Assembly: GCA_947074115.1 (NCBI GenBank)
Contig: CAMTOK010000001.1
Location: 1-64,000, forward strand
DNA length: 64,000 bases
Origin: an uncultured Erysipelotrichaceae bacterium
GTDB lineage: Bacteria; Bacillota_I; Bacilli_A; Erysipelotrichales; Coprobacillaceae
Direction of reading: 5' to 3'
Shown one piece after another: positions 1-64,000 of this stretch. Made by a program: the position numbers and the translations under genes. Under the pieces are notes generated by a model, which saw only the letters and a program-made list of their open reading frames with translations, searched no databases and was not told the origin of the DNA. Numbering within the stretch: the stretch's first letter is position 1; the number at the start of each line of letters is the position of its first letter.

Positions 1-206
1 CAATGGTTGAAGAAACAACAGTTGAAGAAGTTAAACAAGAAGAACTACCTGTTGTTGATGAATTAAAAGCAGTTGAAATCACAGCATCTACTAATGAAGA
101 AGATGAAGAAGATGAAGAAGATGAAGATGAGGATTATGATTACGATCCTAAATATGATGAAGACATCGATTATGATGAATTCGATAAATATTACGATGAA
201 AATTAA
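1..206 (+). CDS. nusA: NusA C-terminal end (partial)
   Basis: The open frame runs in from the left edge, so only the last 67 or so residues are visible and the first Met seen is probably internal. The tail is extremely acidic, with runs of Glu/Asp and several Tyr. I call it NusA from context: ylxR, ylxQ, infB and rbfA follow, the classical nusA-infB operon. NusA is the transcription elongation, termination and antitermination factor that binds RNA polymerase. No S1 or KH domain lies inside the window, so identification rests on synteny. An acidic C-terminal extension is plausible for NusA, but the sequence alone would not prove it. Confidence 0.7.
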   Translation, partial: MVEETTVEEVKQEELPVVDELKAVEITASTNEEDEEDEEDEDEDYDYDPKYDEDIDYDEFDKYYDEN

Positions 207-217
207 GGGGTGATTTT

Positions 218-472
218 ATGAGAAAAATACCTTTAAGAAAATGTGTAGCAACTCAAGAACAATTACCAAAAAAAGAACTTATTCGTGTTGTTAGAAATAA
301 AGAAGGAGAAGTCTTTGTTGATGCAACAGGTAAAATGAACGGAAGAGGCGCTTATATTAAGCTTTCGTTAGAAGCAATCGAATTGGCTCAAAAGAAAGGT
401 GCTTTAAAACGTTCACTTGAAGTTGAAATACCTGATCATATTTATGAGGAATTGAAAACTTATGTTAAATAA
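218..472 (+). CDS. ylxR: YlxR/RnpM family RNA-binding protein
   Basis: An 84-residue basic protein of the DUF448 family. The N-terminal RKIPLRKCVA segment and the later GRGAYI stretch are typical of YlxR, a small nucleoid or RNA-associated protein; a Bacillus member has been described as an RNase P modulator (RnpM). The start has a good GGGGTGA Shine-Dalgarno 5 to 8 bases upstream. It lies 11 bases after nusA and overlaps ylxQ by 11 bases, so it belongs to the nusA-infB operon. Length is normal for the family. The family call is confident; the cellular role is known only from relatives. Confidence 0.93.
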   Translation: MRKIPLRKCVATQEQLPKKELIRVVRNKEGEVFVDATGKMNGRGAYIKLSLEAIELAQKKGALKRSLEVEIPDHIYEELKTYVK

Positions 473-809
473 TGATGTACTCAATTTGCTTGGACTTGTT
501 AGTCGAGCAAGACAAATGGTAACAGGTGATGTCTTATTAAAGGCTATACGACAAGGGCAAGTTAAACTCGTTATTATCGCACAAGACGCCAGTGATAATA
601 CAAAGAAAAAGTACCAAGATAAGTGTTCTTTTTACAACATTGAATGCATAGTTATAGGCAATATTGATCAAATTTCTCAAGCTATCGGAAAAGACAATCG
701 CGTTGCGATTGGTATTAAAGATAAGGGCTTTGCTGATAAAATAAAATTTAAGATAGGAGGTAGAGTTTATGGCAAAAAAGAATACACAACCAAAAAAGAA
801 AGGGAATAA
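462..809 (+). CDS. ylxQ: YlxQ, L7Ae-family RNA-binding protein
   Basis: A 115-residue protein of the ribosomal L7Ae/L30e fold. The first 100 residues show the family pattern: [14 protein letters not shown] near the N-terminus, then [11 protein letters not shown], then VAIGIKD. These proteins bind kink-turn RNA; the YlxQ branch always sits between ylxR and infB, as here. It overlaps ylxR by 11 bases and runs 41 bases into infB, whose Shine-Dalgarno (AGGAGG, 755-760) lies inside this gene, which suggests translational coupling. The C-terminal 15 residues encoded in the overlap are Lys-rich and probably unstructured. Confidence 0.9.
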
Positions 810-2622
810 TAATAGAAAGAAACTAATTTCTAATATTCCAGATAAAAATAAGAAAGAAAAAGTTGTTATTGAAGGTATTGTTGAATATGAAGAAGGGATA
901 ACAGTAGGTGATTTAGCTGAGAAAATCGGTCAAACACCAGCAAATGTTATTAAAATCTTATTCATGTTAGGGACAATGGTAACAATTAACTCATCATTAA
1001 ATGATGAACAAGTTGAATTAATTTGTTTAGAGTATGGTGTTGAGTGTAGTAAAAAAGTTGTTGTTAGTGAAGTTAACTTCGAAGAGTTAGAAATCGTTGA
1101 TGACGAAACTGATTTATCACAACGTGCTCCAGTTGTTACAATCATGGGACACGTAGACCATGGTAAAACAACATTATTAGATTCTATTAGAAAATCTAAA
1201 GTTGTAGATGGAGAATTTGGTGGGATCACTCAACATATTGGTGCATACCAAGTTGATGTAGATGGTAAAAAAGTTACTTTCTTAGATACACCAGGCCATG
1301 AAGCATTTACTGCAATGCGAGCAAGAGGTGCGCAAGTAACAGATATCGTTATTATCGTTGTTGCAGCTGATGATGGTGTTATGCCTCAAACAAGAGAAGC
1401 AGTAGACCATGCTTTAGCAGCAAAAGTACCAATCGTTGTTGCGATCAATAAGATCGACAAAGAAGGTGCTGATATTGAAAGAATCAAAGGTGAAATGAGC
1501 GAACTTGGTTTAATGCCTGAAGAATGGGGTGGAGATGTCGTTTACTGTCCAATCTCTGCAAGACAAGGTTTAGGAATTGATGAGTTATTAGAAACATTAA
1601 CTGTTGTTGCTGAACTTGCTGATTTAAAAGCAAATCCAAGTCGTTATGCATACGGAAGCGTTGTAGAGGGTAGACTTGATAAAGGTAGAGGTCCTGTTGC
1701 AACACTATTAGTACAAAATGGTACATTACGTGCTGGAGATCCAATTGTTGTTGGTACGGCATTTGGACGTGTTCGTCAAATGTTAAATGACACTGGTAGA
1801 GAAATTAAAGAAGCAGCACCATCTACTCCAGTAGAAATCACTGGTTTAAATGAAGTTCCTGTTGCTGGTGATAAGTTCATGGCATTTGAAACTGAAAAAA
1901 TGGCAAGACACGTTGGTGAACAAAGACAAAAAGCAAAACAAGAATTAGATCGTGGAGCAAATACTGCGATGAGTTTAGATGACTTATTCTCTCAAATGAA
2001 AGAAGGAGAAATTGTAGACTTAAATATTATTGTTAAAGCAGACGTTAATGGGACTGCTGAAGCAGTAAGAGGTGCTTTAGAAAAAATTGATGTAGAAGGT
2101 GCAAAAGTACATGTCATTCGTTCAACTGTAGGTGCAATTAGCGAATCTGATGTTTTACTTGCAAGTGCTTCAAGAGCAATTATTTATGGATTCAATGTTC
2201 GTCCTGATGCTAACGTAAGACGTAAAGCAGAAGAAGAGGGTGTAGAAATCCGTTTACACAATATCATCTACAAGATGGTTGAAGAAATTGAAGCAGCGAT
2301 GAAAGGTATGTTAGCTCCTGAGTTTGAAGAAGTTGTTACTGGACAAGCTGAAATCAGACAAGTTATTTCTGTTTCTAAAGTTGGGAATATTGCTGGATGT
2401 TATGTTATTGATGGTTTCATCAGGAGAGATTGTGGAATTAGATTAATTCGTGAAGGCGTTGTTATCTATGAAGCAAAATTATCTTCATTAAAACGATTCA
2501 AAGATGATGCTAAAGAAGTAGCTACTGGTTATGAATGTGGTATGACAATTGAAAACTACAATGATATCAAAGAAGGCGATATTATTGAAGGTTATATCAT
2601 GAAAGAAATCGAAAGAAAGTAG
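769..2622 (+). CDS. infB: Translation initiation factor IF-2
   Basis: A 617-residue GTPase that places initiator fMet-tRNA on the 30S subunit and promotes subunit joining. A short Lys/Asn-rich N-terminal segment leads into the IF-2N domain (about residues 40-90), then the G domain with P-loop GHVDHGKT (127-134), DTPG (173-176) and NKID (227-230), followed by domains II, III and the fMet-tRNA-binding C-terminal beta barrel. It is about 100 residues shorter than B. subtilis IF-2, all missing from the N-terminal linker, as is common in reduced Bacillota and Mollicutes. The start is fixed by AGGAGG eight bases upstream. It is part of the nusA operon. Confidence 0.98.
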
Positions 2623-2630
2623 GTCTTATT

Positions 2631-2978
2631 ATGGTCATGAAGAAGGATAAGTTAAATCATATTATTCAAAGAGAAATTTCATCTATTCTTCAAACAGAAG
2701 TCAAAGATCCAGCAATTGGATTTTGTACAATTACTGATGTAGATGTTACTTCTGATTTGTCATATGCTAAAATCTATGTCACTTTTCTAAATCCTAATCA
2801 AAAGAAAAGTTTAGAAGCATTAGAAAAATCAAAAGGATTTATTAGAAGCTTATTAGCAAAACGCTTAACAGTTAGAAAATGTCCTGAGTTGATTTTTATG
2901 ATTGATAAATCATTAGAATATGGAAATAAAATTGATAATATTATTACTGGACTTAACGTTCAAGAAAATAATGATTAA
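2631..2978 (+). CDS. rbfA: 30S ribosome-binding factor A
   Basis: A 115-residue KH-like protein needed for late 16S rRNA 5'-end maturation and cold growth. Recognisable features are the N-terminal helix with QREISSILQTEVKDP, the ITDVDVTSDLSYAKIYVTF strand pair and the closing DKSLEYGNKIDNII. It starts 8 bases after infB; a second in-frame ATG at 2637 is also possible, but TAGGT fits the first better. It is the last gene of the nusA-infB operon and is followed at once by a strong terminator hairpin. Confidence 0.96.
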   Translation: MVMKKDKLNHIIQREISSILQTEVKDPAIGFCTITDVDVTSDLSYAKIYVTFLNPNQKKSLEALEKSKGFIRSLLAKRLTVRKCPELIFMIDKSLEYGNKIDNIITGLNVQENND

Positions 2979-2980
2979 CG

Positions 2981-3010
2981 AAAAGACGTTACACGTGTAA
3001 CGTCTTTTTA
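2981..3010 (+). terminator. Rho-independent terminator of the nusA-infB operon
   Basis: A near-perfect hairpin with arms AAAGACGTTACAC and GTGTAACGTCTTT runs straight into a T tract, three bases after the rbfA stop codon. Confidence 0.93.
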
Positions 3011-3068
3011 ATATCTTAAAAATGAGTTGAGATATGTATGTGTGAGAGTTAATTTATTGTCATTATCA

Positions 3069-3097
3069 TTCTCAATAATTGAAAATAGTGGTATACT
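3069..3097 (+). promoter_or_regulatory. Sigma-A promoter of nagA
   Basis: TTCTCA (3069-3074), 17-base spacer, TATACT (3092-3097), with an extended -10 TGG directly before it. TSS is expected near 3104, just ahead of the Shine-Dalgarno. Confidence 0.55.
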
Positions 3098-3114
3098 AAT
3101 ACAAGGAGGAATTT

Positions 3115-4248
3115 ATGATGAAAACATGTATAACAAATGGAAAAATTATTTTATTAGATCAAGTTGTAGAAAAAAATTTAATTATTGAAGACAACTTAAT
3201 CACTGATATAACTGAAAATATTCCAGAAGACGCAAAAATTATTGATGCGAAAGGATTATTTGTTAGTCCTGGATTTGTTGATGTCCATACTCACGGGAGA
3301 GGTGGAAGTGATTCAATGTATCCAACATATGAAGATTTAAATCAAATTTCGAAAACAACTTTAGAATCTGGAGTGACTTCTTTTTTACCAACAACAATGA
3401 CAATGCCAGTTGAAGATATATATAAGGCAGTTGTTAATATTGTTGATAGCCAAGGTAAAGTTGATGGGGCTAAAATTATTGGAACTCACTTAGAAGGGCC
3501 ATTCTTCAACTCAATGTATAAAGGGGCACAACCTGAAGAATGTATGATTTTACCTACTGTAGAAAATTATAAAGCATTAGTAGGTGAACATGAAAAAATC
3601 GTTAAGAAAATCTCTTTAGCACCAGAATTAGAACATACATTAGAATTATTAGAATACTTAAAAGATAAGGGTGTTTCAGTTTCATTAGCACACACAAATG
3701 CAACTTATGAAGAAGCTCAAACTGCAATTGATGCAGGAGCAAATTCAACAACACATACTTATAACGCTATGACTGCTTTAACACATAGAGCACCTGGAGT
3801 CGTAGGAGCAAGCATGATTAACGACTCAGTTTATGCAGAATTAATCTTAGATGGAATCCACGTTCATTTTGCTGCTGCAAAAGTATTATTACGTGCAAAA
3901 GGTAAAGAAAAACTCATTTTAGTTACTGATTCAATGGAAGCTGCAGGATTAGAAGATGGAACATATAAATTAGGAACGCAAGCGGTATTTGTTAAAGATG
4001 GAAGTGCACGATTAGAAAATGGTGCTTTAGCTGGATCTATCGCTTCAATGAATAATGTTGTCAGAAATGCTTATCAAAATTTAGGTTTAGAGATTAACGA
4101 TGCTGTCCGTTTAGCATCATATAATCCAGCACAAAGCATTTATGAAAATAATATTGGAGAAATCAAAGTTGGAAACTTAGCAGATATCATCTTATTTAAT
4201 GATAATATTGATATTCAAATGAAAATCGTAGAAGGGATTGTGAAATAA
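3115..4248 (+). CDS. nagA: N-acetylglucosamine-6-phosphate deacetylase
   Basis: A 377-residue amidohydrolase that removes acetate from GlcNAc-6-phosphate, the entry step of amino-sugar catabolism and cell-wall recycling. Metal and substrate signatures are DVHTHG (first metal-binding His pair), HLEGPF, SLAHTNAT, THTYNAM and VTDSMEAAG, in family order and at full length. AGGAGG lies 5 bases before ATG 3115 and 8 bases before an in-frame ATG at 3118, so either may be used. The stop overlaps the next gene by one base, which indicates a two-gene operon. No nagB lies nearby. Confidence 0.96.
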   Translation: MMKTCITNGKIILLDQVVEKNLIIEDNLITDITENIPEDAKIIDAKGLFVSPGFVDVHTHGRGGSDSMYPTYEDLNQISKTTLESGVTSFLPTTMTMPVEDIYKAVVNIVDSQGKVDGAKIIGTHLEGPFFNSMYKGAQPEECMILPTVENYKALVGEHEKIVKKISLAPELEHTLELLEYLKDKGVSVSLAHTNATYEEAQTAIDAGANSTTHTYNAMTALTHRAPGVVGASMINDSVYAELILDGIHVHFAAAKVLLRAKGKEKLILVTDSMEAAGLEDGTYKLGTQAVFVKDGSARLENGALAGSIASMNNVVRNAYQNLGLEINDAVRLASYNPAQSIYENNIGEIKVGNLADIILFNDNIDIQMKIVEGIVK

Positions 4249-5129
4249 TGAACTACGTTTTAAAGAATGATAATTTTGAAGCAACTTTAAATCCTAAGGG
4301 AGCAGAAATCATAAGTATGATTTCATTAAATACAGACATCAATTATATGTGGAGAAGGGATTCTGAATGGTGGGCGAATAGTGCACCAATCCTTTTCCCA
4401 ATTGTTGGGGCTATTAATAATAATGAATGTCGTATTGATGGTGAAACTTACTCTATGACACAACATGGATTTGCAAGACATCAATCATTTGATGTCTTAG
4501 AATATGATGATCAACATATTGTTTTCTCATTAAAACAAAATGAAGAAATTCAAAAACAATATCCATATTTATTTGAATTAAAAGTAACATATACACTAAA
4601 CGAAAAATCATTATCATGTTTATGTGAAGTTGTTAATTTAGATCATAAAGAAATTCACTTCCAAATCGGTGGACATCCTGCTTTCGCTTGTCCGTTCCAT
4701 GAAGGTGAATCGTCAAATGATTACTACTTAGAGTTTGAAGAAAATGAAACTTTAGACCAAAAAGTTATTGATGTTCAAAGAAAAGGAATGAGTAGAGAAA
4801 CAATTCCTTTCTTAAAAAATGAAAAAAGATTCTTTGTAAGACAATCGATGTTTGAACATGATGCTATCGTTGTTCAAGATTTCAAATCTAAATATGTCAC
4901 TTTAAAATCTCTAAATCATAACAAATCAATTCGTTTTACAATGAATAATTTTGATCATTTAGGAATCTGGACTGGACCAAAAGTTGGTGGTCTATTAGCC
5001 ATTGAACCATGGGTTGGTCATATTGACTATGTTGATTTTAATGGAGAATTTAAAGATAAACAAAGTTGTGTTGCTTTAAAAGAAAAAACAAGTTTTAAAT
5101 GTGAATTCATTATTGAAATTAACGAATAA
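4248..5129 (+). CDS. Aldose 1-epimerase family protein
   Basis: A 293-residue galactose-mutarotase-like beta-sandwich protein. The markers are TQHGFARHQSF, containing a conserved His/Arg pair, GGHPAFACP with the second His, and LAIEPW near the C-terminus, where Glu is the general base. It converts alpha and beta anomers of a hexose or hexose phosphate; the exact sugar cannot be read from the sequence. It overlaps nagA by one base, so it probably acts on the amino-sugar or a related sugar imported with it. LacX-like is a possible subfamily name. Confidence 0.88.
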   Translation: MNYVLKNDNFEATLNPKGAEIISMISLNTDINYMWRRDSEWWANSAPILFPIVGAINNNECRIDGETYSMTQHGFARHQSFDVLEYDDQHIVFSLKQNEEIQKQYPYLFELKVTYTLNEKSLSCLCEVVNLDHKEIHFQIGGHPAFACPFHEGESSNDYYLEFEENETLDQKVIDVQRKGMSRETIPFLKNEKRFFVRQSMFEHDAIVVQDFKSKYVTLKSLNHNKSIRFTMNNFDHLGIWTGPKVGGLLAIEPWVGHIDYVDFNGEFKDKQSCVALKEKTSFKCEFIIEINE

Positions 5130-5167
5130 TGACTTCATTTGACATTTCTATTTGTTAAAATGGGAAT

Positions 5168-5338
5168 ATGAAAATAAAAATAATCGAAAAAACGCACGAG
5201 TTAGACTTAGAAGACGCTGTTAATCAGTTTATTAGTGACAGTTCACCAGACATAAAAAATATTCATTATGAAGTTGCTATGATTTCCCATAATGGAGAAT
5301 TAGAGTACAGCTTTAGTTGTCTTATTGAATATTTATAA
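5168..5338 (+). CDS. Cse60-like small sporulation protein (DUF2758)
   Basis: A 56-residue ORF: an N-terminal KIKIIEKTHE strand, a central acidic helix and a C-terminal strand ending in FSCLIEYL. The pattern of a short beta strand, then E/D-rich DLEDAVNQFI, then a YEVAMIS strand resembles the Cse60 family, which in Bacillus is a mother-cell (sigma-E) gene of unknown function. An extended -10 (TGTTAAAAT, 5153-5161) with TTCATT 16 bases upstream could drive it. The Shine-Dalgarno is weak (GGGA). Family call is from recall of the pattern, so moderate confidence. Confidence 0.6.
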   Translation: MKIKIIEKTHELDLEDAVNQFISDSSPDIKNIHYEVAMISHNGELEYSFSCLIEYL

Positions 5339-5356
5339 TTCTAGTCATCCATAATA
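5327..5356 (+). promoter_or_regulatory. Putative sigma-G/sigma-F (forespore) promoter
   Basis: GAATA (5327-5331), 18-base spacer, CATAATA (5350-5356). Both boxes match the B. subtilis sigma-G consensus GHATR / CATAMTA exactly and the spacing is standard. It points at the DUF1540 gene at 5375; expected TSS is near 5363, at the first bases of the Shine-Dalgarno. Confidence 0.5.
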
Positions 5357-5374
5357 ATAGCGGAGGTGATTTGG

Positions 5375-5524
5375 ATGCCTAAAGAAGTAAAATGCCAAGT
5401 TGAAAACTGTAAACATAATTGCCATGGTTCATGTGAAGCAACATGTCTTAAGGTGAATACATGTCAATGTTCTAAAGCTGTTAATAACGAAGAAACTGAA
5501 TGTGCAACATTTGAATTGAAATAA
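5375..5524 (+). CDS. DUF1540 small cysteine-rich protein
   Basis: A 49-residue protein with eight cysteines (residues 7, 12, 16, 20, 24, 30, 32, 43) arranged as in DUF1540: CQVENCKHNCHGSC, then TCQC, then a closing CATFEL. The Cys/His layout suggests a small metal-binding domain, probably zinc; that is inference. It has a strong GGAGGTGATT Shine-Dalgarno. The gene stands alone between the Cse60-like ORF and rsuA, and is followed by its own terminator. A sigma-G/F-type promoter upstream suggests forespore expression. Function of the family is unknown to me. Confidence 0.85.
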   Translation: MPKEVKCQVENCKHNCHGSCEATCLKVNTCQCSKAVNNEETECATFELK

Positions 5525-5542
5525 GGCTGAAAAGCCTTTTTT
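5523..5542 (+). terminator. Terminator after the DUF1540 gene
   Basis: AAGGCT-GAAA-AGCCTT with a GAAA tetraloop and T tract; it overlaps the stop codon. Confidence 0.9.
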
Positions 5543-5565
5543 CATTACTTAAAGCGTGGTATAAT
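5537..5565 (+). promoter_or_regulatory. Promoter of the rsuA operon
   Basis: A perfect extended -10 element TGGTATAAT (5557-5565); the -35 region is only T-rich, which extended -10 promoters tolerate. It lies 23 bases upstream of the rsuA start. Confidence 0.6.
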
Positions 5566-5588
5566 CTTGTTATTGAAAGAGGAATTTT

Positions 5589-6302
5589 ATGAGATTAGAT
5601 AAATATTTAGCGAACAGTGGTGTTGGTACCAGAAAAGAAGTCAAAGAATTTATAAAAAAAGGGCATGTCACTGTTAATGATACAATTATAAAAAAAGATA
5701 GTTACCATATAGATCCAAATACTGATCATATCTATTTAGATGAAGAAGAAGTTATATATGAAGAATTTGTTTATTATATGCTAAACAAACCACAGGGGTA
5801 TGTAAGTGCGACAGAGGATAACGTTTATCCAACTGTTATAGATTTAATACATGAATCATATCATTTAGATTTGTTCCCCGTAGGAAGATTAGATGTTGAT
5901 ACAGAAGGATTACTATTGATCACAAATGATGGTCATTTAGCACATCAATTGTTATCACCAAAAAATAAATGTCCGAAATGTTACTATGCGATAATTGATG
6001 GTGTCGTAACTGATGATGACGTTATTGCTTTTAAGAATCGTATTATGATTGATGATTATGAATGCTTACCGTCAGAATTAAATGTATTAGATACGACTGA
6101 TTCAACATCACAAATTGAAGTTATTATATATGAAGGTAAATATCATCAAGTAAAAAGAATGTTTGAAGCGGTTGGAAAAAAGGTAACCTATTTACAAAGA
6201 TTATCAATGAAAACATTAACTTTAGATGAAAGTCTTCCCCTTGGTGAATACAGACGATTAAGTGAAGAAGAATTAAAAGAATTAAAGAATAAAGAAAGAT
6301 AA
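5589..6302 (+). CDS. rsuA: RsuA-type 16S rRNA pseudouridine synthase
   Basis: A 237-residue RluB/RsuA-family enzyme. An N-terminal S4 RNA-binding domain (residues 1-60, MRLDKYLANSGVGTRKE) is followed by the catalytic domain with GRLDVDTEGLLLITNDG, in which the first Asp is the nucleophile. Length and a single S4 domain fit the RsuA branch, which modifies 16S rRNA (U516 in E. coli). RluB-type action on 23S rRNA cannot be excluded. It starts an apparent operon with trmB 11 bases downstream. Confidence 0.9.
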   Translation: MRLDKYLANSGVGTRKEVKEFIKKGHVTVNDTIIKKDSYHIDPNTDHIYLDEEEVIYEEFVYYMLNKPQGYVSATEDNVYPTVIDLIHESYHLDLFPVGRLDVDTEGLLLITNDGHLAHQLLSPKNKCPKCYYAIIDGVVTDDDVIAFKNRIMIDDYECLPSELNVLDTTDSTSQIEVIIYEGKYHQVKRMFEAVGKKVTYLQRLSMKTLTLDESLPLGEYRRLSEEELKELKNKER

Positions 6303-6313
6303 GGTAGAGTGTA

Positions 6314-6964
6314 GTGAGATTAAGAAATAACCCTAAAGCTAATGATATATTAGCAAGTGAACCAAGTATTGTTATAGAAACTCCAGAGGATCATAAAAAC
6401 AAATGGCATTTAGAATTTGGTAATGATCATCCCATATATATTGAAATCGGAATGGGTAAAGGAAATTTTATTATTGAGAATGCAAAGCGTTATCCTGATA
6501 TAAATTTTATAGGAATTGAAAAATACCCAAGTGTCTTAGTTGTCGCTTTATCGAAAGTGTTAGAGGAAGAGAAACTTCCGAATTTAAGATTAATGAAATA
6601 TGATGCACTTGCATTAGGTGCTGTTTTTGGTAAACAAGAAATTACACAAATTTTCTTAAACTTTAGTGATCCATGGCCTAAAAGTCGTCATGAGAAAAGA
6701 AGATTAACATATAAGTCATTCCTAGATGTTTATAATACTATATTGATTGATAAAGGTTCAATTGTATTTAAAACGGATAATCGATCTTTATTTGAATATT
6801 CATTATACTCAATGAATAACTATGGTATGCAATTTCAAGATGTTTGTTTAGATTTACATAATAGCGAAGGTTACGAAGATAATATCTTGACTGAATATGA
6901 AAGAAAGTTTTCACCATTCGGTCCAATCTATCGTATAGATACTAAATTTAAAGGAGTAGAATAA
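6314..6964 (+). CDS. trmB: tRNA (guanine-N7-)-methyltransferase
   Basis: A 216-residue SAM-dependent enzyme that makes m7G46 in the tRNA variable loop. Evidence is the IEIGMGKGNFI SAM-binding loop, the FLNFSDPWPKSRHEKRRLT block that is diagnostic for TrmB, and FKTDNRSLFEYS. It begins with GTG (6314), preceded by AAGGTAGAG; no ATG is as well placed. It is followed after one base by the thioredoxin gene, the trmB-ytpP-ytpR neighbourhood known from Bacillus. Confidence 0.96.
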   Translation: MRLRNNPKANDILASEPSIVIETPEDHKNKWHLEFGNDHPIYIEIGMGKGNFIIENAKRYPDINFIGIEKYPSVLVVALSKVLEEEKLPNLRLMKYDALALGAVFGKQEITQIFLNFSDPWPKSRHEKRRLTYKSFLDVYNTILIDKGSIVFKTDNRSLFEYSLYSMNNYGMQFQDVCLDLHNSEGYEDNILTEYERKFSPFGPIYRIDTKFKGVE

Positions 6965-6965
6965 A

Positions 6966-7280
6966 ATGAAAAAAATTGAATCAAAAGAAATGTTCTTAGA
7001 GAATATTCAAGAACAAACAATGGCTGTCTTTTCTGCAAATTGGTGTCCAGATTGCCATTTCCTAAAAACTTATATTGATGATTTAGTTAACAGTAATCCT
7101 GATTGGAATTTTATTTATATTGATCGTGATCAAAACGTTGACTTATGTATCGAGTTAGGAATCTTAGGAATCCCATCTTTTATTGGATATAATAAAGGTG
7201 AAGAACTTGGTAGATTTGTTGATAAGAATAGAAAAACTCAGGCAGAAGTTCAAACATTTATGAATGGACTTGTTGGGTAG
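6966..7280 (+). CDS. ytpP: Thioredoxin-family protein (YtpP-like)
   Basis: A 104-residue thioredoxin fold with active site W26-C-P-D-C30 in place of the usual WCGPC, and the conserved cis-proline segment GIPSFIGY. There is no signal peptide, so it is cytosolic. It lies between trmB and ytpR, as ytpP does in Bacillus, which supports orthology. The family is thought to take part in thiol exchange, including bacillithiol or CoA thiols in some hosts, but the partner cannot be read here. Confidence 0.87.
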   Translation: MKKIESKEMFLENIQEQTMAVFSANWCPDCHFLKTYIDDLVNSNPDWNFIYIDRDQNVDLCIELGILGIPSFIGYNKGEELGRFVDKNRKTQAEVQTFMNGLVG

Positions 7281-7288
7281 GTGACCAT

Positions 7289-7891
7289 ATGATATTACAT
7301 GCATTTTATAATAATAAAGATATTGGTGATATTTTATTAGTCAGATTAACAAGTAATAAAAATACAACGCACTATGTGACAAATAATGATGTTGTATGTT
7401 TGTATAATAAGGAAGAACTTATAGGGTTTAACATAAAGAACGCTTCATTATATTTTTTGGGTTTAAATTCAAATCTAGTAAAAATAGACGAAACTTTTGT
7501 TAAAGAACTAAATAGCGTTTTATCAAAAGAAGGGTTAGAGCATATAGAATATGTACCTCAATCAACTTTTGTTGTTGGTAAAATCGTCCAATTAGAACCA
7601 CACCCAGACAGTGATCATATGAATGTGACACAAGTTGATGTTGGAAGTGAAGTTTTACAAATTGTTTGTGGTGCTGCAAATGCTGTTGTTGATTTAATGA
7701 CAGTTGTTGCACTTAATGGTGCAGTAATGCCTTCTGGTATGGTGATCAAACCATCTAAATTAAGAGGGGTTCCTTCATCTGGGATGTTATGTTCAGGAAA
7801 GGAATTAAATTTAGAAGGTGATCTAGGAAAGAAAGGTATTTTGGAATTAGATCAAAACAAATACGTAGTTGGAGAAGCGTTTAACATATAG
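7289..7891 (+). CDS. ytpR: YtpR, tRNA-binding-domain protein
   Basis: A 200-residue protein with two parts: an N-terminal 90-residue region special to YtpR and a C-terminal OB-fold tRNA-binding domain like that at the start of PheT and end of MetG. The latter shows VGKIVQLEPHPDSDHMNVTQV, QIVCGAANA and GMLCSGKEL. The protein probably binds structured RNA; no enzymatic motif is present. It is eight bases from the thioredoxin gene and followed closely by an unknown gene, all on one transcript. Confidence 0.92.
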   Translation: MILHAFYNNKDIGDILLVRLTSNKNTTHYVTNNDVVCLYNKEELIGFNIKNASLYFLGLNSNLVKIDETFVKELNSVLSKEGLEHIEYVPQSTFVVGKIVQLEPHPDSDHMNVTQVDVGSEVLQIVCGAANAVVDLMTVVALNGAVMPSGMVIKPSKLRGVPSSGMLCSGKELNLEGDLGKKGILELDQNKYVVGEAFNI

Positions 7892-7901
7892 GAGGGATAC
7901 T

Positions 7902-8522
7902 ATGTTTAGAAAGTTTTTTGCGAAAGAAGAAGATGATTTAGAAGAATATGATGCTATTGATCCAATGATCGAACAACGTCGAAAAGAAAAATTTAGCACA
8001 CCTTTAATATACAAAGAAGATTTTATCGAAGAAGAAATCGTCATTGAGAAAAAAGAAGTGAAACCTGTGGTTGTACCACAACCAAAACCGACACCTATTA
8101 TTCCACAAGAGAATACATATGTTATGAGTGAAATTATTTCACCTATGATGGGAGTCCAAAAGGCTGCACAAAAGAAAACAGCTCCTAAAAAGAAGGTTGT
8201 GAAACGAACAGTTAAACAATCAGATGAACTTGTTCCTATTATTAGTCCTTTTTATGGTTCACCTCATCAAGAGGAAGAAACTTATGAAGAAGTAGAAGTA
8301 GCTGTTGAACCAGTCGTTCAAAATCAAGACAATACTGTTGAAGATCGTTTACGTCATATTTCACAAGTTGTTGATGATGATACATTATCGATAATTGAAG
8401 AAAGAACTGGAGAATTTAAATTAAATTTTCAAAGTGAAGATTCAACATTTATAGATGAAATTGAAGATTCAATGAGTTTAGATGAATTGATGAATCTTTA
8501 TGAAAAGAGATTTAAAGATTAA
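7902..8522 (+). CDS. Unknown acidic protein with repeated ISPxxG motif
   Basis: A 206-residue protein I do not recognise. It starts MFRKFFAKEEDDLEEYD, is rich in Glu, Lys and Pro, and looks mostly disordered. Two short sequence repeats stand out: EIISPMMGV and PIISPFYGS, separated by a Lys-rich linker, and these may be binding motifs. The C-terminal 50 residues have helical character (DSMSLDELMNLYEKR). The start at 7902 is chosen because GGAGGG lies 6 bases upstream; an upstream in-frame start at 7869 would overlap ytpR. It overlaps acpS by one base. No membrane segment. Confidence 0.8.
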   Translation: MFRKFFAKEEDDLEEYDAIDPMIEQRRKEKFSTPLIYKEDFIEEEIVIEKKEVKPVVVPQPKPTPIIPQENTYVMSEIISPMMGVQKAAQKKTAPKKKVVKRTVKQSDELVPIISPFYGSPHQEEETYEEVEVAVEPVVQNQDNTVEDRLRHISQVVDDDTLSIIEERTGEFKLNFQSEDSTFIDEIEDSMSLDELMNLYEKRFKD

Positions 8523-8848
8523 TGAAAGGTATTGGTGTTGATATCGTTGATCTTAAACGTATTGATTTAACTAAGTCTCATTTTATTGATAAAATTTTAA
8601 CACAAAAAGAAAAAGAAAAGTTAGCAACGCTAACTTCAGATAAGAGACGAATAGAATTTATTGGTGGCCGTTTTGCTGCAAAAGAAGCATATATGAAAGC
8701 CAATCAAAAGGGGATAGGACAAATCTCATTCCAAGATATTGAAATCTTAAATGATGAATCTGGAGCACCATATTTAAATGATCCAGAAGCTTTGATTTCT
8801 ATTTCTCATGAAAATGAATACGCAATTGCATTTGTTATACGAAAATAG
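8522..8848 (+). CDS. acpS: Holo-[acyl-carrier-protein] synthase
   Basis: A 108-residue phosphopantetheinyl transferase that loads CoA-derived 4'-phosphopantetheine onto apo-ACP for fatty-acid synthesis. The N-terminal GIGVDIVDLKRI with metal-binding Asp and the FIGGRFAAKEAYMKA helix with its Glu are diagnostic, and SISHENEYAIAFV closes the fold. Slightly short against the usual 118-125 residues, but all motifs are present. The ATG overlaps the previous stop by one base, implying translational coupling. Confidence 0.95.
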   Translation: MKGIGVDIVDLKRIDLTKSHFIDKILTQKEKEKLATLTSDKRRIEFIGGRFAAKEAYMKANQKGIGQISFQDIEILNDESGAPYLNDPEALISISHENEYAIAFVIRK

Positions 8849-8867
8849 GCTTAGGCTTATTTTTTTT
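8844..8867 (+). terminator. Terminator after acpS
   Basis: AATAGGC and GCTTATT pair with G-U wobbles around a short TTAG loop, and a tract of seven or more T follows, overlapping the acpS stop. Confidence 0.75.
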
Positions 8868-8868
8868 A

Positions 8869-8896
8869 TTGATTTTTATCATAAATACGATATAAT
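8869..8896 (+). promoter_or_regulatory. Promoter of the deoR-GRE operon
   Basis: TTGATT (8869-8874), 16-base spacer, TATAAT (8891-8896). Expected TSS is near 8903. Confidence 0.6.
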
Positions 8897-8903
8897 AATA
8901 TTA

Positions 8904-8921
8904 AGTAATAAAGAGTAATAA
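8904..8921 (+). repeat. Tandem AGTAATAA repeat, candidate DeoR operator
   Basis: AGTAATAA occurs at 8904-8911 and 8914-8921, exactly one helical turn apart, straddling the expected start of transcription. DeoR-family repressors often bind direct repeats, so this may be the autoregulatory operator; inference only. Confidence 0.4.
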
Positions 8922-8941
8922 TAATCAATAGGAGGATATAC

Positions 8942-9703
8942 ATGTTTGCAAGTGAGAGACAAGAGAAGATTTTAAGAGAACTTGACATAAATGGTAGTGT
9001 TAAAGTTAAAGAATTAAGTGCCCTTTTTCATGTATCTGATGACTGTATAAGAAAAGATTTATCTTTATTAGAGAATCAAGGCTTATTACAAAAAGCTTAT
9101 GGTGGTGCAATGAAAATTAAACAAAATCCACATCTCTATAAAATTGAAGATAGAATGCATACACCAAATCATCAAAGACTTGATATAGCGCATAAAGTCT
9201 TTGATGAAATTAAAGAAAAGGATGTTATATTTTTAGATATTTCTTTATCTAATATAGAAGTGGCGAAAATTATTGCAGAGAAGAAACCAAATATTTCAGT
9301 CGTTACAAATATGATTGAGGTTTTATATATATTATCTTCTGCACAATTTCATGATGTCGTCTTTATAGGTGGTAAACTAAATGACGAATGCGATGGTTTT
9401 GTAGGGAGTTTATCAATCGAATGGGTATCAAACTTCAAGTTTGATATAGCTTTTCTTGGTGTCGTAGGGATCGAAAATAATCATGGTGATTTAAGTACGT
9501 ATCATGTAGATGATGGACTATTTAAGAAGAAAGTGATTGGATCAAGTCGCTGCTCATATCTTTTATGTGAAGATAAGAAATTCAACGAAGAAGGGCAATT
9601 TGTATTTGGTAATATTAGTGAAATCAATGGAATGATTGTATCTAATGATTTAGATCATCATATTTTCTTAGATCTAAAAGAGAAAGGAATTACAGTAATT
9701 TAA
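8942..9703 (+). CDS. DeoR-family transcriptional regulator
   Basis: A 253-residue regulator. Residues 1-57 are the winged helix-turn-helix (ERQEKILRELDINGSVKVKELSALF, then DDCIRKDLSLLENQG), with the DeoR hallmark of a recognition helix followed by a GGA turn. The C-terminal part is the sugar-phosphate isomerase-like sensor (VFLDIS, VVTNMIEVL, FIGGKL). Such proteins usually repress sugar catabolic operons and are released by a sugar phosphate. It is the first gene of the glycyl radical operon, two bases before the enzyme gene, so it most likely controls its own operon. Confidence 0.92.
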   Translation: MFASERQEKILRELDINGSVKVKELSALFHVSDDCIRKDLSLLENQGLLQKAYGGAMKIKQNPHLYKIEDRMHTPNHQRLDIAHKVFDEIKEKDVIFLDISLSNIEVAKIIAEKKPNISVVTNMIEVLYILSSAQFHDVVFIGGKLNDECDGFVGSLSIEWVSNFKFDIAFLGVVGIENNHGDLSTYHVDDGLFKKKVIGSSRCSYLLCEDKKFNEEGQFVFGNISEINGMIVSNDLDHHIFLDLKEKGITVI

Positions 9704-9704
9704 A

Positions 9705-12041
9705 ATGGATACGAAGATAATAGGAAACAGAATTAATATTCTTAAAGAGAAAATGCTTAAAGAGGAGCGTTATGTATCGATAGAACAAGCAAGAATCATT
9801 ACACGCGTATATCAAGAAAATGAATCTTTAAGTATTCCCAAAAAGCGTGCACTGTCTTTGTATACAGCATTAAGAGAACTTGAAATTTCAGTCGAAAAAG
9901 AAGAACTTATTGTTGGTAATAGAACTAAAGGTGTTCGTGGTGGAGTCGTGTTTCCTGAGAGTGGATGTTCATGGGTGATGAATGAAATCGATGACATTCC
10001 AACACGTCCTCAAGACCGATTCAAGGTTAGGGAAGAAGATAGTCAAGAATTTAAAACGCAGATATATCCATATTGGGCACATCGTTCAATGGAAGATATT
10101 ATTAAAAGAGATTTTGGTGAAGAAATTAACGCTATTGCGAAAGTTGTGAAGATCAATCAAAAAGATCATGCTCAAGGACATATTTGCCCTGACTGCGAAA
10201 CATGGTTGAAGAAAGGCCCGAGGGGGTTAATCGAAGATATAAAAGTTCAAAAACAAAATGCAACGGCAGATCAAATCGAATTCTATGAATGTAGTGAACT
10301 TGTACTAGAAGGTGTCATTTGTTTTATGAAACGATATCATGACTTGATTATGCAAATGGAGTTTAGTGACGATTTAAAAAATGTTGCAAAGATATGCGAT
10401 AACTTAACAAAACGTCCACCAAATACATTCCATGAGGCTGTACAGTCTTTGTGGTTCTTATTTGTTGTTTTGCATATGGAATCAAATGCTTCTTCATTCT
10501 CACCGGGAAGGATAGATCAATACCTTTACCCATACTATAAAAAAGATATCAATGATAATAAAATTGATTCATCAAAGGCTTTAGAAATCATTGAGTGTTT
10601 ATACTTAAAGTTTAACCAAATTGTTTATTTAAGAAATAAACACAGTGCTCAATTCTTTGCTGGTTTCCCAATCGGTTTCAATATTGCGATTGGTGGTATT
10701 GATGCATTAGGAAACAATGCTGATAATGAAATTTCAGAGTTATGTTTAAAAGCACAGTACGACTTAGGATTACCTCAGCCGAATTTATCGGTAAGACTTC
10801 ATAAGGACACACCAGAAATATTATTGAAAAACGCTGTACGTGTTGTTGCAAGAGGAAGTGGTATGCCTCAATTCTTCAATGATGAGGCAATCATAAATTC
10901 ACTTATTAATGATTTAAATATTGATCCAATAGATGCTAAAAATTATGCAATCGTTGGATGTGTTGAACTTACAACGCAAGGCAATAACCTTGGATGGAGT
11001 GATGCAGCAATGTTTAATTTTAATAAAGTGTTAGAGCTAACTATGAATCATGGTCGTTGTTTAATTACTGGTGAACAATTGGCAACTGATCTAGGAGGAC
11101 TAGACACATATTCAACATTTGATGAATTAGAAATTGCATACAAACAACACATTGACGAGTTTATTGAAAAGATGATGGAAGCTGAAATTCATATTGAAAA
11201 AGCACATCAACAATGTTTGCCGACCGCATTCCTATCGACTGTAATTGATAACTGTATTGAAAAAGGTATGGATGTCACTCGTGGAGGTGCTAAATACAAT
11301 TTATCAGGAATACAAATGATTCAAATCGCAAATCTCGCTGATAGTTTAGCTGCTATTAAACAATTTGTATACGAGGAAAAATCGGTAGATCAAATCGAAT
11401 TATTACAAGCACTTAAGAATGATTTTGAAAATTCACAAGTACTAAGAGCAAAATTACTAAATAAAGCACCGAAGTATGGAAATGATATTGAATGGGTAGA
11501 TCAACTTGGTATTAAATGGGCTGAATATTTTAGAGAAAGAATGAAAGATTATACCAACTATCGAGGTGGTTCATATCACACAGGAATGTACACTGTCTCT
11601 GCGCATGTTCCTATGGGAGAAAATGTAGGTGCCTCTCCAGATGGTCGTTATTCACAAACACCACTTGCTGATGGAGGGATGTCACCCGTTTATGGACGCG
11701 ACAAAAATGGACCAACTGCTATCTTAAAATCAGTCTCACGTATAAACAATTCATTGACAACAAATGGTGGTTTATTAAATATGAAATTCTTACCTCAGTT
11801 CTTTAAGAATGAAGTTGGAATTGAAAAGTTTAGTTCATTACTTCGTGCGTTTGTACAATTGAAAATACCACATATTCAATTTAACGTTGTTAACAAGGAA
11901 GATTTATTAGATGCAAAATGTCATCCTGATCTTCATTCATCGTTAACGATAAGGGTTGCAGGGTATACAGCGTATTTTGTAGAGCTTGCTTCTCAATTGC
12001 AAGATGAAATCATAGAAAGAACATCATATGACGACATTTAA
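9705..12041 (+). CDS. Glycyl radical enzyme, PflD/PflF (YbiW)-type
   Basis: A 778-residue pyruvate-formate-lyase-superfamily enzyme. The thiyl site is Cys419 in AIVGCVEL and the radical-bearing Gly753 is in RVAGYTAYFVE near the C-terminus. GCVE, with a single Cys followed by Glu two residues on, marks the dehydratase/lyase branch; true pyruvate formate-lyases have two adjacent Cys. Length is typical. Shine-Dalgarno is poor (GGA 16 bases upstream), so translation is probably coupled to the regulator. The activase overlaps by 14 bases and an FSA-type aldolase follows, matching the E. coli ybiW-ybiY-fsaA grouping. Substrate is not readable; a sugar phosphate fits the context. Confidence 0.9.
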   Translation: MDTKIIGNRINILKEKMLKEERYVSIEQARIITRVYQENESLSIPKKRALSLYTALRELEISVEKEELIVGNRTKGVRGGVVFPESGCSWVMNEIDDIPTRPQDRFKVREEDSQEFKTQIYPYWAHRSMEDIIKRDFGEEINAIAKVVKINQKDHAQGHICPDCETWLKKGPRGLIEDIKVQKQNATADQIEFYECSELVLEGVICFMKRYHDLIMQMEFSDDLKNVAKICDNLTKRPPNTFHEAVQSLWFLFVVLHMESNASSFSPGRIDQYLYPYYKKDINDNKIDSSKALEIIECLYLKFNQIVYLRNKHSAQFFAGFPIGFNIAIGGIDALGNNADNEISELCLKAQYDLGLPQPNLSVRLHKDTPEILLKNAVRVVARGSGMPQFFNDEAIINSLINDLNIDPIDAKNYAIVGCVELTTQGNNLGWSDAAMFNFNKVLELTMNHGRCLITGEQLATDLGGLDTYSTFDELEIAYKQHIDEFIEKMMEAEIHIEKAHQQCLPTAFLSTVIDNCIEKGMDVTRGGAKYNLSGIQMIQIANLADSLAAIKQFVYEEKSVDQIELLQALKNDFENSQVLRAKLLNKAPKYGNDIEWVDQLGIKWAEYFRERMKDYTNYRGGSYHTGMYTVSAHVPMGENVGASPDGRYSQTPLADGGMSPVYGRDKNGPTAILKSVSRINNSLTTNGGLLNMKFLPQFFKNEVGIEKFSSLLRAFVQLKIPHIQFNVVNKEDLLDAKCHPDLHSSLTIRVAGYTAYFVELASQLQDEIIERTSYDDI

Positions 12042-12942
12042 TATATTCGATATTAAACGATTTGCACTTCACGATGGTAATGGTATACGAACGACATTAT
12101 TCTTTAAAGGCTGTCCATTATCATGCTTATGGTGCCAAAATCCAGAAGGTTTAGATGCACACAATTCAATCTCATATTCATCGCATCAATGTATTGGATG
12201 CCTTGAGTGCTTAAAACATAGCCATAAGGGAGAAGTAACGTTTGAAAACAAAAAACTTAAATTTCATTTTGAAAAAGGTACTGATTATCAAAAACTTATA
12301 GATGCTTGCCCAACGGGAGCGCTATCGTACGTTTCTCAACAATATAGCATTGATGACATTGTTCATTTGATTGAGCGTGACAAAATCTTTTATCAAAATA
12401 GTGGAGGTGTTACTTTTTCTGGTGGAGAACCCCTTATGCAGGGAGAAAAACTTATTCTTCTTGCAAAAGCATTAAAAGAGAAAGGGTATCATCTTGCAAT
12501 CGAAACGACCTTGTATGCCCCTTTAGAATTAATCAAGAGAATTGAACCCTATCTGGATCAAATCTATGTAGATATCAAAATTTATGACGAGAATGAGCAC
12601 ATTGTTAACACTGGTGTATCAAATCAATTGATATTACAAAACATTCATTATTTATTAGAACATGATGATCAAAACAAAGTGATTATAAGAACACCTCTTA
12701 TCCCCCATATAAGTGATAGTGAGGAAAATATTAAAAATATAGGACAATTCTTAAAGGAAACTAAACCAACGGTTCCCTATGAATTATTAAATTACAATAG
12801 GCTTGCACCTTCTAAATATGAGAAGGTCAATAAAACTTTTAAATTATCTAAAGATTTAGAACCATTATCAAAAGAAAGAATGAATAAATTGTATTCATTA
12901 TTAAATGATCTTGGTATTAAAAATATTATAAAAAACAATTAG
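12028..12942 (+). CDS. Glycyl radical enzyme activating enzyme (radical SAM)
   Basis: A 304-residue radical-SAM protein that installs the glycyl radical on the enzyme encoded just upstream. The SAM cluster cysteines are Cys29, Cys33 and Cys36 in CPLSCLWC. A ferredoxin-like insert follows with Cys55, Cys58, Cys61 and Cys94, enough for one auxiliary [4Fe-4S] cluster, whereas many dehydratase activases carry two. The glycine-rich TFSGGEPLMQ motif binds SAM. The four-Cys insert resembles E. coli YbiY as I recall it. It overlaps the enzyme gene by 14 bases. Anaerobic function is implied. Confidence 0.93.
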   Translation: MTTFNIFDIKRFALHDGNGIRTTLFFKGCPLSCLWCQNPEGLDAHNSISYSSHQCIGCLECLKHSHKGEVTFENKKLKFHFEKGTDYQKLIDACPTGALSYVSQQYSIDDIVHLIERDKIFYQNSGGVTFSGGEPLMQGEKLILLAKALKEKGYHLAIETTLYAPLELIKRIEPYLDQIYVDIKIYDENEHIVNTGVSNQLILQNIHYLLEHDDQNKVIIRTPLIPHISDSEENIKNIGQFLKETKPTVPYELLNYNRLAPSKYEKVNKTFKLSKDLEPLSKERMNKLYSLLNDLGIKNIIKNN

Positions 12943-12954
12943 GAGAATAGAAAA

Positions 12955-13635
12955 ATGGAATTTATTATTGATACAGTAGATTTAAATGAAATTAAAGAAG
13001 CAGTTGAGTATTTACCGGTTTCAGGAGTAACAAGTAACCCAAGTATAGTGAAAGCAACACATCCAGAAGATTTCTTTAGTCATGTAAGAGAAATTAGAAG
13101 TATTATTGGAAAAGAAAGATCACTTCATGTTCAAGTTATTTCTAAAGATGCTAAAGGGATGATTGATGAAGCACATAAAATCTTAGAAGAAATTGACCAA
13201 GAAGTTTATATTAAAGTCCCAGTTTCATATGAAGGTGTAAAAGCAATTAAAGCATTAAAAGCGGAAGGTATTAAAGTGACTGCAACAGCAATTTATGACT
13301 TAATGCAAGCTTATATGGCTTTAGAAGCTGGTGCTGATTATATAGCACCATATGTTAATCGTATTGGAAATTTAGGGCATGATCCTATGGAATTAATTTC
13401 TTCATTAGCGCAAAAGATTCATGAAGAAGGATACGATTGCAAAATTGTAGCAGCAAGTTTTAAAGGTGTTCAACAAGTGAGAGATTCTATTAATTATGGT
13501 AGTCATTCTATTACTGCACCAGTTGCTGTATTAAAAGCTATTTTTGAAAACCCTAGCATTGAAAAAGCTGTAGATGATTTTAATAAAGATTGGTATTCAA
13601 TGTATGGAGTTGGTATCGGTTTATGTGATTTATAA
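12955..13635 (+). CDS. fsa: Fructose-6-phosphate aldolase / transaldolase-like
   Basis: A 226-residue class I aldolase of the small transaldolase family. The Schiff-base Lys87 is in YIKVPV; VTSNPSIV near the N-terminus and IAPYVNRIGNLGHDP are the phosphate and active-site segments. Length and the lack of transaldolase helices place it with FsaA/FsaB/TalC, which cleave fructose-6-phosphate or 1-deoxy analogues to glyceraldehyde-3-phosphate and a C3 ketone. Whether it acts as aldolase or as transaldolase depends on residues I cannot score by eye. It ends the operon 12 bases after the activase and is followed by a terminator. Confidence 0.88.
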   Translation: MEFIIDTVDLNEIKEAVEYLPVSGVTSNPSIVKATHPEDFFSHVREIRSIIGKERSLHVQVISKDAKGMIDEAHKILEEIDQEVYIKVPVSYEGVKAIKALKAEGIKVTATAIYDLMQAYMALEAGADYIAPYVNRIGNLGHDPMELISSLAQKIHEEGYDCKIVAASFKGVQQVRDSINYGSHSITAPVAVLKAIFENPSIEKAVDDFNKDWYSMYGVGIGLCDL

Positions 13636-13657
13636 GAGTGGGAACACTCTTTTTTTA
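13634..13657 (+). terminator. Terminator of the glycyl radical operon
   Basis: AGAGTG-GGAA-CACTCT hairpin and a seven-T tract directly after the fsa stop. Confidence 0.93.
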
Positions 13658-13737
13658 TTTATATCTCATGTTATCCATAAGTGCACAAAATATTTATTTA
13701 CATAAAATAGAGTGTCCGGGAAGATAAAGGAGAATAA

Positions 13738-14334
13738 ATGAAAAAGAAATTGAAATTATGTGTTGTATTATGTTTTGTTTTTTCAACGATTTATTTAATA
13801 TGTGTCATTCAAGTAAATGAAGTATTTGCGTATGATCATTTACAAAGAATAAATAGTACAACAACATATGAAGGAACGGGTGGAGACTATTCTCTTGTAT
13901 TTATGTTGAGGCAATTATTTGTATTGACAAAGGAAAAAGTAACTTATGATATGAACGTTGATTCTACTCTTATCAATAACGATTATTTTGAGTTGCGCGC
14001 GGTAGAATCAGTTAGTGCATTAAATACACTTCAAAAAGATAAAATAATGTTAGGTATAGAGGATAGATTATATAGCCAAAACAAGACTTTATCTATGTCG
14101 TCTCAAGCACTAGATATGAATTTAAAGGACAAAATCAATAGTGAGATATCAAAATCGCATCGACAACCAAAAAAGAATGAGATAAAAGAAAATAAAGCAG
14201 TTGTTTTTAAGATTGTCAAAACATCTGATTATATTAAAGAAACGCTTTATTTTGTTGGGACTTTAATAGTCTCTTTTGGCATTGGTCTATTTGTCTTATA
14301 TAAATTAAAAAAAGATTTTGAAGATTTTGACTGA
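13738..14334 (+). CDS. Unknown protein with two membrane segments
   Basis: A 198-residue protein I do not recognise. Residues 5-25 form a hydrophobic signal-anchor, about 140 residues of polar, mostly helical sequence would face outside, and residues 170-190 (TLYFVGTLIVSFGIGLFVLY) form a second membrane helix followed by a charged cytoplasmic tail (KKDFEDFD). Shine-Dalgarno AAAGGAG is good. It is monocistronic, between terminators at 13634 and 14347. CATAAAAT at 13701-13708 resembles a sporulation-type -10, but no matching -35 is seen. Confidence 0.75.
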   Translation: MKKKLKLCVVLCFVFSTIYLICVIQVNEVFAYDHLQRINSTTTYEGTGGDYSLVFMLRQLFVLTKEKVTYDMNVDSTLINNDYFELRAVESVSALNTLQKDKIMLGIEDRLYSQNKTLSMSSQALDMNLKDKINSEISKSHRQPKKNEIKENKAVVFKIVKTSDYIKETLYFVGTLIVSFGIGLFVLYKLKKDFEDFD

Positions 14335-14346
14335 TTATGATCGTTT

Positions 14347-14374
14347 GTGAGGGAGAGAATTCTCCCACTTTTTC
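14347..14374 (+). terminator. Terminator after the two-helix membrane protein
   Basis: GGGAGA-GAAT-TCTCCC hairpin followed by CACTTTTTC. Confidence 0.85.
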
Positions 14375-14384
14375 ATTGCTATAA

Positions 14385-14413
14385 TTGACAATGTAAGTGT
14401 TTTTTCTTATACT
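14385..14413 (+). promoter_or_regulatory. Strong sigma-A promoter of coaW
   Basis: Consensus TTGACA (14385-14390), 17-base spacer, TATACT (14408-14413). Confidence 0.75.
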
Positions 14414-14417
14414 TACA
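14392..14417. repeat. Inverted repeat over the coaW promoter, possible operator
   Basis: Arms TGTAAGT (14392-14398) and ACTTACA (14411-14417) are separated by 12 bases and cover the spacer and -10 of the coaW promoter. The position would suit a repressor. Confidence 0.45.
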
Positions 14418-14435
14418 CTGAAATGAGGTATGCGT

Positions 14436-15224
14436 ATGTTAAAAGTTGGAATAGATTTGGGGATGACTGATTTAAAATTTGTGATCTTATCAAATGACAA
14501 TAAAATAATTGAAATGAAAAGATTTACTAAACCAAATTCAGTTCAAGAAAAAATAGAAACAATTGTTAAAGAAATACAATCACAAAATTCATCTGTATCA
14601 CTTTATATAACAGGTGTTGGAGCAGCATCATTAGATATGGATAAGATAAAATGTCCTTACCATATTGTTGATGAAATATCTTCGACAGGTAAAGGTGGTT
14701 TGTTTTTAAGTGGTGAAGAGGATGCTTTGGTTGTGAGTATGGGGACAGGTACGTCATTTATTAATGCGTCTCATCAACAGTGTCAGCATGTTGGCGGATT
14801 GGCTTTAGGAAGTGGAACGCTCATAGGATTATCGATGCAATTAGTAGGTATTCAAAACACAATTGAAATCGCAGAATTTGCATCAAAAGGACAATTAAAA
14901 AATGTGGATTATTTGATGGCAGATGTCTCAAAAGAGAAAGTTTCTTTTTTACCTGATGATGCAACAGCGAGCCATTTTGCAAAAACAGACCAAAATAGTT
15001 CTAAAGAAGATGTGATGAGAAGTTTATTAAATATGATTTATCAAACAGTTGCAGTCATGGCTGTAACCTTAAAAAAGGACAATCAAAATGTTATTATTGT
15101 TGGTGGACTTTCTTCATTACCACAGGCAAAAGTGGATATTTTACGTGTGAGTGATGTCTATAATGTAACATACGTTTTGCCAAATAATGGGTCGTTTGCG
15201 ACAGCGATTGGAGCATGTTTATAA
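14436..15224 (+). CDS. coaW: Type II pantothenate kinase
   Basis: A 262-residue ASKHA-fold kinase that phosphorylates pantothenate in the first step of CoA synthesis. N-terminal KVGIDLGMTDLKFV is the phosphate-1 loop, VSMGTGTSF the second phosphate segment, and GGLALGSGTLIG follows. The length matches the staphylococcal type II enzyme. ATG 14436 is preferred because TGAGG is 7 bases upstream; ATG 14430 would be only one base away from it. In the first loop Met replaces the second Gly of DxGGT, slightly unusual. Monocistronic promoter upstream. Confidence 0.88.
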   Translation: MLKVGIDLGMTDLKFVILSNDNKIIEMKRFTKPNSVQEKIETIVKEIQSQNSSVSLYITGVGAASLDMDKIKCPYHIVDEISSTGKGGLFLSGEEDALVVSMGTGTSFINASHQQCQHVGGLALGSGTLIGLSMQLVGIQNTIEIAEFASKGQLKNVDYLMADVSKEKVSFLPDDATASHFAKTDQNSSKEDVMRSLLNMIYQTVAVMAVTLKKDNQNVIIVGGLSSLPQAKVDILRVSDVYNVTYVLPNNGSFATAIGACL

Positions 15225-15226
15225 CC

Positions 15227-15261
15227 AAATTCGAAGAAAATGACAAAAAATTCGAAGAAAA
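15227..15261. repeat. 14-base direct repeat, AAATTCGAAGAAAA twice
   Basis: Identical copies at 15227-15240 and 15248-15261, offset by 21 bases (two helical turns), each centred on palindromic TTCGAA. They lie between coaW and the SSB-like gene. Confidence 0.6.
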
Positions 15262-15320
15262 CGAGTAAAAAGATGATATCCTTTGTATTTTATGATGTAA
15301 TAGAATACGGAGGGGATAAT

Positions 15321-15659
15321 ATGTTGAACGAAGTAGTGGCTGTAGGACAAATTTATCAGCTACCAAAACAGACAGTGACAAAAGACGGGCGTAAGGAACT
15401 AGCGCTAGTTTTAAAAGTGTCTAGACCTTACAAAAACAATCATGGATTAGTCGAAGATGATTTTATTCCATGTTTGGTTTGGAAGGGACTCTCACAACAA
15501 ATATTAGAATGTTGTGAAAAAGGAAGTTTCATTTGCATTAAAGGACGACTAGAAACATTCTTTACGAGTTGCAACGAAGAACTTTCCAACACAAGAATGC
15601 TTATCAAGGCAGAACACATTGAAATTCTTGATAAATATTTTTATAAGGGAGAGAGATAA
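15321..15659 (+). CDS. Single-strand DNA-binding (SSB/PriB-like) protein
   Basis: A 112-residue OB-fold protein: N-terminal LNEVVAVGQIYQLP, then ELALVLKVSRP, then FIPCLVWKGLSQQILECCEKGSFICIKGRLE, which is the SSB core with its conserved Trp. No acidic C-terminal tip typical of the replicative SSB (DDDIPF-like) is present, so this is an accessory SSB-like protein rather than the main one. ATG 15321 is chosen for the GGAGGGG nine bases upstream; the longer in-frame ORF begins in spacer sequence. It is followed by a terminator. Confidence 0.8.
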   Translation: MLNEVVAVGQIYQLPKQTVTKDGRKELALVLKVSRPYKNNHGLVEDDFIPCLVWKGLSQQILECCEKGSFICIKGRLETFFTSCNEELSNTRMLIKAEHIEILDKYFYKGER

Positions 15660-15676
15660 ATCTCTTTCCTTTTTTT
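15645..15676 (+). terminator. Terminator after the SSB-like gene
   Basis: AAGGGAGAGAGA and TCTCTTTCCTT pair imperfectly around TAAA and are followed by a T tract; it overlaps the stop codon. Confidence 0.78.
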
Positions 15677-15719
15677 ATGTTTTTGTGTAAAATAAGAAAG
15701 AATTAAAGGAGGAGAGAAT

Positions 15720-17528
15720 ATGTCAATACAACAATCTCATATGAGAAACTTTTCAATTATTGCTCATATTGATCATGGTAAGTCTACTCTTGCCGATCGA
15801 ATTCTACAATTGACGGGAACAGTGAGTGACAGGGAAATGAAAGCTCAACTTCTTGATAGTATGGATTTAGAAAGAGAACGTGGAATTACAATCAAGTTAA
15901 ATGCAGTACAATTAGTTTATAAAGCAAAAAATGGTGAAGATTACCTCTTACACCTTATTGATACACCGGGTCATGTTGACTTTACTTATGAAGTGTCAAG
16001 ATCTCTAGCGGCTTGTGAAGGCGCTGTTTTGGTTGTCGATGCTGCTCAAGGCGTTGAGGCACAAACTTTAGCAAATGTCTTTTTGGCATTAGATAATAAC
16101 TTAGAAATATTGCCAGTTATTAATAAAATAGATTTACCAAGTGCTGACCCTGATCGTGTCATTGCTGAAATTGAAGATATTATTGGATTACCTGCGGATG
16201 AAGCACCTCGCATTTCTGCAAAAACAGGATTAAACATTGTTGATGTATTAGAAGATATCGTTAAACAAGTTCCTGCGCCAAGAGGAAGTTTAGATAATCC
16301 TACACAGGCTTTAATATTCGATTCTTTATATGATAGTTATCGTGGTGTTATTGTCTTTGTTTGTGTGAAAGAAGGGTCTATTAGTGTAGGTGACACAATT
16401 CAGTTTATGGCAACAGGTGCTGAATATGAAGTCTTAGAAGTTGGTGTAAGAACACCAAAAGAAGTTAAAAAAGATAAACTTGTCACAGGTGAAGTTGGTT
16501 GGATTGCAGCATCAATTAAATCTATTCAAGATGTTCATGTTGGTGATACTATCACAACATTAGAAAATAAGGCGACATCACAGTTACCTGGATATAGACA
16601 ATTAAATCCAATGGTGTATTGTGGTCTTTACCCAGTTGATAACGCACGTTACAAGGATTTAAGAGAAGCGTTAGAAAAAATGAAACTTAGCGATTCATCA
16701 CTAATCTTTGAACCTGAAACATCACAGGCTTTAGGGTTTGGTTTTAGATGTGGTTTCTTAGGTTTATTACACATGGATGTTATTGAGGAAAGATTAGAAC
16801 GTGAATTTGATTTAGAACTGATTGCGACAGCGCCATCAGTTGTCTATGAAGTCCACTTAACAGATGGAACAATGATGAAGATTGATAACCCTGCATCATT
16901 ACCAGGACCTCAAAAAATAGATCATATTGATGAACCGTATGTGAAGGCTTCTATCATGACTCCTCAGGAGTATGTTGGAGCAATTATGGAATTATGCCAA
17001 GCAAAACGTGGTGAATATTTAGATATTCAGTATATTGATGATTTAAGAAGAAATGTTATTTATTCGATACCATTGAGTGAAATCGTTTATGATTTCTTTG
17101 ATAAATTAAAATCTTGTACAAAAGGATATGCTTCATTCGATTATGAAATCGAAGGATATAGAACAAGTAAGTTGACAAAAATGGATATATTATTGAATGG
17201 TGAAGTTGTCGATGCTTTATCGATTATAGTTCATAAAGATTTTGCTTATCACCGTGGTAAAGTTATTTGTGATAAATTAAAGGAAATAATTCCAAAACAA
17301 ATGTTTGAAGTTCCTATTCAAGCAGCATTACAAGGGAAAATCATTGCCAGAACAACAATTAAAGCAATGCGTAAGAACGTACTAGCGAAATGTTATGGTG
17401 GAGATATTTCAAGAAAGAAAAAGTTATTAGAAAAACAAAAAGAAGGAAAGAAACGTATGAAAGCAGTTGGAAGTGTAGAAATACCTCAAGAAGCATTCAT
17501 GGCTATTCTTTCAGTTGATGATGATTAA
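15720..17528 (+). CDS. lepA: Elongation factor 4 (LepA)
   Basis: A 602-residue translational GTPase that back-translocates or remodels stalled ribosomes. P-loop AHIDHGKS near residue 16, [21 protein letters not shown] and SAKTGLNI are in place; the C-terminal region includes the LepA-specific block [18 protein letters not shown]. Length is standard. AAAGGAGGAGAG gives a strong ribosome binding site. A TAAAAT -10 (15688-15693) lies upstream without a clear -35. It is monocistronic, followed by a terminator. Confidence 0.98.
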
Positions 17529-17550
17529 GCAGGATAAATCCTGCTTTTTT
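17527..17550 (+). terminator. Terminator after lepA
   Basis: AAGCAGGAT-AA-ATCCTGCTT, nine-base-pair hairpin with T tract, at the lepA stop. Confidence 0.93.
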
Positions 17551-17596
17551 ATTAAACGTGGCTGAATGTGTGAAATTCTCTTTTTTTCTTCCTATA

Positions 17597-17625
17597 TTTA
17601 CTTTATTTTTGATATATAATATAAT
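17597..17625 (+). promoter_or_regulatory. Promoter of the class B PBP gene
   Basis: TTTACT (17597-17602), 17-base spacer, TATAAT (17620-17625); a second overlapping TATAAT lies at 17615-17620. Confidence 0.55.
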
Positions 17626-17643
17626 AGTGAGCGGAGGTGTTGT

Positions 17644-19692
17644 ATGAAATTATTTAATGGTAAAAATGTGAGTTTTCATGGTGTCAAAGAAGTCAAAGAA
17701 AACCTCCGAAATCAATCCGATTTGGTTCTTAATAGACGATTTAAAGTTTTAGGACTTTTAATTATAGGAGTCGCTATCATAATGGTAGGGAGACTCTATA
17801 TTACACAAATAGCTCAAAAAGATTATTATCAAACAAAATTAACTCAATATAATTCTAATGTCTTTACGACTGATTCTTATAGAGGAAGTATATACGATCG
17901 TAATGATGTACGTCTTGTTTATAATTCAACTGTTAATACAGCTACATATTACGCTGTAAAAGGAATAAAAACAGAAGAGATTGAATTGATTGCTAATTTC
18001 TTAGTGAAAAATGTAAATGTAGATGTTTCATCAGTGACACTAAGAGAAAAGAAAGATTATTTAATTCTTAAGGATAGTGACTTTGTCGATAGTTTATTAA
18101 CTGAAGCAGAAAAAGAAGAACTTAAAAGTAATTCAGATGCTCTCTATCGTTTAAAATTAGAGAAATTAACTGAAGATATCTTAAATGATAATTTAAGTGA
18201 AACGGATGTTAAATTCTATAAAATATATTTTTCAATTTATAATTGTCATGCTGGTTCAGTTGTTATATTAGATAATTTAACTGTTAAAGAGGCAAGTGTT
18301 ATAGGAGAAAATGCATCCTTGTTACGAGGGATTAAAGTGACGACTGACTGGAAACGTGAATACACTCATGACAGTGCATTTAAGTCTGTATTAGGAAGAG
18401 TCACAACACAAAAACAAGGGTTACCTTTAGATCAAAGAGATATATTGGTCGCAAGAGGATACAACAACGATTCACGTGTTGGTGTTTCGGGTATAGAACA
18501 ACAGTATGAAAATATTTTAAGTGGAACTGGTTTGTCATATTCTATTTCATATGATACATCGGGGAACCCTATTGTTAACACGGTCGCAAACGGTGTCTCA
18601 GGTCAAAATATCCGATTAACAATTGATTGGGAAATCCAAGAAGCTTTGAGTGAAGCAGTTGAGGCAGCATTACTTGCTCATACTGGTTATAATGAAAGAT
18701 TTAATAACAATATCTTTGTGACAATGATGGATCCTAATAATGGAGATATTATTGCGATGGTTGGTAAAACAAGGGATAGTGTTGATAGTGAGATTTATGA
18801 TTATGCATCAGGGAATTATTTAATGGCCTTTGAAATAGGATCAACATTTAAAGGGTCAACAATTTATACTGCATTTAAATACAATGTCATTTCTAAGAAT
18901 ACATATTTCTTAGATGCACCGATTAAAATTAAAGATACACCAGTAAAAAAATCATATAAGAATTTAGGAAATATTAATGAAGTACAAGCTTTATCTCTAT
19001 CTTCCAATGTTTATATGTTTTATATCGCTATTCGCTTAGGTGGTGGAACATACTCGTATGATCGACCATTAAATCTTGATCCTGGAGCGTTTGATATCGT
19101 TCGATTATCAGCGGGTGAACTAGGACTTGGAGTGAAGACAGGATTAGATGTACCTGATGAATCAATCGGTTACCGTGGTAGCAGTCGTTTACCAGGGAAT
19201 TTATTGGATATGGTTATTGGTCAATACGATACCTATACTACAATGCAGATGGCTCAATATGTGTCAACAATCGCAAACGGTGGGAAGAGAATTCAACCAC
19301 ATTTGTTCTTAGAAGCCTTTGTTGAAGATAGTACAGGTGATAAGATAACGACGATTAAAAATAAAGTAAAAGTACTGGACGATGTTTCAGAATATAAACT
19401 CGCTTTTGAAAGAGTGCAAGAAGGATTTATTGTTGGTGGAACGACAGGGCTCGCAAGGCATGTCAACTCATACTATTATGCAGCTGGGAAAACCGGTACT
19501 GCGCAGGTTATTGATTACGCGACGGGTATAGATTATTCAAACCGTGCGTATGTTGGATATGCTCCTTATTATAATCCTCAGGTGGCAGTAGCGTGTATGG
19601 CTCAGCGACAATATTCTAATGGTTCTTGTAATTCATTATCAAAATTAGCCTTTACATTATATTTTGATAAATATGGATTAAAAAGTGAATAA
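17644..19692 (+). CDS. Class B penicillin-binding protein (transpeptidase)
   Basis: A 682-residue monofunctional peptidoglycan transpeptidase. A membrane anchor at about residues 35-55 is followed by the PBP dimerisation domain with RGSIYDRND, then the transpeptidase with S400-T-F-K403, S453-S-N455 and K616-T-G618. It lacks PASTA repeats. Without cell-shape or division neighbours I cannot say whether it serves elongation (PBP2-like) or division/sporulation (SpoVD/FtsI-like). Shine-Dalgarno is GGAGGTG. Monocistronic in appearance; rpmG follows. Confidence 0.92.
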   Translation: MKLFNGKNVSFHGVKEVKENLRNQSDLVLNRRFKVLGLLIIGVAIIMVGRLYITQIAQKDYYQTKLTQYNSNVFTTDSYRGSIYDRNDVRLVYNSTVNTATYYAVKGIKTEEIELIANFLVKNVNVDVSSVTLREKKDYLILKDSDFVDSLLTEAEKEELKSNSDALYRLKLEKLTEDILNDNLSETDVKFYKIYFSIYNCHAGSVVILDNLTVKEASVIGENASLLRGIKVTTDWKREYTHDSAFKSVLGRVTTQKQGLPLDQRDILVARGYNNDSRVGVSGIEQQYENILSGTGLSYSISYDTSGNPIVNTVANGVSGQNIRLTIDWEIQEALSEAVEAALLAHTGYNERFNNNIFVTMMDPNNGDIIAMVGKTRDSVDSEIYDYASGNYLMAFEIGSTFKGSTIYTAFKYNVISKNTYFLDAPIKIKDTPVKKSYKNLGNINEVQALSLSSNVYMFYIAIRLGGGTYSYDRPLNLDPGAFDIVRLSAGELGLGVKTGLDVPDESIGYRGSSRLPGNLLDMVIGQYDTYTTMQMAQYVSTIANGGKRIQPHLFLEAFVEDSTGDKITTIKNKVKVLDDVSEYKLAFERVQEGFIVGGTTGLARHVNSYYYAAGKTGTAQVIDYATGIDYSNRAYVGYAPYYNPQVAVACMAQRQYSNGSCNSLSKLAFTLYFDKYGLKSE

Positions 19693-19757
19693 AAGTGTAG
19701 ATATTTGATAAACAATATGCTATTATATTCTAGCGAAGTCATGATGGAGGTGTAAAA

Positions 19758-19907
19758 ATGAGAGAAAATATCATTTTAAAATGTACTGACTGTGGTGAAG
19801 AAAATTACATTAATACAAAGAATAAAAGAAATCATCCAGATAGAATGGAAGTTCAAAAATATTGTCCTAGATGTAACAAGAAGACAGCTCATAAAGAAAA
19901 AAAATAA
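19758..19907 (+). CDS. rpmG: 50S ribosomal protein L33
   Basis: A 49-residue protein: [20 protein letters not shown], then a basic centre, then [15 protein letters not shown]. Two CxxC pairs (Cys9/Cys12 and Cys36/Cys39) make this the zinc-binding form of L33. Shine-Dalgarno GGAGGTG is 5 bases before the ATG. It stands alone, unlinked to secE or other ribosomal genes, and has its own terminator. Confidence 0.96.
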
Positions 19908-19924
19908 GCCTTATGGCTTTTTTT
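19906..19924 (+). terminator. Terminator after rpmG
   Basis: AAGCC-TTAT-GGCTT hairpin followed by T tract, overlapping the rpmG stop. Confidence 0.9.
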
Positions 19925-19952
19925 CTTTATCAAAATGAAAAGGAGAAAATTT

Positions 19953-20564
19953 ATGATCAAGAAATTAATTTTAGGCTCAATGGGAGTTAATTGTTATGTG
20001 GTCTATAATGATCAAAAAGAATGTATCGTTATCGATCCAGGTGATATAGGTAAAAAAGTTAGAAATTTTTTAGAAGAGAATGAATTAAATCCATTAGCGA
20101 TATTGTTAACGCATGGACATTTTGATCACATCGGTGCTGTAGATTATTTATGTGATTATTATCCAGTGCCTGTTATTGCACATAAAGAAACTGAAAGTTT
20201 AGTTAATGATCCAAAATTAAATCTATCATTTTATAATAAAGAAATGACACTTAGAAATAAGATTCAATACGCTAAAGAAGATATGAAGATTGGAGAATTC
20301 CGTATTCATTGGTATCTACTAGAAGGGCACTGTCATGGGAGTTCTATGATTTATTTCCCGGATGAGAACGCTATGTTCAGTGGTGATGTATTGTTCAAAG
20401 GATCAGTCGGGAGATATGATTTTCCAACATCATCAAATTTACAAACAAAACAGTCTTTAGAGACAATTAAAGCATTCGATTTTGAGTGCGCTATCTATCC
20501 AGGTCATGGAGATGCTACAACATTATCTTATGAAAAAGAAACAAATCCATTTTTGAAGTCTTAG
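19953..20564 (+). CDS. MBL-fold hydrolase, glyoxalase II-like (YqgX-like)
   Basis: A 203-residue metallo-beta-lactamase-fold hydrolase. The metal site THGHFDHIG (residues 53-61) is complete; later ligands are in LLEGHCHGSSM, MFSGDVLFKGSVGR and IYPGHGD. The short size, lacking the C-terminal substrate domain of true glyoxalase II, matches the YqgX group, which acts on thioesters in vitro. ATG 19953 is preferred for AAGGAG seven bases upstream. YqgX lies near comG in Bacillus too, so the position is conserved. Confidence 0.88.
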   Translation: MIKKLILGSMGVNCYVVYNDQKECIVIDPGDIGKKVRNFLEENELNPLAILLTHGHFDHIGAVDYLCDYYPVPVIAHKETESLVNDPKLNLSFYNKEMTLRNKIQYAKEDMKIGEFRIHWYLLEGHCHGSSMIYFPDENAMFSGDVLFKGSVGRYDFPTSSNLQTKQSLETIKAFDFECAIYPGHGDATTLSYEKETNPFLKS

Positions 20565-20578
20565 GACTTCTTTTTTTT
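20555..20578 (+). terminator. Terminator before the comG operon
   Basis: GAAGTC-TTAG-GACTTC with eight T; it overlaps the end of the MBL gene. Confidence 0.93.
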
Positions 20579-20626
20579 ACAAGAAAAATAGAAATCCTCA
20601 TTGTATAGAGTATTGAGGTGTCCAAT

Positions 20627-21538
20627 ATGCAAGATATGTTTAATAAAATTATTATAAGAGCGATTAAGAAACAAGCAACAGATATTCATTTTAAACTACA
20701 AAAAGAGGATTGCCCAATTCTTTTTCGTTGTCAAAACGAATTGATCACGTATGAATACAATGAAGAAGGTACACAAATAAAGTTATTTAATTATATGAAG
20801 TACTTAGCAGGTTTAGATTTAAACAACCGATGGTTACCTCAAACAGGTAAGATTCTTTTTATGGATCAAAATATCAATGTTTCAATCCGATTATCCTATT
20901 TACCATCACCACACTCAGAATCGATTGTACTACGTTTATTGGGGGTGAAAACATATCGTTCTTTAAGTGAGTTATCATGTGATCATCAATTTGAAAATCT
21001 TATTAAAGAAACAACATGTCATTTACAGGGATTGTTTTTGGTGAGTGGGGCTACAGGCTCAGGAAAAACAACAACAATGTATGCAATGATTGATGAGTTA
21101 AGTCAAAACCGTTCATTGAATATTATTTCATTAGAAGATCCAATTGAAATTACTAAAAACAATTGTATACAAGTAGAGATGAACGAAACACTTGGTATTA
21201 CATTTGAAATGACCTTAAAACAGGTGTTAAGGCATGATCCCGATGTTATTGTTGTTGGAGAAATTAGAACGGCAGAAACAGCGAAAATTGCAGTACAGTG
21301 CGCTCAAACGGGTCACCTCGTGCTCGCGACAATACATGCTGGAAGCGCCTATATGACATTAAAACGGTTAATGAGTTTAGAAATTAATCCTATTGATCTT
21401 GAAGATGTCATGAGTGGTATTGTTTATCAAGAGTTAGAATATGAGCAACAAAGAGCATACCTCAAATATGATTTTCTGAATAAGCAAGACATTATTGATT
21501 TAACACACCGATTTATTAAGGAGTTACAATATGGATAA
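20627..21538 (+). CDS. comGA: ComGA, competence pseudopilus ATPase
   Basis: A 303-residue secretion ATPase of the PilB/GspE type that powers assembly of the DNA-uptake pseudopilus at the cytoplasmic membrane. Walker A G141-ATGSGKT148, an Asp box LEDPIEI and Walker B DPDVIVVGEIR with the His box GHLVLATIHAG are all present. It is the short form without an N1 domain, as in Gram-positive ComGA. ATG 20627 follows GAGGTG by 6 bases; GTG 20618 lies inside that ribosome site. First gene of the seven-gene operon. No clear promoter was found in the 48-base gap. Confidence 0.96.
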   Translation: MQDMFNKIIIRAIKKQATDIHFKLQKEDCPILFRCQNELITYEYNEEGTQIKLFNYMKYLAGLDLNNRWLPQTGKILFMDQNINVSIRLSYLPSPHSESIVLRLLGVKTYRSLSELSCDHQFENLIKETTCHLQGLFLVSGATGSGKTTTMYAMIDELSQNRSLNIISLEDPIEITKNNCIQVEMNETLGITFEMTLKQVLRHDPDVIVVGEIRTAETAKIAVQCAQTGHLVLATIHAGSAYMTLKRLMSLEINPIDLEDVMSGIVYQELEYEQQRAYLKYDFLNKQDIIDLTHRFIKELQYG

Positions 21539-22529
21539 AACAATTCAATTCCTAAAAACATTTGCAGAATTGATTGAACAAGGCTATTCATTATCAGATA
21601 CGATTGATATTTGCGATGATATATATCATTTAGAAAAACAATTACAATTTCATAAACAATGTGAAAAAGGTGTGACAATCAATGAACTTATAGAACATAA
21701 AATGTTCCCAGTGATTATTATTGATTTTTTCCACTATTATAATAAAACACAACCTTTCTCTAAAGCTTTATTACACAGTATTAATATCTATGAATCTATT
21801 GAATTTTTTAAATCATATATGATCTCTAAACTTACTTATCCTCTTGCACTCCTTGTCTTTCTCTTTGGTTTCTCTATATTTACATCGCTTGTCTTATTTC
21901 CGCAAGTTACATTATTGTTTGAGTCCTTTGATGTATCGATGAGTTTTGCATTAAAGACAGTTATGTTTATCTACAAATGTATACCAATCGCACTCATTCT
22001 TATTTTAAGTTATTTAAGTTATAAAGTTTTTAGATTTATTTACGCTATAAGGAATAAGAAGTATAAAATCATTGAAACTTACCTCAATTATCCTGTTATA
22101 GGTGAAATGATTAAAAAGTATTTCTCATTACAGTTGAGTGTTTATTTTGTTGAATTATCAAAAGAAATCAGAGACATAAAAACAATACTCAATATGTTAT
22201 CTACAATGATGAATAAAAAGGAGTTAAAGATCGTTCTCTATGAGATGCAGATAGAAGTTCAAAAAGGAGAACCGTTAGAACAGGTTGTTGAATCATTTCA
22301 ATATTTTGACTCACTCTTTATTCAGTTCTTTCGTTTATATATGTTAGATACAAAGATGAACGATTGTTTAATTCTTTATAATCAAATTACTAAGACATAT
22401 TTTGAAAATCTCTTTACACGTTTTATTAAAATACTAGTACCAAGTATTTATTTATTTGTGACATCATTTGTTGTCATTATTTACATATCAGTCATTTTAC
22501 CAATGATGAATATCTTTTCTCAACTATAG
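21531..22529 (+). CDS. comGB: ComGB, pseudopilus inner-membrane platform protein
   Basis: A 332-residue GspF/PilC-like polytopic membrane protein. Two type II secretion F domains are seen, each ending in hydrophobic helices (around residues 105-130, 145-170 and a C-terminal helix at 300-325 ending SVILPMMN). It anchors the pseudopilus and couples to ComGA. The start overlaps comGA by 8 bases, indicating translational coupling. The N-terminal third is polar and shorter than in PilC, as usual for ComGB. Confidence 0.93.
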   Translation: MDKTIQFLKTFAELIEQGYSLSDTIDICDDIYHLEKQLQFHKQCEKGVTINELIEHKMFPVIIIDFFHYYNKTQPFSKALLHSINIYESIEFFKSYMISKLTYPLALLVFLFGFSIFTSLVLFPQVTLLFESFDVSMSFALKTVMFIYKCIPIALILILSYLSYKVFRFIYAIRNKKYKIIETYLNYPVIGEMIKKYFSLQLSVYFVELSKEIRDIKTILNMLSTMMNKKELKIVLYEMQIEVQKGEPLEQVVESFQYFDSLFIQFFRLYMLDTKMNDCLILYNQITKTYFENLFTRFIKILVPSIYLFVTSFVVIIYISVILPMMNIFSQL

Positions 22530-22539
22530 GAGGTTTATT

Positions 22540-22842
22540 ATGAAAAGAAATGGTTTTACTTTAATAGAGATGATCTTTTGCTTATCGATTATTTTATTAA
22601 TACTTTTACTTGTCATTCCATCGGTAACATCAAAGAATTCAATTGTGAGGGATAAGGGGTGTCAGGCACAAGTAGAAGTCATTAATGCACAAATTGTTTT
22701 GTATGAAATTGAAAATGGTGAATTACCTGATTCAATAGAAGATTTAATTGATGAAAATGATACATATATAACAAGAAAACAATCACTTTGTCCAAATGGA
22801 AAGGCGATAGAGATATCAGAAGGCAAGGCTTATGTTGAATGA
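22540..22842 (+). CDS. comGC: ComGC, major pseudopilin
   Basis: A 100-residue class III prepilin. Leader MKRNG is cut before FTLIEMIFC, where Glu5 of the mature protein guides assembly, and a long hydrophobic helix follows. Two cysteines in the globular part (KGCQAQ and SLCPNG) could form the disulfide known for ComGC. It polymerises into the fibre that pulls DNA to the membrane. Processing needs the ComC peptidase, which is not in this window. AGGAGG is 8 bases upstream. Confidence 0.96.
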   Translation: MKRNGFTLIEMIFCLSIILLILLLVIPSVTSKNSIVRDKGCQAQVEVINAQIVLYEIENGELPDSIEDLIDENDTYITRKQSLCPNGKAIEISEGKAYVE

Positions 22843-23224
22843 CCGTGGTTTTACTCTTGTAGAAATATTATTTGTGGTAAGTATTATTCTTATACTTGTC
22901 GCAATAACGCTCCCTTATAGCAAGCCTGTGCAATTTCACTATGATGAATTAATTATTGAACGTTTTTTATATGACGCGCATTTAATGGCATTACAAACGA
23001 AAATGAAAGTAAATGTTATATTAAAAGACGATTCTATGACTTATTCTACCGATGAATTGAGTCGAACAGAATTCTTAAGAGAGGCTACCTTTCTTGGTAC
23101 CTATCAATTTCATTATAATGCGAGTGGAAATATTAGTAAGGCAGGGACTTATGATTTTTTAGTTAACGGAGATGAAAAATCAATAGTTACACAACTAGGG
23201 AGTGGAGCGTTTTATATTGAATAA
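22832..23224 (+). CDS. comGD: ComGD, minor pseudopilin
   Basis: A 130-residue prepilin-like protein: leader MLNDRG, then FTLVEILFVVSIILILVAIT with the position-5 Glu and membrane helix, then a beta-rich globular part. It overlaps comGC by 11 bases. Gene order and length fit ComGD, a minor subunit needed for pseudopilus initiation. The globular domain is divergent, as it always is, so the letter is assigned from position. Confidence 0.9.
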   Translation: MLNDRGFTLVEILFVVSIILILVAITLPYSKPVQFHYDELIIERFLYDAHLMALQTKMKVNVILKDDSMTYSTDELSRTEFLREATFLGTYQFHYNASGNISKAGTYDFLVNGDEKSIVTQLGSGAFYIE

Positions 23225-23414
23225 GAGTGGTATGACCTTAATAGAATCTCTTATTGCTTTTTCGATACTTATGATCATATGCCTATCATTGTTACCGTTA
23301 TATAATATAATGATGAAACAACAAGACGGTTATCAATATGATTTAAAAGAGAATAGTGGGGAAGGTTACGAATGGGAAGATTATCAAGAATTAATTCAAA
23401 TGGTTTTACCTTAA
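23202..23414 (+). CDS. comGE: ComGE-like minor pseudopilin (short)
   Basis: A 65 to 70-residue prepilin: leader LNKSG, then MTLIESLIAFSILMII. GTG 23202 opens the frame, but TTG 23217 has GGAG nine bases upstream and would give the usual short leader, so it may be the real start. The protein is much shorter than Bacillus ComGE (about 115 residues) and has almost no globular domain. It overlaps comGD and also comGF by 43 bases. Assigned by position in the operon. Confidence 0.78.
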   Translation: MERFILNKSGMTLIESLIAFSILMIICLSLLPLYNIMMKQQDGYQYDLKENSGEGYEWEDYQELIQMVLP

Positions 23415-23797
23415 TAGAAACATTACTTGCTTTTGTTATATGTGTTTTTATCGTCTCACTTGTGCCGACAATAATAATCAGTGTTCATCCTAATCGTATA
23501 AATTCGGACATTTATGAAGATATTGCGATTGCATCCTCCCAAATATCACAATATCTTTTTAATGAGGTTGTTTCTATTGAAGATAATGAGATTGTCTATA
23601 AGGATGAAGATGAAAAAGAGTACACAATCAGTTTGGATAAAGACAGAGTTGTTAAAACGCCAGGTTATCAAATCTTTCTCTATAATGTATCTGATGTCGC
23701 CTTTGAATATATTGAGAATTGTATTTACATGACGATAACAAGATATGATCATGATTATAAAATACTTATAGGAGTGAATCACATTTATGAAGAATAG
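23372..23797 (+). CDS. comGF: ComGF-like minor pseudopilin
   Basis: A 141-residue protein with a prepilin N-terminus (INSNG, then FTLIETLLAFVICVFIVSLV) and a beta-rich acidic C-terminal domain. ComGF family proteins have this two-part layout and the matching size. It overlaps comGE by 43 bases and comGG by 11. Start ATG 23372 follows AAGG at modest spacing; no better start exists before the prepilin motif. Confidence 0.83.
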   Translation: MGRLSRINSNGFTLIETLLAFVICVFIVSLVPTIIISVHPNRINSDIYEDIAIASSQISQYLFNEVVSIEDNEIVYKDEDEKEYTISLDKDRVVKTPGYQIFLYNVSDVAFEYIENCIYMTITRYDHDYKILIGVNHIYEE

Positions 23798-24149
23798 AGG
23801 GAGTGCATTGATGGTTGTTCTTGTTTTGTTTTCATTTATGATCAGTTCCTTGTTTACTGCTTCACTTCTTTATAGTCATCAAATTCAAGTAAAGAAAAAG
23901 GTTGAAGATGTTATGGTGTTGAAAGATATAACAATTATGATTGTGGGGTATTACCAATATCATACTATGAATGGGATGTTGTTTTCAGAGTCGTATGAAG
24001 ATGAAAATTATAGTATAGATTCAACAGTTTTAGAAGATTATGATTATTATGAAATTGAAACTTCAATAACAACAAAGAAATCAGAGTATAAATTTTCCTT
24101 TAGGGTGAATAAAAATAATAGTAACATTTCGTATTTTACATATGTATAG
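23787..24149 (+). CDS. comGG: ComGG-like minor pseudopilin
   Basis: A 120-residue protein starting KNRGSALMVVLVLFSFMISSLF, a membrane helix without the FTLIE signature, as in ComGG and PilX-type minor pilins, followed by a polar, beta-rich tail. It is the seventh gene in the comG array, overlapping comGF by 11 bases. The assignment rests on order and topology; sequence divergence in this family is high. It closes the operon. Confidence 0.8.
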   Translation: MKNRGSALMVVLVLFSFMISSLFTASLLYSHQIQVKKKVEDVMVLKDITIMIVGYYQYHTMNGMLFSESYEDENYSIDSTVLEDYDYYEIETSITTKKSEYKFSFRVNKNNSNISYFTYV

Positions 24150-24170
24150 TGTCAATTTATCTTGGTATAT

Positions 24171-24198
24171 TTACATTATGGGTATAATTTGTTATAAT
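24171..24198 (+). promoter_or_regulatory. Promoter of efp
   Basis: TTACAT (24171-24176), 16-base spacer, TATAAT (24193-24198) with extended -10 TGT. Confidence 0.6.
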
Positions 24199-24225
24199 TC
24201 ATAAGAACTATAGGAGGATTATAAT

Positions 24226-24783
24226 ATGATAAGTGTTGGAGATTTAAGACCAGGGATGACTTTTCAATACGAAGGAAATCTATTCGTCGTTTTAGAAGCT
24301 TCTCATAATAAAACTGCAAGAGCAGCAGCAAACATTAAAGTAAAAATGAAAAATATGAGAACAGGATCAACGACTGAAATTACTTTCGGTGGTGGAGATA
24401 AAGTTCCTAAAGCTCATATTGAAAAAAGAAAAATGCAATATTTATATGATGCTGGGGGAATGTTAGTTTTCATGGATAATGAAACATATGAACAAATTGA
24501 AATTCCTAGCGATCGTTTAAAATGGGAATTAAACTTCTTAAAAGCATCTGATGAAGTTGAAGTTACTTCATTTGAAGGAGAAATTTTAGGTGTTGCGTTA
24601 CCAATCAATGTTGAATTCACAGTTACTGAAGCTGAACCAGCTGTTAAAGGTGATACTGCAAGTGGTGCGACAAAAAATGCTATTATCGAGACAGGATTCC
24701 AAATTCGTGTCCCATTATTCATCAGTGAAGGTGAACGAGTAATCGTGAATACTGTTGATGGAAAATATCAAGGAAGAGCTTAA
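24226..24783 (+). CDS. efp: Elongation factor P
   Basis: A 185-residue three-barrel tRNA mimic that relieves ribosome stalling at polyproline. The KOW-like N-terminal domain (ISVGDLRPG), the loop HNKTARAAANIKVK, where modification would occur, and the C-terminal GFQIRVPLFISEGERVIVNT signature are complete. The tip residue in the HNKTARAA loop is Thr/Ala-flanked rather than the modified Lys34/Arg32 context, so the modification state is uncertain. AGGAGG lies 8 bases upstream. Monocistronic, with its own terminator. Confidence 0.97.
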   Translation: MISVGDLRPGMTFQYEGNLFVVLEASHNKTARAAANIKVKMKNMRTGSTTEITFGGGDKVPKAHIEKRKMQYLYDAGGMLVFMDNETYEQIEIPSDRLKWELNFLKASDEVEVTSFEGEILGVALPINVEFTVTEAEPAVKGDTASGATKNAIIETGFQIRVPLFISEGERVIVNTVDGKYQGRA

Positions 24784-24796
24784 TGCTCTTTTTTTT
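24774..24796 (+). terminator. Terminator after efp
   Basis: AAGAGC-TTAAT-GCTCTT plus T tract; the stop codon is in the loop. Confidence 0.9.
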
Positions 24797-24823
24797 CATA
24801 TTTTAGACTCTTCGTCATATAGT
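24796..24823 (+). promoter_or_regulatory. Putative sigma-E promoter of spoIIIAH
   Basis: TCATATT (24796-24802) matches the sigma-E -35 consensus KMATATT exactly; after 13 bases comes CATATAGT (24816-24823), 6 of 8 with CATACAMT. It overlaps the efp terminator tail. TSS is expected near 24830. Confidence 0.5.
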
Positions 24824-24845
24824 ATAGAAGTAAAGGAGAATGAAT

Positions 24846-25298
24846 ATGAACAAACAGGCAATTACATTTCTAACATTATTTAGTTTAATACTCGTTTTAT
24901 CAGTATATTACATCATGCTTCCACCAGTAGATGAATCTGTATCATCAGAAGGAACAACAATTGAAGTGCTCCAACAAGATTTGGATAAGAAAAGAGAAGA
25001 AATCATCTCTAAAAACAATCAATTGATTGCTCAAGAATCAAGTACTTCTGATGACATCAGTGAAGCACTTGCTTCTAACAGTGAAGTTAAATCTCTTAGT
25101 GAGAAGGAAAAAAGTGTAGTAGAAAAGATCAAAGGATTAGGGTATTCTGACGCTTTTGTTGAAATCGAACAAAATACAGTCAAAATAACTGTTGTTAAAA
25201 AAGATTCAACAAACGCTGATGCATCACAAATTATTAGTGAAACAATGAATCTCATGGGAGATGGATTCCAAGTTGAGGTAAAATTTATAGCCGAATAA
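24846..25298 (+). CDS. spoIIIAH: SpoIIIAH-family sporulation channel protein
   Basis: A 150-residue bitopic protein. Residues 1-24 (NKQAITFLTLFSLILVLSVY) match the SpoIIIAH membrane anchor closely; a Glu/Lys/Ser-rich coiled region follows, and the C-terminal 70 residues hold the ring-building fold (VVEKIKGLGYSDAFVEIE, KITVV, VEVKF). In B. subtilis it pairs with forespore SpoIIQ to form the engulfment feeding channel. It is shorter than the 218-residue Bacillus protein because the linker is trimmed. ATG 24846 is 6 bases after AAGGAGA. spoIIIAA to AG, normally just upstream, are absent here. Confidence 0.9.
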   Translation: MNKQAITFLTLFSLILVLSVYYIMLPPVDESVSSEGTTIEVLQQDLDKKREEIISKNNQLIAQESSTSDDISEALASNSEVKSLSEKEKSVVEKIKGLGYSDAFVEIEQNTVKITVVKKDSTNADASQIISETMNLMGDGFQVEVKFIAE

Positions 25299-25352
25299 CT
25301 TGAAATTGAACGTGTTTTCTTATACAATAAATATAAGAAAAGAGGTTGAATT

Positions 25353-25700
25353 ATGGCACACAACGAATATTATGCTTATAAAAAAGGAACAGTATCAGGG
25401 GACATTATGATGAATGTTCAGGTTTTTGATGATATTGTTAAAAGAGCTGTCAATACGATTGATATGGTAGCGATTGATTTTTCTAAAGGTGTACCAATTC
25501 CAGGGACGAAAAGAACGGTCTCTTGTTCAATTAAAGATAACGATGTTTATGTTACAATTCACGTTAATTTAAAATATGGTGCAAATGTGACAGTTGTCAC
25601 AAAAGAAGTGCAAACAAAGATTGCTTTAGCGATTAAAGAAGTAACAGGAGTACAAGTTAAAAATATTGACGTAAACGTTGATAATATTATATTTGACTAA
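25353..25700 (+). CDS. yqhY: Asp23/YqhY-family protein
   Basis: A 115-residue Asp23-domain protein (alkaline-shock family): NEYYAYKKGTVSGDIMMN, VNTIDMVAI, then two beta strands and KEVTGVQVKNIDVNVDNIIFD. YqhY in Bacillus sits between accC and nusB and is linked to control of acetyl-CoA carboxylase; here it directly follows spoIIIAH and precedes nusB, so it is the positional orthologue although accBC are missing. AGAGGTTG is the ribosome site. Followed by a strong terminator. Confidence 0.9.
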   Translation: MAHNEYYAYKKGTVSGDIMMNVQVFDDIVKRAVNTIDMVAIDFSKGVPIPGTKRTVSCSIKDNDVYVTIHVNLKYGANVTVVTKEVQTKIALAIKEVTGVQVKNIDVNVDNIIFD

Positions 25701-25738
25701 GAAAAGTAAGAAGTATTCTTACTTTTCTTTTGTTTATT
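25699..25738 (+). terminator. Terminator after yqhY
   Basis: AAGAAAAGTAAG and CTTACTTTTCTT form a perfect 12-base-pair stem with a 7-base loop, followed by a T-rich tail. Confidence 0.9.
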
Positions 25739-25752
25739 TTTGCCTTATTTTG

Positions 25753-25761
25753 TGGTAGAAT
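25753..25761 (+). promoter_or_regulatory. Extended -10 element of the nusB operon
   Basis: TGGTAGAAT (25753-25761); no convincing -35 box. It lies 33 bases upstream of nusB. Confidence 0.4.
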
Positions 25762-25793
25762 ACATATAAAGAAATTCGGAGGCAAATTGAGTT

Positions 25794-26195
25794 ATGAATA
25801 AAACAAGAAGACAGATCGCTAGAGAAAAAGCGACTATTGCAATATATCAAAATTTATTAGTTGAAACTGAAGTAGAAGAAATGTTTGACTTTGTTAATCA
25901 AGAGAAAGAAATCGCTGAAGACGACGCAGTTGAATTCGCTCGTTGGTTAATCCAAACAGTTATGACGAATAAGGATTCATACATTGAATTAATTAATAAA
26001 CACTTAAAATCAGGGTGGACTTTTGATCGTTTAGGAAAAATGGAACAAGCGATTATGTTAATTGGAACATGTGAATTGTTAGAATCAGATTTACCAAAAA
26101 CAATTGCTATTAATGAAGCAATCTTACATGCAAAAGAGTTTTGTGATGATGATTCATATAAATTCATTAATGGTGTATTAGCTAAATTAGTTTAA
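25794..26195 (+). CDS. nusB: Transcription antitermination factor NusB
   Basis: A 133-residue all-helical protein that binds boxA of rRNA leaders with NusE (S10). N-terminal KTRRQIAREKATIAIYQ carries the Arg-rich motif, and the WTFDRLGKMEQAIMLIGTCELL and LPKTIAINEAILHAKEFCDDDSYKFINGVL blocks are diagnostic. It is the first gene of a long operon (nusB to recN); its stop overlaps the xseA ATG by one base. Confidence 0.97.
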   Translation: MNKTRRQIAREKATIAIYQNLLVETEVEEMFDFVNQEKEIAEDDAVEFARWLIQTVMTNKDSYIELINKHLKSGWTFDRLGKMEQAIMLIGTCELLESDLPKTIAINEAILHAKEFCDDDSYKFINGVLAKLV

Positions 26196-27442
26196 TGCAA
26201 AAATACATAAGTGTACAAACACTCAACTTATATTTAAAAAGAAAAATTGATGAAGACAATTCCTTACAACATGTTTACATAAAAGGTGAAATATCAAATT
26301 ATAGACCTCACCCTAGTGGTCATGTCTATTTCACATTAAAAGACGAACAATCTCGTGTTCAAGCAGTTATGTTTCAATCACATGCAAAGAACTTAGATTT
26401 TAAATTAGAAAACGGACAATCAGTTTTGTTGATGGCAAAGGTTTCTGTATATGAAGTCAGTGGGCAATATCAGCTTTATGTTAGTGAAATGAAACTAGAT
26501 GGGATTGGCAATCTTCATGAAAGATTTGAAGTGTTAAAAAACAAATTACAAAAAGAAGGATTGTTTGATCAATCTCATAAAAAAACATTACCAACATTCC
26601 CAATGAAAATAGCGATATTATCTGCAAAACAAGGTGCTGCAACTCAAGATGTTGTGAGAACACTACAAGAACGATTTCCATTTTCAAGAACGATTTTATT
26701 TCCTATCCCAGTTCAGGGAGTTGGTGCTTATAAAACAATTATAGATGTCTTGCAAAAGGTGGACGCTCTTAATTTTGATATCATTCTTTTGTGCCGCGGT
26801 GGTGGTTCGATAGAAGATTTATGGAATTTTAACGAAGAGGAACTTGCAAGAACTATTTATGCATTGAATACCCCGATTATTAGCGGTATTGGTCACGAAG
26901 TTGATTATACTATTGCTGATTTTGTAGCGGATCATCGTGCTGTGACACCAACTGCAGCAGCAGTGAAATGTGTACCAGATCATCATGAGTTACGTTCGTC
27001 TTTACAAATTCAAAAAGAACGTTTGGTACAATCCATGAATAATAGACTTGAGAATAAACGTTTACAATTAAATAGATTAAAGAATTCCTATCTTTTAAAG
27101 AATCCGGAAGCTCTATTTATTAATCAAATTACACATTTAAATCAGTTAAAGATGAGGATGAGTCATCAATATGATATGAAATTTGTTCTATTAAAGAACA
27201 AGAATGATTCTCTTCAACAAGATTTGAAAAATGCAATGACTTATTATACAAAGTGTCAAACTGAATCATTTCAAAGACAATTAATGATTTTAGATTCTTT
27301 AAGTCCTCTAAAGATTTTATCAAGAGGATACGCAATTGTTCAAAATGAAAAGATGATTATCAAGAGTATTAATGATGTTAAAACGAATGATACCGTCTCA
27401 ATCATGTTGAGTGATGGAAAAATTAACGCAAAGGTGGAATAA
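26195..27442 (+). CDS. xseA: Exodeoxyribonuclease VII large subunit
   Basis: A 415-residue subunit that degrades single-stranded DNA from either end. An N-terminal OB-fold (YIKGEISNYRPHPSGHVYFTLKDE) is followed by the catalytic domain (LCRGGGSIEDLWNFNEEELAR, PIISGIGHEVDYTIADFVADHRAVTPTAAA) and a long coiled-coil that binds XseB. The last segment has LSRGYAIV, as in all XseA. It overlaps nusB by one base and is two bases from xseB. Confidence 0.97.
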   Translation: MQKYISVQTLNLYLKRKIDEDNSLQHVYIKGEISNYRPHPSGHVYFTLKDEQSRVQAVMFQSHAKNLDFKLENGQSVLLMAKVSVYEVSGQYQLYVSEMKLDGIGNLHERFEVLKNKLQKEGLFDQSHKKTLPTFPMKIAILSAKQGAATQDVVRTLQERFPFSRTILFPIPVQGVGAYKTIIDVLQKVDALNFDIILLCRGGGSIEDLWNFNEEELARTIYALNTPIISGIGHEVDYTIADFVADHRAVTPTAAAVKCVPDHHELRSSLQIQKERLVQSMNNRLENKRLQLNRLKNSYLLKNPEALFINQITHLNQLKMRMSHQYDMKFVLLKNKNDSLQQDLKNAMTYYTKCQTESFQRQLMILDSLSPLKILSRGYAIVQNEKMIIKSINDVKTNDTVSIMLSDGKINAKVE

Positions 27443-27444
27443 CA

Positions 27445-27663
27445 ATGGAAAAACCTATGACATACGAACAAGCAATGAAACGTTTAGAAACAATAGTTTC
27501 ATTATTAGAAGGACAACAAGTCAGTTTAGATGAGAGTATCGAGTTATTTCAAGAGGGGATGAAACTATCTTCTTTTTGCGATGAAAAACTTCAATCTATT
27601 CAAGCGCAAGTGACTCAGATATTTGAAAATGGTGAATTAAAACCATTTGGAGAAGAAAAATGA
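27445..27663 (+). CDS. xseB: Exodeoxyribonuclease VII small subunit
   Basis: A 72-residue helical hairpin that coats the XseA coiled-coil. MTYEQAMKRLETIVSLLEGQQVSLDESIELFQEGMKL is the standard family block; the YEQAMKRLE and LFQEGM segments are nearly invariant. Overlaps ispA by 4 bases (ATGA). Normal length. Confidence 0.96.
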   Translation: MEKPMTYEQAMKRLETIVSLLEGQQVSLDESIELFQEGMKLSSFCDEKLQSIQAQVTQIFENGELKPFGEEK

Positions 27664-28508
27664 ATGTAAAAATTGAAAAGATAAATGAAAGACTTCAAGA
27701 GTTGGTTGCAACAAGTCAATCAGGATCTATAAAAGATGCTGTTCTCTATTCTTTATTGGCACCTGGTAAGAGGTTGAGACCTCTCTTGTTTTTAACATTA
27801 TTAGAATCGTACGGTTTAGCGAGTGATGATTATTTGGATATTGCTTGTGCAATTGAAATGATTCATACATATTCCTTGATTCATGATGATTTACCTGGAA
27901 TGGATAATGATTCTTTACGTCGAGGACGTCCAACTTGCCATATACAATTTGATGAGGCAAGCGCAATATTAGCTGGTGATGCTTTATTAAATTTAAGTAT
28001 TTCTACGCTTTTGACATGCGATATGGATGCTTTACTCAAAGTAGAAGTCGCAACGCGTTTGTTTGAAAGTAGTGGCATCAATGGGATGATTTTTGGGCAA
28101 CAACAAGATATATATTTTGAAAACAAACAAGCCAATCTAGAAGAATTAAATACAATTCATTTAAATAAAACAGGAGCACTTATTAGTGTTTGTTTAGAAA
28201 TGGCTGCACTTATTGCAGATCCTAAACAAGCTCTATCGATGCGTAAAATTGGTTATGATTTAGGTCTTGCATTTCAAATACAAGATGATATTTTAGATGT
28301 TATTGGTGATCAAGACTTATTAGGTAAGGTTGTAGGAAGTGATGAGACAAATCAAAAATCAACTTACGTAACACTATTAGGATTAGAGGAATCACAAAAG
28401 AAAGTTAACGAATTATTCAATCAATGTGTTGAAGATACTAAAAAATTACTTCGTCATCCAGACACACTTTTAGAATTGTTTGATAAAATATTAAAAAGGG
28501 TGAGTTAA
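27660..28508 (+). CDS. ispA: Polyprenyl synthetase (farnesyl diphosphate synthase)
   Basis: A 282-residue trans-prenyltransferase that condenses IPP with DMAPP/GPP. First Asp-rich motif DDLPGMD (D76, D77 and D82, the bacterial DDx4D type) with RRGRPT, and second motif QIQDDILDVIGD. The product is probably farnesyl-PP for undecaprenyl-PP and quinone synthesis; geranylgeranyl-PP cannot be excluded. Overlaps xseB by 4 bases; dxs starts on the next base after the stop. Confidence 0.94.
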   Translation: MNVKIEKINERLQELVATSQSGSIKDAVLYSLLAPGKRLRPLLFLTLLESYGLASDDYLDIACAIEMIHTYSLIHDDLPGMDNDSLRRGRPTCHIQFDEASAILAGDALLNLSISTLLTCDMDALLKVEVATRLFESSGINGMIFGQQQDIYFENKQANLEELNTIHLNKTGALISVCLEMAALIADPKQALSMRKIGYDLGLAFQIQDDILDVIGDQDLLGKVVGSDETNQKSTYVTLLGLEESQKKVNELFNQCVEDTKKLLRHPDTLLELFDKILKRVS

Positions 28509-30383
28509 ATGTATTTAGAGAAAATATCTTCTCCGCATGATTTAAAGAAGTTAAGTCATAAACAATTAGAAAAATTAGCACAGGAAGTGCGTGAGTTTTT
28601 GATAGAAAATATATCCAAAACTGGAGGGCATTTTTCAAGTAATTTAGGTGTAGTTGAATTAACAATAGCACTACATTATTTGTTTGATTCTCCACAAGAT
28701 AAATTTATATTTGATGTTGGACATCAGTGTTACGTTCATAAAATATTAACTGGTCGACAAGATCAATTTCATACACTTAGACAATACAACGGTCTTAGTG
28801 GTTTCCAAAAAAGAAATGAAAGTATACATGATACATGGGAAGCTGGACATTCATCTACCTCGATTTCTGCGGGGATAGGTATGGCAATTGCTAAAAGTCT
28901 AAATAACGAAACTGGTGACGTGTTGGCCATTGTGGGTGATGCCGCAATGATGAGTGGTGAATCTTTTGAAGCATTAAATCACTTAGGGTCACTTAAAAGT
29001 AAAGTTATTGTTGTATTAAATGATAATGAAATGTCTATTTCACAAAATGTAGGTGGATTAACAAACTTCTTATCAGAACTTCGTTATTCTGCAAAGTATA
29101 ATCACGCTAAACACAATTATATTGGATTTTTAAATAAAACCCAATTCGGTAAAAAAATCTATAAAATTACGAAATATATAAAAGATGGGATCAAACATAA
29201 TGTTTTAGAAGATAATATCTTTCATGAATTTGGACTTGATTATATCGGACCTGTAAATGGACATGAATTTAAAGATTTAATCAATGCGTTTACATTGGCT
29301 AAAGAGATGGATCACAGTGTTGTTGTTCATGTTCATACACAAAAAGGACAAGGTTATTATTTGGCTGAAACTGATAAAAAGGGTGTATATCATGGTGTAT
29401 CTCCTTTTGATTCTTCAAAAGGAATTTCAACTGTTGCTTCTCAACAAGATACTTGGAGTCATATTCTTGCTGGGCATGTTCAGAAGTGGATGAGACAAGA
29501 TGAAGATATTGTGACATTAACACCAGCTATGATCTCTGGTAGTTGTTTAGAAGGAATTTTTAAAGAATTTCCTAAACGTAGTTTTGACGTTGGTATTGCA
29601 GAAGAACATGCAATGACATTAGCTGCTGGTTTATCTGCATCAAATAAAAAACCATTTATAACTGTTTACTCATCATTTATACAACGTGCCTATGATCAAA
29701 TAAATCATGATGTCGCAAGAATGAATTTACCTTGTTTTATCTCTATTGATCGAGCGGGACTGGTAGGAAGTGATGGAGAAACGCATCACGGTGTTTTTGA
29801 TATAGGTTTCTTAGCACCTATACCTAATTTAACAATCATGACACCAAAAGATTCTAAAGAGATGAAGATGATGGTGAATACGATTTTCTCTGATTTTAGT
29901 AGGCCATATGTTTTACGTTTCCCTAGAGGTGTTGTTGAAAATAGCGACGTTGATTTAGAATCTACAATTGAGATTGGAACTTGGACATATGAAATAGAAT
30001 CAAATACAGCTAAAACTGTCGTGATCACATACGACCACAAAGTGACACAGTTAAAGGCTGAAATAGAAAAAGAAAACTTAGATGTTGAATTAATAAATGC
30101 ACGTTTTATTAAACCGTTAGATGAAAATGTTTTAACAAATATTTTAAATAGAAAACAAAAAGTTGTTGTCTATGAAACGGATATAAAATGTGGGTCACTT
30201 GGATCTATGATTTCAACGTATTATTCAAACAAACAAGAGTTTGTAGAAATCTATAATTACGCAATCGATGATCATTACACACCTCAAGGAACTGTTCCAC
30301 AATTGTTAGAACATGAAAAACTAAGTGTGCAACATATCATGGATCACATTAAGGAGATAATCGATGCAAAAGGAAAGAATTGA
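28509..30383 (+). CDS. dxs: 1-deoxy-D-xylulose-5-phosphate synthase
   Basis: A 624-residue thiamine-diphosphate enzyme that joins pyruvate and glyceraldehyde-3-phosphate, the first step of the MEP isoprenoid pathway. TPP motif GDAAMMSGESFEALNHLG with later LNDNEMSIS, GHSSTSISAG with the catalytic His, and the transketolase-type pyrimidine domain (GIAEEHAMTLAAGLS) are present. GTG/ATG choice is clear: the ATG sits directly after the ispA stop. It overlaps tlyA by 20 bases. Length is normal. Confidence 0.97.
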   Translation: MYLEKISSPHDLKKLSHKQLEKLAQEVREFLIENISKTGGHFSSNLGVVELTIALHYLFDSPQDKFIFDVGHQCYVHKILTGRQDQFHTLRQYNGLSGFQKRNESIHDTWEAGHSSTSISAGIGMAIAKSLNNETGDVLAIVGDAAMMSGESFEALNHLGSLKSKVIVVLNDNEMSISQNVGGLTNFLSELRYSAKYNHAKHNYIGFLNKTQFGKKIYKITKYIKDGIKHNVLEDNIFHEFGLDYIGPVNGHEFKDLINAFTLAKEMDHSVVVHVHTQKGQGYYLAETDKKGVYHGVSPFDSSKGISTVASQQDTWSHILAGHVQKWMRQDEDIVTLTPAMISGSCLEGIFKEFPKRSFDVGIAEEHAMTLAAGLSASNKKPFITVYSSFIQRAYDQINHDVARMNLPCFISIDRAGLVGSDGETHHGVFDIGFLAPIPNLTIMTPKDSKEMKMMVNTIFSDFSRPYVLRFPRGVVENSDVDLESTIEIGTWTYEIESNTAKTVVITYDHKVTQLKAEIEKENLDVELINARFIKPLDENVLTNILNRKQKVVVYETDIKCGSLGSMISTYYSNKQEFVEIYNYAIDDHYTPQGTVPQLLEHEKLSVQHIMDHIKEIIDAKGKN

Positions 30384-31167
30384 TATTTTATGCGTCGAAC
30401 AAGGTTTGTTCGATTCTCGAGAAAAAGCAAAGCGAGCGATTATGGCTGGTATTGTGAGAGACGCTAATGATTATATAGATAAGCCTGGAACTAAAATTCC
30501 TGTTGATACACAATTGTTTGTCAAAGGTGAAGTCTTACCATATGTTTCAAGAGGCGGTTTAAAACTAGAAAAAGCAATTAAATTATTTGGATTAGACTTA
30601 AATGATAAAATTGTTTTGGATATAGGATCTTCAACAGGTGGATTTACGGATTGCTCATTACAAAATGGTGCAAAACGTGTCTATGCATTAGATGTTGGAA
30701 CCAATCAATTGGTTTGGTCATTAAGAAATCATGATCAAGTAACAGTCATGGAAAAAACTAATTTTAGACACTGTACACTTGATATGTTTAAAGAAGGACA
30801 ACCAGAATTTGCAACGATTGATGTCTCATTTATTTCTTTAAAGCATATTCTCAAACCATTAAAGGATATACTTGTTCAAAATGGACAATTTATGGCATTG
30901 ATCAAACCTCAGTTTGAAGCAGGTAGAGATGATGTTGGAAAACATGGTATTGTTAATGATCCAAGTATTCATAAACGTGTTATTAAAGAAGTTGTAGAGT
31001 ATGCAACAGAAAATCAAATGCATTTAAAAGAATTATCATACTCACCAATAACAGGTGGGAGTGGAAATATCGAATTCATTGGACTTTTTGAAAACAGTAT
31101 TGGAGAGTCACAATGTCAAAAGATTGATACAGTAGTAGAGGAAGCACATAGTCATTTTAAAGGGTAG
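30364..31167 (+). CDS. tlyA: TlyA-family rRNA 2'-O-methyltransferase
   Basis: A 267-residue protein with an N-terminal S4 RNA-binding domain (RIDILCVEQGLFDSREKAKRAIMAG) and an FtsJ/RrmJ-like SAM domain (LDIGSSTGGFTDC, YALDVGTNQL, TIDVSFISL, LIKPQFE). TlyA methylates 2'-OH of 16S and 23S rRNA cytidines in mycobacteria; target in Bacillota is less certain. Bacillus calls it yqxC. It overlaps dxs by 20 bases and is eight bases from recN; ahrC, which separates them in Bacillus, is missing. Confidence 0.93.
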   Translation: MQKERIDILCVEQGLFDSREKAKRAIMAGIVRDANDYIDKPGTKIPVDTQLFVKGEVLPYVSRGGLKLEKAIKLFGLDLNDKIVLDIGSSTGGFTDCSLQNGAKRVYALDVGTNQLVWSLRNHDQVTVMEKTNFRHCTLDMFKEGQPEFATIDVSFISLKHILKPLKDILVQNGQFMALIKPQFEAGRDDVGKHGIVNDPSIHKRVIKEVVEYATENQMHLKELSYSPITGGSGNIEFIGLFENSIGESQCQKIDTVVEEAHSHFKG

Positions 31168-31175
31168 GTGAATAT

Positions 31176-32828
31176 ATGTTAAAGACGTTATTTGTTAAAT
31201 CATTTGTTATAATTGATGAAGTTACTATGGAGTTTGAAGAAGGTTTTACTGTCTTAACTGGGGAAACAGGGGCTGGAAAATCTATCTTAATTGATGCGTT
31301 AGGTCAATTGTGTGGTCAAAGAGGATCACCTCAGTTTATAAAAAAAGGTGAACAAAAAGCATGCATTGAGGGTGTTTTTGATATGCCTTTTTCAAAAGAA
31401 TTAGAAAAAATACTTGAAGAACAAAGAATTCCAGTTGATGATGATATCGTTTTATCAAAAGAAATATTTGAAAATGGGAGATCTGTCGTTAAAGTCAATT
31501 ATCAAACAGTATCTAACATGGTCCTTAAACAAATATCACCTTTTATTTTAAATATTCACACACAGTTTGAAACCCAAGATATATTTCAACGAAAGAATCA
31601 TATTCGCTTATTAGATCAATTTCAAGATAATCCATTTGATGATGTTCTTTTACAATATAAAGATGTATATAAAACATATACTAAAAAAATATCTGAGTTA
31701 AAAGAACTAGAAAATGAGGAATCTCAAGAAGAACAGCTTGATTTTTTACAATCTCAATGTGATGAAATTGATGAATTACCTTACACAGATGAAGAAGTAG
31801 AAGATTTAGAAAAAGAATTAGAGGTTTTACAAAGCTTTGAAAAAATAAATTCTTATTACGTAAATTATCAAGGGTATATACAAAAGGGTCAAAATACAGC
31901 ATTAAGCTTATTAAAAAGTGCTTTATATGAATTAAATCAACTTGGACAGTTTGAGCAATTTAATGATTACCAAATTCAATTTGAATCACTCTATTACCAA
32001 TTAGAAGATTTAAATGATTCTATAACGCATGAATTTAATAGTTTAGATTTTAATGAATATAGATTTAATGAATTACAAGATCTTCTCTATCAAATCAATA
32101 AATTAAAAAGAAAATATGGTTATACTATGAGTGGTATTAATGAATATAAAGAAGAGTTAACTCAGAAAATTCATTTTATTAATCATAGGGAAGACATTAT
32201 TCTTAAATTAAAAGAAGAAGTATCTCATTTAAAAAATGAATGTTATAAAATTGCTGATCAAATTCATAATATGAGAATGAATGTCGCAAGTGAATTCGAA
32301 AAAAAGGTAGAAACAGTATTACTAGATCTTTATATGCCAAATACTCAATTTAAAATTAATATTCAGAAAGATGAATTAAATTCTCATGGATATGACGATG
32401 TTTCATTTATGATTGCTGTTAACTTAGGACAAAATTTATCATTACTTAATGAAACGGCGAGTGGTGGAGAAATATCAAGAGTTATTTTAGCGTTAAAAAC
32501 ATTAATTTTAGAAAAAAATAATTTACCAACAATTATTTTTGATGAAGTTGACACAGGTGTCAGTGGAAAAGTTGCAACAGCCATTGGTGATAAAATGTAT
32601 AATTTGGCTAAGTCAAAACAAGTTTTAGCTATTACACATTTACCACAAGTTGCTTCAAAAGCAACACAACATTTCCTTATTGAAAAAACTGATAATACAA
32701 TTCAAACATTAACGACAATAAAAAAATTAAATAACAATGATAGAATCGATGAAATTGCAAAAATGCTTTCTGGAGAAACAATAAGCACTGAAGCAAGAGA
32801 AAATGCGAAAATATTATTGAACGTATAA
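31176..32828 (+). CDS. recN: DNA repair ATPase RecN
   Basis: A 550-residue SMC-like ATPase for double-strand-break repair. Walker A G29-ETGAGKS36 at the N-terminus, a long coiled-coil centre (residues about 160-370), then the signature LNETASGGEISRVILAL and Walker B TIIFDEVDTGVSGKVA near the C-terminus. Length and layout are normal. AGGTG is 8 bases upstream. It is the last gene of the nusB operon; no hairpin follows before spoIVB, so readthrough is possible. Confidence 0.97.
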   Translation: MLKTLFVKSFVIIDEVTMEFEEGFTVLTGETGAGKSILIDALGQLCGQRGSPQFIKKGEQKACIEGVFDMPFSKELEKILEEQRIPVDDDIVLSKEIFENGRSVVKVNYQTVSNMVLKQISPFILNIHTQFETQDIFQRKNHIRLLDQFQDNPFDDVLLQYKDVYKTYTKKISELKELENEESQEEQLDFLQSQCDEIDELPYTDEEVEDLEKELEVLQSFEKINSYYVNYQGYIQKGQNTALSLLKSALYELNQLGQFEQFNDYQIQFESLYYQLEDLNDSITHEFNSLDFNEYRFNELQDLLYQINKLKRKYGYTMSGINEYKEELTQKIHFINHREDIILKLKEEVSHLKNECYKIADQIHNMRMNVASEFEKKVETVLLDLYMPNTQFKINIQKDELNSHGYDDVSFMIAVNLGQNLSLLNETASGGEISRVILALKTLILEKNNLPTIIFDEVDTGVSGKVATAIGDKMYNLAKSKQVLAITHLPQVASKATQHFLIEKTDNTIQTLTTIKKLNNNDRIDEIAKMLSGETISTEARENAKILLNV

Positions 32829-32855
32829 TCTGAAGCATATATGCCAAAATAGACT

Positions 32856-32883
32856 GTAACATCTAATATGTTACGAGGAGGTG
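32856..32883 (+). promoter_or_regulatory. Inverted repeat and ribosome binding site of spoIVB
   Basis: GTAACAT (32856-32862) and ATGTTAC (32868-32874) form a 7-bp hairpin with a CTAAT loop; AGGAGGTG (32876-32883) follows by one base and lies 8 bases before the TTG start at 32892. Confidence 0.55.
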
Positions 32884-32891
32884 TATATGCT

Positions 32892-33887
32892 TTGCTTTTT
32901 AAAAAGTTAAGTATTGCACTCGTCGTTTTCACATCATTTCTTTACTCTACATGTCATGTTTATGCCTTAGAGGTCATCCTCGGTGGACAATCAATCGGTA
33001 TTCAATTAGAATACGATGGCGTTATGATTACAGGAACATATGATATTTCTATTGACAATAAAACTTACAATCCTGCATCAGACGGATTCCAAGCCGGAGA
33101 TTTAATTACACATGTTAATGGGAGTCAAGTGTCATCGATTTCACTTTTAATGTCAAACGTTGAAAAAGAAATTGGTAAGAACAATGATATAACACTCACT
33201 ATTTTTAAAAACAATAAATCCATCAATAAAACCTTGAAATACCAAATGGCTCAAGACAAATTCTCCACTGGTTTATATGTTCAAGAAAAACTAATGGGTG
33301 TCGGGACATTAACATATTATAATCCAAATCAACAAACTTATGGTGCCTTAGGACATGTACTAATTGATAACAAATTAGCTAATGTTGAAGCGCTTGAACA
33401 GGGATCAGTGTACAATTCCTATGTTAAAAGAATTCAAGCCTCAAGTAATGGTAATCCTGGGGAAAAAGTAGCAGATATAGGAACAATTAAATTTGGGACT
33501 GTATATAAAAACAATAATTTCGGATTATATGGTAAATACGATTCATTGTTATCTCAAAACGTCACTTATATTAATACGGCAACACAAGATGAAGTGACAA
33601 CAGGAGATGCTTATTTTTTAACAGTTTTAGAAGGACAAACTGTCCAAAAAGTGAATATTAAAATCACAAAACTAAAAAAACAAGCAACAGCAGAGACAAA
33701 AGGGATTACTTTTGAAATAATAGATAAAGAAGTATTAGCATTAACCAATGGTGTCATTCAAGGGATGAGTGGATCTCCAATCATTCAGAATGGAAAACTT
33801 GTTGGTGCTGTAACCCATGTCGATGTAAACAATGTCAAACAAGGGTATGGATTATATATTGATTGGATGTTAGAAAACGACAATTAA
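32892..33887 (+). CDS. spoIVB: SpoIV B signalling serine protease
   Basis: A 331-residue secreted/anchored S55-family peptidase that, in Bacillus, passes from forespore to mother cell to release pro-sigma-K processing. An N-terminal hydrophobic anchor is followed by a PDZ-like domain (DGFQAGDLITHVNGSQV) and the protease with His155 in GALGHVLID and Ser293 in QGMSGSPI. I choose TTG 32892: a perfect Shine-Dalgarno (AGGAGGTG) lies 8 bases upstream, whereas ATG 32868 lies before it with none. About 90 residues shorter than the Bacillus protein, mostly in the N-terminal linker. Confidence 0.92.
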   Translation: MLFKKLSIALVVFTSFLYSTCHVYALEVILGGQSIGIQLEYDGVMITGTYDISIDNKTYNPASDGFQAGDLITHVNGSQVSSISLLMSNVEKEIGKNNDITLTIFKNNKSINKTLKYQMAQDKFSTGLYVQEKLMGVGTLTYYNPNQQTYGALGHVLIDNKLANVEALEQGSVYNSYVKRIQASSNGNPGEKVADIGTIKFGTVYKNNNFGLYGKYDSLLSQNVTYINTATQDEVTTGDAYFLTVLEGQTVQKVNIKITKLKKQATAETKGITFEIIDKEVLALTNGVIQGMSGSPIIQNGKLVGAVTHVDVNNVKQGYGLYIDWMLENDN

Positions 33888-33909
33888 AGGAGTCACTCGA
33901 CTCCTTTTT
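33886..33909 (+). terminator. Terminator after spoIVB
   Basis: AAAGGAGTC-ACTC-GACTCCTTT hairpin with T tract, overlapping the spoIVB stop. Confidence 0.93.
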
Positions 33910-33913
33910 CTAT

Positions 33914-33944
33914 TTTAGACATCTTTAGACATTTGCTGTCTAAA
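33914..33944. promoter_or_regulatory. Three 0A-box-like elements upstream of spo0A
   Basis: TTTAGACA at 33914-33921 and 33924-33931 (plus strand, 10 bp apart) and its reverse complement TGTCTAAA at 33937-33944. Each contains TTAGACA, which is 6 of 7 with the Spo0A box TTCGACA (reverse TGTCGAA). B. subtilis spo0A is autoregulated through similar boxes. Confidence 0.5.
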
Positions 33945-33998
33945 ACTGTCACATAATTAACGATAAATTATAAAAAAAGAAAACTAAAACGCAAAAAA

Positions 33999-34050
33999 TG
34001 GTATAAATACAAAAAATTGGGTTACTTTTAGTGTTTTTTCAAGATATAAT
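33999..34050 (+). promoter_or_regulatory. Candidate -10 elements of spo0A
   Basis: An extended -10 TGGTATAAA (33999-34007) and a separate TATAAT (34045-34050), 27 bases before the Shine-Dalgarno; two alternative promoters are possible. No clear sigma-H motif was found. Confidence 0.4.
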
Positions 34051-34083
34051 GATGTTGCTGTGGAGGAGTTGAAAGGGGATAAT

Positions 34084-34908
34084 ATGAATACTTACATCGC
34101 TGTAGAACAACAAGAATTATTAGATAATTTAAGAAATGCATTAGAAAGAACAAATCAATTTAGAGTTATTGGTGCTGCAAATAATGGAACTGATTGTTTA
34201 AATTTTTTAAATCAAAGAAACTGTGATTTATTAATCATTGATCTAATGTTACCTGAAATTGATGGGTTGGGAGTTTTAAAAAGATTAAGAGAAATGAATA
34301 AACAAAGTTATAAAAAAGTTATTTGCATTACTCAATTTACAAATCAAATGATTTGCAATATGTTAGAAAGTTTAAATGTTGATTATTGCTTTAAACATCC
34401 ATTTGATTTACAACATTTTGTACAATCTGCTTTATTTATTACAACATCTGAAAATGCTGTTCAAGATACATACAGTAGTTCTGATGAATCAGAAAAATAT
34501 AAAAAAGTTAAAATTGAAAATGAAATTACTGAAATTTTACATGAAGTAGGTATTCCTGCTCACATCAAAGGATATATGTATTTAAGAACTGCTATCTTAA
34601 CAACATATTATAACATTGACATTTTAGGCCAAGTCACAAAAGTGTTATATCCTGATATTGCACGTATGTATAATACAACATCTTCAAGAGTTGAAAGAGC
34701 AATCAGACATGCTATTGAAGTTGCTTGGAATAGGGGGAATACAGAAGCAATTGATGAAATCTTTGGATATACGGTTTCTGCTATTAAAGCTAAACCTACA
34801 AATAGTGAGTTTATTGCAATGATTGCTGATAAATTGAGATTAGCTCATAAAACTGATAGTGTTAAAAAAGAAAGTTTGTATAATTACAAAGACTACATGT
34901 TAAAATAA
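34084..34908 (+). CDS. spo0A: Spo0A, master regulator of sporulation
   Basis: A 274-residue response regulator. The receiver keeps phospho-acceptor Asp53 in [11 protein letters not shown] and Thr83, but the two acidic residues at the start are Val7-Glu8 (IAVEQQEL) and the conserved Lys before Pro-Phe is His105 (FKHPFD). The DNA-binding domain (residues about 150-265) is well kept, including the recognition helix S200[15 protein letters not shown]. ATG 34084 follows AAAGGGGA; upstream GTG 34060 lies before the ribosome site. It comes after spoIVB as in Bacillus. The atypical receiver suggests altered phosphorylation. Confidence 0.95.
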
Positions 34909-34916
34909 CAAACAAG

Positions 34917-34946
34917 AAGGGATATAGGCAGCTATATTCCTTTTTT
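34917..34946 (+). terminator. Terminator after spo0A
   Basis: AAGGGATATAG-GCAG-CTATATTCCTT hairpin (one G-U) with T tract. Confidence 0.92.
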
Positions 34947-34952
34947 AATTTA

Positions 34953-34981
34953 TTGAGACACATGATTTGATATGGTAAAAT
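34953..34981 (+). promoter_or_regulatory. Promoter of dinB
   Basis: TTGAGA (34953-34958), 17-base spacer, TAAAAT (34976-34981) with extended -10 TGG. Confidence 0.7.
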
Positions 34982-34999
34982 AATCAAGGAGGTGAGATC

Positions 35000-36217
35000 A
35001 TGACAATTATATTTCATATAGATTTAAATGCTTTTTTTGCGAGTGCTGAAATAACCAAGCATCCAGAATATAAAGGTAAACCTCTTGTGGTTTGTAAACA
35101 ATCACGAAAAAGTATTATCACAACTGCGACATATGAAGCACGACATTATGGAGTCACTTCTGCAATGCCTTTATTTAAAGCAAAAGAGTTATGTCCACAT
35201 TTAATTGTAGTGGAACCTCACTTTGAATTATATAAAAGTTTATCAAACCAGTTCTTTGCTTTGATCTCACAATATTCTTCTGTGTTAGAAGTCGCTAGTA
35301 TAGATGAATGTTATGTAGATGTGAGTGAGTATATTTTAAAACATAAATGTTCTCCTTCTTATTTAGCAAGCCTTATTCAAAAAGACGTAGAACAAAGTTT
35401 AAATCTTCAATGTTCGATTGGTATATCCTATAACAAATTCCTTGCAAAAATGGCGAGTGATATGAAAAAACCAATGGGAATCACAACGATCACGAGAACG
35501 AATTTAAAAGAATTAATTTGGCCATTACCAATAAAAGATATGATTGGTATTGGAAAGAAAACAAGTATCAAGTTAGAAGAAAAAGGAATCTTAACAATAG
35601 GTGATTTAGCTAAATATCCTTCGCTAGACGAACTTAAAAGCATTTTAGGTATTCATGCTCTTCTATTTAAAAAGAAGGCTCAGGGAGAAGATTTTGGGAA
35701 GGTTAACCCTGATAAAAATGATTTAAAATCAATTGGGAATTCACATACATTTGAATTTGATTCAAGAGATGAAACATTCTTAAAAAATGAGTTAAGAAAG
35801 TTATCACAAGAAGTCGCACAAAGGGCGATAAGAAGAGATGTCGTTTCAAATCAAATCAGTATATCAATAAAAGATCAATATTATAAAACAACATCAAAAC
35901 AAATGATTATAGAAGATTATACAAATGAATTTGAAACAATATATTCATATGCACTTATCTTATTTGACACGCTTTATCAAGGTGAATCTTTACGTCTAGT
36001 CGGTGTCAGTTTAAATCACGTTAAATCTAAAAAGAGTGTTTATCAACAATTATCGCTATTTAAACAAAATCATAATGAAGAATGTTCACAAAATCAAATA
36101 GATCAAGTTATTTTTACAATGAATGCTAAACTAGGCGACAAAGTTCTTATGAAAGCTTCAGATTTACCACAAGAAAGTCGAACGATTCAATCAAAATATC
36201 TAATAGATGAAGAATAA
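35000..36217 (+). CDS. dinB: DNA polymerase IV (Y family)
   Basis: A 405-residue error-prone translesion polymerase. Catalytic acids sit in HIDLNAFFASAE and SIDECYVDVS; TTATYEARHYGV is the finger element; a helix-hairpin-helix (MIGIGKKTSIKLEEKGI, SILGIHA) and the little-finger domain follow. The C-terminal region carries YQQLSLF, a beta-clamp-binding motif of QLSLF type. Own promoter and GGAGGTGAG ribosome site. No LexA-like box was recognised. Confidence 0.96.
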   Translation: MTIIFHIDLNAFFASAEITKHPEYKGKPLVVCKQSRKSIITTATYEARHYGVTSAMPLFKAKELCPHLIVVEPHFELYKSLSNQFFALISQYSSVLEVASIDECYVDVSEYILKHKCSPSYLASLIQKDVEQSLNLQCSIGISYNKFLAKMASDMKKPMGITTITRTNLKELIWPLPIKDMIGIGKKTSIKLEEKGILTIGDLAKYPSLDELKSILGIHALLFKKKAQGEDFGKVNPDKNDLKSIGNSHTFEFDSRDETFLKNELRKLSQEVAQRAIRRDVVSNQISISIKDQYYKTTSKQMIIEDYTNEFETIYSYALILFDTLYQGESLRLVGVSLNHVKSKKSVYQQLSLFKQNHNEECSQNQIDQVIFTMNAKLGDKVLMKASDLPQESRTIQSKYLIDEE

Positions 36218-36239
36218 ACATATATACCCCTCATAAGTT
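36212..36239 (+). promoter_or_regulatory. Weak sigma-E-like promoter of spoIIM
   Basis: GAATAAA (36212-36218; 5 of 7 with KMATATT), 13 bases, CATAAGTT (36232-36239; 6 of 8 with the -10). The spacing equals that before sigK and spoIIIAH, and the ribosome site begins 6 bases after the -10, as at sigK. Confidence 0.3.
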
Positions 36240-36256
36240 AAAATGAGGTGATATAA

Positions 36257-36823
36257 ATGAGATCTTTAATAAGAAGATGCCTAAATCAAAAAAAGTACAT
36301 TGTTATCTCAATGACGATTTTTTTTGTAATGGGATTAATTTTTTCGTTTTTTCAATATGATACATTTAGTGAGAATTTACTTCCGTATTTTAATAATTTA
36401 TTTTATTTTAAAAGTACTGAAAATTTATCAATGTATCAATTATATGTTGTAGAAAGCATTGTCGTAATTGTTATTTGTACATATTTGAGTACAAGTTATC
36501 TGGGCTTTGTTGGACTAGGATCTGTCCTATTTTTAAAAGGAATACAACTTGGCATTTCAATTCAATATATCTTTTTAACTGAAAGTTTTGGTTTTGTTAT
36601 GTTTTTAATTATGCTTGCTGAAATAATTATTGAATGTTTATACTTTGTTCCAATTTATATGAATATTCATTTGTCCTTGTACGTTATGTATACAACTTTC
36701 TGTATAGAACAAACGATTTCTGGAAAAAATCTTTTTAATTATTTATTAAATATATTAATCGCGTCACTTGTTGTTTTTATGTTAACACTTGCATTTAGAA
36801 TTTATGTCATTCCTTTGATATAG
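36257..36823 (+). CDS. spoIIM: SpoIIM-family membrane protein
   Basis: A 188-residue polytopic protein with five likely helices (about residues 15-32, 63-80, 82-100, 108-130, 160-180). SpoIIM with SpoIID and SpoIIP forms the DMP machine that drives engulfment. Evidence is topology, size, the GLIFSFF-type first helix, the small-residue-rich FVGLGSVLFLKGIQLG segment and position: spoIIM-xerD-deoB is the Bacillus order. The sequence is diverged. GAGGTG gives the ribosome site. No fur precedes it; dinB does. Confidence 0.83.
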   Translation: MRSLIRRCLNQKKYIVISMTIFFVMGLIFSFFQYDTFSENLLPYFNNLFYFKSTENLSMYQLYVVESIVVIVICTYLSTSYLGFVGLGSVLFLKGIQLGISIQYIFLTESFGFVMFLIMLAEIIIECLYFVPIYMNIHLSLYVMYTTFCIEQTISGKNLFNYLLNILIASLVVFMLTLAFRIYVIPLI

Positions 36824-36847
36824 ATAATAGCAATTTATTAATAAATT

Positions 36848-36856
36848 TGTTATAAT
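36848..36856 (+). promoter_or_regulatory. Extended -10 promoter of xerD
   Basis: TGTTATAAT (36848-36856); expected TSS near 36863 rules out ATG 36857 as the xerD start. Confidence 0.5.
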
Positions 36857-36871
36857 ATGTTCGGTGATATT

Positions 36872-37783
36872 ATGAAATGTCGATATGCATATAAATTATA
36901 CAAACAATATTTAATCGTAGAGAAGGGGTTATCTACTCATACTGTCTTAGGATATGAGCGAGATATCCTTCTCCTTTTTGATTTTATTGAAAAGCAATAC
37001 CATATTGATCAAATAGAAGGAATCAATCAAGACTGTATATTTGATTATTTTAAAACAATTAAAAAAGATTTAAAACAATCAACTTTAAATAGGAAGCTTG
37101 TTTCTTTTAGACAATTTTATAAATTTCTTTTGAGGGATAAAATTGTCGCACATAATATAATGAGTTTATTTGAATTTGGAAAAAAAGAATTGTATTTACC
37201 AACAGTATTAACAAGGAAAGAAATAGATCTCTTATTTCAATCATTTAAAGATGATGATGCGATAGCGTTAAGAGATCGTTCTATGACTGAGTTATTGTAT
37301 GCAACAGGGCTCAGGGTCAGTGAAATGTGTACATTACAATTATCACAAATCAATATTAATAAATGTTTATTGAGATGTGTAGGGAAGGGTGGTAGAGAAA
37401 AAATAGTACCTTTCCATCAAGAGTGTGCAGATTTGTTAAAACGATATGTAGATACATCAAGGCAAGAGTTATTGGATGAGAGAGATTCTCCATATTTATT
37501 TATTACAAAAAATAACCATCCAGTATCACGCCAAGATTATTATCTCACCTTAGAAAAATATGCGACACAAGCAGGGTTGAATAAACATATTTCACCTCAT
37601 ACATTAAGACACACATTTGCGACGCATTTATTAGAAAATGATGCTGATTTGAGAACAATTCAAGAATTGCTTGGACATAAAGATATTCAAACAACAACAA
37701 TCTATACACATGTGACATCAGATAAGTTAATAGAAGAATATAGAAGCAAGCATCCAAGGATGCGAAAGGAGTATATAAAATGA
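36872..37783 (+). CDS. xerD: Tyrosine recombinase XerD
   Basis: A 303-residue site-specific recombinase that resolves chromosome dimers at dif together with XerC or alone. An N-terminal SAM-like domain (KGLSTHTVLGYERDI, STLNRKLVSFRQFY) is followed by the catalytic domain with Arg in TGLRVSEM, His-x-x-Arg in HTLRHTFATHLL, His in LGHKDIQTT and nucleophile Tyr in YTHV. ATG 36872 is chosen because ATG 36857 lies directly after a TATAAT box. Position before deoB fits Bacillus ripX/xerD. It overlaps deoB by 4 bases. Confidence 0.93.
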   Translation: MKCRYAYKLYKQYLIVEKGLSTHTVLGYERDILLLFDFIEKQYHIDQIEGINQDCIFDYFKTIKKDLKQSTLNRKLVSFRQFYKFLLRDKIVAHNIMSLFEFGKKELYLPTVLTRKEIDLLFQSFKDDDAIALRDRSMTELLYATGLRVSEMCTLQLSQININKCLLRCVGKGGREKIVPFHQECADLLKRYVDTSRQELLDERDSPYLFITKNNHPVSRQDYYLTLEKYATQAGLNKHISPHTLRHTFATHLLENDADLRTIQELLGHKDIQTTTIYTHVTSDKLIEEYRSKHPRMRKEYIK

Positions 37784-38958
37784 AATATAAAAGAATTTAT
37801 TTAATCGTTTTAGATTCAGTAGGAATAGGAAATGCAAAAGACGCCCTAGAATTTGGAGACGAGGGGAGTCATACACTACAAAGTATAGCGAAGGCGAGTC
37901 AAGGATTAAATGTCCCTACATTAGAAAAATTAGGTTTAGGACATATAGGAGAATTCGAAGGAATAGATCAAAAAAATAATTTTAAGGGTGTAGTGACACG
38001 TTTAAATGAACTTTCATTAGGAAAAGATACAATGACAGGTCATTGGGAAATGATGGGGTTAGAAATAACTGAACCATTTATGACATTTACTGAAACAGGA
38101 TTCCCAAAAGAATTTATTGAGGCGTTTGAACAACATACTGGTAGAAAATGTGTAGGGAATTACGCAGAAAGTGGAACAAAGATATTGGACGATTGGGGTG
38201 AACATCACCAAAAAACAGGAGATTGGATTGTTTATACTTCAGCTGATTCAGTATTCCAAGTCGCTGCTAATGAAGCCGTTGTCCCATTAGATGAATTATA
38301 TGCTGCATGTGAATTTGCAAGAGAACTTGCGATGGATGAAAAATGGAAAGTTGGAAGAATTATTGCAAGACCATTTGTAGGGGAACGAGTAGGAGAGTAC
38401 AAAAGAACTCCAAATCGTCATGATTGGGCATTAAAACCGTTTGGTAAAACAGTTTTAAATTCATTAGCAGATAATAATATTGAAGTTATTGGTATTGGGA
38501 AAATACCAGATATCTTTGTTAATGAAGGTATAACAAAAGCAATTAAATCAGTATCAAATGAAGATGGCATGAATAAAACAATTGAATTGCTCAATCAAGA
38601 TTTCACAGGATTAGCTTTCTTAAATCTTGTTGATTTTGACGCTGTTTATGGGCATAGACGTGATCCAATTGGTTATGGAAAAGCAATCGAAGAATTTGAT
38701 CTTCAATTAGCAACATTCATTAATCATATGCAAGAAACAGATCTTGTTATGATTACAGCAGATCATGGAAATGACCCTTGTTTCAAAGGAACAGACCACA
38801 CACGTGAACAAGTTCCATTAATCATGTATAGCCCATCAATGACAACATCAAAAATTTTAGAAGAACAACCTAACTTTGGGGTAATAGGGGCAACAATTGC
38901 AGAAAACTTTAACGTAGAGAATCCTGGTATAGGGGACTCGGTATTAGGAGACTTATAA
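37780..38958 (+). CDS. deoB: Phosphopentomutase
   Basis: A 392-residue alkaline-phosphatase-superfamily enzyme that interconverts ribose-1- and ribose-5-phosphate (and deoxy forms), linking nucleoside salvage to central metabolism. Metal and catalytic motifs are LDSVGIGNAKD, GKDTMTGHWEMMG with the phospho-Thr, and MITADHGNDPCFKGTDHTRE. Full length. Overlaps xerD by 4 bases and the next gene by 1, so all are co-transcribed. No purine nucleoside phosphorylase follows, unlike Bacillus. Confidence 0.97.
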   Translation: MKYKRIYLIVLDSVGIGNAKDALEFGDEGSHTLQSIAKASQGLNVPTLEKLGLGHIGEFEGIDQKNNFKGVVTRLNELSLGKDTMTGHWEMMGLEITEPFMTFTETGFPKEFIEAFEQHTGRKCVGNYAESGTKILDDWGEHHQKTGDWIVYTSADSVFQVAANEAVVPLDELYAACEFARELAMDEKWKVGRIIARPFVGERVGEYKRTPNRHDWALKPFGKTVLNSLADNNIEVIGIGKIPDIFVNEGITKAIKSVSNEDGMNKTIELLNQDFTGLAFLNLVDFDAVYGHRRDPIGYGKAIEEFDLQLATFINHMQETDLVMITADHGNDPCFKGTDHTREQVPLIMYSPSMTTSKILEEQPNFGVIGATIAENFNVENPGIGDSVLGDL

Positions 38959-39239
38959 TGAACGAACAAACATCGTTAGTAAAAAAGAAGGTGTATTTAA
39001 CACTTATTTGTTTAACAATAGGAACGTTATTATTTATATTCGGTTTATCTTATACAGAACAAAACGTTCTATTAACAACTAATTATATATTTGCAATGGT
39101 TTTATTTGTTTTATCGTTTATAACAATTCATAAAACATTAAAAACAGATCAGTATAAAATTTTAAAGTATATGTGGGCCTTAGATTTATTCTTTATAGTT
39201 TTATGTAGTGTTGTTTATTTTGTGAGAGTGTTTGCATGA
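38958..39239 (+). CDS. Unknown small membrane protein
   Basis: A 93-residue protein with three predicted helices (about residues 12-30, 38-57 and 68-90) and a polar N-terminus MNEQTSLVKKK. I do not recognise a family. It overlaps deoB by one base and the GNAT gene by 4, so it is translated as part of the xerD-deoB operon. Its ATG sits in TAATGA with no strong Shine-Dalgarno, suggesting coupling. Confidence 0.7.
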   Translation: MNEQTSLVKKKVYLTLICLTIGTLLFIFGLSYTEQNVLLTTNYIFAMVLFVLSFITIHKTLKTDQYKILKYMWALDLFFIVLCSVVYFVRVFA

Positions 39240-39652
39240 AAATTTCATTTCAATACTATGATAAATTACCAATAGTGTGTAGACAAATACGTGAAAAGGT
39301 TTTTATGGAAGAACAAGGATTTATCAATGAATTTGATAAATATGATGAAATTAGTACGCATATTGTCATGTACAAAGGACAAATCGCAATTGGGACATCA
39401 AGATTTTATTTAGATTATCAAGGCGATATTCATTTAGGTAGAATAGCAGTTTTAAAAAGTGAGCGTGGTCATCATTATGGTGATGACCTTATGAGATATT
39501 CGATTCAACTCATTAAAGAACAATATCCAAAACATCTCATTATTATATCTGCTCAAATTCAAGCAAAAGAATTCTATGAAAAATTAGGATTTAAAGCTAC
39601 AGGAACAGAATATTTAGATGAACATACTCCCCACATTGATATGTATATATAA
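39236..39652 (+). CDS. GNAT-family N-acetyltransferase (YjcF/ElaA-like)
   Basis: A 138-residue acetyltransferase. The pattern VFMEEQGF near the N-terminus, GTSRFYLD, LGRIAVLKSERGHHYGDDLM (acetyl-CoA pyrophosphate loop in variant form) and AKEFYEKLGFKATG are typical of the YjcF/ElaA group. Substrate is unknown. It overlaps the preceding membrane gene by 4 bases and ends the operon before two back-to-back terminators. Confidence 0.88.
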   Translation: MKISFQYYDKLPIVCRQIREKVFMEEQGFINEFDKYDEISTHIVMYKGQIAIGTSRFYLDYQGDIHLGRIAVLKSERGHHYGDDLMRYSIQLIKEQYPKHLIIISAQIQAKEFYEKLGFKATGTEYLDEHTPHIDMYI

Positions 39653-39686
39653 CATAATATACATTATGCGAAGTTGTAAATATATG

Positions 39687-39723
39687 AACAATATACTATT
39701 AACTAAGGTATATTGTTTTTTTA
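39687..39723 (+). terminator. Terminator of the xerD-deoB operon
   Basis: AACAATATAC and GTATATTGTT pair over an 11-base loop, followed by a run of T. Confidence 0.85.
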
Positions 39724-39725
39724 TA

Positions 39726-39754
39726 AAGAAAAAGCCAGTTCTTTCGAACTGGTT
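39726..39754 (-). terminator. Terminator after purF
   Basis: CCAGTTC-TTTC-GAACTGG hairpin; on the minus strand it is followed by a T-rich tract. Confidence 0.88.
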
Positions 39755-41171
39755 ATTTCTTATCTTTATTTGCTGTTTCAAATGATCCATATAATTTAGT
39801 GACATAATCACCGTTAAAACATGACATACATAAACCACATGTGTGTTCATCTTTGTAATGAACTGATTTGTGTAATCCTTCTTCACTGATAAATGATAAT
39901 GAATCAGCTTCAATGAATTCGCATAATGCATTAACATCCATTTTATTAGAAATTAATTCTTCTATTGTTGATGTATCAACACCATAGAAACATGGATATT
40001 TAATTGCTGGTGAAGCGATTCTTACATGAACTTCACTCGCCCCTGCTTCTTTTAATAAACGAACGATACGTTTAGAAGTCGTTCCTCTAACAATTGAATC
40101 ATCAATCATAATGACTTTTTTGTTGTTAACAATTGATGATACAGCTGATAATTTCATTCTTACACCTTGTTCTCTTAATTCTTGAGTTGGTTGAATGAAT
40201 GTACGCCCTACGTATTTATTTTTTACAAGACCCATTTCATATGGTATACCTGATGCTTCAGCATAACCGATTGCTGCTGAAATTGATGAATCTGGAACAC
40301 CAATAACAACATCAGCATCTACTGGTGCTTCTTCAAATAAGACTTTACCAGCATTTTTTCTTGTTGTGTGGACATTGATTCCATCAATATTGCTATCCGG
40401 TCTTGAGAAGTAAATATACTCCATAGCACAAATTTTATCGACAACAGGTTTGTTCGTATAAAGTTTAGAAAGTAATTCACCGTCTTTAACTCTTACGATT
40501 TCTCCTGGTTCTACATCTCTTACATATTTAGCCCCGACGATATCTAATGCACATGTTTCAGATGCGAAAACATAAGCACCATTAGGAAGCTGACCGATAG
40601 ATAATGGTCTTAATCCATAACGGTCTCTTGCTGCATAAATTCTATCTTCTACTAAGATAATAAATGCAAAAGCCCCATCAAGTTGTTCTAATGATTGACA
40701 GATACGATCAATTAAACGTCCCTCTTCTCTTTTGATTAAGTGACCTAAAATTTCTGTATCTGAAGATGAAGAGAAAATACTACCTTTTGCTTCAAGTTCT
40801 TCTTTTAAAACGTGAGCATTAACAAGGTTACCATTATGGCAAATCCCTAATGATCCTTTTAAGGTTTGAAATAAGAATGGTTGAACATTAGCGATTCCCC
40901 CACCACCAGCAGTTGAGTATCTTACGTGACCAATAGCTGAATCTCCTTCTAATTTCGCCAATCTTTTTGCATCAAACACTTCAGTAACAAGACCTTCCCC
41001 TTTGTGTACTGATAGTCCGTTATTCGTACGTACAATAATTCCTGCAGCTTCTTGCCCTCTATGTTGTAAACTATGTAATCCATAGTAACATAAATTCGCA
41101 GCATTTGAGTGTCCTGCTACGGCAAATACACCACATTCTTCATGTAATTCATCTTGTGTTGTTAAGTCCAT
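39753..41171 (-). CDS. purF: Amidophosphoribosyltransferase
   Basis: A 472-residue enzyme that makes phosphoribosylamine from PRPP and glutamine, the first step of purine synthesis. The N-terminal nucleophile Cys13 follows a 12-residue propeptide (ECGVFAVAG). The glutaminase domain is followed by the phosphoribosyltransferase with VIMIDDSIVRGTTSKRI, the PRPP loop. Cysteines in CGLCMSC and YPCFY fit the [4Fe-4S] type of Bacillus. ATG 41171 is chosen for GGAGG 5 bases upstream; the ORF extends 15 codons further without a site. It stands alone, with no other pur genes here. Confidence 0.96.
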   Translation of the reverse strand: MDLTTQDELHEECGVFAVAGHSNAANLCYYGLHSLQHRGQEAAGIIVRTNNGLSVHKGEGLVTEVFDAKRLAKLEGDSAIGHVRYSTAGGGGIANVQPFLFQTLKGSLGICHNGNLVNAHVLKEELEAKGSIFSSSSDTEILGHLIKREEGRLIDRICQSLEQLDGAFAFIILVEDRIYAARDRYGLRPLSIGQLPNGAYVFASETCALDIVGAKYVRDVEPGEIVRVKDGELLSKLYTNKPVVDKICAMEYIYFSRPDSNIDGINVHTTRKNAGKVLFEEAPVDADVVIGVPDSSISAAIGYAEASGIPYEMGLVKNKYVGRTFIQPTQELREQGVRMKLSAVSSIVNNKKVIMIDDSIVRGTTSKRIVRLLKEAGASEVHVRIASPAIKYPCFYGVDTSTIEELISNKMDVNALCEFIEADSLSFISEEGLHKSVHYKDEHTCGLCMSCFNGDYVTKLYGSFETANKDKK

Positions 41172-41206
41172 ATTTTCCTCCAAATTGATTCTTTTCATAC
41201 CACTAA

Positions 41207-41235
41207 AATTTATCAAATATTAACCATAATGTCAA
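41207..41235 (-). promoter_or_regulatory. Promoter of purF
   Basis: On the minus strand TTGACA (41235-41230), 17-base spacer, TAAATT (41212-41207). The rest of the 235-base gap up to 41406 holds only a terminator and AT-rich sequence; no purine riboswitch pattern was recognised. Confidence 0.6.
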
Positions 41236-41375
41236 TAAATGATGAAGAAAGTTTCCTGTCTTTACAAATTATTATTAAACAAAATCATCATTTCAAAAAT
41301 AAATAATTGAATATATGAAAAATATTTTAAATTCTTTCTATAAAAAGCCATAACTGTAACATAAACTTATCTTTT

Positions 41376-41408
41376 CTAAAAGAAAACACTTCGACCATTC
41401 GAAGTGTT
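41376..41408 (-). terminator. Terminator of the DUF815/DUF2156-GNAT operon
   Basis: AACACTTCGA-CCAT-TCGAAGTGTT, a perfect 10-bp stem at the stop codon, with TTTTCTTTT following on the minus strand. Confidence 0.92.
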
Positions 41409-43122
41409 AATAGATTTCATTCATATAATTATTAATAATATGAGCACTGTCTTCATTTTGACGAGATAACATTTGGACAACAAATTCTCCTTCGTCAACG
41501 AGTTGACACCTAGAATCAGTATAAAGTATTAAATCTTTATCTGTATCAGCGAAATAGTTCAACATCATTTCTAAGGCGGTCTCATTAAGATATATTGCTT
41601 CTAATATAATAAAATGAGTTTCTGTCTCTTCGTATTTTAAATAACCAAGTTGATTAAAAATAACAACATTTTGATTAAATAAATACACTTGTTTCATATA
41701 GTTTTTCCAATAATTATCATCCCTTATTCGAGATAAATTATAATTTTGTATATAACGATTATAATACTCACTCAATAAAGAAAGATCATTAGAAAGATCA
41801 AAATACTCTTGAGTTATTAAATCATAACGAGATATTGATACTTTCTTAAGATAGTGCGTAGGATAAAAACCAAATTGTTGATAGATTTGAGGAACATAGG
41901 CTTGAAGATAAAGATTTTGATCTTGATAGAGATCTAAAACATAAGTCATTAATGATTTCATTAATCCTTGTTTTTGAAAATCTACTCTTGTAGCGACACC
42001 TTCTATAAAGAAGGCATTGACCTCACTCTTGTTTTTATTGATAATAATAGGTTTTATTTGTAACATACAAAGAATGCATCCTTGTCTTTCAATGACATAG
42101 GTTTCCCTTGTTTTATAAAGTTGAGTAAAATAATAATCTGTAGATTCACGAGTTTCATCACTAAAATTTGCTAACCATAAGTCCTTGATTTGTTCAAGGT
42201 CACCATCTTGTGCTTGTCTTGTGACTAAGTGAGCTTCTAATACAGAATACTTATGAATTTTATGATCTGGATGTAAAGCCATTTTAGCTTTACGAAGATT
42301 TTCAAGACCCATATCTTCTTCTCTGTTGATCCACTTAATGTCTTTTGATTCTCTTTCTAAGAGACATTTCAGTATAGCGGGATATAAACCTCTAATTTCC
42401 TTGTTTGCTTTCTCAACGTGGATTTGAAGTGTTTCTTCATCAATGTTTGAAGCTATAATAAATGCTTCTAGATGTGAATCAATATAGATCCCACCAATTC
42501 TTAAATTAACATATTCATGTTCTGAAATAAGTTGAAAAATTCCTTTTATTTCTGATGATAATGAATAATCGAGTTCTCCTTTATCACTTTCCCAAAGTGA
42601 TAAACAAGCAACGATTTCACCATAATCTTCAATAGGATCAAGTTCTTTATAGATGAATTGTGGATACTCTTTAATAAATGAATTGTAATGATTTCTACGT
42701 TTTTGCATTTTCTTTCCACTCAATGTTTCTAACATTGAACGGGAATAAATGTAATCATCTTCGCTATCAGTTCTTTGATAAATATATTGATCTTGATATG
42801 TTTCTTTCATAAAGTTAACAAAAGATTCTTCTGCACAGTCAATTGCGAATTCAAATCCGAGTTCTTGACTATATTGTTTCATCGTTAACATAGCTTCATG
42901 ATAATAGTCAGGAGTACAACAAGGCATCATCCAAAAATAGTGACCTTTATAACAGTTTAACATGATCATATAATGATCAAATATTTCATATTGAAGATGA
43001 CATTCATGATTCCACATTAAGATTGTTGAAATATTATAATGGTAACTTTCATAATCAACTAAATCTAAATAAGGTTTCATTTCTTCAATACAAGGAATAC
43101 AATTTAAATTAAGTGTTTTCAT
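41407..43122 (-). CDS. DUF2156 domain plus GNAT acetyltransferase fusion
   Basis: A 571-residue two-domain protein. Residues 1-285 look like DUF2156, the GNAT-like fold also seen at the C-terminus of lysylphosphatidylglycerol synthetase (KRRNHYNSFIKEYPQF is the recognisable block). Residues 300-440 are a second GNAT (TRQAQDGDLEQIKDLWLANF, then VATRVDFQKQGLMKSLM as acetyl-CoA loop). A further C-terminal 120 residues resemble the Eis/SCP2-like tail. Substrate is unknown; aminoacyl or acetyl transfer is likely. It overlaps the ATPase gene by 14 bases. Confidence 0.78.
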   Translation of the reverse strand: MKTLNLNCIPCIEEMKPYLDLVDYESYHYNISTILMWNHECHLQYEIFDHYMIMLNCYKGHYFWMMPCCTPDYYHEAMLTMKQYSQELGFEFAIDCAEESFVNFMKETYQDQYIYQRTDSEDDYIYSRSMLETLSGKKMQKRRNHYNSFIKEYPQFIYKELDPIEDYGEIVACLSLWESDKGELDYSLSSEIKGIFQLISEHEYVNLRIGGIYIDSHLEAFIIASNIDEETLQIHVEKANKEIRGLYPAILKCLLERESKDIKWINREEDMGLENLRKAKMALHPDHKIHKYSVLEAHLVTRQAQDGDLEQIKDLWLANFSDETRESTDYYFTQLYKTRETYVIERQGCILCMLQIKPIIINKNKSEVNAFFIEGVATRVDFQKQGLMKSLMTYVLDLYQDQNLYLQAYVPQIYQQFGFYPTHYLKKVSISRYDLITQEYFDLSNDLSLLSEYYNRYIQNYNLSRIRDDNYWKNYMKQVYLFNQNVVIFNQLGYLKYEETETHFIILEAIYLNETALEMMLNYFADTDKDLILYTDSRCQLVDEGEFVVQMLSRQNEDSAHIINNYMNEIY

Positions 43123-44335
43123 TCATATTTCCTGATAGAGACTGTATAAATTGCATTGCAGTTCTACCAGATAAACCTCCATTTCTCATTTGCCATTGTA
43201 GGGCTTTTTGATGCAATATGTTTTGATCTATTGATATATTGTTTCTTAAAGCATATGAATCGACTATATCTAAATATTCTTTCTGTTTAGGATGAATATA
43301 CATGATTTGTACACCGAATCTAGAAACGAGTGATAATTTTTCTTGTTTAGCGTCATTAATATTCACTTCTTCATCATATTGTCTTTCAGACCATGTTTCT
43401 TTGATTAAGTGTCTTCTATTACTTGTAGCATAAATAAGAATGTTATCTGGTTTCTTTTCTAAACCACCTTCTATAACAGCTTTTAAATATTTGTATTCGA
43501 TTTCAAATTCTTCAAATGATAAATCATCCATAAAAATTATAAATTTATAGTTTCTATTTTGAATTTCATGAATGATTTTTGGTAAATGAATAAATTGATG
43601 TTTATAAATCTCAATCATTCGTAACCCATCTTTATAATACTCATTTAATAATGCTTTAATACTACTTGACTTACCTGTTCCGCTATCACCATATAACAAG
43701 ACATTGTTAGCTGGAAGATTGTTTAAAAATGCTTCCGTATTTTGACATAGCCTTTTTGTTTGTTGATCACATCCGACTAAATCGTTCAATGTATTGTCCC
43801 CAATATGTTGGATTGCTTCTATACCTTCGTGATAACGGAAAGCTTTATTTAAACCGAAAAGACCAACACCATAATGATAATAATGATTATATAACACTTC
43901 ATAAAATTCGTCAGTATTCATGCATTTTTTTAATGAGTTTTGGAGATTACTTAAGATTTCTTCTCCTTCTTTATTATAAGATTGAAATGTTGATTGATAA
44001 TGAAAAACAGTTTTTGAAAAAGGATCATTTATAAATGATAAATCTATATGAAATAATGAATAGATTTTATTCATATCGTATTTTATTGTGTTTTCTAAAT
44101 CCTCAGATATTTCTTTTTTTCTTTCTAAAGCAAGTGAAAATACATTTTCGTGATACGCTAATAAATAAGTGATTAAACTTTGATATAGATTTCCCGTTAA
44201 TCTATATTTTTCTGTTAAATTTAATAATTGGCTAACAAAGTTTATTTCATCTTTGTTTTCTATTGAAACAAACAATTGATTGATTTCGTCTTGTTCAAAT
44301 ATACCCCTATAACAAACAAATTTATTGATTTCCAT
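43109..44335 (-). CDS. DUF815 AAA+ ATPase
   Basis: A 408-residue protein. The N-terminal 170 residues are a family-specific helical part; the ATPase core has Walker A LLYGDSGTGKSSSIKALL, Walker B FIIFMDDLSFEE, sensor YATSNRRHLI and arginine-finger context VSRFGVQIMY. The closing GGLSGRTAMQFIQ is typical of DUF815. The role of the family is unknown to me. Start is supported by GAAGGAA. It overlaps the following acyltransferase gene by 14 bases, so the two are made together. Confidence 0.88.
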   Translation of the reverse strand: MEINKFVCYRGIFEQDEINQLFVSIENKDEINFVSQLLNLTEKYRLTGNLYQSLITYLLAYHENVFSLALERKKEISEDLENTIKYDMNKIYSLFHIDLSFINDPFSKTVFHYQSTFQSYNKEGEEILSNLQNSLKKCMNTDEFYEVLYNHYYHYGVGLFGLNKAFRYHEGIEAIQHIGDNTLNDLVGCDQQTKRLCQNTEAFLNNLPANNVLLYGDSGTGKSSSIKALLNEYYKDGLRMIEIYKHQFIHLPKIIHEIQNRNYKFIIFMDDLSFEEFEIEYKYLKAVIEGGLEKKPDNILIYATSNRRHLIKETWSERQYDEEVNINDAKQEKLSLVSRFGVQIMYIHPKQKEYLDIVDSYALRNNISIDQNILHQKALQWQMRNGGLSGRTAMQFIQSLSGNMNENT

Positions 44336-44352
44336 ATATATTCCTTCTTTCT

Positions 44353-44374
44353 AAAAAAAGACGTTAAACGCCTT
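44353..44374 (-). terminator. Weak terminator after UPF0210
   Basis: On the minus strand GGCG-TTTAA-CGTC precedes seven T. The stem is only 4-5 bp, so some readthrough into the DUF815 gene is likely; no separate promoter is evident in the 37-base gap. Confidence 0.6.
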
Positions 44375-45737
44375 AATTTTTAAAACTATGAATTGGTGCT
44401 GGGATACGCCCACCACGATCTACAAACTCATCACATGAGAATTGGTTAACTGGCATAACAGGTGCATAACCTAATAAACCACCGAACTCAACAATATCAC
44501 CAACATCTTTTCCGATGACTGGGATAATTCTCACTGCAGTTGTTTTTTGATTGATCATACCGATTGCCATTTCATCAGCAATGATACCAGATAATGTTTT
44601 AGATGATGTATGTCCAGGAATAGCAATCATATCTAATCCTACTGAACAAACACATGTCATTGCTTCTAATTTTTCTAATGTTAAAGCACCAGCTTGTACT
44701 GCATCAATCATACCTTGGTCTTCAGAAACAGGAATGAACGCTCCAGATAATCCTCCAACATATGAAGATGCCATAACGCCACCTTTTTTAACTTGATCAT
44801 TCAAAATAGCAAGAGCAGCAGTTGTTCCTGGAGCTCCAACTCTTTCAAGACCCATTTCTTGTAAACAATCAGCAATACTATCGCCTATTGCTGGTGTCGG
44901 AGCTAATGATAAATCGATAATCCCAAAAGGAATACCTAATGCTTCTGATGCTTCTAAAGCAACTAATTGTCCAACACGAGTGATTTTGAATGAAGTCTTT
45001 TTAATTGTTTCGCATAATTCACCGAAACTTTTACCTTTAGCAGTTTTAATAGCGTTACGCATAACACCAGGACCACTAACACCAACATTGATAATTGATT
45101 CTGCTTCAGTCACACCATGGAAAGCACCTGCCATGAATGGATTGTCATCTGGAGCGTTACATAATATAACCAATTTAGCACATCCAATTGAATCATTTTC
45201 TTTTGTTAATTCAGCTGTTTCTTTAATAATTTCTCCAACTAATTTAACAGCGTCCATATTAATACCAGTTTTTGTTGAACCAACATTAACTGAACTACAA
45301 ACATAGTTTGTTTCTTTCATTGCTAATGGAATAGACTCGATTAATAGTCTTTCTGCATCTGTCATCCCTTTTGATACGATAGCACTATATCCACCAATGA
45401 AGTTAACCCCCACTTCATTTGCACAACGATCTAATACCTTTGCGATTTTAACGAAATCTTCTACAGTTTTACAAGCCGATGAACCAACGAAACCAATCGG
45501 TGTTACTGAAATACGTTTGTTAACAATAGGAATCCCGTATTTATTTTCAATCGCTTCTCCAGTTTTAACTAAATCTTTAGCGATTGTTGTAATCTTTTTA
45601 TAAATGTTATCACATAAAACATCAACGTTTGAATCCATACAACTTAATAAGCTTATCCCAATAGTAATTGTTCTTACATCTAAGTTTTCATGTTCAATCA
45701 TTTTATTTGTTTCTGCAACTTCGAACAAATTAATCAT
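44373..45737 (-). CDS. UPF0210 (DUF711) protein
   Basis: A 454-residue protein of the DUF711/UPF0210 family, often labelled 'PFL family protein'. Motifs include [55 protein letters not shown] and [13 protein letters not shown]. It has no glycyl radical motif (no RVAGY), so it is not a pyruvate formate-lyase. It always pairs with the small ACT protein, which precedes it by 10 bases here. Function unknown. Confidence 0.92.
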
Positions 45738-45746
45738 ATGAGCCTC

Positions 45747-46019
45747 CTAAAGTCTATGCATTTTATTGAAGATATCTTCATGTTGTAATTTAATTGTTAC
45801 ACCAATCTCTTCACCTAATGCTTCTAATCCTTGAATAAGTTCTCCAAATTGATCTGCTGATTGTGTTGCATCTACGATCATCATCATATTAAAGTAACCT
45901 TGTAATATTGTTTGAGAAATATCTAAAATATTGACATCATGCTCTGCTAAGAACACACAAACTTTAGCGATGATCCCAACTTGATCTTTACCAACAACTG
46001 TTATAATTGCTTTTTCCAT
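45747..46019 (-). CDS. ACT-domain protein (UPF0237)
   Basis: A 90-residue single ACT domain: EKAIITVVGKDQVGIIAKVCVFLAEHDVNILDISQTIL, then MMMIVDA. ACT domains bind amino acids; this GcvR-like branch is always next to UPF0210 and probably regulates it or senses a ligand for it. AGGAGGGG is the ribosome site. Complete and typical in length. Confidence 0.94.
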   Translation of the reverse strand: MEKAIITVVGKDQVGIIAKVCVFLAEHDVNILDISQTILQGYFNMMMIVDATQSADQFGELIQGLEALGEEIGVTIKLQHEDIFNKMHRL

Positions 46020-46042
46020 ACTACCCCTCCTAATTTTGTCTT

Positions 46043-46071
46043 ATTATAGCAAATATCAGAATAAATGAAAA
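46043..46071 (-). promoter_or_regulatory. Promoter of the ACT-UPF0210 operon
   Basis: Minus strand TTTTCA (46071-46066), 17-base spacer, TATAAT (46048-46043). Confidence 0.55.
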
Positions 46072-46098
46072 GAAAAAAAGAGGCTAAGCCCCTTTTCC
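46070..46098 (-). terminator. Terminator after the PTS IIB gene
   Basis: GGGGC-TTA-GCCTC stem, one mismatch, followed on the minus strand by a long T tract. Confidence 0.8.
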
Positions 46099-46106
46099 CA
46101 TTATTT

Positions 46107-46421
46107 TTATCCAAGCATTGACATTGCTTTGTCAAATACTGCTTTCCCGTTCATAGTTCCATAATCTCTCATATCGATTACGTCAACTGGGATCGCTCCA
46201 GCTTTTCTTCCGTCTGCCATTTTTTCGATTGCAGCTTTTTGGAATCTAACTTGTGGTCCTAATAAGATTACGTCTACTTCTTCTAATACTCTTGGTGCAT
46301 CAGAGAATGGTAATGCAAAGATTTTACATTCAACTCCTGCATCTTTAGCTGCAGCTTCCATTTTTGTAACTAATAAACTTGTTGACATTCCTGCCGAACA
46401 TACTAATAAAATAGTTTTCAT
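46107..46421 (-). CDS. PTS IIB component, lactose/cellobiose family (orphan)
   Basis: A 104-residue CelA/ChbB-type IIB domain. The phosphocysteine is Cys8 in LLVCSAGMSTSLLV, with the P-loop-like AGMSTS after it; VILLGPQVRF is the other family block. It normally passes phosphate from IIA to an oligo-beta-glucoside bound at IIC, but no IIA, IIC or glycosidase gene lies nearby. It has its own promoter and terminator, so it is a true single-gene unit; it may serve a distant permease or act in regulation. Confidence 0.92.
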   Translation of the reverse strand: MKTILLVCSAGMSTSLLVTKMEAAAKDAGVECKIFALPFSDAPRVLEEVDVILLGPQVRFQKAAIEKMADGRKAGAIPVDVIDMRDYGTMNGKAVFDKAMSMLG

Positions 46422-46454
46422 ATTAACTTACTCCTTTTCTTTATCACTGATATT

Positions 46455-46483
46455 ATTTTATCAATTTTATGCCGAAATGTAAA
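46455..46483 (-). promoter_or_regulatory. Promoter of the PTS IIB gene
   Basis: Minus strand TTTACA (46483-46478), 17-base spacer, TAAAAT (46460-46455). Confidence 0.65.
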
Positions 46484-46561
46484 CACTAACATGATTATTT
46501 TTTAAAATTGAAAAAAAGCTAGTTGTTACATTTATCTATGTTATTATGCAACATATTTTTA

Positions 46562-46590
46562 TTGTTATAAGCTACAATAAAAGGTAAAAT
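46562..46590 (+). promoter_or_regulatory. Promoter of the phosphodiesterase gene
   Basis: TTGTTA (46562-46567), 17-base spacer, TAAAAT (46585-46590). Confidence 0.55.
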
Positions 46591-46608
46591 ATAAAAAGAG
46601 GTGATAAT

Positions 46609-47148
46609 ATGAGGATATTATTGGTTAGTGATACTCATGGAGAAAACGATTTGATGGATAAAATCGTTGAAAAACATAAGAATTCAGTCGATTTATGTAT
46701 TCACTGTGGAGATTACACTCCTACTGATTTCATGACATTAGATGATAATTTTGACATAAAAGTGTCAGGCAATCATGATGAAGAAGAGTATCCATTGTCT
46801 ATAATTGAAAATAATATCTATATATGTCATGGACAAGGGTACGGCATTTATAAATCTTATTCGCATCTTCTCAATGTTGTTAAAGAGAATGGTTGTTCTC
46901 TTGTATTTCATGGCCATACACATATCCCTACTTGCGAGATTATTGACGATATTTTAATCGTTAATCCAGGGAGTGTTTTAATAAATCGTTCAACGTATGG
47001 TTTTGGAACTTACGCTATTGTATTCATAGAGGAGCATATCAGTGTTAAGTATTATCATTCTATAACACATGAGGAATGTAGCGATAAAGTTTTGGATGAT
47101 GGAAAAAATATTTTAAAAGAATTTAGAGAAGTTTTAAAGGGATCGTAA
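46609..47148 (+). CDS. YfcE/MJ0936-type metallophosphoesterase
   Basis: A 179-residue calcineurin-like phosphodiesterase. Metal ligands are in LLVSDTHGE, LCIHCGDYT, VSGNHDEEEY and FHGHTHIPTCE, then NPGSVLINR. Small size and motif set match the YfcE group, which hydrolyses phosphodiesters such as bis-pNPP; the natural substrate is unclear. GAGGTGAT ribosome site. Single gene with its own terminator. Confidence 0.93.
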   Translation: MRILLVSDTHGENDLMDKIVEKHKNSVDLCIHCGDYTPTDFMTLDDNFDIKVSGNHDEEEYPLSIIENNIYICHGQGYGIYKSYSHLLNVVKENGCSLVFHGHTHIPTCEIIDDILIVNPGSVLINRSTYGFGTYAIVFIEEHISVKYYHSITHEECSDKVLDDGKNILKEFREVLKGS

Positions 47149-47160
47149 GATCCCTTTTTA
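47136..47160 (+). terminator. Terminator after the phosphodiesterase gene
   Basis: AAAGGGATC-GTAA-GATCCCTTT nine-base-pair hairpin with T tract. Confidence 0.92.
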
Positions 47161-47505
47161 AAATAAATAATAATAAAGTATAAATAATATAAGTGGTACA
47201 TCTATCACAGTAAAACAATAAATATAACAATTGCGTCTGTTCCTTAATGATTCTCTCATCCCTATTCTGTTAAATTGAGTGATCACAAGAACGCCAGCAA
47301 TTGCGCCAAGAGCAATCAACTCACCAAGTAAGATTGTTTCATACTTAATATCATATAAGGAATCTCCAGCGACTAATTCTGTTGTTTGTGGGTGATTATG
47401 ATGTCTATGATGTTCTTTTGTCTTTGGTGCTACCAAAAACAAACAATGAGTTAATATGATAATGATCATAAATAACATAAAGGTATTTTTTAAAGATCGT
47501 TGCAT
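47158..47505 (-). CDS. Unknown small membrane protein
   Basis: A 115-residue protein with three likely membrane helices (about residues 7-26, 57-77 and 95-114). The outside loop after helix 1 is His-rich (HHRHHNHPQTT), which may bind metal, and the loop between helices 2 and 3 is Arg-rich. I do not recognise a family. GGGGAGAAG gives the ribosome site. It lies alone between enolase and the phosphodiesterase. Confidence 0.68.
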   Translation of the reverse strand: MQRSLKNTFMLFMIIIILTHCLFLVAPKTKEHHRHHNHPQTTELVAGDSLYDIKYETILLGELIALGAIAGVLVITQFNRIGMRESLRNRRNCYIYCFTVIDVPLILFILYYYLF

Positions 47506-47585
47506 TAGTCTTCTCCCCTTCTGTGAAATATCTTTACATTATATTCTTAAAATTATGGGAAAAGTCACTAAATTTAATGGAAATA

Positions 47586-47611
47586 AAAAAACGTCAAGAA
47601 AAGTGACGTTA
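47586..47611 (-). terminator. Terminator after eno
   Basis: AACGTCA and TGACGTT stem with 7-base loop; on the minus strand a T tract follows. Confidence 0.9.
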
Positions 47612-47616
47612 TAAGT

Positions 47617-49458
<1,842 letters not shown>

Positions 49459-49459
<1 letters not shown>

Positions 49460-49812
49460 TATCCTAACTGTTCTAAAATTGATTTGACTTGTGCAACATC
49501 TTCTTCGGTACCGTCATTTTCAAATTTATAAAGACAAGGTACGTTATAATCATTAGCGATTGTATCGCCTGCGACACAGTAAGCAGTGTCATATCCTTTG
49601 TCACCACTCACAATGACTCCTTGAATATAATCGCCATTTGTTGATAAGAAGTCTTCCGCTTCCATCGGAACATCTCCATAACCATCAGTATAAGTCACAA
49701 AAACATAAGGAACATCACATGTTAAATGAGCAGTCGCTTCTTCTGCTTCAATTCCTAATTTTTCAATAAACGTACGAACATTTCCTGTTCTAGAAACATA
49801 AATTATTTTCAT
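49459..49812 (-). CDS. nrdI: NrdI-like flavodoxin
   Basis: A 117-residue flavodoxin-fold protein: KIIYVSRTGNVRTFIEKLG (FMN phosphate loop SRTGN), then YVFVTYTDGYGDVP (second loop), then GVIVSGDKGYD. These are the NrdI FMN-binding elements; NrdI activates the dimanganese cofactor of class Ib ribonucleotide reductase. No nrdE or nrdF lies in the window, and it pairs with DUF3793, so it could serve another redox role. ATG 49812 is chosen for GGAGG 5 bases upstream; GTG 49818 is inside that region. Confidence 0.83.
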
Positions 49813-49847
49813 ATACACCTCCAGGTTAGTCTATGCTAACTAATTGG

Positions 49848-49876
49848 ATGATAACATCTTTTCCTTAATGTGTCAA
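49848..49876 (-). promoter_or_regulatory. Promoter of the nrdI-DUF3793-eno unit
   Basis: Minus strand consensus TTGACA (49876-49871), 17-base spacer, TATCAT (49853-49848). An inverted repeat GTTAG/CTAAC (49825-49840) lies in the leader. No NrdR box recognised. Confidence 0.7.
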
Positions 49877-49895
49877 AGAATATAACGATAAAAAT

Positions 49896-49922
49896 AAAAA
49901 AAGTGAACTCTCGTTCACTTTT
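49896..49922 (-). terminator. Terminator after the XRE regulator
   Basis: AAAGTGAAC-TCTC-GTTCACTTT stem, T tract on the minus strand. Confidence 0.92.
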
Positions 49923-50253
49923 AAGACTTATTATCTTCTAGTCTTTTTCTTTTATACTCAATAATAAACATAACTTCTTTTAGATCATCGTCTGGTAATT
50001 CAGTTAATAATCTTGCGATGTTTGCAATGTTATAATAATCATATTTTTTTCCGCTCATTATTTCTTCTACGCTACGTCCATATAAATGAGATAGGATTTT
50101 TAATTCTCCAACGGTAACATCTCTTTTACCATTTTCAATATCCGAAATAGCCGAGTGTGGAACGCTTAAATGAGCTGCGACATCTTTTTGAGTTAGGTTT
50201 TTAAAATTCCTATAAACTTTCAATCTTTTCGCTAAATCTATATCAATCGCCAT
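49921..50253 (-). CDS. XRE-family transcriptional regulator
   Basis: A 110-residue protein with a Cro/CI-type helix-turn-helix at residues 8-62 (KVYRNFKNLTQKDVAAHLSVPHSAISDIENGKRDVTVGELKILSHLY) and a short helical C-terminal part (LPDDDLKEVMFIIEYKRKR). It has no sensor domain. A perfect palindrome lies between the boxes of its own promoter, which suggests autorepression. Single gene with terminator. Targets other than itself are not evident. Confidence 0.9.
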   Translation of the reverse strand: MAIDIDLAKRLKVYRNFKNLTQKDVAAHLSVPHSAISDIENGKRDVTVGELKILSHLYGRSVEEIMSGKKYDYYNIANIARLLTELPDDDLKEVMFIIEYKRKRLEDNKS

Positions 50254-50273
50254 TTAATCTACCTCCGTTATTT

Positions 50274-50302
50274 ATTATATCACTATAGTATAGTTTTTTC
50301 AA
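50274..50302 (-). promoter_or_regulatory. Promoter and operator of the XRE gene
   Basis: Minus strand TTGAAA (50302-50297), 17-base spacer, TATAAT (50279-50274). The spacer contains the palindrome ACTATA-G-TATAGT (50282-50294), a likely operator. Confidence 0.7.
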
Positions 50303-50334
50303 TTTAGAATTTTAAATAATTGCATTTATGAAAG

Positions 50335-50380
50335 ACATAAAATATATAGGTATGATATTTTATGTTAAACGACGTCGTTT
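50335..50380. repeat. Two inverted repeats between U32 and XRE genes
   Basis: ACATAAAATAT (50335-50345) and ATATTTTATGT (50355-50365) form an 11-bp stem with a 9-base loop; AAACGACGTCGTTT (50367-50380) is a 14-bp palindrome. Together they may end U32 transcription, but neither has a long T tract. Confidence 0.5.
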
Positions 50381-50382
50381 TA

Positions 50383-52641
50383 TTAGGAAAGAAGACGATT
50401 TGTTAGGGCTATAACCTCATCCTTTTCTTCATTTGTAAAGATTATAAGACGCGAGTATTCGTTAAATATTGAAGGATCGTATTGTGTGAGAGGCTTATTG
50501 TGTAAAATATGCATCATACATTGTTCGTCCAACATAATGTCGAAAGCGACGTCTTTACGATCAACCAATCTATATTTATGGTCTTTACATTTTTGACATG
50601 ATTTGATCTGTTTGCCATGATAATGCTGAGTCACAGGACAGTAAGCGCTGATCATATTCTCGACTTTTGTATAAAGTGGAATGACGATTTGGCTTTTTTC
50701 ACATTTGATATCCATAATATCTTTTGTCGTTAATTCCATTGAAGGGACTTTATATCCGTTTAATGCATTAAAGGCATAAGAATTAACGAGATTAAATGTT
50801 GAATTGACGACAACATTTAAATCTGAGAATAAAGCATAAGCACCAATGTCATTAACCATGACATCTTCAATACCACATGCATCTACGTAGGTTCTCATTT
50901 CTAATAGTAATTTACGATCAGTAATTCTCGGTGTATAAATACCAAATTTCATATCGTTTTCTTTAGCATAGGTCCTTGCAGTCTCTATATCTTCCTGATA
51001 TAAATAGAAAACTGTCACATTACTCGTATTTTGGATATGCACAAGTTGTTCACAATTGTGTACAACAACGAAGTTACGCACATCTTTGTGCACACTTGGG
51101 TTTAAAATTATATCCTTAATATCAACATTTTTTCTATTTGTATACTTATTCTTCATAACTGTGCACAACTGTGCATAAGCATCTCTTCGGAGTTCATTAA
51201 TCACTTTTATGGGGATAATCATATCTTTACTCATATCAATTTTTATATCGTTCGCAAAGAATTGTGTTCCACCCCACTTGCTTAATTGTAAACTTAGTCT
51301 TTCTTTAGAGAGTGGTGTATTCTGAGCTTTCTCACAAACAATATCACTTTCTACTAAAATACTGTTATCCTTGTATTGAACTTCTAGCGAAGCTACACGA
51401 CCAATTGAGCCTTTAAAGTGAATTGATAAGGGTAATCTTTGTTGTTCTTTTTGATACGTTAATTTAAGGGATTTAGACAGTAAGACACTATGTGTTCTTC
51501 TTACATTACCTTCATCTATAAGTTGATCAAATTCGATTTCTATTGTATCACCTGGATTTGCAGATGAAACAAGTAAATCGTTCTTATACATTTTATTAAT
51601 TGGTCTACCTTTATCAATATTTTCAAAAATGATAAAGTCTTCTTGTTGTATTGATTCACTCAATTTTATTTTGACGCGTTTATTTCTTTTGTTGTATGAA
51701 AGTACACACCCAACGAGCTGCCCTTTATTTCCAGAGAAGTCTCCATTAACTATAGATTTGCTTTTAAAAATGTAGCCTGTTGTATATTCACGATTAAAAA
51801 CAGCTTTCATATCATGAATATCTTGAGTTAATTCTACATTTACTTGTTTTTGATGACTATCAATCGCCTTTCGATATGATTTTATAACGCTGGCAACGTA
51901 CTCAGGTTTTTTCATTCGTCCTTCTATTTTTAATGAATGGACTCCTAAATCAATGAGTTCACCAACGTGTTCAATTGTCATCATATCTTTTGGAGACAAT
52001 AAGTAAGGATGATCATTTGATAAATGAACATCATCTTCTAAAAGTTGGTATGTTAATCGGCAAGGTTGTGCACAGGCACCCCTATTCCCACTTCTTTTTC
52101 CTATCATTTGGCTCATTAAACATTGCCCAGAATAACAAACGCACATAGCACCGTGGACAAAGACTTCAATTTCAATTGACGTATTTTCAACTATATCCTT
52201 AATCTCTTCTAAGGTATTTTCACGTGCTAATACAACACGTTCAACGCCTAAATCTTCAAAATACTTAGCACCGAAGGCGTTAAATACTGATGCTTGAGTG
52301 CTGACATGTATTGCGAAATCAGGGAAATGATTACGAACGAGATGAATAAGGCCGATATCTTGTAAAATGACAGCATCTACTTGATTTTGATAAAGAAAGT
52401 TAATGTACTCCATTATAGAATCAATTTCTTTTTCATAGGCAATTGTATTTAATGTGACAAAAACTTGGACGTCATGTTCGTGCGCATAATTGACTGCCCA
52501 AATGAGTTCATCGTTAGTAAAGTTTTTTGCGGATGCACGTGCACTAAATAGAGTTCCCCCTAAATAGACTGCATTTGCACCATTGATAACTGCTGCTATA
52601 AGAGACTCGCTATCTCCAGCAGGTGCTAAAAGTTCTATCAT
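50383..52641 (-). CDS. U32 family peptidase-like (RlhA/YhbU-type)
   Basis: A 752-residue protein. The N-terminal half is the U32 domain (APAGDSESLIAAVINGANAVYLGG, then VFVHGAMCVCYSGQCLMSQM, with GNRGACAQPCR), whose cysteines likely hold an Fe-S cluster; next come the DUF3656-like insert and a second barrel ending CPVTQHYHGKQIKSCQKCKD, again Cys-rich. Relatives (TrhP, RlhA) hydroxylate tRNA or rRNA bases using prephenate-pathway products rather than cutting protein. Which RNA is acted on here is uncertain. It follows mtnN by 9 bases. Confidence 0.88.
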   Translation of the reverse strand: MIELLAPAGDSESLIAAVINGANAVYLGGTLFSARASAKNFTNDELIWAVNYAHEHDVQVFVTLNTIAYEKEIDSIMEYINFLYQNQVDAVILQDIGLIHLVRNHFPDFAIHVSTQASVFNAFGAKYFEDLGVERVVLARENTLEEIKDIVENTSIEIEVFVHGAMCVCYSGQCLMSQMIGKRSGNRGACAQPCRLTYQLLEDDVHLSNDHPYLLSPKDMMTIEHVGELIDLGVHSLKIEGRMKKPEYVASVIKSYRKAIDSHQKQVNVELTQDIHDMKAVFNREYTTGYIFKSKSIVNGDFSGNKGQLVGCVLSYNKRNKRVKIKLSESIQQEDFIIFENIDKGRPINKMYKNDLLVSSANPGDTIEIEFDQLIDEGNVRRTHSVLLSKSLKLTYQKEQQRLPLSIHFKGSIGRVASLEVQYKDNSILVESDIVCEKAQNTPLSKERLSLQLSKWGGTQFFANDIKIDMSKDMIIPIKVINELRRDAYAQLCTVMKNKYTNRKNVDIKDIILNPSVHKDVRNFVVVHNCEQLVHIQNTSNVTVFYLYQEDIETARTYAKENDMKFGIYTPRITDRKLLLEMRTYVDACGIEDVMVNDIGAYALFSDLNVVVNSTFNLVNSYAFNALNGYKVPSMELTTKDIMDIKCEKSQIVIPLYTKVENMISAYCPVTQHYHGKQIKSCQKCKDHKYRLVDRKDVAFDIMLDEQCMMHILHNKPLTQYDPSIFNEYSRLIIFTNEEKDEVIALTNRLLS

Positions 52642-52650
52642 AAGTTACCT

Positions 52651-53340
52651 CTATAATTTGGCAATGAGATCAGCACATAGTTTTGCAGAAGCAACACTTG
52701 CCTTTTCTATATATTCATCAAATTGAATGTTATTATCACCTTTTTGATAAATATCACTCAATGATCTAACAATGATAAACGGTGTTTGATAGATATGACA
52801 AGTTTGTGCGACTGAGGCAGCTTCCATTTCAACACAAATTGCTGATGGGAAATCTTTTTTGACACGTTCAAACTGAGATGGAGATGAAATAAATTGGTCT
52901 CCTGAAGCAATCAACCCTATAGTGAAAGGACGATGTTCTTCTTTTAATACATCTTCTACCAGTGTCACAAGCGTTTGATCTGCTTTAAAGAATTGTGGCA
53001 TACCTGGGACTTCACCTAGTGAACGTCCAAATGCAGTCACATCGACGTCATGATGAACGACTTCTGTAGAAACAACAATATCTCCTACTTCATTATTAAC
53101 GTCTAAACCTCCAGCTGAACCAATATTAATTAAATAATCAATTGAATAGTTATCTAATAATAATGACGCACTGATTGTTGCATTGACTTTCCCAATACCA
53201 CCTTGTATTAAGGCAACTTCTTTGTTGTTAATGAAACCAGTACTGATTGTATAACCTTTATTTGTTTCTTCTTTAATTTGTGTCATATGCGCTTTAATAG
53301 CATTAACTTCTTGTTCCATTGCACCAATTATACCAATCAT
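52651..53340 (-). CDS. mtnN: 5'-methylthioadenosine/SAH nucleosidase
   Basis: A 229-residue nucleoside-phosphorylase-fold enzyme that removes adenine from MTA, S-adenosylhomocysteine and 5'-deoxyadenosine, the last a product of radical-SAM enzymes such as those in this window. GIIGAMEQEVNAIKAHM starts it; ASGDQFISS and VCVEMEAASVAQTCH with the catalytic Glu, and IVRSLSDI with the Asp, are complete. It overlaps the methyltransferase gene by 4 bases, a sensible partner as both concern SAM products. Confidence 0.96.
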   Translation of the reverse strand: MIGIIGAMEQEVNAIKAHMTQIKEETNKGYTISTGFINNKEVALIQGGIGKVNATISASLLLDNYSIDYLINIGSAGGLDVNNEVGDIVVSTEVVHHDVDVTAFGRSLGEVPGMPQFFKADQTLVTLVEDVLKEEHRPFTIGLIASGDQFISSPSQFERVKKDFPSAICVEMEAASVAQTCHIYQTPFIIVRSLSDIYQKGDNNIQFDEYIEKASVASAKLCADLIAKL

Positions 53341-54056
53341 CTTTTTTCTCCTTTATGACAAACAAATATAATTCTCTCACAGTGATCATGATAGTCTTCA
53401 AAGTCACCAAACAATTCGATTGTTTGGAATCCTGTTTCTGCTAACCATTCTAAATATTGATCTAATGTAAATGTCTTTTGGAAATGAGTTTCACTCACTT
53501 CTTCATTTTCTAAAATATCTTTTATATAAACACGGTGTTCTAAAATTTGATTCTCATTCATGAATGCACGCCAATCAAATATAAATTCATCATCTTCGTT
53601 ATGTTCATGATAATCTTTTAAAATTGTTTCAGTTTTATAGATACTATTTGAATCAAATATAAAAATACCTTGTTCATCTAATGAATTGTAAACATTATGG
53701 AATGTTTGTTTAACTTCATCTTCTTTTAATAAATAATTTATTGAATCACATAAACACAATATCATGTCAACTTTTTTTGATGTTAAAAAGTCTCTCATAT
53801 CAACCTTTTGTAGTAATAAAGGGACATTATTTTGCATTGCTTTATGTTTTGTAATATCAATCATTTCATTTGATAAATCACTCGCAAAAACTTGGATGTT
53901 ATCCTGAGCAAGCCTGATAGCAATTTCACCCGTTCCACATCCCAGTTCAAGGACATCTTGAACTGGGTAGTAACGTTTAATAAATTGATAGTAGTCCTCA
54001 TAAAATTGAGGATCCATTAAACTATCATAATAATAACAAAATGTTTCGTAGCTCAT
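53337..54056 (-). CDS. yqeM: SAM-dependent methyltransferase (YqeM-like)
   Basis: A 239-residue class I methyltransferase. Motif I is VLELGCGTGEIAIRLA, followed by FASDLSNEMIDI and MILCLCDSINYLL. Position after rsfS equals Bacillus yqeM, so I use that name; substrate is unknown. The stop and start codons overlap those of mtnN (ATGA) and rsfS (one base), so the chain is tightly coupled. Confidence 0.9.
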   Translation of the reverse strand: MSYETFCYYYDSLMDPQFYEDYYQFIKRYYPVQDVLELGCGTGEIAIRLAQDNIQVFASDLSNEMIDITKHKAMQNNVPLLLQKVDMRDFLTSKKVDMILCLCDSINYLLKEDEVKQTFHNVYNSLDEQGIFIFDSNSIYKTETILKDYHEHNEDDEFIFDWRAFMNENQILEHRVYIKDILENEEVSETHFQKTFTLDQYLEWLAETGFQTIELFGDFEDYHDHCERIIFVCHKGEKR

Positions 54057-54403
54057 TATTTAGTTAAATAAGAATCCACATCAATACGTGGCATATCTCC
54101 CCATAATTTTTCAATGTTATAACTATCACGTTCACTTGCATCAAAGATATGGCAAACAATATCACCTAAGTCAACTAACATCCATTTTGAATTACGTAAT
54201 CCTTCAATACTTTTAATATCAAAGTTATTTTTACCACATTCATCTTTAATGTTTTGTACAATTGCTTGCATTAATCTTTCATTGCTTGCTGTACATAAGA
54301 CAAAAGTATCAAAGATTGGGCTAGCCTCTTGCATATCAATAGCGACGATTTGAGTCGCTAATTTATCATCCATTGCTTTTACTACACATTCTAATTTAGT
54401 CAT
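54056..54403 (-). CDS. rsfS: Ribosome silencing factor RsfS
   Basis: A 115-residue protein that binds ribosomal L14 and blocks subunit joining under starvation. AIDMQEASPIFDTFVLCTASNERLMQAI, IEGLRNSKWMLVDLGDIVCHIFDASERDSYNIEKLWGD is the full family signature. It lies between nadD-yqeK and yqeM, the Bacillus yqeL position, with one base between it and nadD-yqeK. Confidence 0.96.
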   Translation of the reverse strand: MTKLECVVKAMDDKLATQIVAIDMQEASPIFDTFVLCTASNERLMQAIVQNIKDECGKNNFDIKSIEGLRNSKWMLVDLGDIVCHIFDASERDSYNIEKLWGDMPRIDVDSYLTK

Positions 54404-54404
54404 T

Positions 54405-55493
54405 TTATTCTCCTTGTTTTCTATATGTTTTATATATTTTTATAAATTCTTGGTCTAGTTCTATACCTTTTTTTAAGGCATAGGTTTTAAAGTTTTCTAA
54501 TTCATTTGCAAATGATATATCTATATTTTGAATTGCTTGTGCAATTTGAGCAGATGTATCATAGGGTCTGTTTGGTTCGATTTTATCGGCTACATAGACA
54601 CATTTAGCTAAACGACTCATATGTGTTGAAGCAGTTGTATGTACTGATATTGCATCTAAAATCTCACGATCATCTATACAAAAATCTCTATAAGCGATAT
54701 ATGCGGATGTCCATTGATGTAAGATTTGAGTAGGTTTATGGCTATTTTCTTTGAAATACGTATTCATGATTTCCATTGTTTCATCAATAGGCATTTCTTT
54801 AGCAATATCATGTAGCATGGCAGCGATATAAGCTTTATTTTCATTAATACCGTTTCCTTTAGCTATTTCTAAAGAAAGTGCTGCAACACTTAATGTATGT
54901 TCAAACCTTTTTTGACTCATTCTTTTAGAAACACGCTCATTTAAGTATAAACCGTGTTCTATAATATATTGTTTTACTTCTATTGGAACATGATTTAAAT
55001 CACCAAGACGAACCTTAGTACTTGATGTACCTGTTGGATTATCATGTATAAAAATAAAATTATATTCACTTAAAAAGTCTCTATCATATCCTTCGCGATC
55101 AAAACATACGAGTTGGACAAGTTCAGATATTAGTTTTGCATCTTTCCATTTTGCAAATGATTGTGCTTGATCCATACCCATAATAAAATAAAATTGATCA
55201 TGAGGTGATTGTTTCTTTAATTCTTCAATTGTATCTATTGTAAAATTCTTTTGTGTTCCATCAGTGTCTATTTCTATTCTATTAATATGAAATGAATCAT
55301 CTTTTTGCATTGCTAATGAAAGCATATAAAGTCGTTGTTCTTTTGTTGAATGAAATTGGTCTTTCCAAGGATTGTTTCCTGTTGGAATAAACCATATTTG
55401 ATCTAAAGAAAGTTCTTCTTTTGCTTTAATAGCAATTGATAAATGGGTGTTATGAATTGGATCAAAACTCCCACCTAACAATCCTATTTTCAT
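54405..55493 (-). CDS. nadD: NadD-YqeK fusion (NaMN adenylyltransferase + HD hydrolase)
   Basis: A 362-residue fusion. Residues 1-185 are nicotinate-mononucleotide adenylyltransferase with GLLGGSFDPIHNTHL (HxGH-type site here as HNTH), DQIWFIPTGNNPWK and GTSSTKVR, which makes NaAD for NAD synthesis. Residues about 190-362 are YqeK, an HD-domain hydrolase (RFEHTLSVAALS, AAMLHDIAKEMP, HTTAS, VYVADKIEPNRPYD), relatives of which cleave Ap4A symmetrically. In Bacillus these are two adjacent genes. Both domains have intact motifs. It overlaps yhbY by 4 bases. Confidence 0.95.
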   Translation of the reverse strand: MKIGLLGGSFDPIHNTHLSIAIKAKEELSLDQIWFIPTGNNPWKDQFHSTKEQRLYMLSLAMQKDDSFHINRIEIDTDGTQKNFTIDTIEELKKQSPHDQFYFIMGMDQAQSFAKWKDAKLISELVQLVCFDREGYDRDFLSEYNFIFIHDNPTGTSSTKVRLGDLNHVPIEVKQYIIEHGLYLNERVSKRMSQKRFEHTLSVAALSLEIAKGNGINENKAYIAAMLHDIAKEMPIDETMEIMNTYFKENSHKPTQILHQWTSAYIAYRDFCIDDREILDAISVHTTASTHMSRLAKCVYVADKIEPNRPYDTSAQIAQAIQNIDISFANELENFKTYALKKGIELDQEFIKIYKTYRKQGE

Positions 55494-55777
55494 GGTAATT
55501 TATAAATCTCTTTATCTGATTCTTTATATAAGATCACTGTATGTCCAATAATTTGAACAACTTCTGCTTTTGTTTGAACACTTAATTCTAAAGCAACAGT
55601 TCTGACATCATCAGGACATGTTTCTAATAATTTTACTTTAATTAATTCTTGTGAATCTAAAGCTTCACAAATTCCTTTGACTTGGTTTGAACTCACACCA
55701 TCTTTTCCAACTTGGAAAATAGCATTTAAATGATGTGCTTCACTTCTTAAAAATCTTTTTTGTTTTCCACTTAACAT
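55490..55777 (-). CDS. yhbY: YhbY-family (CRM domain) RNA-binding protein
   Basis: A 95-residue single CRM domain: SGKQKRFLRSEAHHLNAIFQVGKDGVSSNQVKGI, then LIKVKLLETCPDD, with the family's GxxG replaced in part. It associates with pre-50S particles in E. coli. Bacillus name yqeI, same place in the cluster. ATG 55777 is chosen for GAGAGGA 8 bases upstream; the longer frame overlaps yqeH and has no ribosome site. Confidence 0.94.
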   Translation of the reverse strand: MLSGKQKRFLRSEAHHLNAIFQVGKDGVSSNQVKGICEALDSQELIKVKLLETCPDDVRTVALELSVQTKAEVVQIIGHTVILYKESDKEIYKLP

Positions 55778-55790
55778 AATTGTATCCTCT

Positions 55791-56885
55791 CTAAATAAGT
55801 GATTCACGGACAAAAACGTCAATCATTGATGGTGCTTTCACTTTAATTTTTGCACCTGTTGATGAAATCGTTACAAATCCTAATCCTGAAATCACAATGT
55901 CTTTCTTTCCATGATCTAAAGTTAATGAATAAGTTTTCATTTGATCAATTGTATCAATACCTGGGACTTCAAACTTTAATTGTTTATGACGGTTATATAA
56001 TTCATCTGCATTAACCGTTTTCGTTCTATGTATTTGCATATCTCTTGAAACATAAACAATGAAATTTGCTTGGTCACCTTCTTCATAATCAACTCTCGCT
56101 AGTCCACCTATATATAATGATTGACCAGGATTTAATTGATATACCATCGGTCTGAGCTCACTACGTGGCATGACTGCTTGTAATGTTTCTGTATCAACCA
56201 AATGTGTAATTTGTGAATCATTAATAATACCCGGTGTATCATAAAGTGTTGATGATTCATTTAATGGTATCTCTATTAAATTTAATGTTGTTCCTGGGAA
56301 CTCAGAAACAGTAATAAACTGTTCTGCATCAGAGTAATGTTTAATTAATGAGTTAATTAATGTTGATTTCCCTACGTTAGTCACACCGACAACATAGACA
56401 TCTCTACCATGTGAATGTTCCATAATTGAATCAAAGATATCATCTAGATTCATATTTTTCTTACCACTTGAAATAATAACATCAACTGGTTTGATCCCCT
56501 CTTCTTTTAATTGACGTCTTACCCAATGTTCAATTTTTGTTTCCTTCACTGATTTAGGTAATATATCCCTTTTGTTTGCAAGAACCAAAATATCATTATT
56601 TCCTATATGTCTTGTTAGTCCTTGTATTAAACTTCCATTAAAGTCAAATAAATCTATTATATAGACAACTAAGCAATCTTTATCCCCAATTGTTTGTAAT
56701 ATTGATAAAAAATCATCTTTGGTTAATGATGTTTCTTGTCTTTGATGATAATGATTAAGTTTAAAACAACGTTGGCATAAGATATGATCTTTTTCTAACG
56801 CAGCTTTAGGGACATAACCAATATGTTGAGCATGTTCAGATTGTATAACAGCTCCACAACCAAAGCATTTTACTTCTTCTTTCAT
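55791..56885 (-). CDS. yqeH: YqeH, circularly permuted ribosome-assembly GTPase
   Basis: A 364-residue GTPase for 30S subunit assembly. An N-terminal zinc finger (CFGCGAVIQ and CQRCFKLNH) precedes a permuted G domain: G4 ANKRD comes before G1 GVTNVGKSTLINSL and G3 YDTPGII. The C-terminal domain binds RNA. Length is typical. First gene of the yqeH-yhbY-nadD/yqeK-rsfS-yqeM-mtnN-U32 run on the minus strand; aroE, found next to it in Bacillus, is missing. AGGAGG ribosome site. Confidence 0.96.
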   Translation of the reverse strand: MKEEVKCFGCGAVIQSEHAQHIGYVPKAALEKDHILCQRCFKLNHYHQRQETSLTKDDFLSILQTIGDKDCLVVYIIDLFDFNGSLIQGLTRHIGNNDILVLANKRDILPKSVKETKIEHWVRRQLKEEGIKPVDVIISSGKKNMNLDDIFDSIMEHSHGRDVYVVGVTNVGKSTLINSLIKHYSDAEQFITVSEFPGTTLNLIEIPLNESSTLYDTPGIINDSQITHLVDTETLQAVMPRSELRPMVYQLNPGQSLYIGGLARVDYEEGDQANFIVYVSRDMQIHRTKTVNADELYNRHKQLKFEVPGIDTIDQMKTYSLTLDHGKKDIVISGLGFVTISSTGAKIKVKAPSMIDVFVRESLI

Positions 56886-56942
56886 CGTAAACCTCCTTTT
56901 CCAAACTATTTTACCCTATTTTTGCGATAATGAAAAGAATAA

Positions 56943-56970
56943 ACATATCTATCGACAATTTTCATACAAT
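56943..56970 (+). promoter_or_regulatory. Putative sigma-E promoter of sigK
   Basis: ACATATC (56943-56949), 13-base spacer, CATACAAT (56963-56970), the latter a perfect match to the sigma-E -10. TSS is expected at 56976-56977, the first bases of the ribosome site. Bacillus sigK is sigma-E dependent. Confidence 0.65.
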
Positions 56971-56985
56971 GAATTGAGGTGGATT

Positions 56986-57669
56986 ATGTTTACAACATTA
57001 ATAGCAATTTTACAACAGTTCCTTTTTGTCTCATATGTGAAGACTCAAGCTTACAAAAAACAACTGAGTCCTAAAGAGGAAGCAGAAGTTTTAGAGGAAT
57101 ATTTTAACGGGAGTAAAGAAGCAAGACAAAAGCTTATAGAACATAACTTAAGGCTTGTTGCTCATGTATCTAAAAAATATGAAGGTGGTAAAGATTTACA
57201 AGAAGATTTAATTAGTATTGGTACAATAGGTCTTATCAAAGCAATTGATAGCTATAAGCCAACCAAAGCAACTAAACTGGGAACATATGCTGCAAAATGT
57301 ATAGAAAATGAAATTCTTATGCATTTGAGAACAAATAAAAAAATATCAAGAGACGTTTCTCTTAATGAAGTTCTAGGCGTTGATAAAGATGGTGGAGAAA
57401 TGACTTTGCTTGATATATTACCAGCCAATACAAGAGATTTTATTGATGAAATTCAAACCTCTGATCAAATAAAAGAACTTCAGGAACATTTTAATCAACT
57501 TGGACAACGAGAAAGAGAAATTCTTATTTACCGTTATGGGTTAAATAATACAAAAGAACTGACACAAAAACAAATAGCAGAAAAAATGAATATTTCACGT
57601 TCTTATGTCTCACGTTTAGAAAAGAGAGCTCTCATTAAATTATTAAAAGCTTATATGAATGATAATTAA
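56986..57669 (+). CDS. sigK: RNA polymerase sigma-K (late mother-cell sigma factor)
   Basis: A 227-residue sigma-70-family protein. The N-terminal 22 residues (hydrophobic FTTLIAILQQFLFVSYVK) match the cleavable pro-sequence of pro-sigma-K. Region 2 is IEHNLRLVAHVSKKYEGGKDLQEDLISIGTIGLIKAI, and region 4 ends with ISRSYVSRLEKRALIK, nearly the Bacillus sequence. ATG 56986 follows GAGGTGG by 4 bases. The gene is intact and has no skin-type insertion. It directs late mother-cell genes for coat and spore maturation. Confidence 0.95.
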   Translation: MFTTLIAILQQFLFVSYVKTQAYKKQLSPKEEAEVLEEYFNGSKEARQKLIEHNLRLVAHVSKKYEGGKDLQEDLISIGTIGLIKAIDSYKPTKATKLGTYAAKCIENEILMHLRTNKKISRDVSLNEVLGVDKDGGEMTLLDILPANTRDFIDEIQTSDQIKELQEHFNQLGQREREILIYRYGLNNTKELTQKQIAEKMNISRSYVSRLEKRALIKLLKAYMNDN

Positions 57670-57714
57670 AAAGATGATATTCACATCTCGTGATGCGAGT
57701 ATCATCTTTATTTT
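57668..57714. terminator. Bidirectional terminator between sigK and parC
   Basis: AAAGATGATA and TATCATCTTT form a 10-bp outer stem; an inner CATC-TCGT-GATG hairpin continues it. T tracts or near tracts exist on both strands, so it can serve the convergent genes. Confidence 0.85.
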
Positions 57715-60259
57715 AGAAATCGTCATTAAACAAATCATCGAAACTAATTGGTTCAAAATGAATATCTTCTTGAACTAAAGGTGTTTCTTTTTTTATTTCT
57801 TGCGTTTCCTTTTTAACTAGTTTCTCTTTTTTATCACCTACAAAATTAAGAGTTGACAATGTTTGAGATTGATAGAGATTAAATTGTTCAATACCTTTTA
57901 ATGGTTGTAATAAACTTGGTTTTGAATCAAATTGACTATAACTTAAATCTTTAACTGTTAAAACTTCTTTCGTATCATTTGTTAAGAAGGTAATTTGATC
58001 TTGTAAGGATAAAATATAAGCACGAACAAGATTGATTGGATTACTCTTCGGTGATTTGAACATCATTGTTCCTTTTGTTGCACGATTACAACAAGGAACA
58101 TCAGAAATACGTAAGCGTTTTATACCAGGTTGATCACTAATAAGAATAAGGGAATCAGGTTGAAGAGGATCAAATGCATTTAATGAAATCACTTCATCAT
58201 CTTTTAAATTAATACCTTTAACACCTGCAGCTTTTACACCTAATAGCGAAACTTCTTCTTCATTATATAAAGTTGTAAAACCTAAACGAGTTGTTAAAAC
58301 AAGTGCTTGTTTTCCATTTGTTAATGTCACACCGACAAGTTCATCATCATTTTTTAAATTCATACATTTTAAAGCTTTTGTAAATCTTGTCACTTCAAAG
58401 TCTTTTAGTGGAACACGTTTAATTTGTCCATTCTTTGTTGCAATCGCAACAAAGAGTTCTTGATTAAAGTTTTTCACTAAAATAGTTGAAATAATCTTTT
58501 CTTCTGGTGACAGTTTTACTAAATAACTAATATGTTTTCCAAGTTCTTTCCATTTAAATTCTTCTAATTTGTGAACAGGAACAAATAAATAATTACCACG
58601 ATCCGTAAAAATGAGTAATTTATCTAATGTATTAGCAAAGTGGAGATCAACTAAATAATCATCATCTTTTTTACCTAATGGAATATTTTCACTTGCTTTA
58701 TAAGAACGTTGTGAAATACGTTTGATATATCCATGATGTGTAATTGAGACATAAATATCTTCTGGTAAAATCATTGCTTCTTGATCAATAATGATTTCTT
58801 TGATTTCATCTTTAATAACTGATAATCTTGGTGAAGCATAATTTTTCTTGATTTCTTTTAATTCATCAATAATAACTTTACGTAAGACTTTATCAGAATC
58901 TAAGATTTCTTCTAATATTTTTATGATCTTTTCTAATTCATCTTTTTCAGCTTGTAAAGCAGTAATGTCAGTGTTTGTTAATCTATATAATTGTAACATA
59001 ACAATTGCTTCAGATTGCTTTTCAGTGAACTGATATTCGTTTTGTAAATTTACTTTTGCATCTGATTTATCTTTTGATTTTCTAATAGTCGCAACAACTT
59101 GATCTAGTATGCTTACGGCCTTCATTAAACCATCAACGATATGTTTTCTTGTTTTTGCTTTTTCTAAATCAAAGAGTGAACGTTTTGTAATCACTTCAAT
59201 TTGATGATCTATATATCCATCTAATATTTCACAAATCCCCATAAGAACTGGTCTTTTTTCTTTTATAGCAACCATATTGTAATTATAGTTCTTTTGTAAA
59301 TCTGTATTTTTATAGAAATAATTTAATGTATTTTGTACGTTAACATCTTTCTTTAAATCAATAACAATACTTAAACCATTACGGTCGGACTCATCTCTAA
59401 CCTCAATGATCCCTTCAATACTTTTATTAAATCTAATTTCATCTAATTTTCTAACAAGTTCAGCTTTATTGACTTCATATGGAATTTCACTAACAACAAT
59501 CTTATTCATTGTTTTTTCTTCAACGATTTCAACTTGTGAACGTATAACGACTTTTCCTTTACCAGTTTTAAATGCTTGTAATATACCAGCTTTTCCTTCA
59601 ACAATCGCTCCTGTAGGAAAGTCAGGCCCTTTCATATATTCCATTAAATCTTCTAATGTAGAATGAGGATGCTTAATTCTGTGGATTGTCGCATCAATCA
59701 CTTCATGAAGATTATGTGGAGGAATATCAGTCGCATACCCAGCAGAAATCCCTGTCCCACCATTAACAAGTAAGTTTGGATATTTTGCTGGTAAAACTGT
59801 AGGCTCGTAGTCAGTATCATCAAAGTTAAGAGACATTTGAACAGTTTCTTTGTCAATATCTCTTAATAATTCACCTGCGATTTTAGATAGCCTTGCTTCT
59901 GTATAACGCATTGCGGCAGCAGGATCATTATCTATTGATCCATTGTTTCCTTGCATATCAACAAGTGGAAATCTCATTTTCCAATCCTGTGATAACCTTA
60001 CCATTGCCTCATATACAGATGAATCTCCATGAGGATGGTAATTACCTATAACGTTCCCAACTGTTTTTGCGGATTTTCTATAACCTTTATTATATGTATT
60101 ACCTTCTTTATACATTGCATAAAGAATACGTCTTTGTACTGGTTTTAATCCATCTCTGACATCAGGTAAGGCTCTTTCTTGGATAATATATTTTGAATAT
60201 CTACCAAAACGATCTCCCATGATTTCATCGAGAGATTGTCTTAAAATTTTATCTGCCAT
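57713..60259 (-). CDS. parC: DNA topoisomerase IV subunit A
   Basis: An 848-residue type IIA topoisomerase subunit that separates linked daughter chromosomes. Catalytic Tyr119 is in [10 protein letters not shown]; the quinolone-resistance region has the wild-type Ser80 and Glu84 in [17 protein letters not shown]. The C-terminal domain lacks a GyrA box (QRRGGKG), which favours ParC over GyrA. The last 50 residues are acidic/Lys-rich with [10 protein letters not shown]. It lies 10 bases after parE. Confidence 0.95.
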
Positions 60260-60269
60260 AATCCCTCCA

Positions 60270-62192
60270 CTATATACTAAATGTATCTTCTAATGAGAAT
60301 TGAACATTATCTTCAATCCATTCACGTCTTGGTTCAACCTTGTCACCCATTAAAACTGATACTCTTCTTTCTACGACTGCTGCATCTTCAATAGAGACTT
60401 GAATTAATGTTCGTGTTGCAGGATCCATTGTTGTTTCCCATAACTGATCAGCATTCATTTCTCCAAGACCTTTATATCGTTGGACATTATAACCACGTCC
60501 TATTTTTTTCTTTGCATCTTCTAATTGTTCATCATCCCATGCGTATTCAATATCTTCGTGTTTACCATTTTTCTTTGAGATTTTATATAATGGTGGTAAA
60601 GCAATGTAAACTTTTCCAGCTTGTATTAATCCTCTCATATAACGATAGAAGAATGTTAATAATAAAACCTGAATATGAGCCCCATCGGTATCGGCATCGG
60701 TCATGATAATAACTTTGTTATAATTTGAATCGTCTGATGCAAAATCAGCACCAACACCAGCACCTATTGTATTAATAATTGTGCTAATTTCTTCGTTCTT
60801 TAAAATATCTTCTAAAGAAGCTTTTTCTGTATTCACTACTTTACCTCTTAGAGGTAAGATTGCTTGATATTTTCTATCACGACCTTGTTTCGCACTACCA
60901 CCGGCAGAATCCCCTTCGACAAGATAGAGTTCTTTTTTCTTCTTATCTTTAGATTGAGCTGGCGCTAATTTACCACTCAAGATTTTCTCGATTTTGTTAC
61001 CTTTATTGTTTCTTGCATTTTCACGTGCTTTTCTAGCAGCTAATCGAACTTGTGCAGCTTTAATCATTTTATTAATAAGTAATGTTGCTATATCTTTATT
61101 TTCTTCTAAGAAATAATTGATTTGTTCAATTACAACATTCTCTACCATATTTCTTGCTTCTGGTGTTCCTAATTTTGATTTTGTTTGACCTTCAAACTGT
61201 AATAAAGATTCAGGAACTTTAATTGATATAATAGCACTTAATCCTTCACGGACATCATTACCTTCAAGGTTTTTATCTTTTGCTTTTAATAAACCATAAT
61301 GTCTTGCATATTCATTAAATACTTTTGTAAATCCAGAACGGAATCCTGTTTCATGAGTTCCACCGTCTGAAGTACGAACTAAGTTAACGAATGAAATAAT
61401 ATTTTCTTGATATGTTTCAGAGAATTGAAGTGCAACTTCAACCTCTATTGGATTGTTTTTATCATCAAATGAAATGACTTTATGTAAAGTTTTTTTGTCA
61501 TAATTTAAATAATCAATAAATGCTTCTAATCCATTTTCAAAACAAAATGAATCAGTTTTATTTGTTCTTTCATCAACGATATTCATTGTCATTCCCTTTA
61601 ATAAGAATGCACTTTCTCTTAATCGATCGCATATTGTTGAATAATTATACTCTGTTGTTGAAAACAATTCAGGATCTGGTAAAAAGTGAATTGTGGTACC
61701 AGTTCTATTTGTTTTTCCTATTACCTTTAATGGTGATATACGTTTTGCACCATCTTCAAATCTTTGTTCATGGATTTTACCATCTCTATATACAGTAACA
61801 ACTAACCATTTTGATAATGCATTAACAACAGAAGACCCAACTCCATGTAATCCTCCTGATGTTTTGTATCCACCATCTTCACTGAATTTCCCACCTGCAT
61901 GTAACACAGTTAAAATAACTTCAGTTGTTGGCTTTCCAGTTGCGTGCATACCTGTTGGCATACCTCTCCCACTATCCTGAACACTAATACTATTATCTTC
62001 ATGAATTGTCACAGTGATTTCATTCCCGTACCCTGCTAACGCTTCATCAATTGAGTTATCGACAATTTCCCAAACTAAATGATGTAAACCTCTTGTATCT
62101 GTAGAACCAATATACATCCCAGGGCGCTTTCTAACAGCGTCTAAACCTTCAAGAATCTGTATGTGCGATTCATCATATTGATTTTTTTTCAC
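60270..62192 (-). CDS. parE: DNA topoisomerase IV subunit B
   Basis: A 640-residue ATPase subunit. GHKL ATP-binding residues are in [15 protein letters not shown] and [16 protein letters not shown]; the TOPRIM domain has [35 protein letters not shown] and [18 protein letters not shown]. Linkage with parC in the order parE-parC identifies it over GyrB. The N-terminal [28 protein letters not shown] is standard. AAAGGGGG upstream serves as ribosome site. Confidence 0.96.
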
Positions 62193-62221
62193 ATTAAAAA
62201 CCCCCTTTAATTAACCATTAC

Positions 62222-62251
62222 ATTATACCTTAATTCGATTGCATTTTCCAA
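62222..62251 (-). promoter_or_regulatory. Promoter of parE-parC
   Basis: Minus strand TTGGAA (62251-62246), 18-base spacer, TATAAT (62227-62222). Confidence 0.55.
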
Positions 62252-62270
62252 CTAATTATGTATAATTAGT
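62239..62270 (+). promoter_or_regulatory. plsY promoter with overlapping palindrome
   Basis: TTGCAT (62239-62244), 16-base spacer, TATAAT (62261-62266). The -10 lies inside an inverted repeat with arms ACTAATTAT (62251-62259) and ATAATTAGT (62262-62270); the palindrome touches the divergent parE -35 too. Confidence 0.55.
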
Positions 62271-62287
62271 GACAAGGATGTGAGAAA

Positions 62288-62896
62288 ATGAAGGAAACAA
62301 TTTATATATTATTAGTTATTGTGTGCTATTTATACGGTTCGATTCCTTTTGCATTAGTAATCGGGAAATGCTTTTACAAAACGGATATTCGTTCTCAAGG
62401 TTCTGGTAATCTTGGTGGCACTAATGCGGGAAGAGTTTTGGGAAAAGCAGCAGGAATCAGTGTTATTATTTTGGATGCATCTAAATGCTATATTTCAATT
62501 TTATTAGCACAATACTTTATTAGGATGTACAATTTAAGTCCAGACTTTACATTTATTTGTGCTTTTGCATGTATCGTTGGTCACTGTTATCCTATTTTCG
62601 CAGGATTCCGAGGAGGAAAAGCAGTATCAGTAGCTATTGGTTATTTATTAGCTATTAATGGATGGATGGCATTATTTGCGATTGTTGTATTCTTAACAAC
62701 ATTAAAACTATCAAAATACGTATCTTTAGCTTCTATCTTAGGTGCAATTGCTATTGTCTGTGTCACACCTTTTGGACATTTTGGAACAATTGGTTCAATT
62801 ACAAATTGCTTAATTGCATTACTCTTAATATACAAACATAAAGATAACATAAAAAGATTAATGGATGGTACAGAAAGTAAAATTTCTTGGATGTAA
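62288..62896 (+). CDS. plsY: Acyl-phosphate glycerol-3-phosphate acyltransferase
   Basis: A 202-residue membrane enzyme that moves a fatty acyl group from acyl-phosphate to glycerol-3-phosphate, starting phospholipid synthesis. YLYGSIPFALVIGKCF, SQGSGNLGGTNAGRVLGKAAG (acyl-phosphate loop) and VGHCYPIFAGFRGGKAVS (G3P site) are complete; five helices are predicted. It is divergent to parE and convergent with the phosphatase gene, so monocistronic. In Bacillus plsY also lies next to parE. Confidence 0.96.
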   Translation: MKETIYILLVIVCYLYGSIPFALVIGKCFYKTDIRSQGSGNLGGTNAGRVLGKAAGISVIILDASKCYISILLAQYFIRMYNLSPDFTFICAFACIVGHCYPIFAGFRGGKAVSVAIGYLLAINGWMALFAIVVFLTTLKLSKYVSLASILGAIAIVCVTPFGHFGTIGSITNCLIALLLIYKHKDNIKRLMDGTESKISWM

Positions 62897-62975
62897 AAGG
62901 AATAAGTCATGAAATGAAGCTCCGTTATTTGGGTAACCAAATAAGCTAGCTCACTTCAAACTTATTCCTTTTTTT
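62895..62975. terminator. Large multi-stem bidirectional terminator or structured RNA
   Basis: Outer stem of 13 bp (62895-62907 with 62960-62972), middle stem TGAAG/CTTCA (62915-62919 with 62954-62958), inner stem TTATTTGG-GTAA-CCAAATAA (62925-62944) with a GNRA tetraloop. T tracts occur on both strands, so it can end plsY and the convergent gene. Confidence 0.8.
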
Positions 62976-63567
62976 ATTGATTATGTACTTGTAATTTAAT
63001 TTGATCATCTTTAAGGTCAATGATTGTTAATGAACAACCATCAACAATTGACGATTTAAAGTCCGTCCACTCAGTAAGTGGAATACGAAATAGACATCCA
63101 AGTATTATAGAAACGATCATTCCATGAGCCATAATGAAAATCTCATCGTTGCTTTTGGTATCAATAATTTCATTCAAAAATGAATTCACTCTTATAATAA
63201 CATCTTCAAATGTCTCACCATCTTGAAATCCTTTAAACTCTATTGGACGATGCCACATAGTCATTAACTCATTTGTTTCTTCTTCTGATAATGTATTCTT
63301 AAAACGACCTTCTATGTTTCCAAATGACATTTCTCTTATACGAGCATCATAGACAAATTTTTGATGAGGAAAAACGATTTCTGCAGTTTCCTTCGCTCTT
63401 AATAAGGGACTTACATATATAGTTGTAAATGTTTTATTTTCTAATTTTTTTGAAAGTGCTTTAGCAGCATCAATACCGTTTTGAGTTAATGGGGAATTTT
63501 TAGAGCCTTGTAATAAGTTGTCTCTATTCCAAACGGTTTGGCCATGTCTTGATAAATAAATCTTCAT
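62974..63567 (-). CDS. Histidine phosphatase (phosphoglycerate mutase-like)
   Basis: A 197-residue member of the histidine phosphatase superfamily. The phospho-His is in YLSRHGQTVWNRDNLLQGSKNSPLT; IYVSPLLRAKETAEI carries the second Arg, EMSFGNIEGRF the Glu, and IMAHGMIVSIILG the second His. Such small proteins (GpmB/PhoE/CobC types) act on varied phosphate esters; true glycolytic mutase activity is less likely. It follows yneF by 23 bases that contain a terminator. Confidence 0.88.
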   Translation of the reverse strand: MKIYLSRHGQTVWNRDNLLQGSKNSPLTQNGIDAAKALSKKLENKTFTTIYVSPLLRAKETAEIVFPHQKFVYDARIREMSFGNIEGRFKNTLSEEETNELMTMWHRPIEFKGFQDGETFEDVIIRVNSFLNEIIDTKSNDEIFIMAHGMIVSIILGCLFRIPLTEWTDFKSSIVDGCSLTIIDLKDDQIKLQVHNQ

Positions 63568-63573
63568 AAAATA

Positions 63574-63597
63574 AAAATAAGGGCTTCCCCTTATTTA
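63574..63597 (-). terminator. Terminator after yneF
   Basis: AATAAGGG-CTTC-CCCTTATT hairpin; T-rich tract on the minus strand, leading into the phosphatase start region. Confidence 0.78.
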
Positions 63598-63791
63598 TAT
63601 TGATCGTTAATATTTTTCATAATGCGGTGAATTTGAGCCTCATTTGGTTTACGTCCCATTTCCATAAACATTGCACGAATCATTTTTTCATTAATAGGTG
63701 GGTTTTTTCTTAAGTTGCTTTTGAAGAAGTAACGTGCTGCGAAAAACCCTATGATAAGACCAGCGATTAGTCCTAAGATACCTTCTAACAT
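63591..63791 (-). CDS. yneF: YneF family protein (UPF0154)
   Basis: A 66-residue protein: one N-terminal membrane helix (LEGILGLIAGLIIGFFAARYFF) followed by KSNLRKNPPINEKMIRAMFMEMGRKPNEAQIHRIMK, the complete UPF0154 pattern. Function unknown. ATG 63791 is chosen for GGAGGT seven bases upstream; the frame extends five codons further without a site. In Bacillus it lies near tkt. Confidence 0.95.
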   Translation of the reverse strand: MLEGILGLIAGLIIGFFAARYFFKSNLRKNPPINEKMIRAMFMEMGRKPNEAQIHRIMKNINDQYK

Positions 63792-63820
63792 AGTAATTAC
63801 CTCCATTTCAGTTCTTCTAG

Positions 63821-63850
63821 ATTATAACATATATAGTATGAATTTGTAAA
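63821..63850 (-). promoter_or_regulatory. Promoter of yneF
   Basis: Minus strand TTTACA (63850-63845), 18-base spacer, TATAAT (63826-63821). Confidence 0.55.
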
Positions 63851-63854
63851 ACAA

Positions 63855-64000
63855 TTATGTGTTTATTAAATAAAAGTTTTGAGAAAATTGGTTAAATATA
63901 TTAAATATGTATTGCGTATCTTCACTTTCAGTGACGAGTATATAATATTCAAAAACTTGTAATGTGAATTTTTGTTTGATCAGTTTATTATCAAGTGTAT
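63855..64000 (-). CDS. C-terminal end of an unidentified protein (partial)
   Basis: On the minus strand one frame stays open from the right edge to TAA at 63857-63855, giving 47 residues (KLIKQKFTLQVFEYYILVTES, then YIFNIFNQFSQNFYLINT). The other two frames are closed within seven codons. The strand-like, aromatic sequence looks coded rather than random, but no family is recognised. The rest lies beyond the window. The stop codon falls inside the yneF promoter region. Confidence 0.45.
   Translation of the reverse strand, partial: TLDNKLIKQKFTLQVFEYYILVTESEDTQYIFNIFNQFSQNFYLINT

Follow-up and report, generated by a model that had tools for sequence, protein, structure and literature searches.

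The window analysed here is a stretch of 64,000 nucleotides from the genome of an uncultured Erysipelotrichaceae bacterium. Open reading frames and profile matches in the window give the gene order efp, spoIIIAH, Asp23/yqhY, nusB, xseA, xseB, ispA, dxs, tlyA, recN, spoIVB and spo0A, in agreement with a preliminary description of this DNA, whose coordinates were also correct (Table 1). The upstream neighbour efp marks the ancestral place of spoIIIA, and spoIIIAH lies in that place, between efp and yqhY, as the preliminary description held and as it does in the organism's own family. The gap between efp and spoIIIAH is 57 bp, into which further genes would not fit. A comG-type operon encoding a T2SSE ATPase, a T2SSF protein and pilin-like ORFs is found immediately 5' of efp (20618-24149).

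Table 1. Features of the spoIIIAH locus and other sporulation genes in the window
Feature	Position	Strand	Basis
efp (elongation factor P)	24226..24783	+	ORF; order kept in relatives
Probable efp terminator, AGAGC-TTAAT-GCTCT then T run	~24775..24796	+	read from sequence
Sigma-E-like -35, TCATATT	24796..24802	+	motif scoring; common to the lone spoIIIAH of most relatives
Sigma-E-like -10, CATATAGT, 13-base spacer	24816..24823	+	motif scoring
Ribosome-binding site, AAAGGAG	24832..24838	+	read from sequence
spoIIIAH, 152 aa	24840..25298	+	PF12685; homologue profile; fold
N-terminal membrane anchor, residues 3-26	24846..24917	+	predicted helix; strong conservation in alignment A5
Ring-building-type beta-beta-alpha-beta domain, residues 105-150	25152..25289	+	predicted secondary structure; Foldseek
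Strand QVEVKFI with SpoIIQ-docking residues (B. subtilis 210-214)	25269..25289	+	conservation test; interface residues from PMC12720343
Asp23-family gene, yqhY position, downstream neighbour	25353..25700	+	PF03780
spoIVB	32868..33887	+	TIGR02860 / PF05580
spo0A	34060..34908	+	TIGR02875, above cut-off
sigK, uninterrupted	56974..57669	+	NF004471, above cut-off

The spoIIIAH gene is intact and matches PF12685 at 37.2 bits, against a curated cut-off of 30.6; homologues point to the second ATG, at 24846, as its true start, which would give a protein of 150 aa. A profile built from SpoIIIAH homologues aligns without gaps across about 120 residues (E = 3e-24) to 3uz0_A, the SpoIIIAH chain of the solved complex with SpoIIQ. 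When a template-free model was searched with Foldseek, SpoIIIAH chains were recovered first (3tuf_A, 5e-8; 3uz0_A, TM (target) 0.92), followed weakly by EscJ and PrgK. The predicted anchor is a single hydrophobic N-terminal helix. Both the anchor and the ring fold ascribed to this protein by the preliminary description are borne out.

We then asked which other spoIIIA genes can be recognised in 118 genomes, comprising the window's own genome and its relatives. SpoIIIAE, a polytopic protein and, of the membrane parts of SpoIIIA, the largest and the easiest to recognise, was found by profile search in none of the 118, although the same model readily detects the SpoIIIAE proteins of B. subtilis and of a family that we label f13. 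Among 395 genomes sampled across the class, SpoIIIAE is present in six, all of them from f13, which probably corresponds to Turicibacter and Haloplasma. No SpoIIIAA scored above the cut-off in the 118 genomes and the organism's own genome gave no match whatever; matches of 18-34 bits elsewhere cover only short ATPase stretches, lie far below the 281-bit cut-off and were rejected. TIGR02830 likewise returned no SpoIIIAG above its cut-off in these genomes, but this negative is weak, because the model also misses the SpoIIIAG of operon-bearing f13; a tblastn search with f13 SpoIIIAG as query found none near spoIIIAH outside f13. The genome-wide searches covered AA, AE and AG, and AB, AC, AD and AF are absent at the locus; the AC and AD proteins of f13 score below the PF06686 (AC/AD) cut-off. 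The organism's own draft assembly is 95% complete and comprises 177 contigs; three single-contig relatives (G003, G034 and G035) give the same picture. The proposed loss of spoIIIAA-AG thus stands genome-wide for SpoIIIAE and for any recognisable SpoIIIAA, whereas for SpoIIIAG it depends on an insensitive model and for AB, AC, AD and AF it applies to the locus.

The loss is shared by relatives: a profile built from the order's own SpoIIIAH proteins detects lone SpoIIIAH in 49 of the 118 genomes. Wherever the contig permits a check in the window's own family, spoIIIAH has efp on one side and yqhY/nusB/xseA on the other. The pattern includes Thomasclavelia cocleata, T. saccharogumia, [Clostridium] spiroforme, Longibaculum muris, Massilimicrobiota timonensis and Faecalibacillus, and its members probably put the window near the Coprobacillaceae. 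SpoIIIAH without SpoIIIAE also occurs in many families across the class. Pfam matches confined to the N-terminal part (e.g. in G017, G032 and G044) were not accepted as SpoIIIAH, and a search with alignment A5 detected no SpoIIIAH in these genomes. The f13 operon has the order AC-AD-AE-AF-AG-AH, neither AA nor AB being visible there, and we infer that this family represents an intermediate stage of spoIIIA loss. In one f13 genome in which SpoIIIAE went undetected (G185; L101 3771-4430), spoIIIAH lies elsewhere, adjoining dapB; in an operon-bearing genome (L098 5040-6014), a transposase-like ORF separates efp from the spoIIIAC-AH genes.

It is very unlikely, in our view, that diverged or unrelated proteins such as ComGA and ComGB (20618-22529) supply the other spoIIIA functions here: the comG genes lie next to efp in Bacillus too, and no SpoIIIAE-like protein was found in the 118 genomes. 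What speaks for such a disguised full machine is that the ATPase domain type of ComGA (T2SSE) is the one by which some SpoIIIAA proteins have been recognised (PMC7924749). Nor did we find support for the suggestion, made in the preliminary description, that SpoIIIAH forms a simpler feeding channel. With SpoIIIAE and a recognised ATPase both absent, no known conduit or motor is left on the mother-cell side, and a feeding channel is therefore not the best reading. A minimal channel, in which SpoIIIAH rings dock on SpoIIQ rings and unknown or borrowed membrane parts complete the passage, would draw on the resemblance of the ring-building-type fold to EscJ and PrgK and on published ring models of SpoIIIAH-SpoIIQ alone (PMC12720343); given that the same source terms the ring assemblies uncorroborated, and given the missing SpoIIIAE and unrecognisable SpoIIIAA ATPase, we consider it unlikely.

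Transcription of spoIIIAH is predicted to start at a sigma-E-like promoter of its own. An inverted repeat followed by a T run stands between efp and spoIIIAH. The -35 consensus for sigma-E is kmATATT, to which the -35 of spoIIIAH is an exact fit, as had been claimed for it, and the -10, CATATAGT, has two mismatches with CATACAHT; an equal score was reached in 0 of 200 shuffles. The motif TCATATT-N13/14-CATATAnT, or a near variant, precedes the lone spoIIIAH in most relatives and outscores dinucleotide shuffles, whereas a search directly upstream of the spoIIIAH genes inside the f13 operon found no sigma-E-like box. As a second promoter within spoIIIA drives AG-AH in C. difficile (PMC4605598), the lone-spoIIIAH promoter may derive from either ancestral promoter.

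A weak Pfam score and a length below that of B. subtilis SpoIIIAH might be taken to mean that the gene is decaying or has been recruited to a job outside sporulation. This is highly improbable and already contradicted by the data: dN/dS among close relatives is 0.02-0.09, indicating strong purifying selection, on which a remnant was rejected; the sigma-E-like promoter and the retention of the gene alongside SpoIIQ and SpoIVA also argue against this reading. The preliminary description was right that the gene is no decaying remnant; its dN/dS, conserved promoter and ring-building fold support a functional gene.

Sporulation of this organism is a prediction from its genes; among cultured relatives, spore formation has been reported, with variable results (PMC3749518, PMC8340488, PMC10868615). 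In addition to the genes in the window, its genome has sigE adjoining sigG, spoIIAA-spoIIAB-sigF, SpoIVA, spoIID, and spoIVFA-FB after minCD. A sigma-E-like box read by eye 5' of sigK has the form ACATATC-N13-CATACAAT, and the ORF that precedes sigE, where spoIIGA would be expected (L197 2348-3091), has no Pfam match. The sigma-G of the organism's own family (L195 / L197; contig C23 in its own genome, G000) scores about 255 bits against a model cut-off of 457 and is nearly as close to sigma-F; elsewhere in the class, family scores run from 339 to 388. We dropped a link between this divergence and spoIIIA loss, because lone-spoIIIAH genomes outside the order score like the operon-bearing family.

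A search of the full genome located SpoIIQ outside the window, on contig C14, where its gene immediately follows spoIID and is itself followed by an mreB-type gene. The protein matches SpoIIQ as solved in the complex with SpoIIIAH (3uz0_B, E = 2.5e-30) and, by Foldseek, 3tuf_B (E = 2.6e-15). At the first zinc-ligand position the alignment reads N in place of H, and SpoIIQ is therefore probably no active peptidase. In several relatives the sequence 5' of spoIIQ, read by eye, resembles a sigma-F/G promoter. Across the 118 genomes, 48 have both SpoIIIAH and SpoIIQ, 66 have neither, one has SpoIIIAH alone and three have SpoIIQ alone, and both proteins track SpoIVA. The corresponding P values (about 1e-28 and 1e-23, by Fisher's exact test) overstate the evidence, as the genomes are related. 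Three genomes (G001, G006 and G012) have SpoIIQ and SpoIVA with SpoIIIAH undetected, which counts against a zipper pair; G006 is rated 100% complete, and in these genomes SpoIIIAH may have disappeared, may have diverged or may fall into a gap of the assembly.

The published interface comprises residues 96-120 of SpoIIQ, with Leu109 central, and residues 188-214 of SpoIIIAH (PMC12720343). An invariant SpoIIQ block, F-E-x-V-Y-R-P, falls on the segment that binds SpoIIIAH in B. subtilis (F101, E102, V104, Y105, R106 and P107 in the organism's own protein), and the key Leu109 corresponds to L98, kept in most members of the clade. On the SpoIIIAH side, conservation is higher at contact positions than over the remainder of the domain, both in the family (P = 0.011) and among all lone SpoIIIAH proteins (P = 0.031). 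Such conservation of the docking face agrees with the roles known for the pair, as a zipper and as an anchor. We regard it as unlikely that SpoIIIAH is mainly a landmark, with SpoIVFA/FB and coat factors localised via SpoIIQ and no mechanical zipper. The presence of SpoIVFA and SpoIVFB in this genome agrees with such a role, as does the finding that the B. subtilis pair acts as a localisation hub anchoring other proteins (PMC7769602); however, a landmark is also compatible with a zipper, and the sequence evidence does not separate the two.

Loss of the spoIIIA operon is not in itself new. Davis et al. 2013 (PMC3749518) found spore-forming Erysipelotrichia without any spoIIIA gene, SpoIIQ being apparently present, and took spoIIIA to be either non-essential or replaced. 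Class members without most of spoIIIA have also been described (PMC7924749), and spoIIQ and 'spoIIAH' are listed for the order RF39 as extra genes relative to Erysipelotrichales (PMC10868615). The SpoIIIAH of Erysipelotrichales was overlooked in all three studies; Galperin et al. 2022 (J Bacteriol) may list the pattern.

The system described here is like the B. subtilis A-Q complex (SpoIIIAA-AH : SpoIIQ) in the place of spoIIIAH, the position of SpoIIQ beside spoIID, the matching folds and the conserved docking faces, and differs from it in that SpoIIIAE is absent, SpoIIIAA is unrecognisable and spoIIIAH stands alone behind its own sigma-E-like promoter. C. difficile would be alike in SpoIIQ-SpoIIIAH binding with a role in engulfment and in having sigma-G activity that does not depend on the complex (PMC4605598), but its spoIIIA operon is complete and is required there for heat-resistant spores. 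The partial operon of f13, from the same class, also has spoIIIAH at its end and AA and AB unseen at the locus, and differs in keeping AC, AD, AE, AF and AG together with AH, with no sigma-E-like box directly before the last. Sporosarcina, Solibacillus and Lysinibacillus are likewise spore formers with partial spoIIIA loss, but retain several spoIIIA genes besides AH (in Sporosarcina AC, AD, AE, AG and AH; PMC7924749).

The reading we favour, and consider fairly probable, is that SpoIIIAH-SpoIIQ survives as a zipper for engulfment and an anchor at the septum, the pumping or feeding function of SpoIIIAA-AG having been lost and sigma-G being independent of it. On this view, what spore-forming Erysipelotrichales would have retained of the SpoIIIA-SpoIIQ complex is its bridging half and nothing more. 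Expressed in the mother cell under sigma-E, from a promoter of its own, and anchored in the engulfing membrane, SpoIIIAH would bind forespore-made SpoIIQ across the septal gap; the pair would serve engulfment as a zipper or ratchet and would also hold other septal proteins in place, and sigma-G activity would have been freed from dependence on the SpoIIIAA-AG pump. Binding of the two proteins in this organism, their compartments, the engulfment function and the independence of sigma-G from a channel are all points that we infer from sequence. That such a pair can zip the engulfing membrane forward is known from B. subtilis cells without a wall (PMC4605598). Published results stand as counterpoints, however: in B. 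subtilis direct SpoIIIAH-SpoIIQ contact is dispensable, SpoIIQ itself and, according to older literature, the other spoIIIA genes being needed (PMC12720343, PMC3533761); and a C. difficile spoIIIA mutant that likely still makes SpoIIIAH yields no heat-resistant spores (PMC4605598).

The lone spoIIIAH holds as an observation and is wider than the preliminary description stated, and it completes the 2013 report of SpoIIQ without a spoIIIA gene in spore-forming Erysipelotrichia. It is still debated whether SpoIIIA-SpoIIQ serves as feeding channel, zipper or anchor. A lineage with SpoIIIAH and SpoIIQ but without SpoIIIAE or a recognisable ATPase allows these roles to be told apart, and the question can be put to the test in cultured members such as Thomasclavelia cocleata. 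We see the case as evenly balanced that sporulation proceeds without the SpoIIIAA-AG pump across a broad group of gut bacteria, with SpoIIIAH-SpoIIQ as a pure intercellular fastener. If so, these bacteria, which seem to have lost most of the eight-part pump presumed to feed the developing spore, would have kept the contact that B. subtilis genetics finds dispensable and discarded parts called essential there, which suggests that, for them, fastening two cells together is the indispensable part of the complex.
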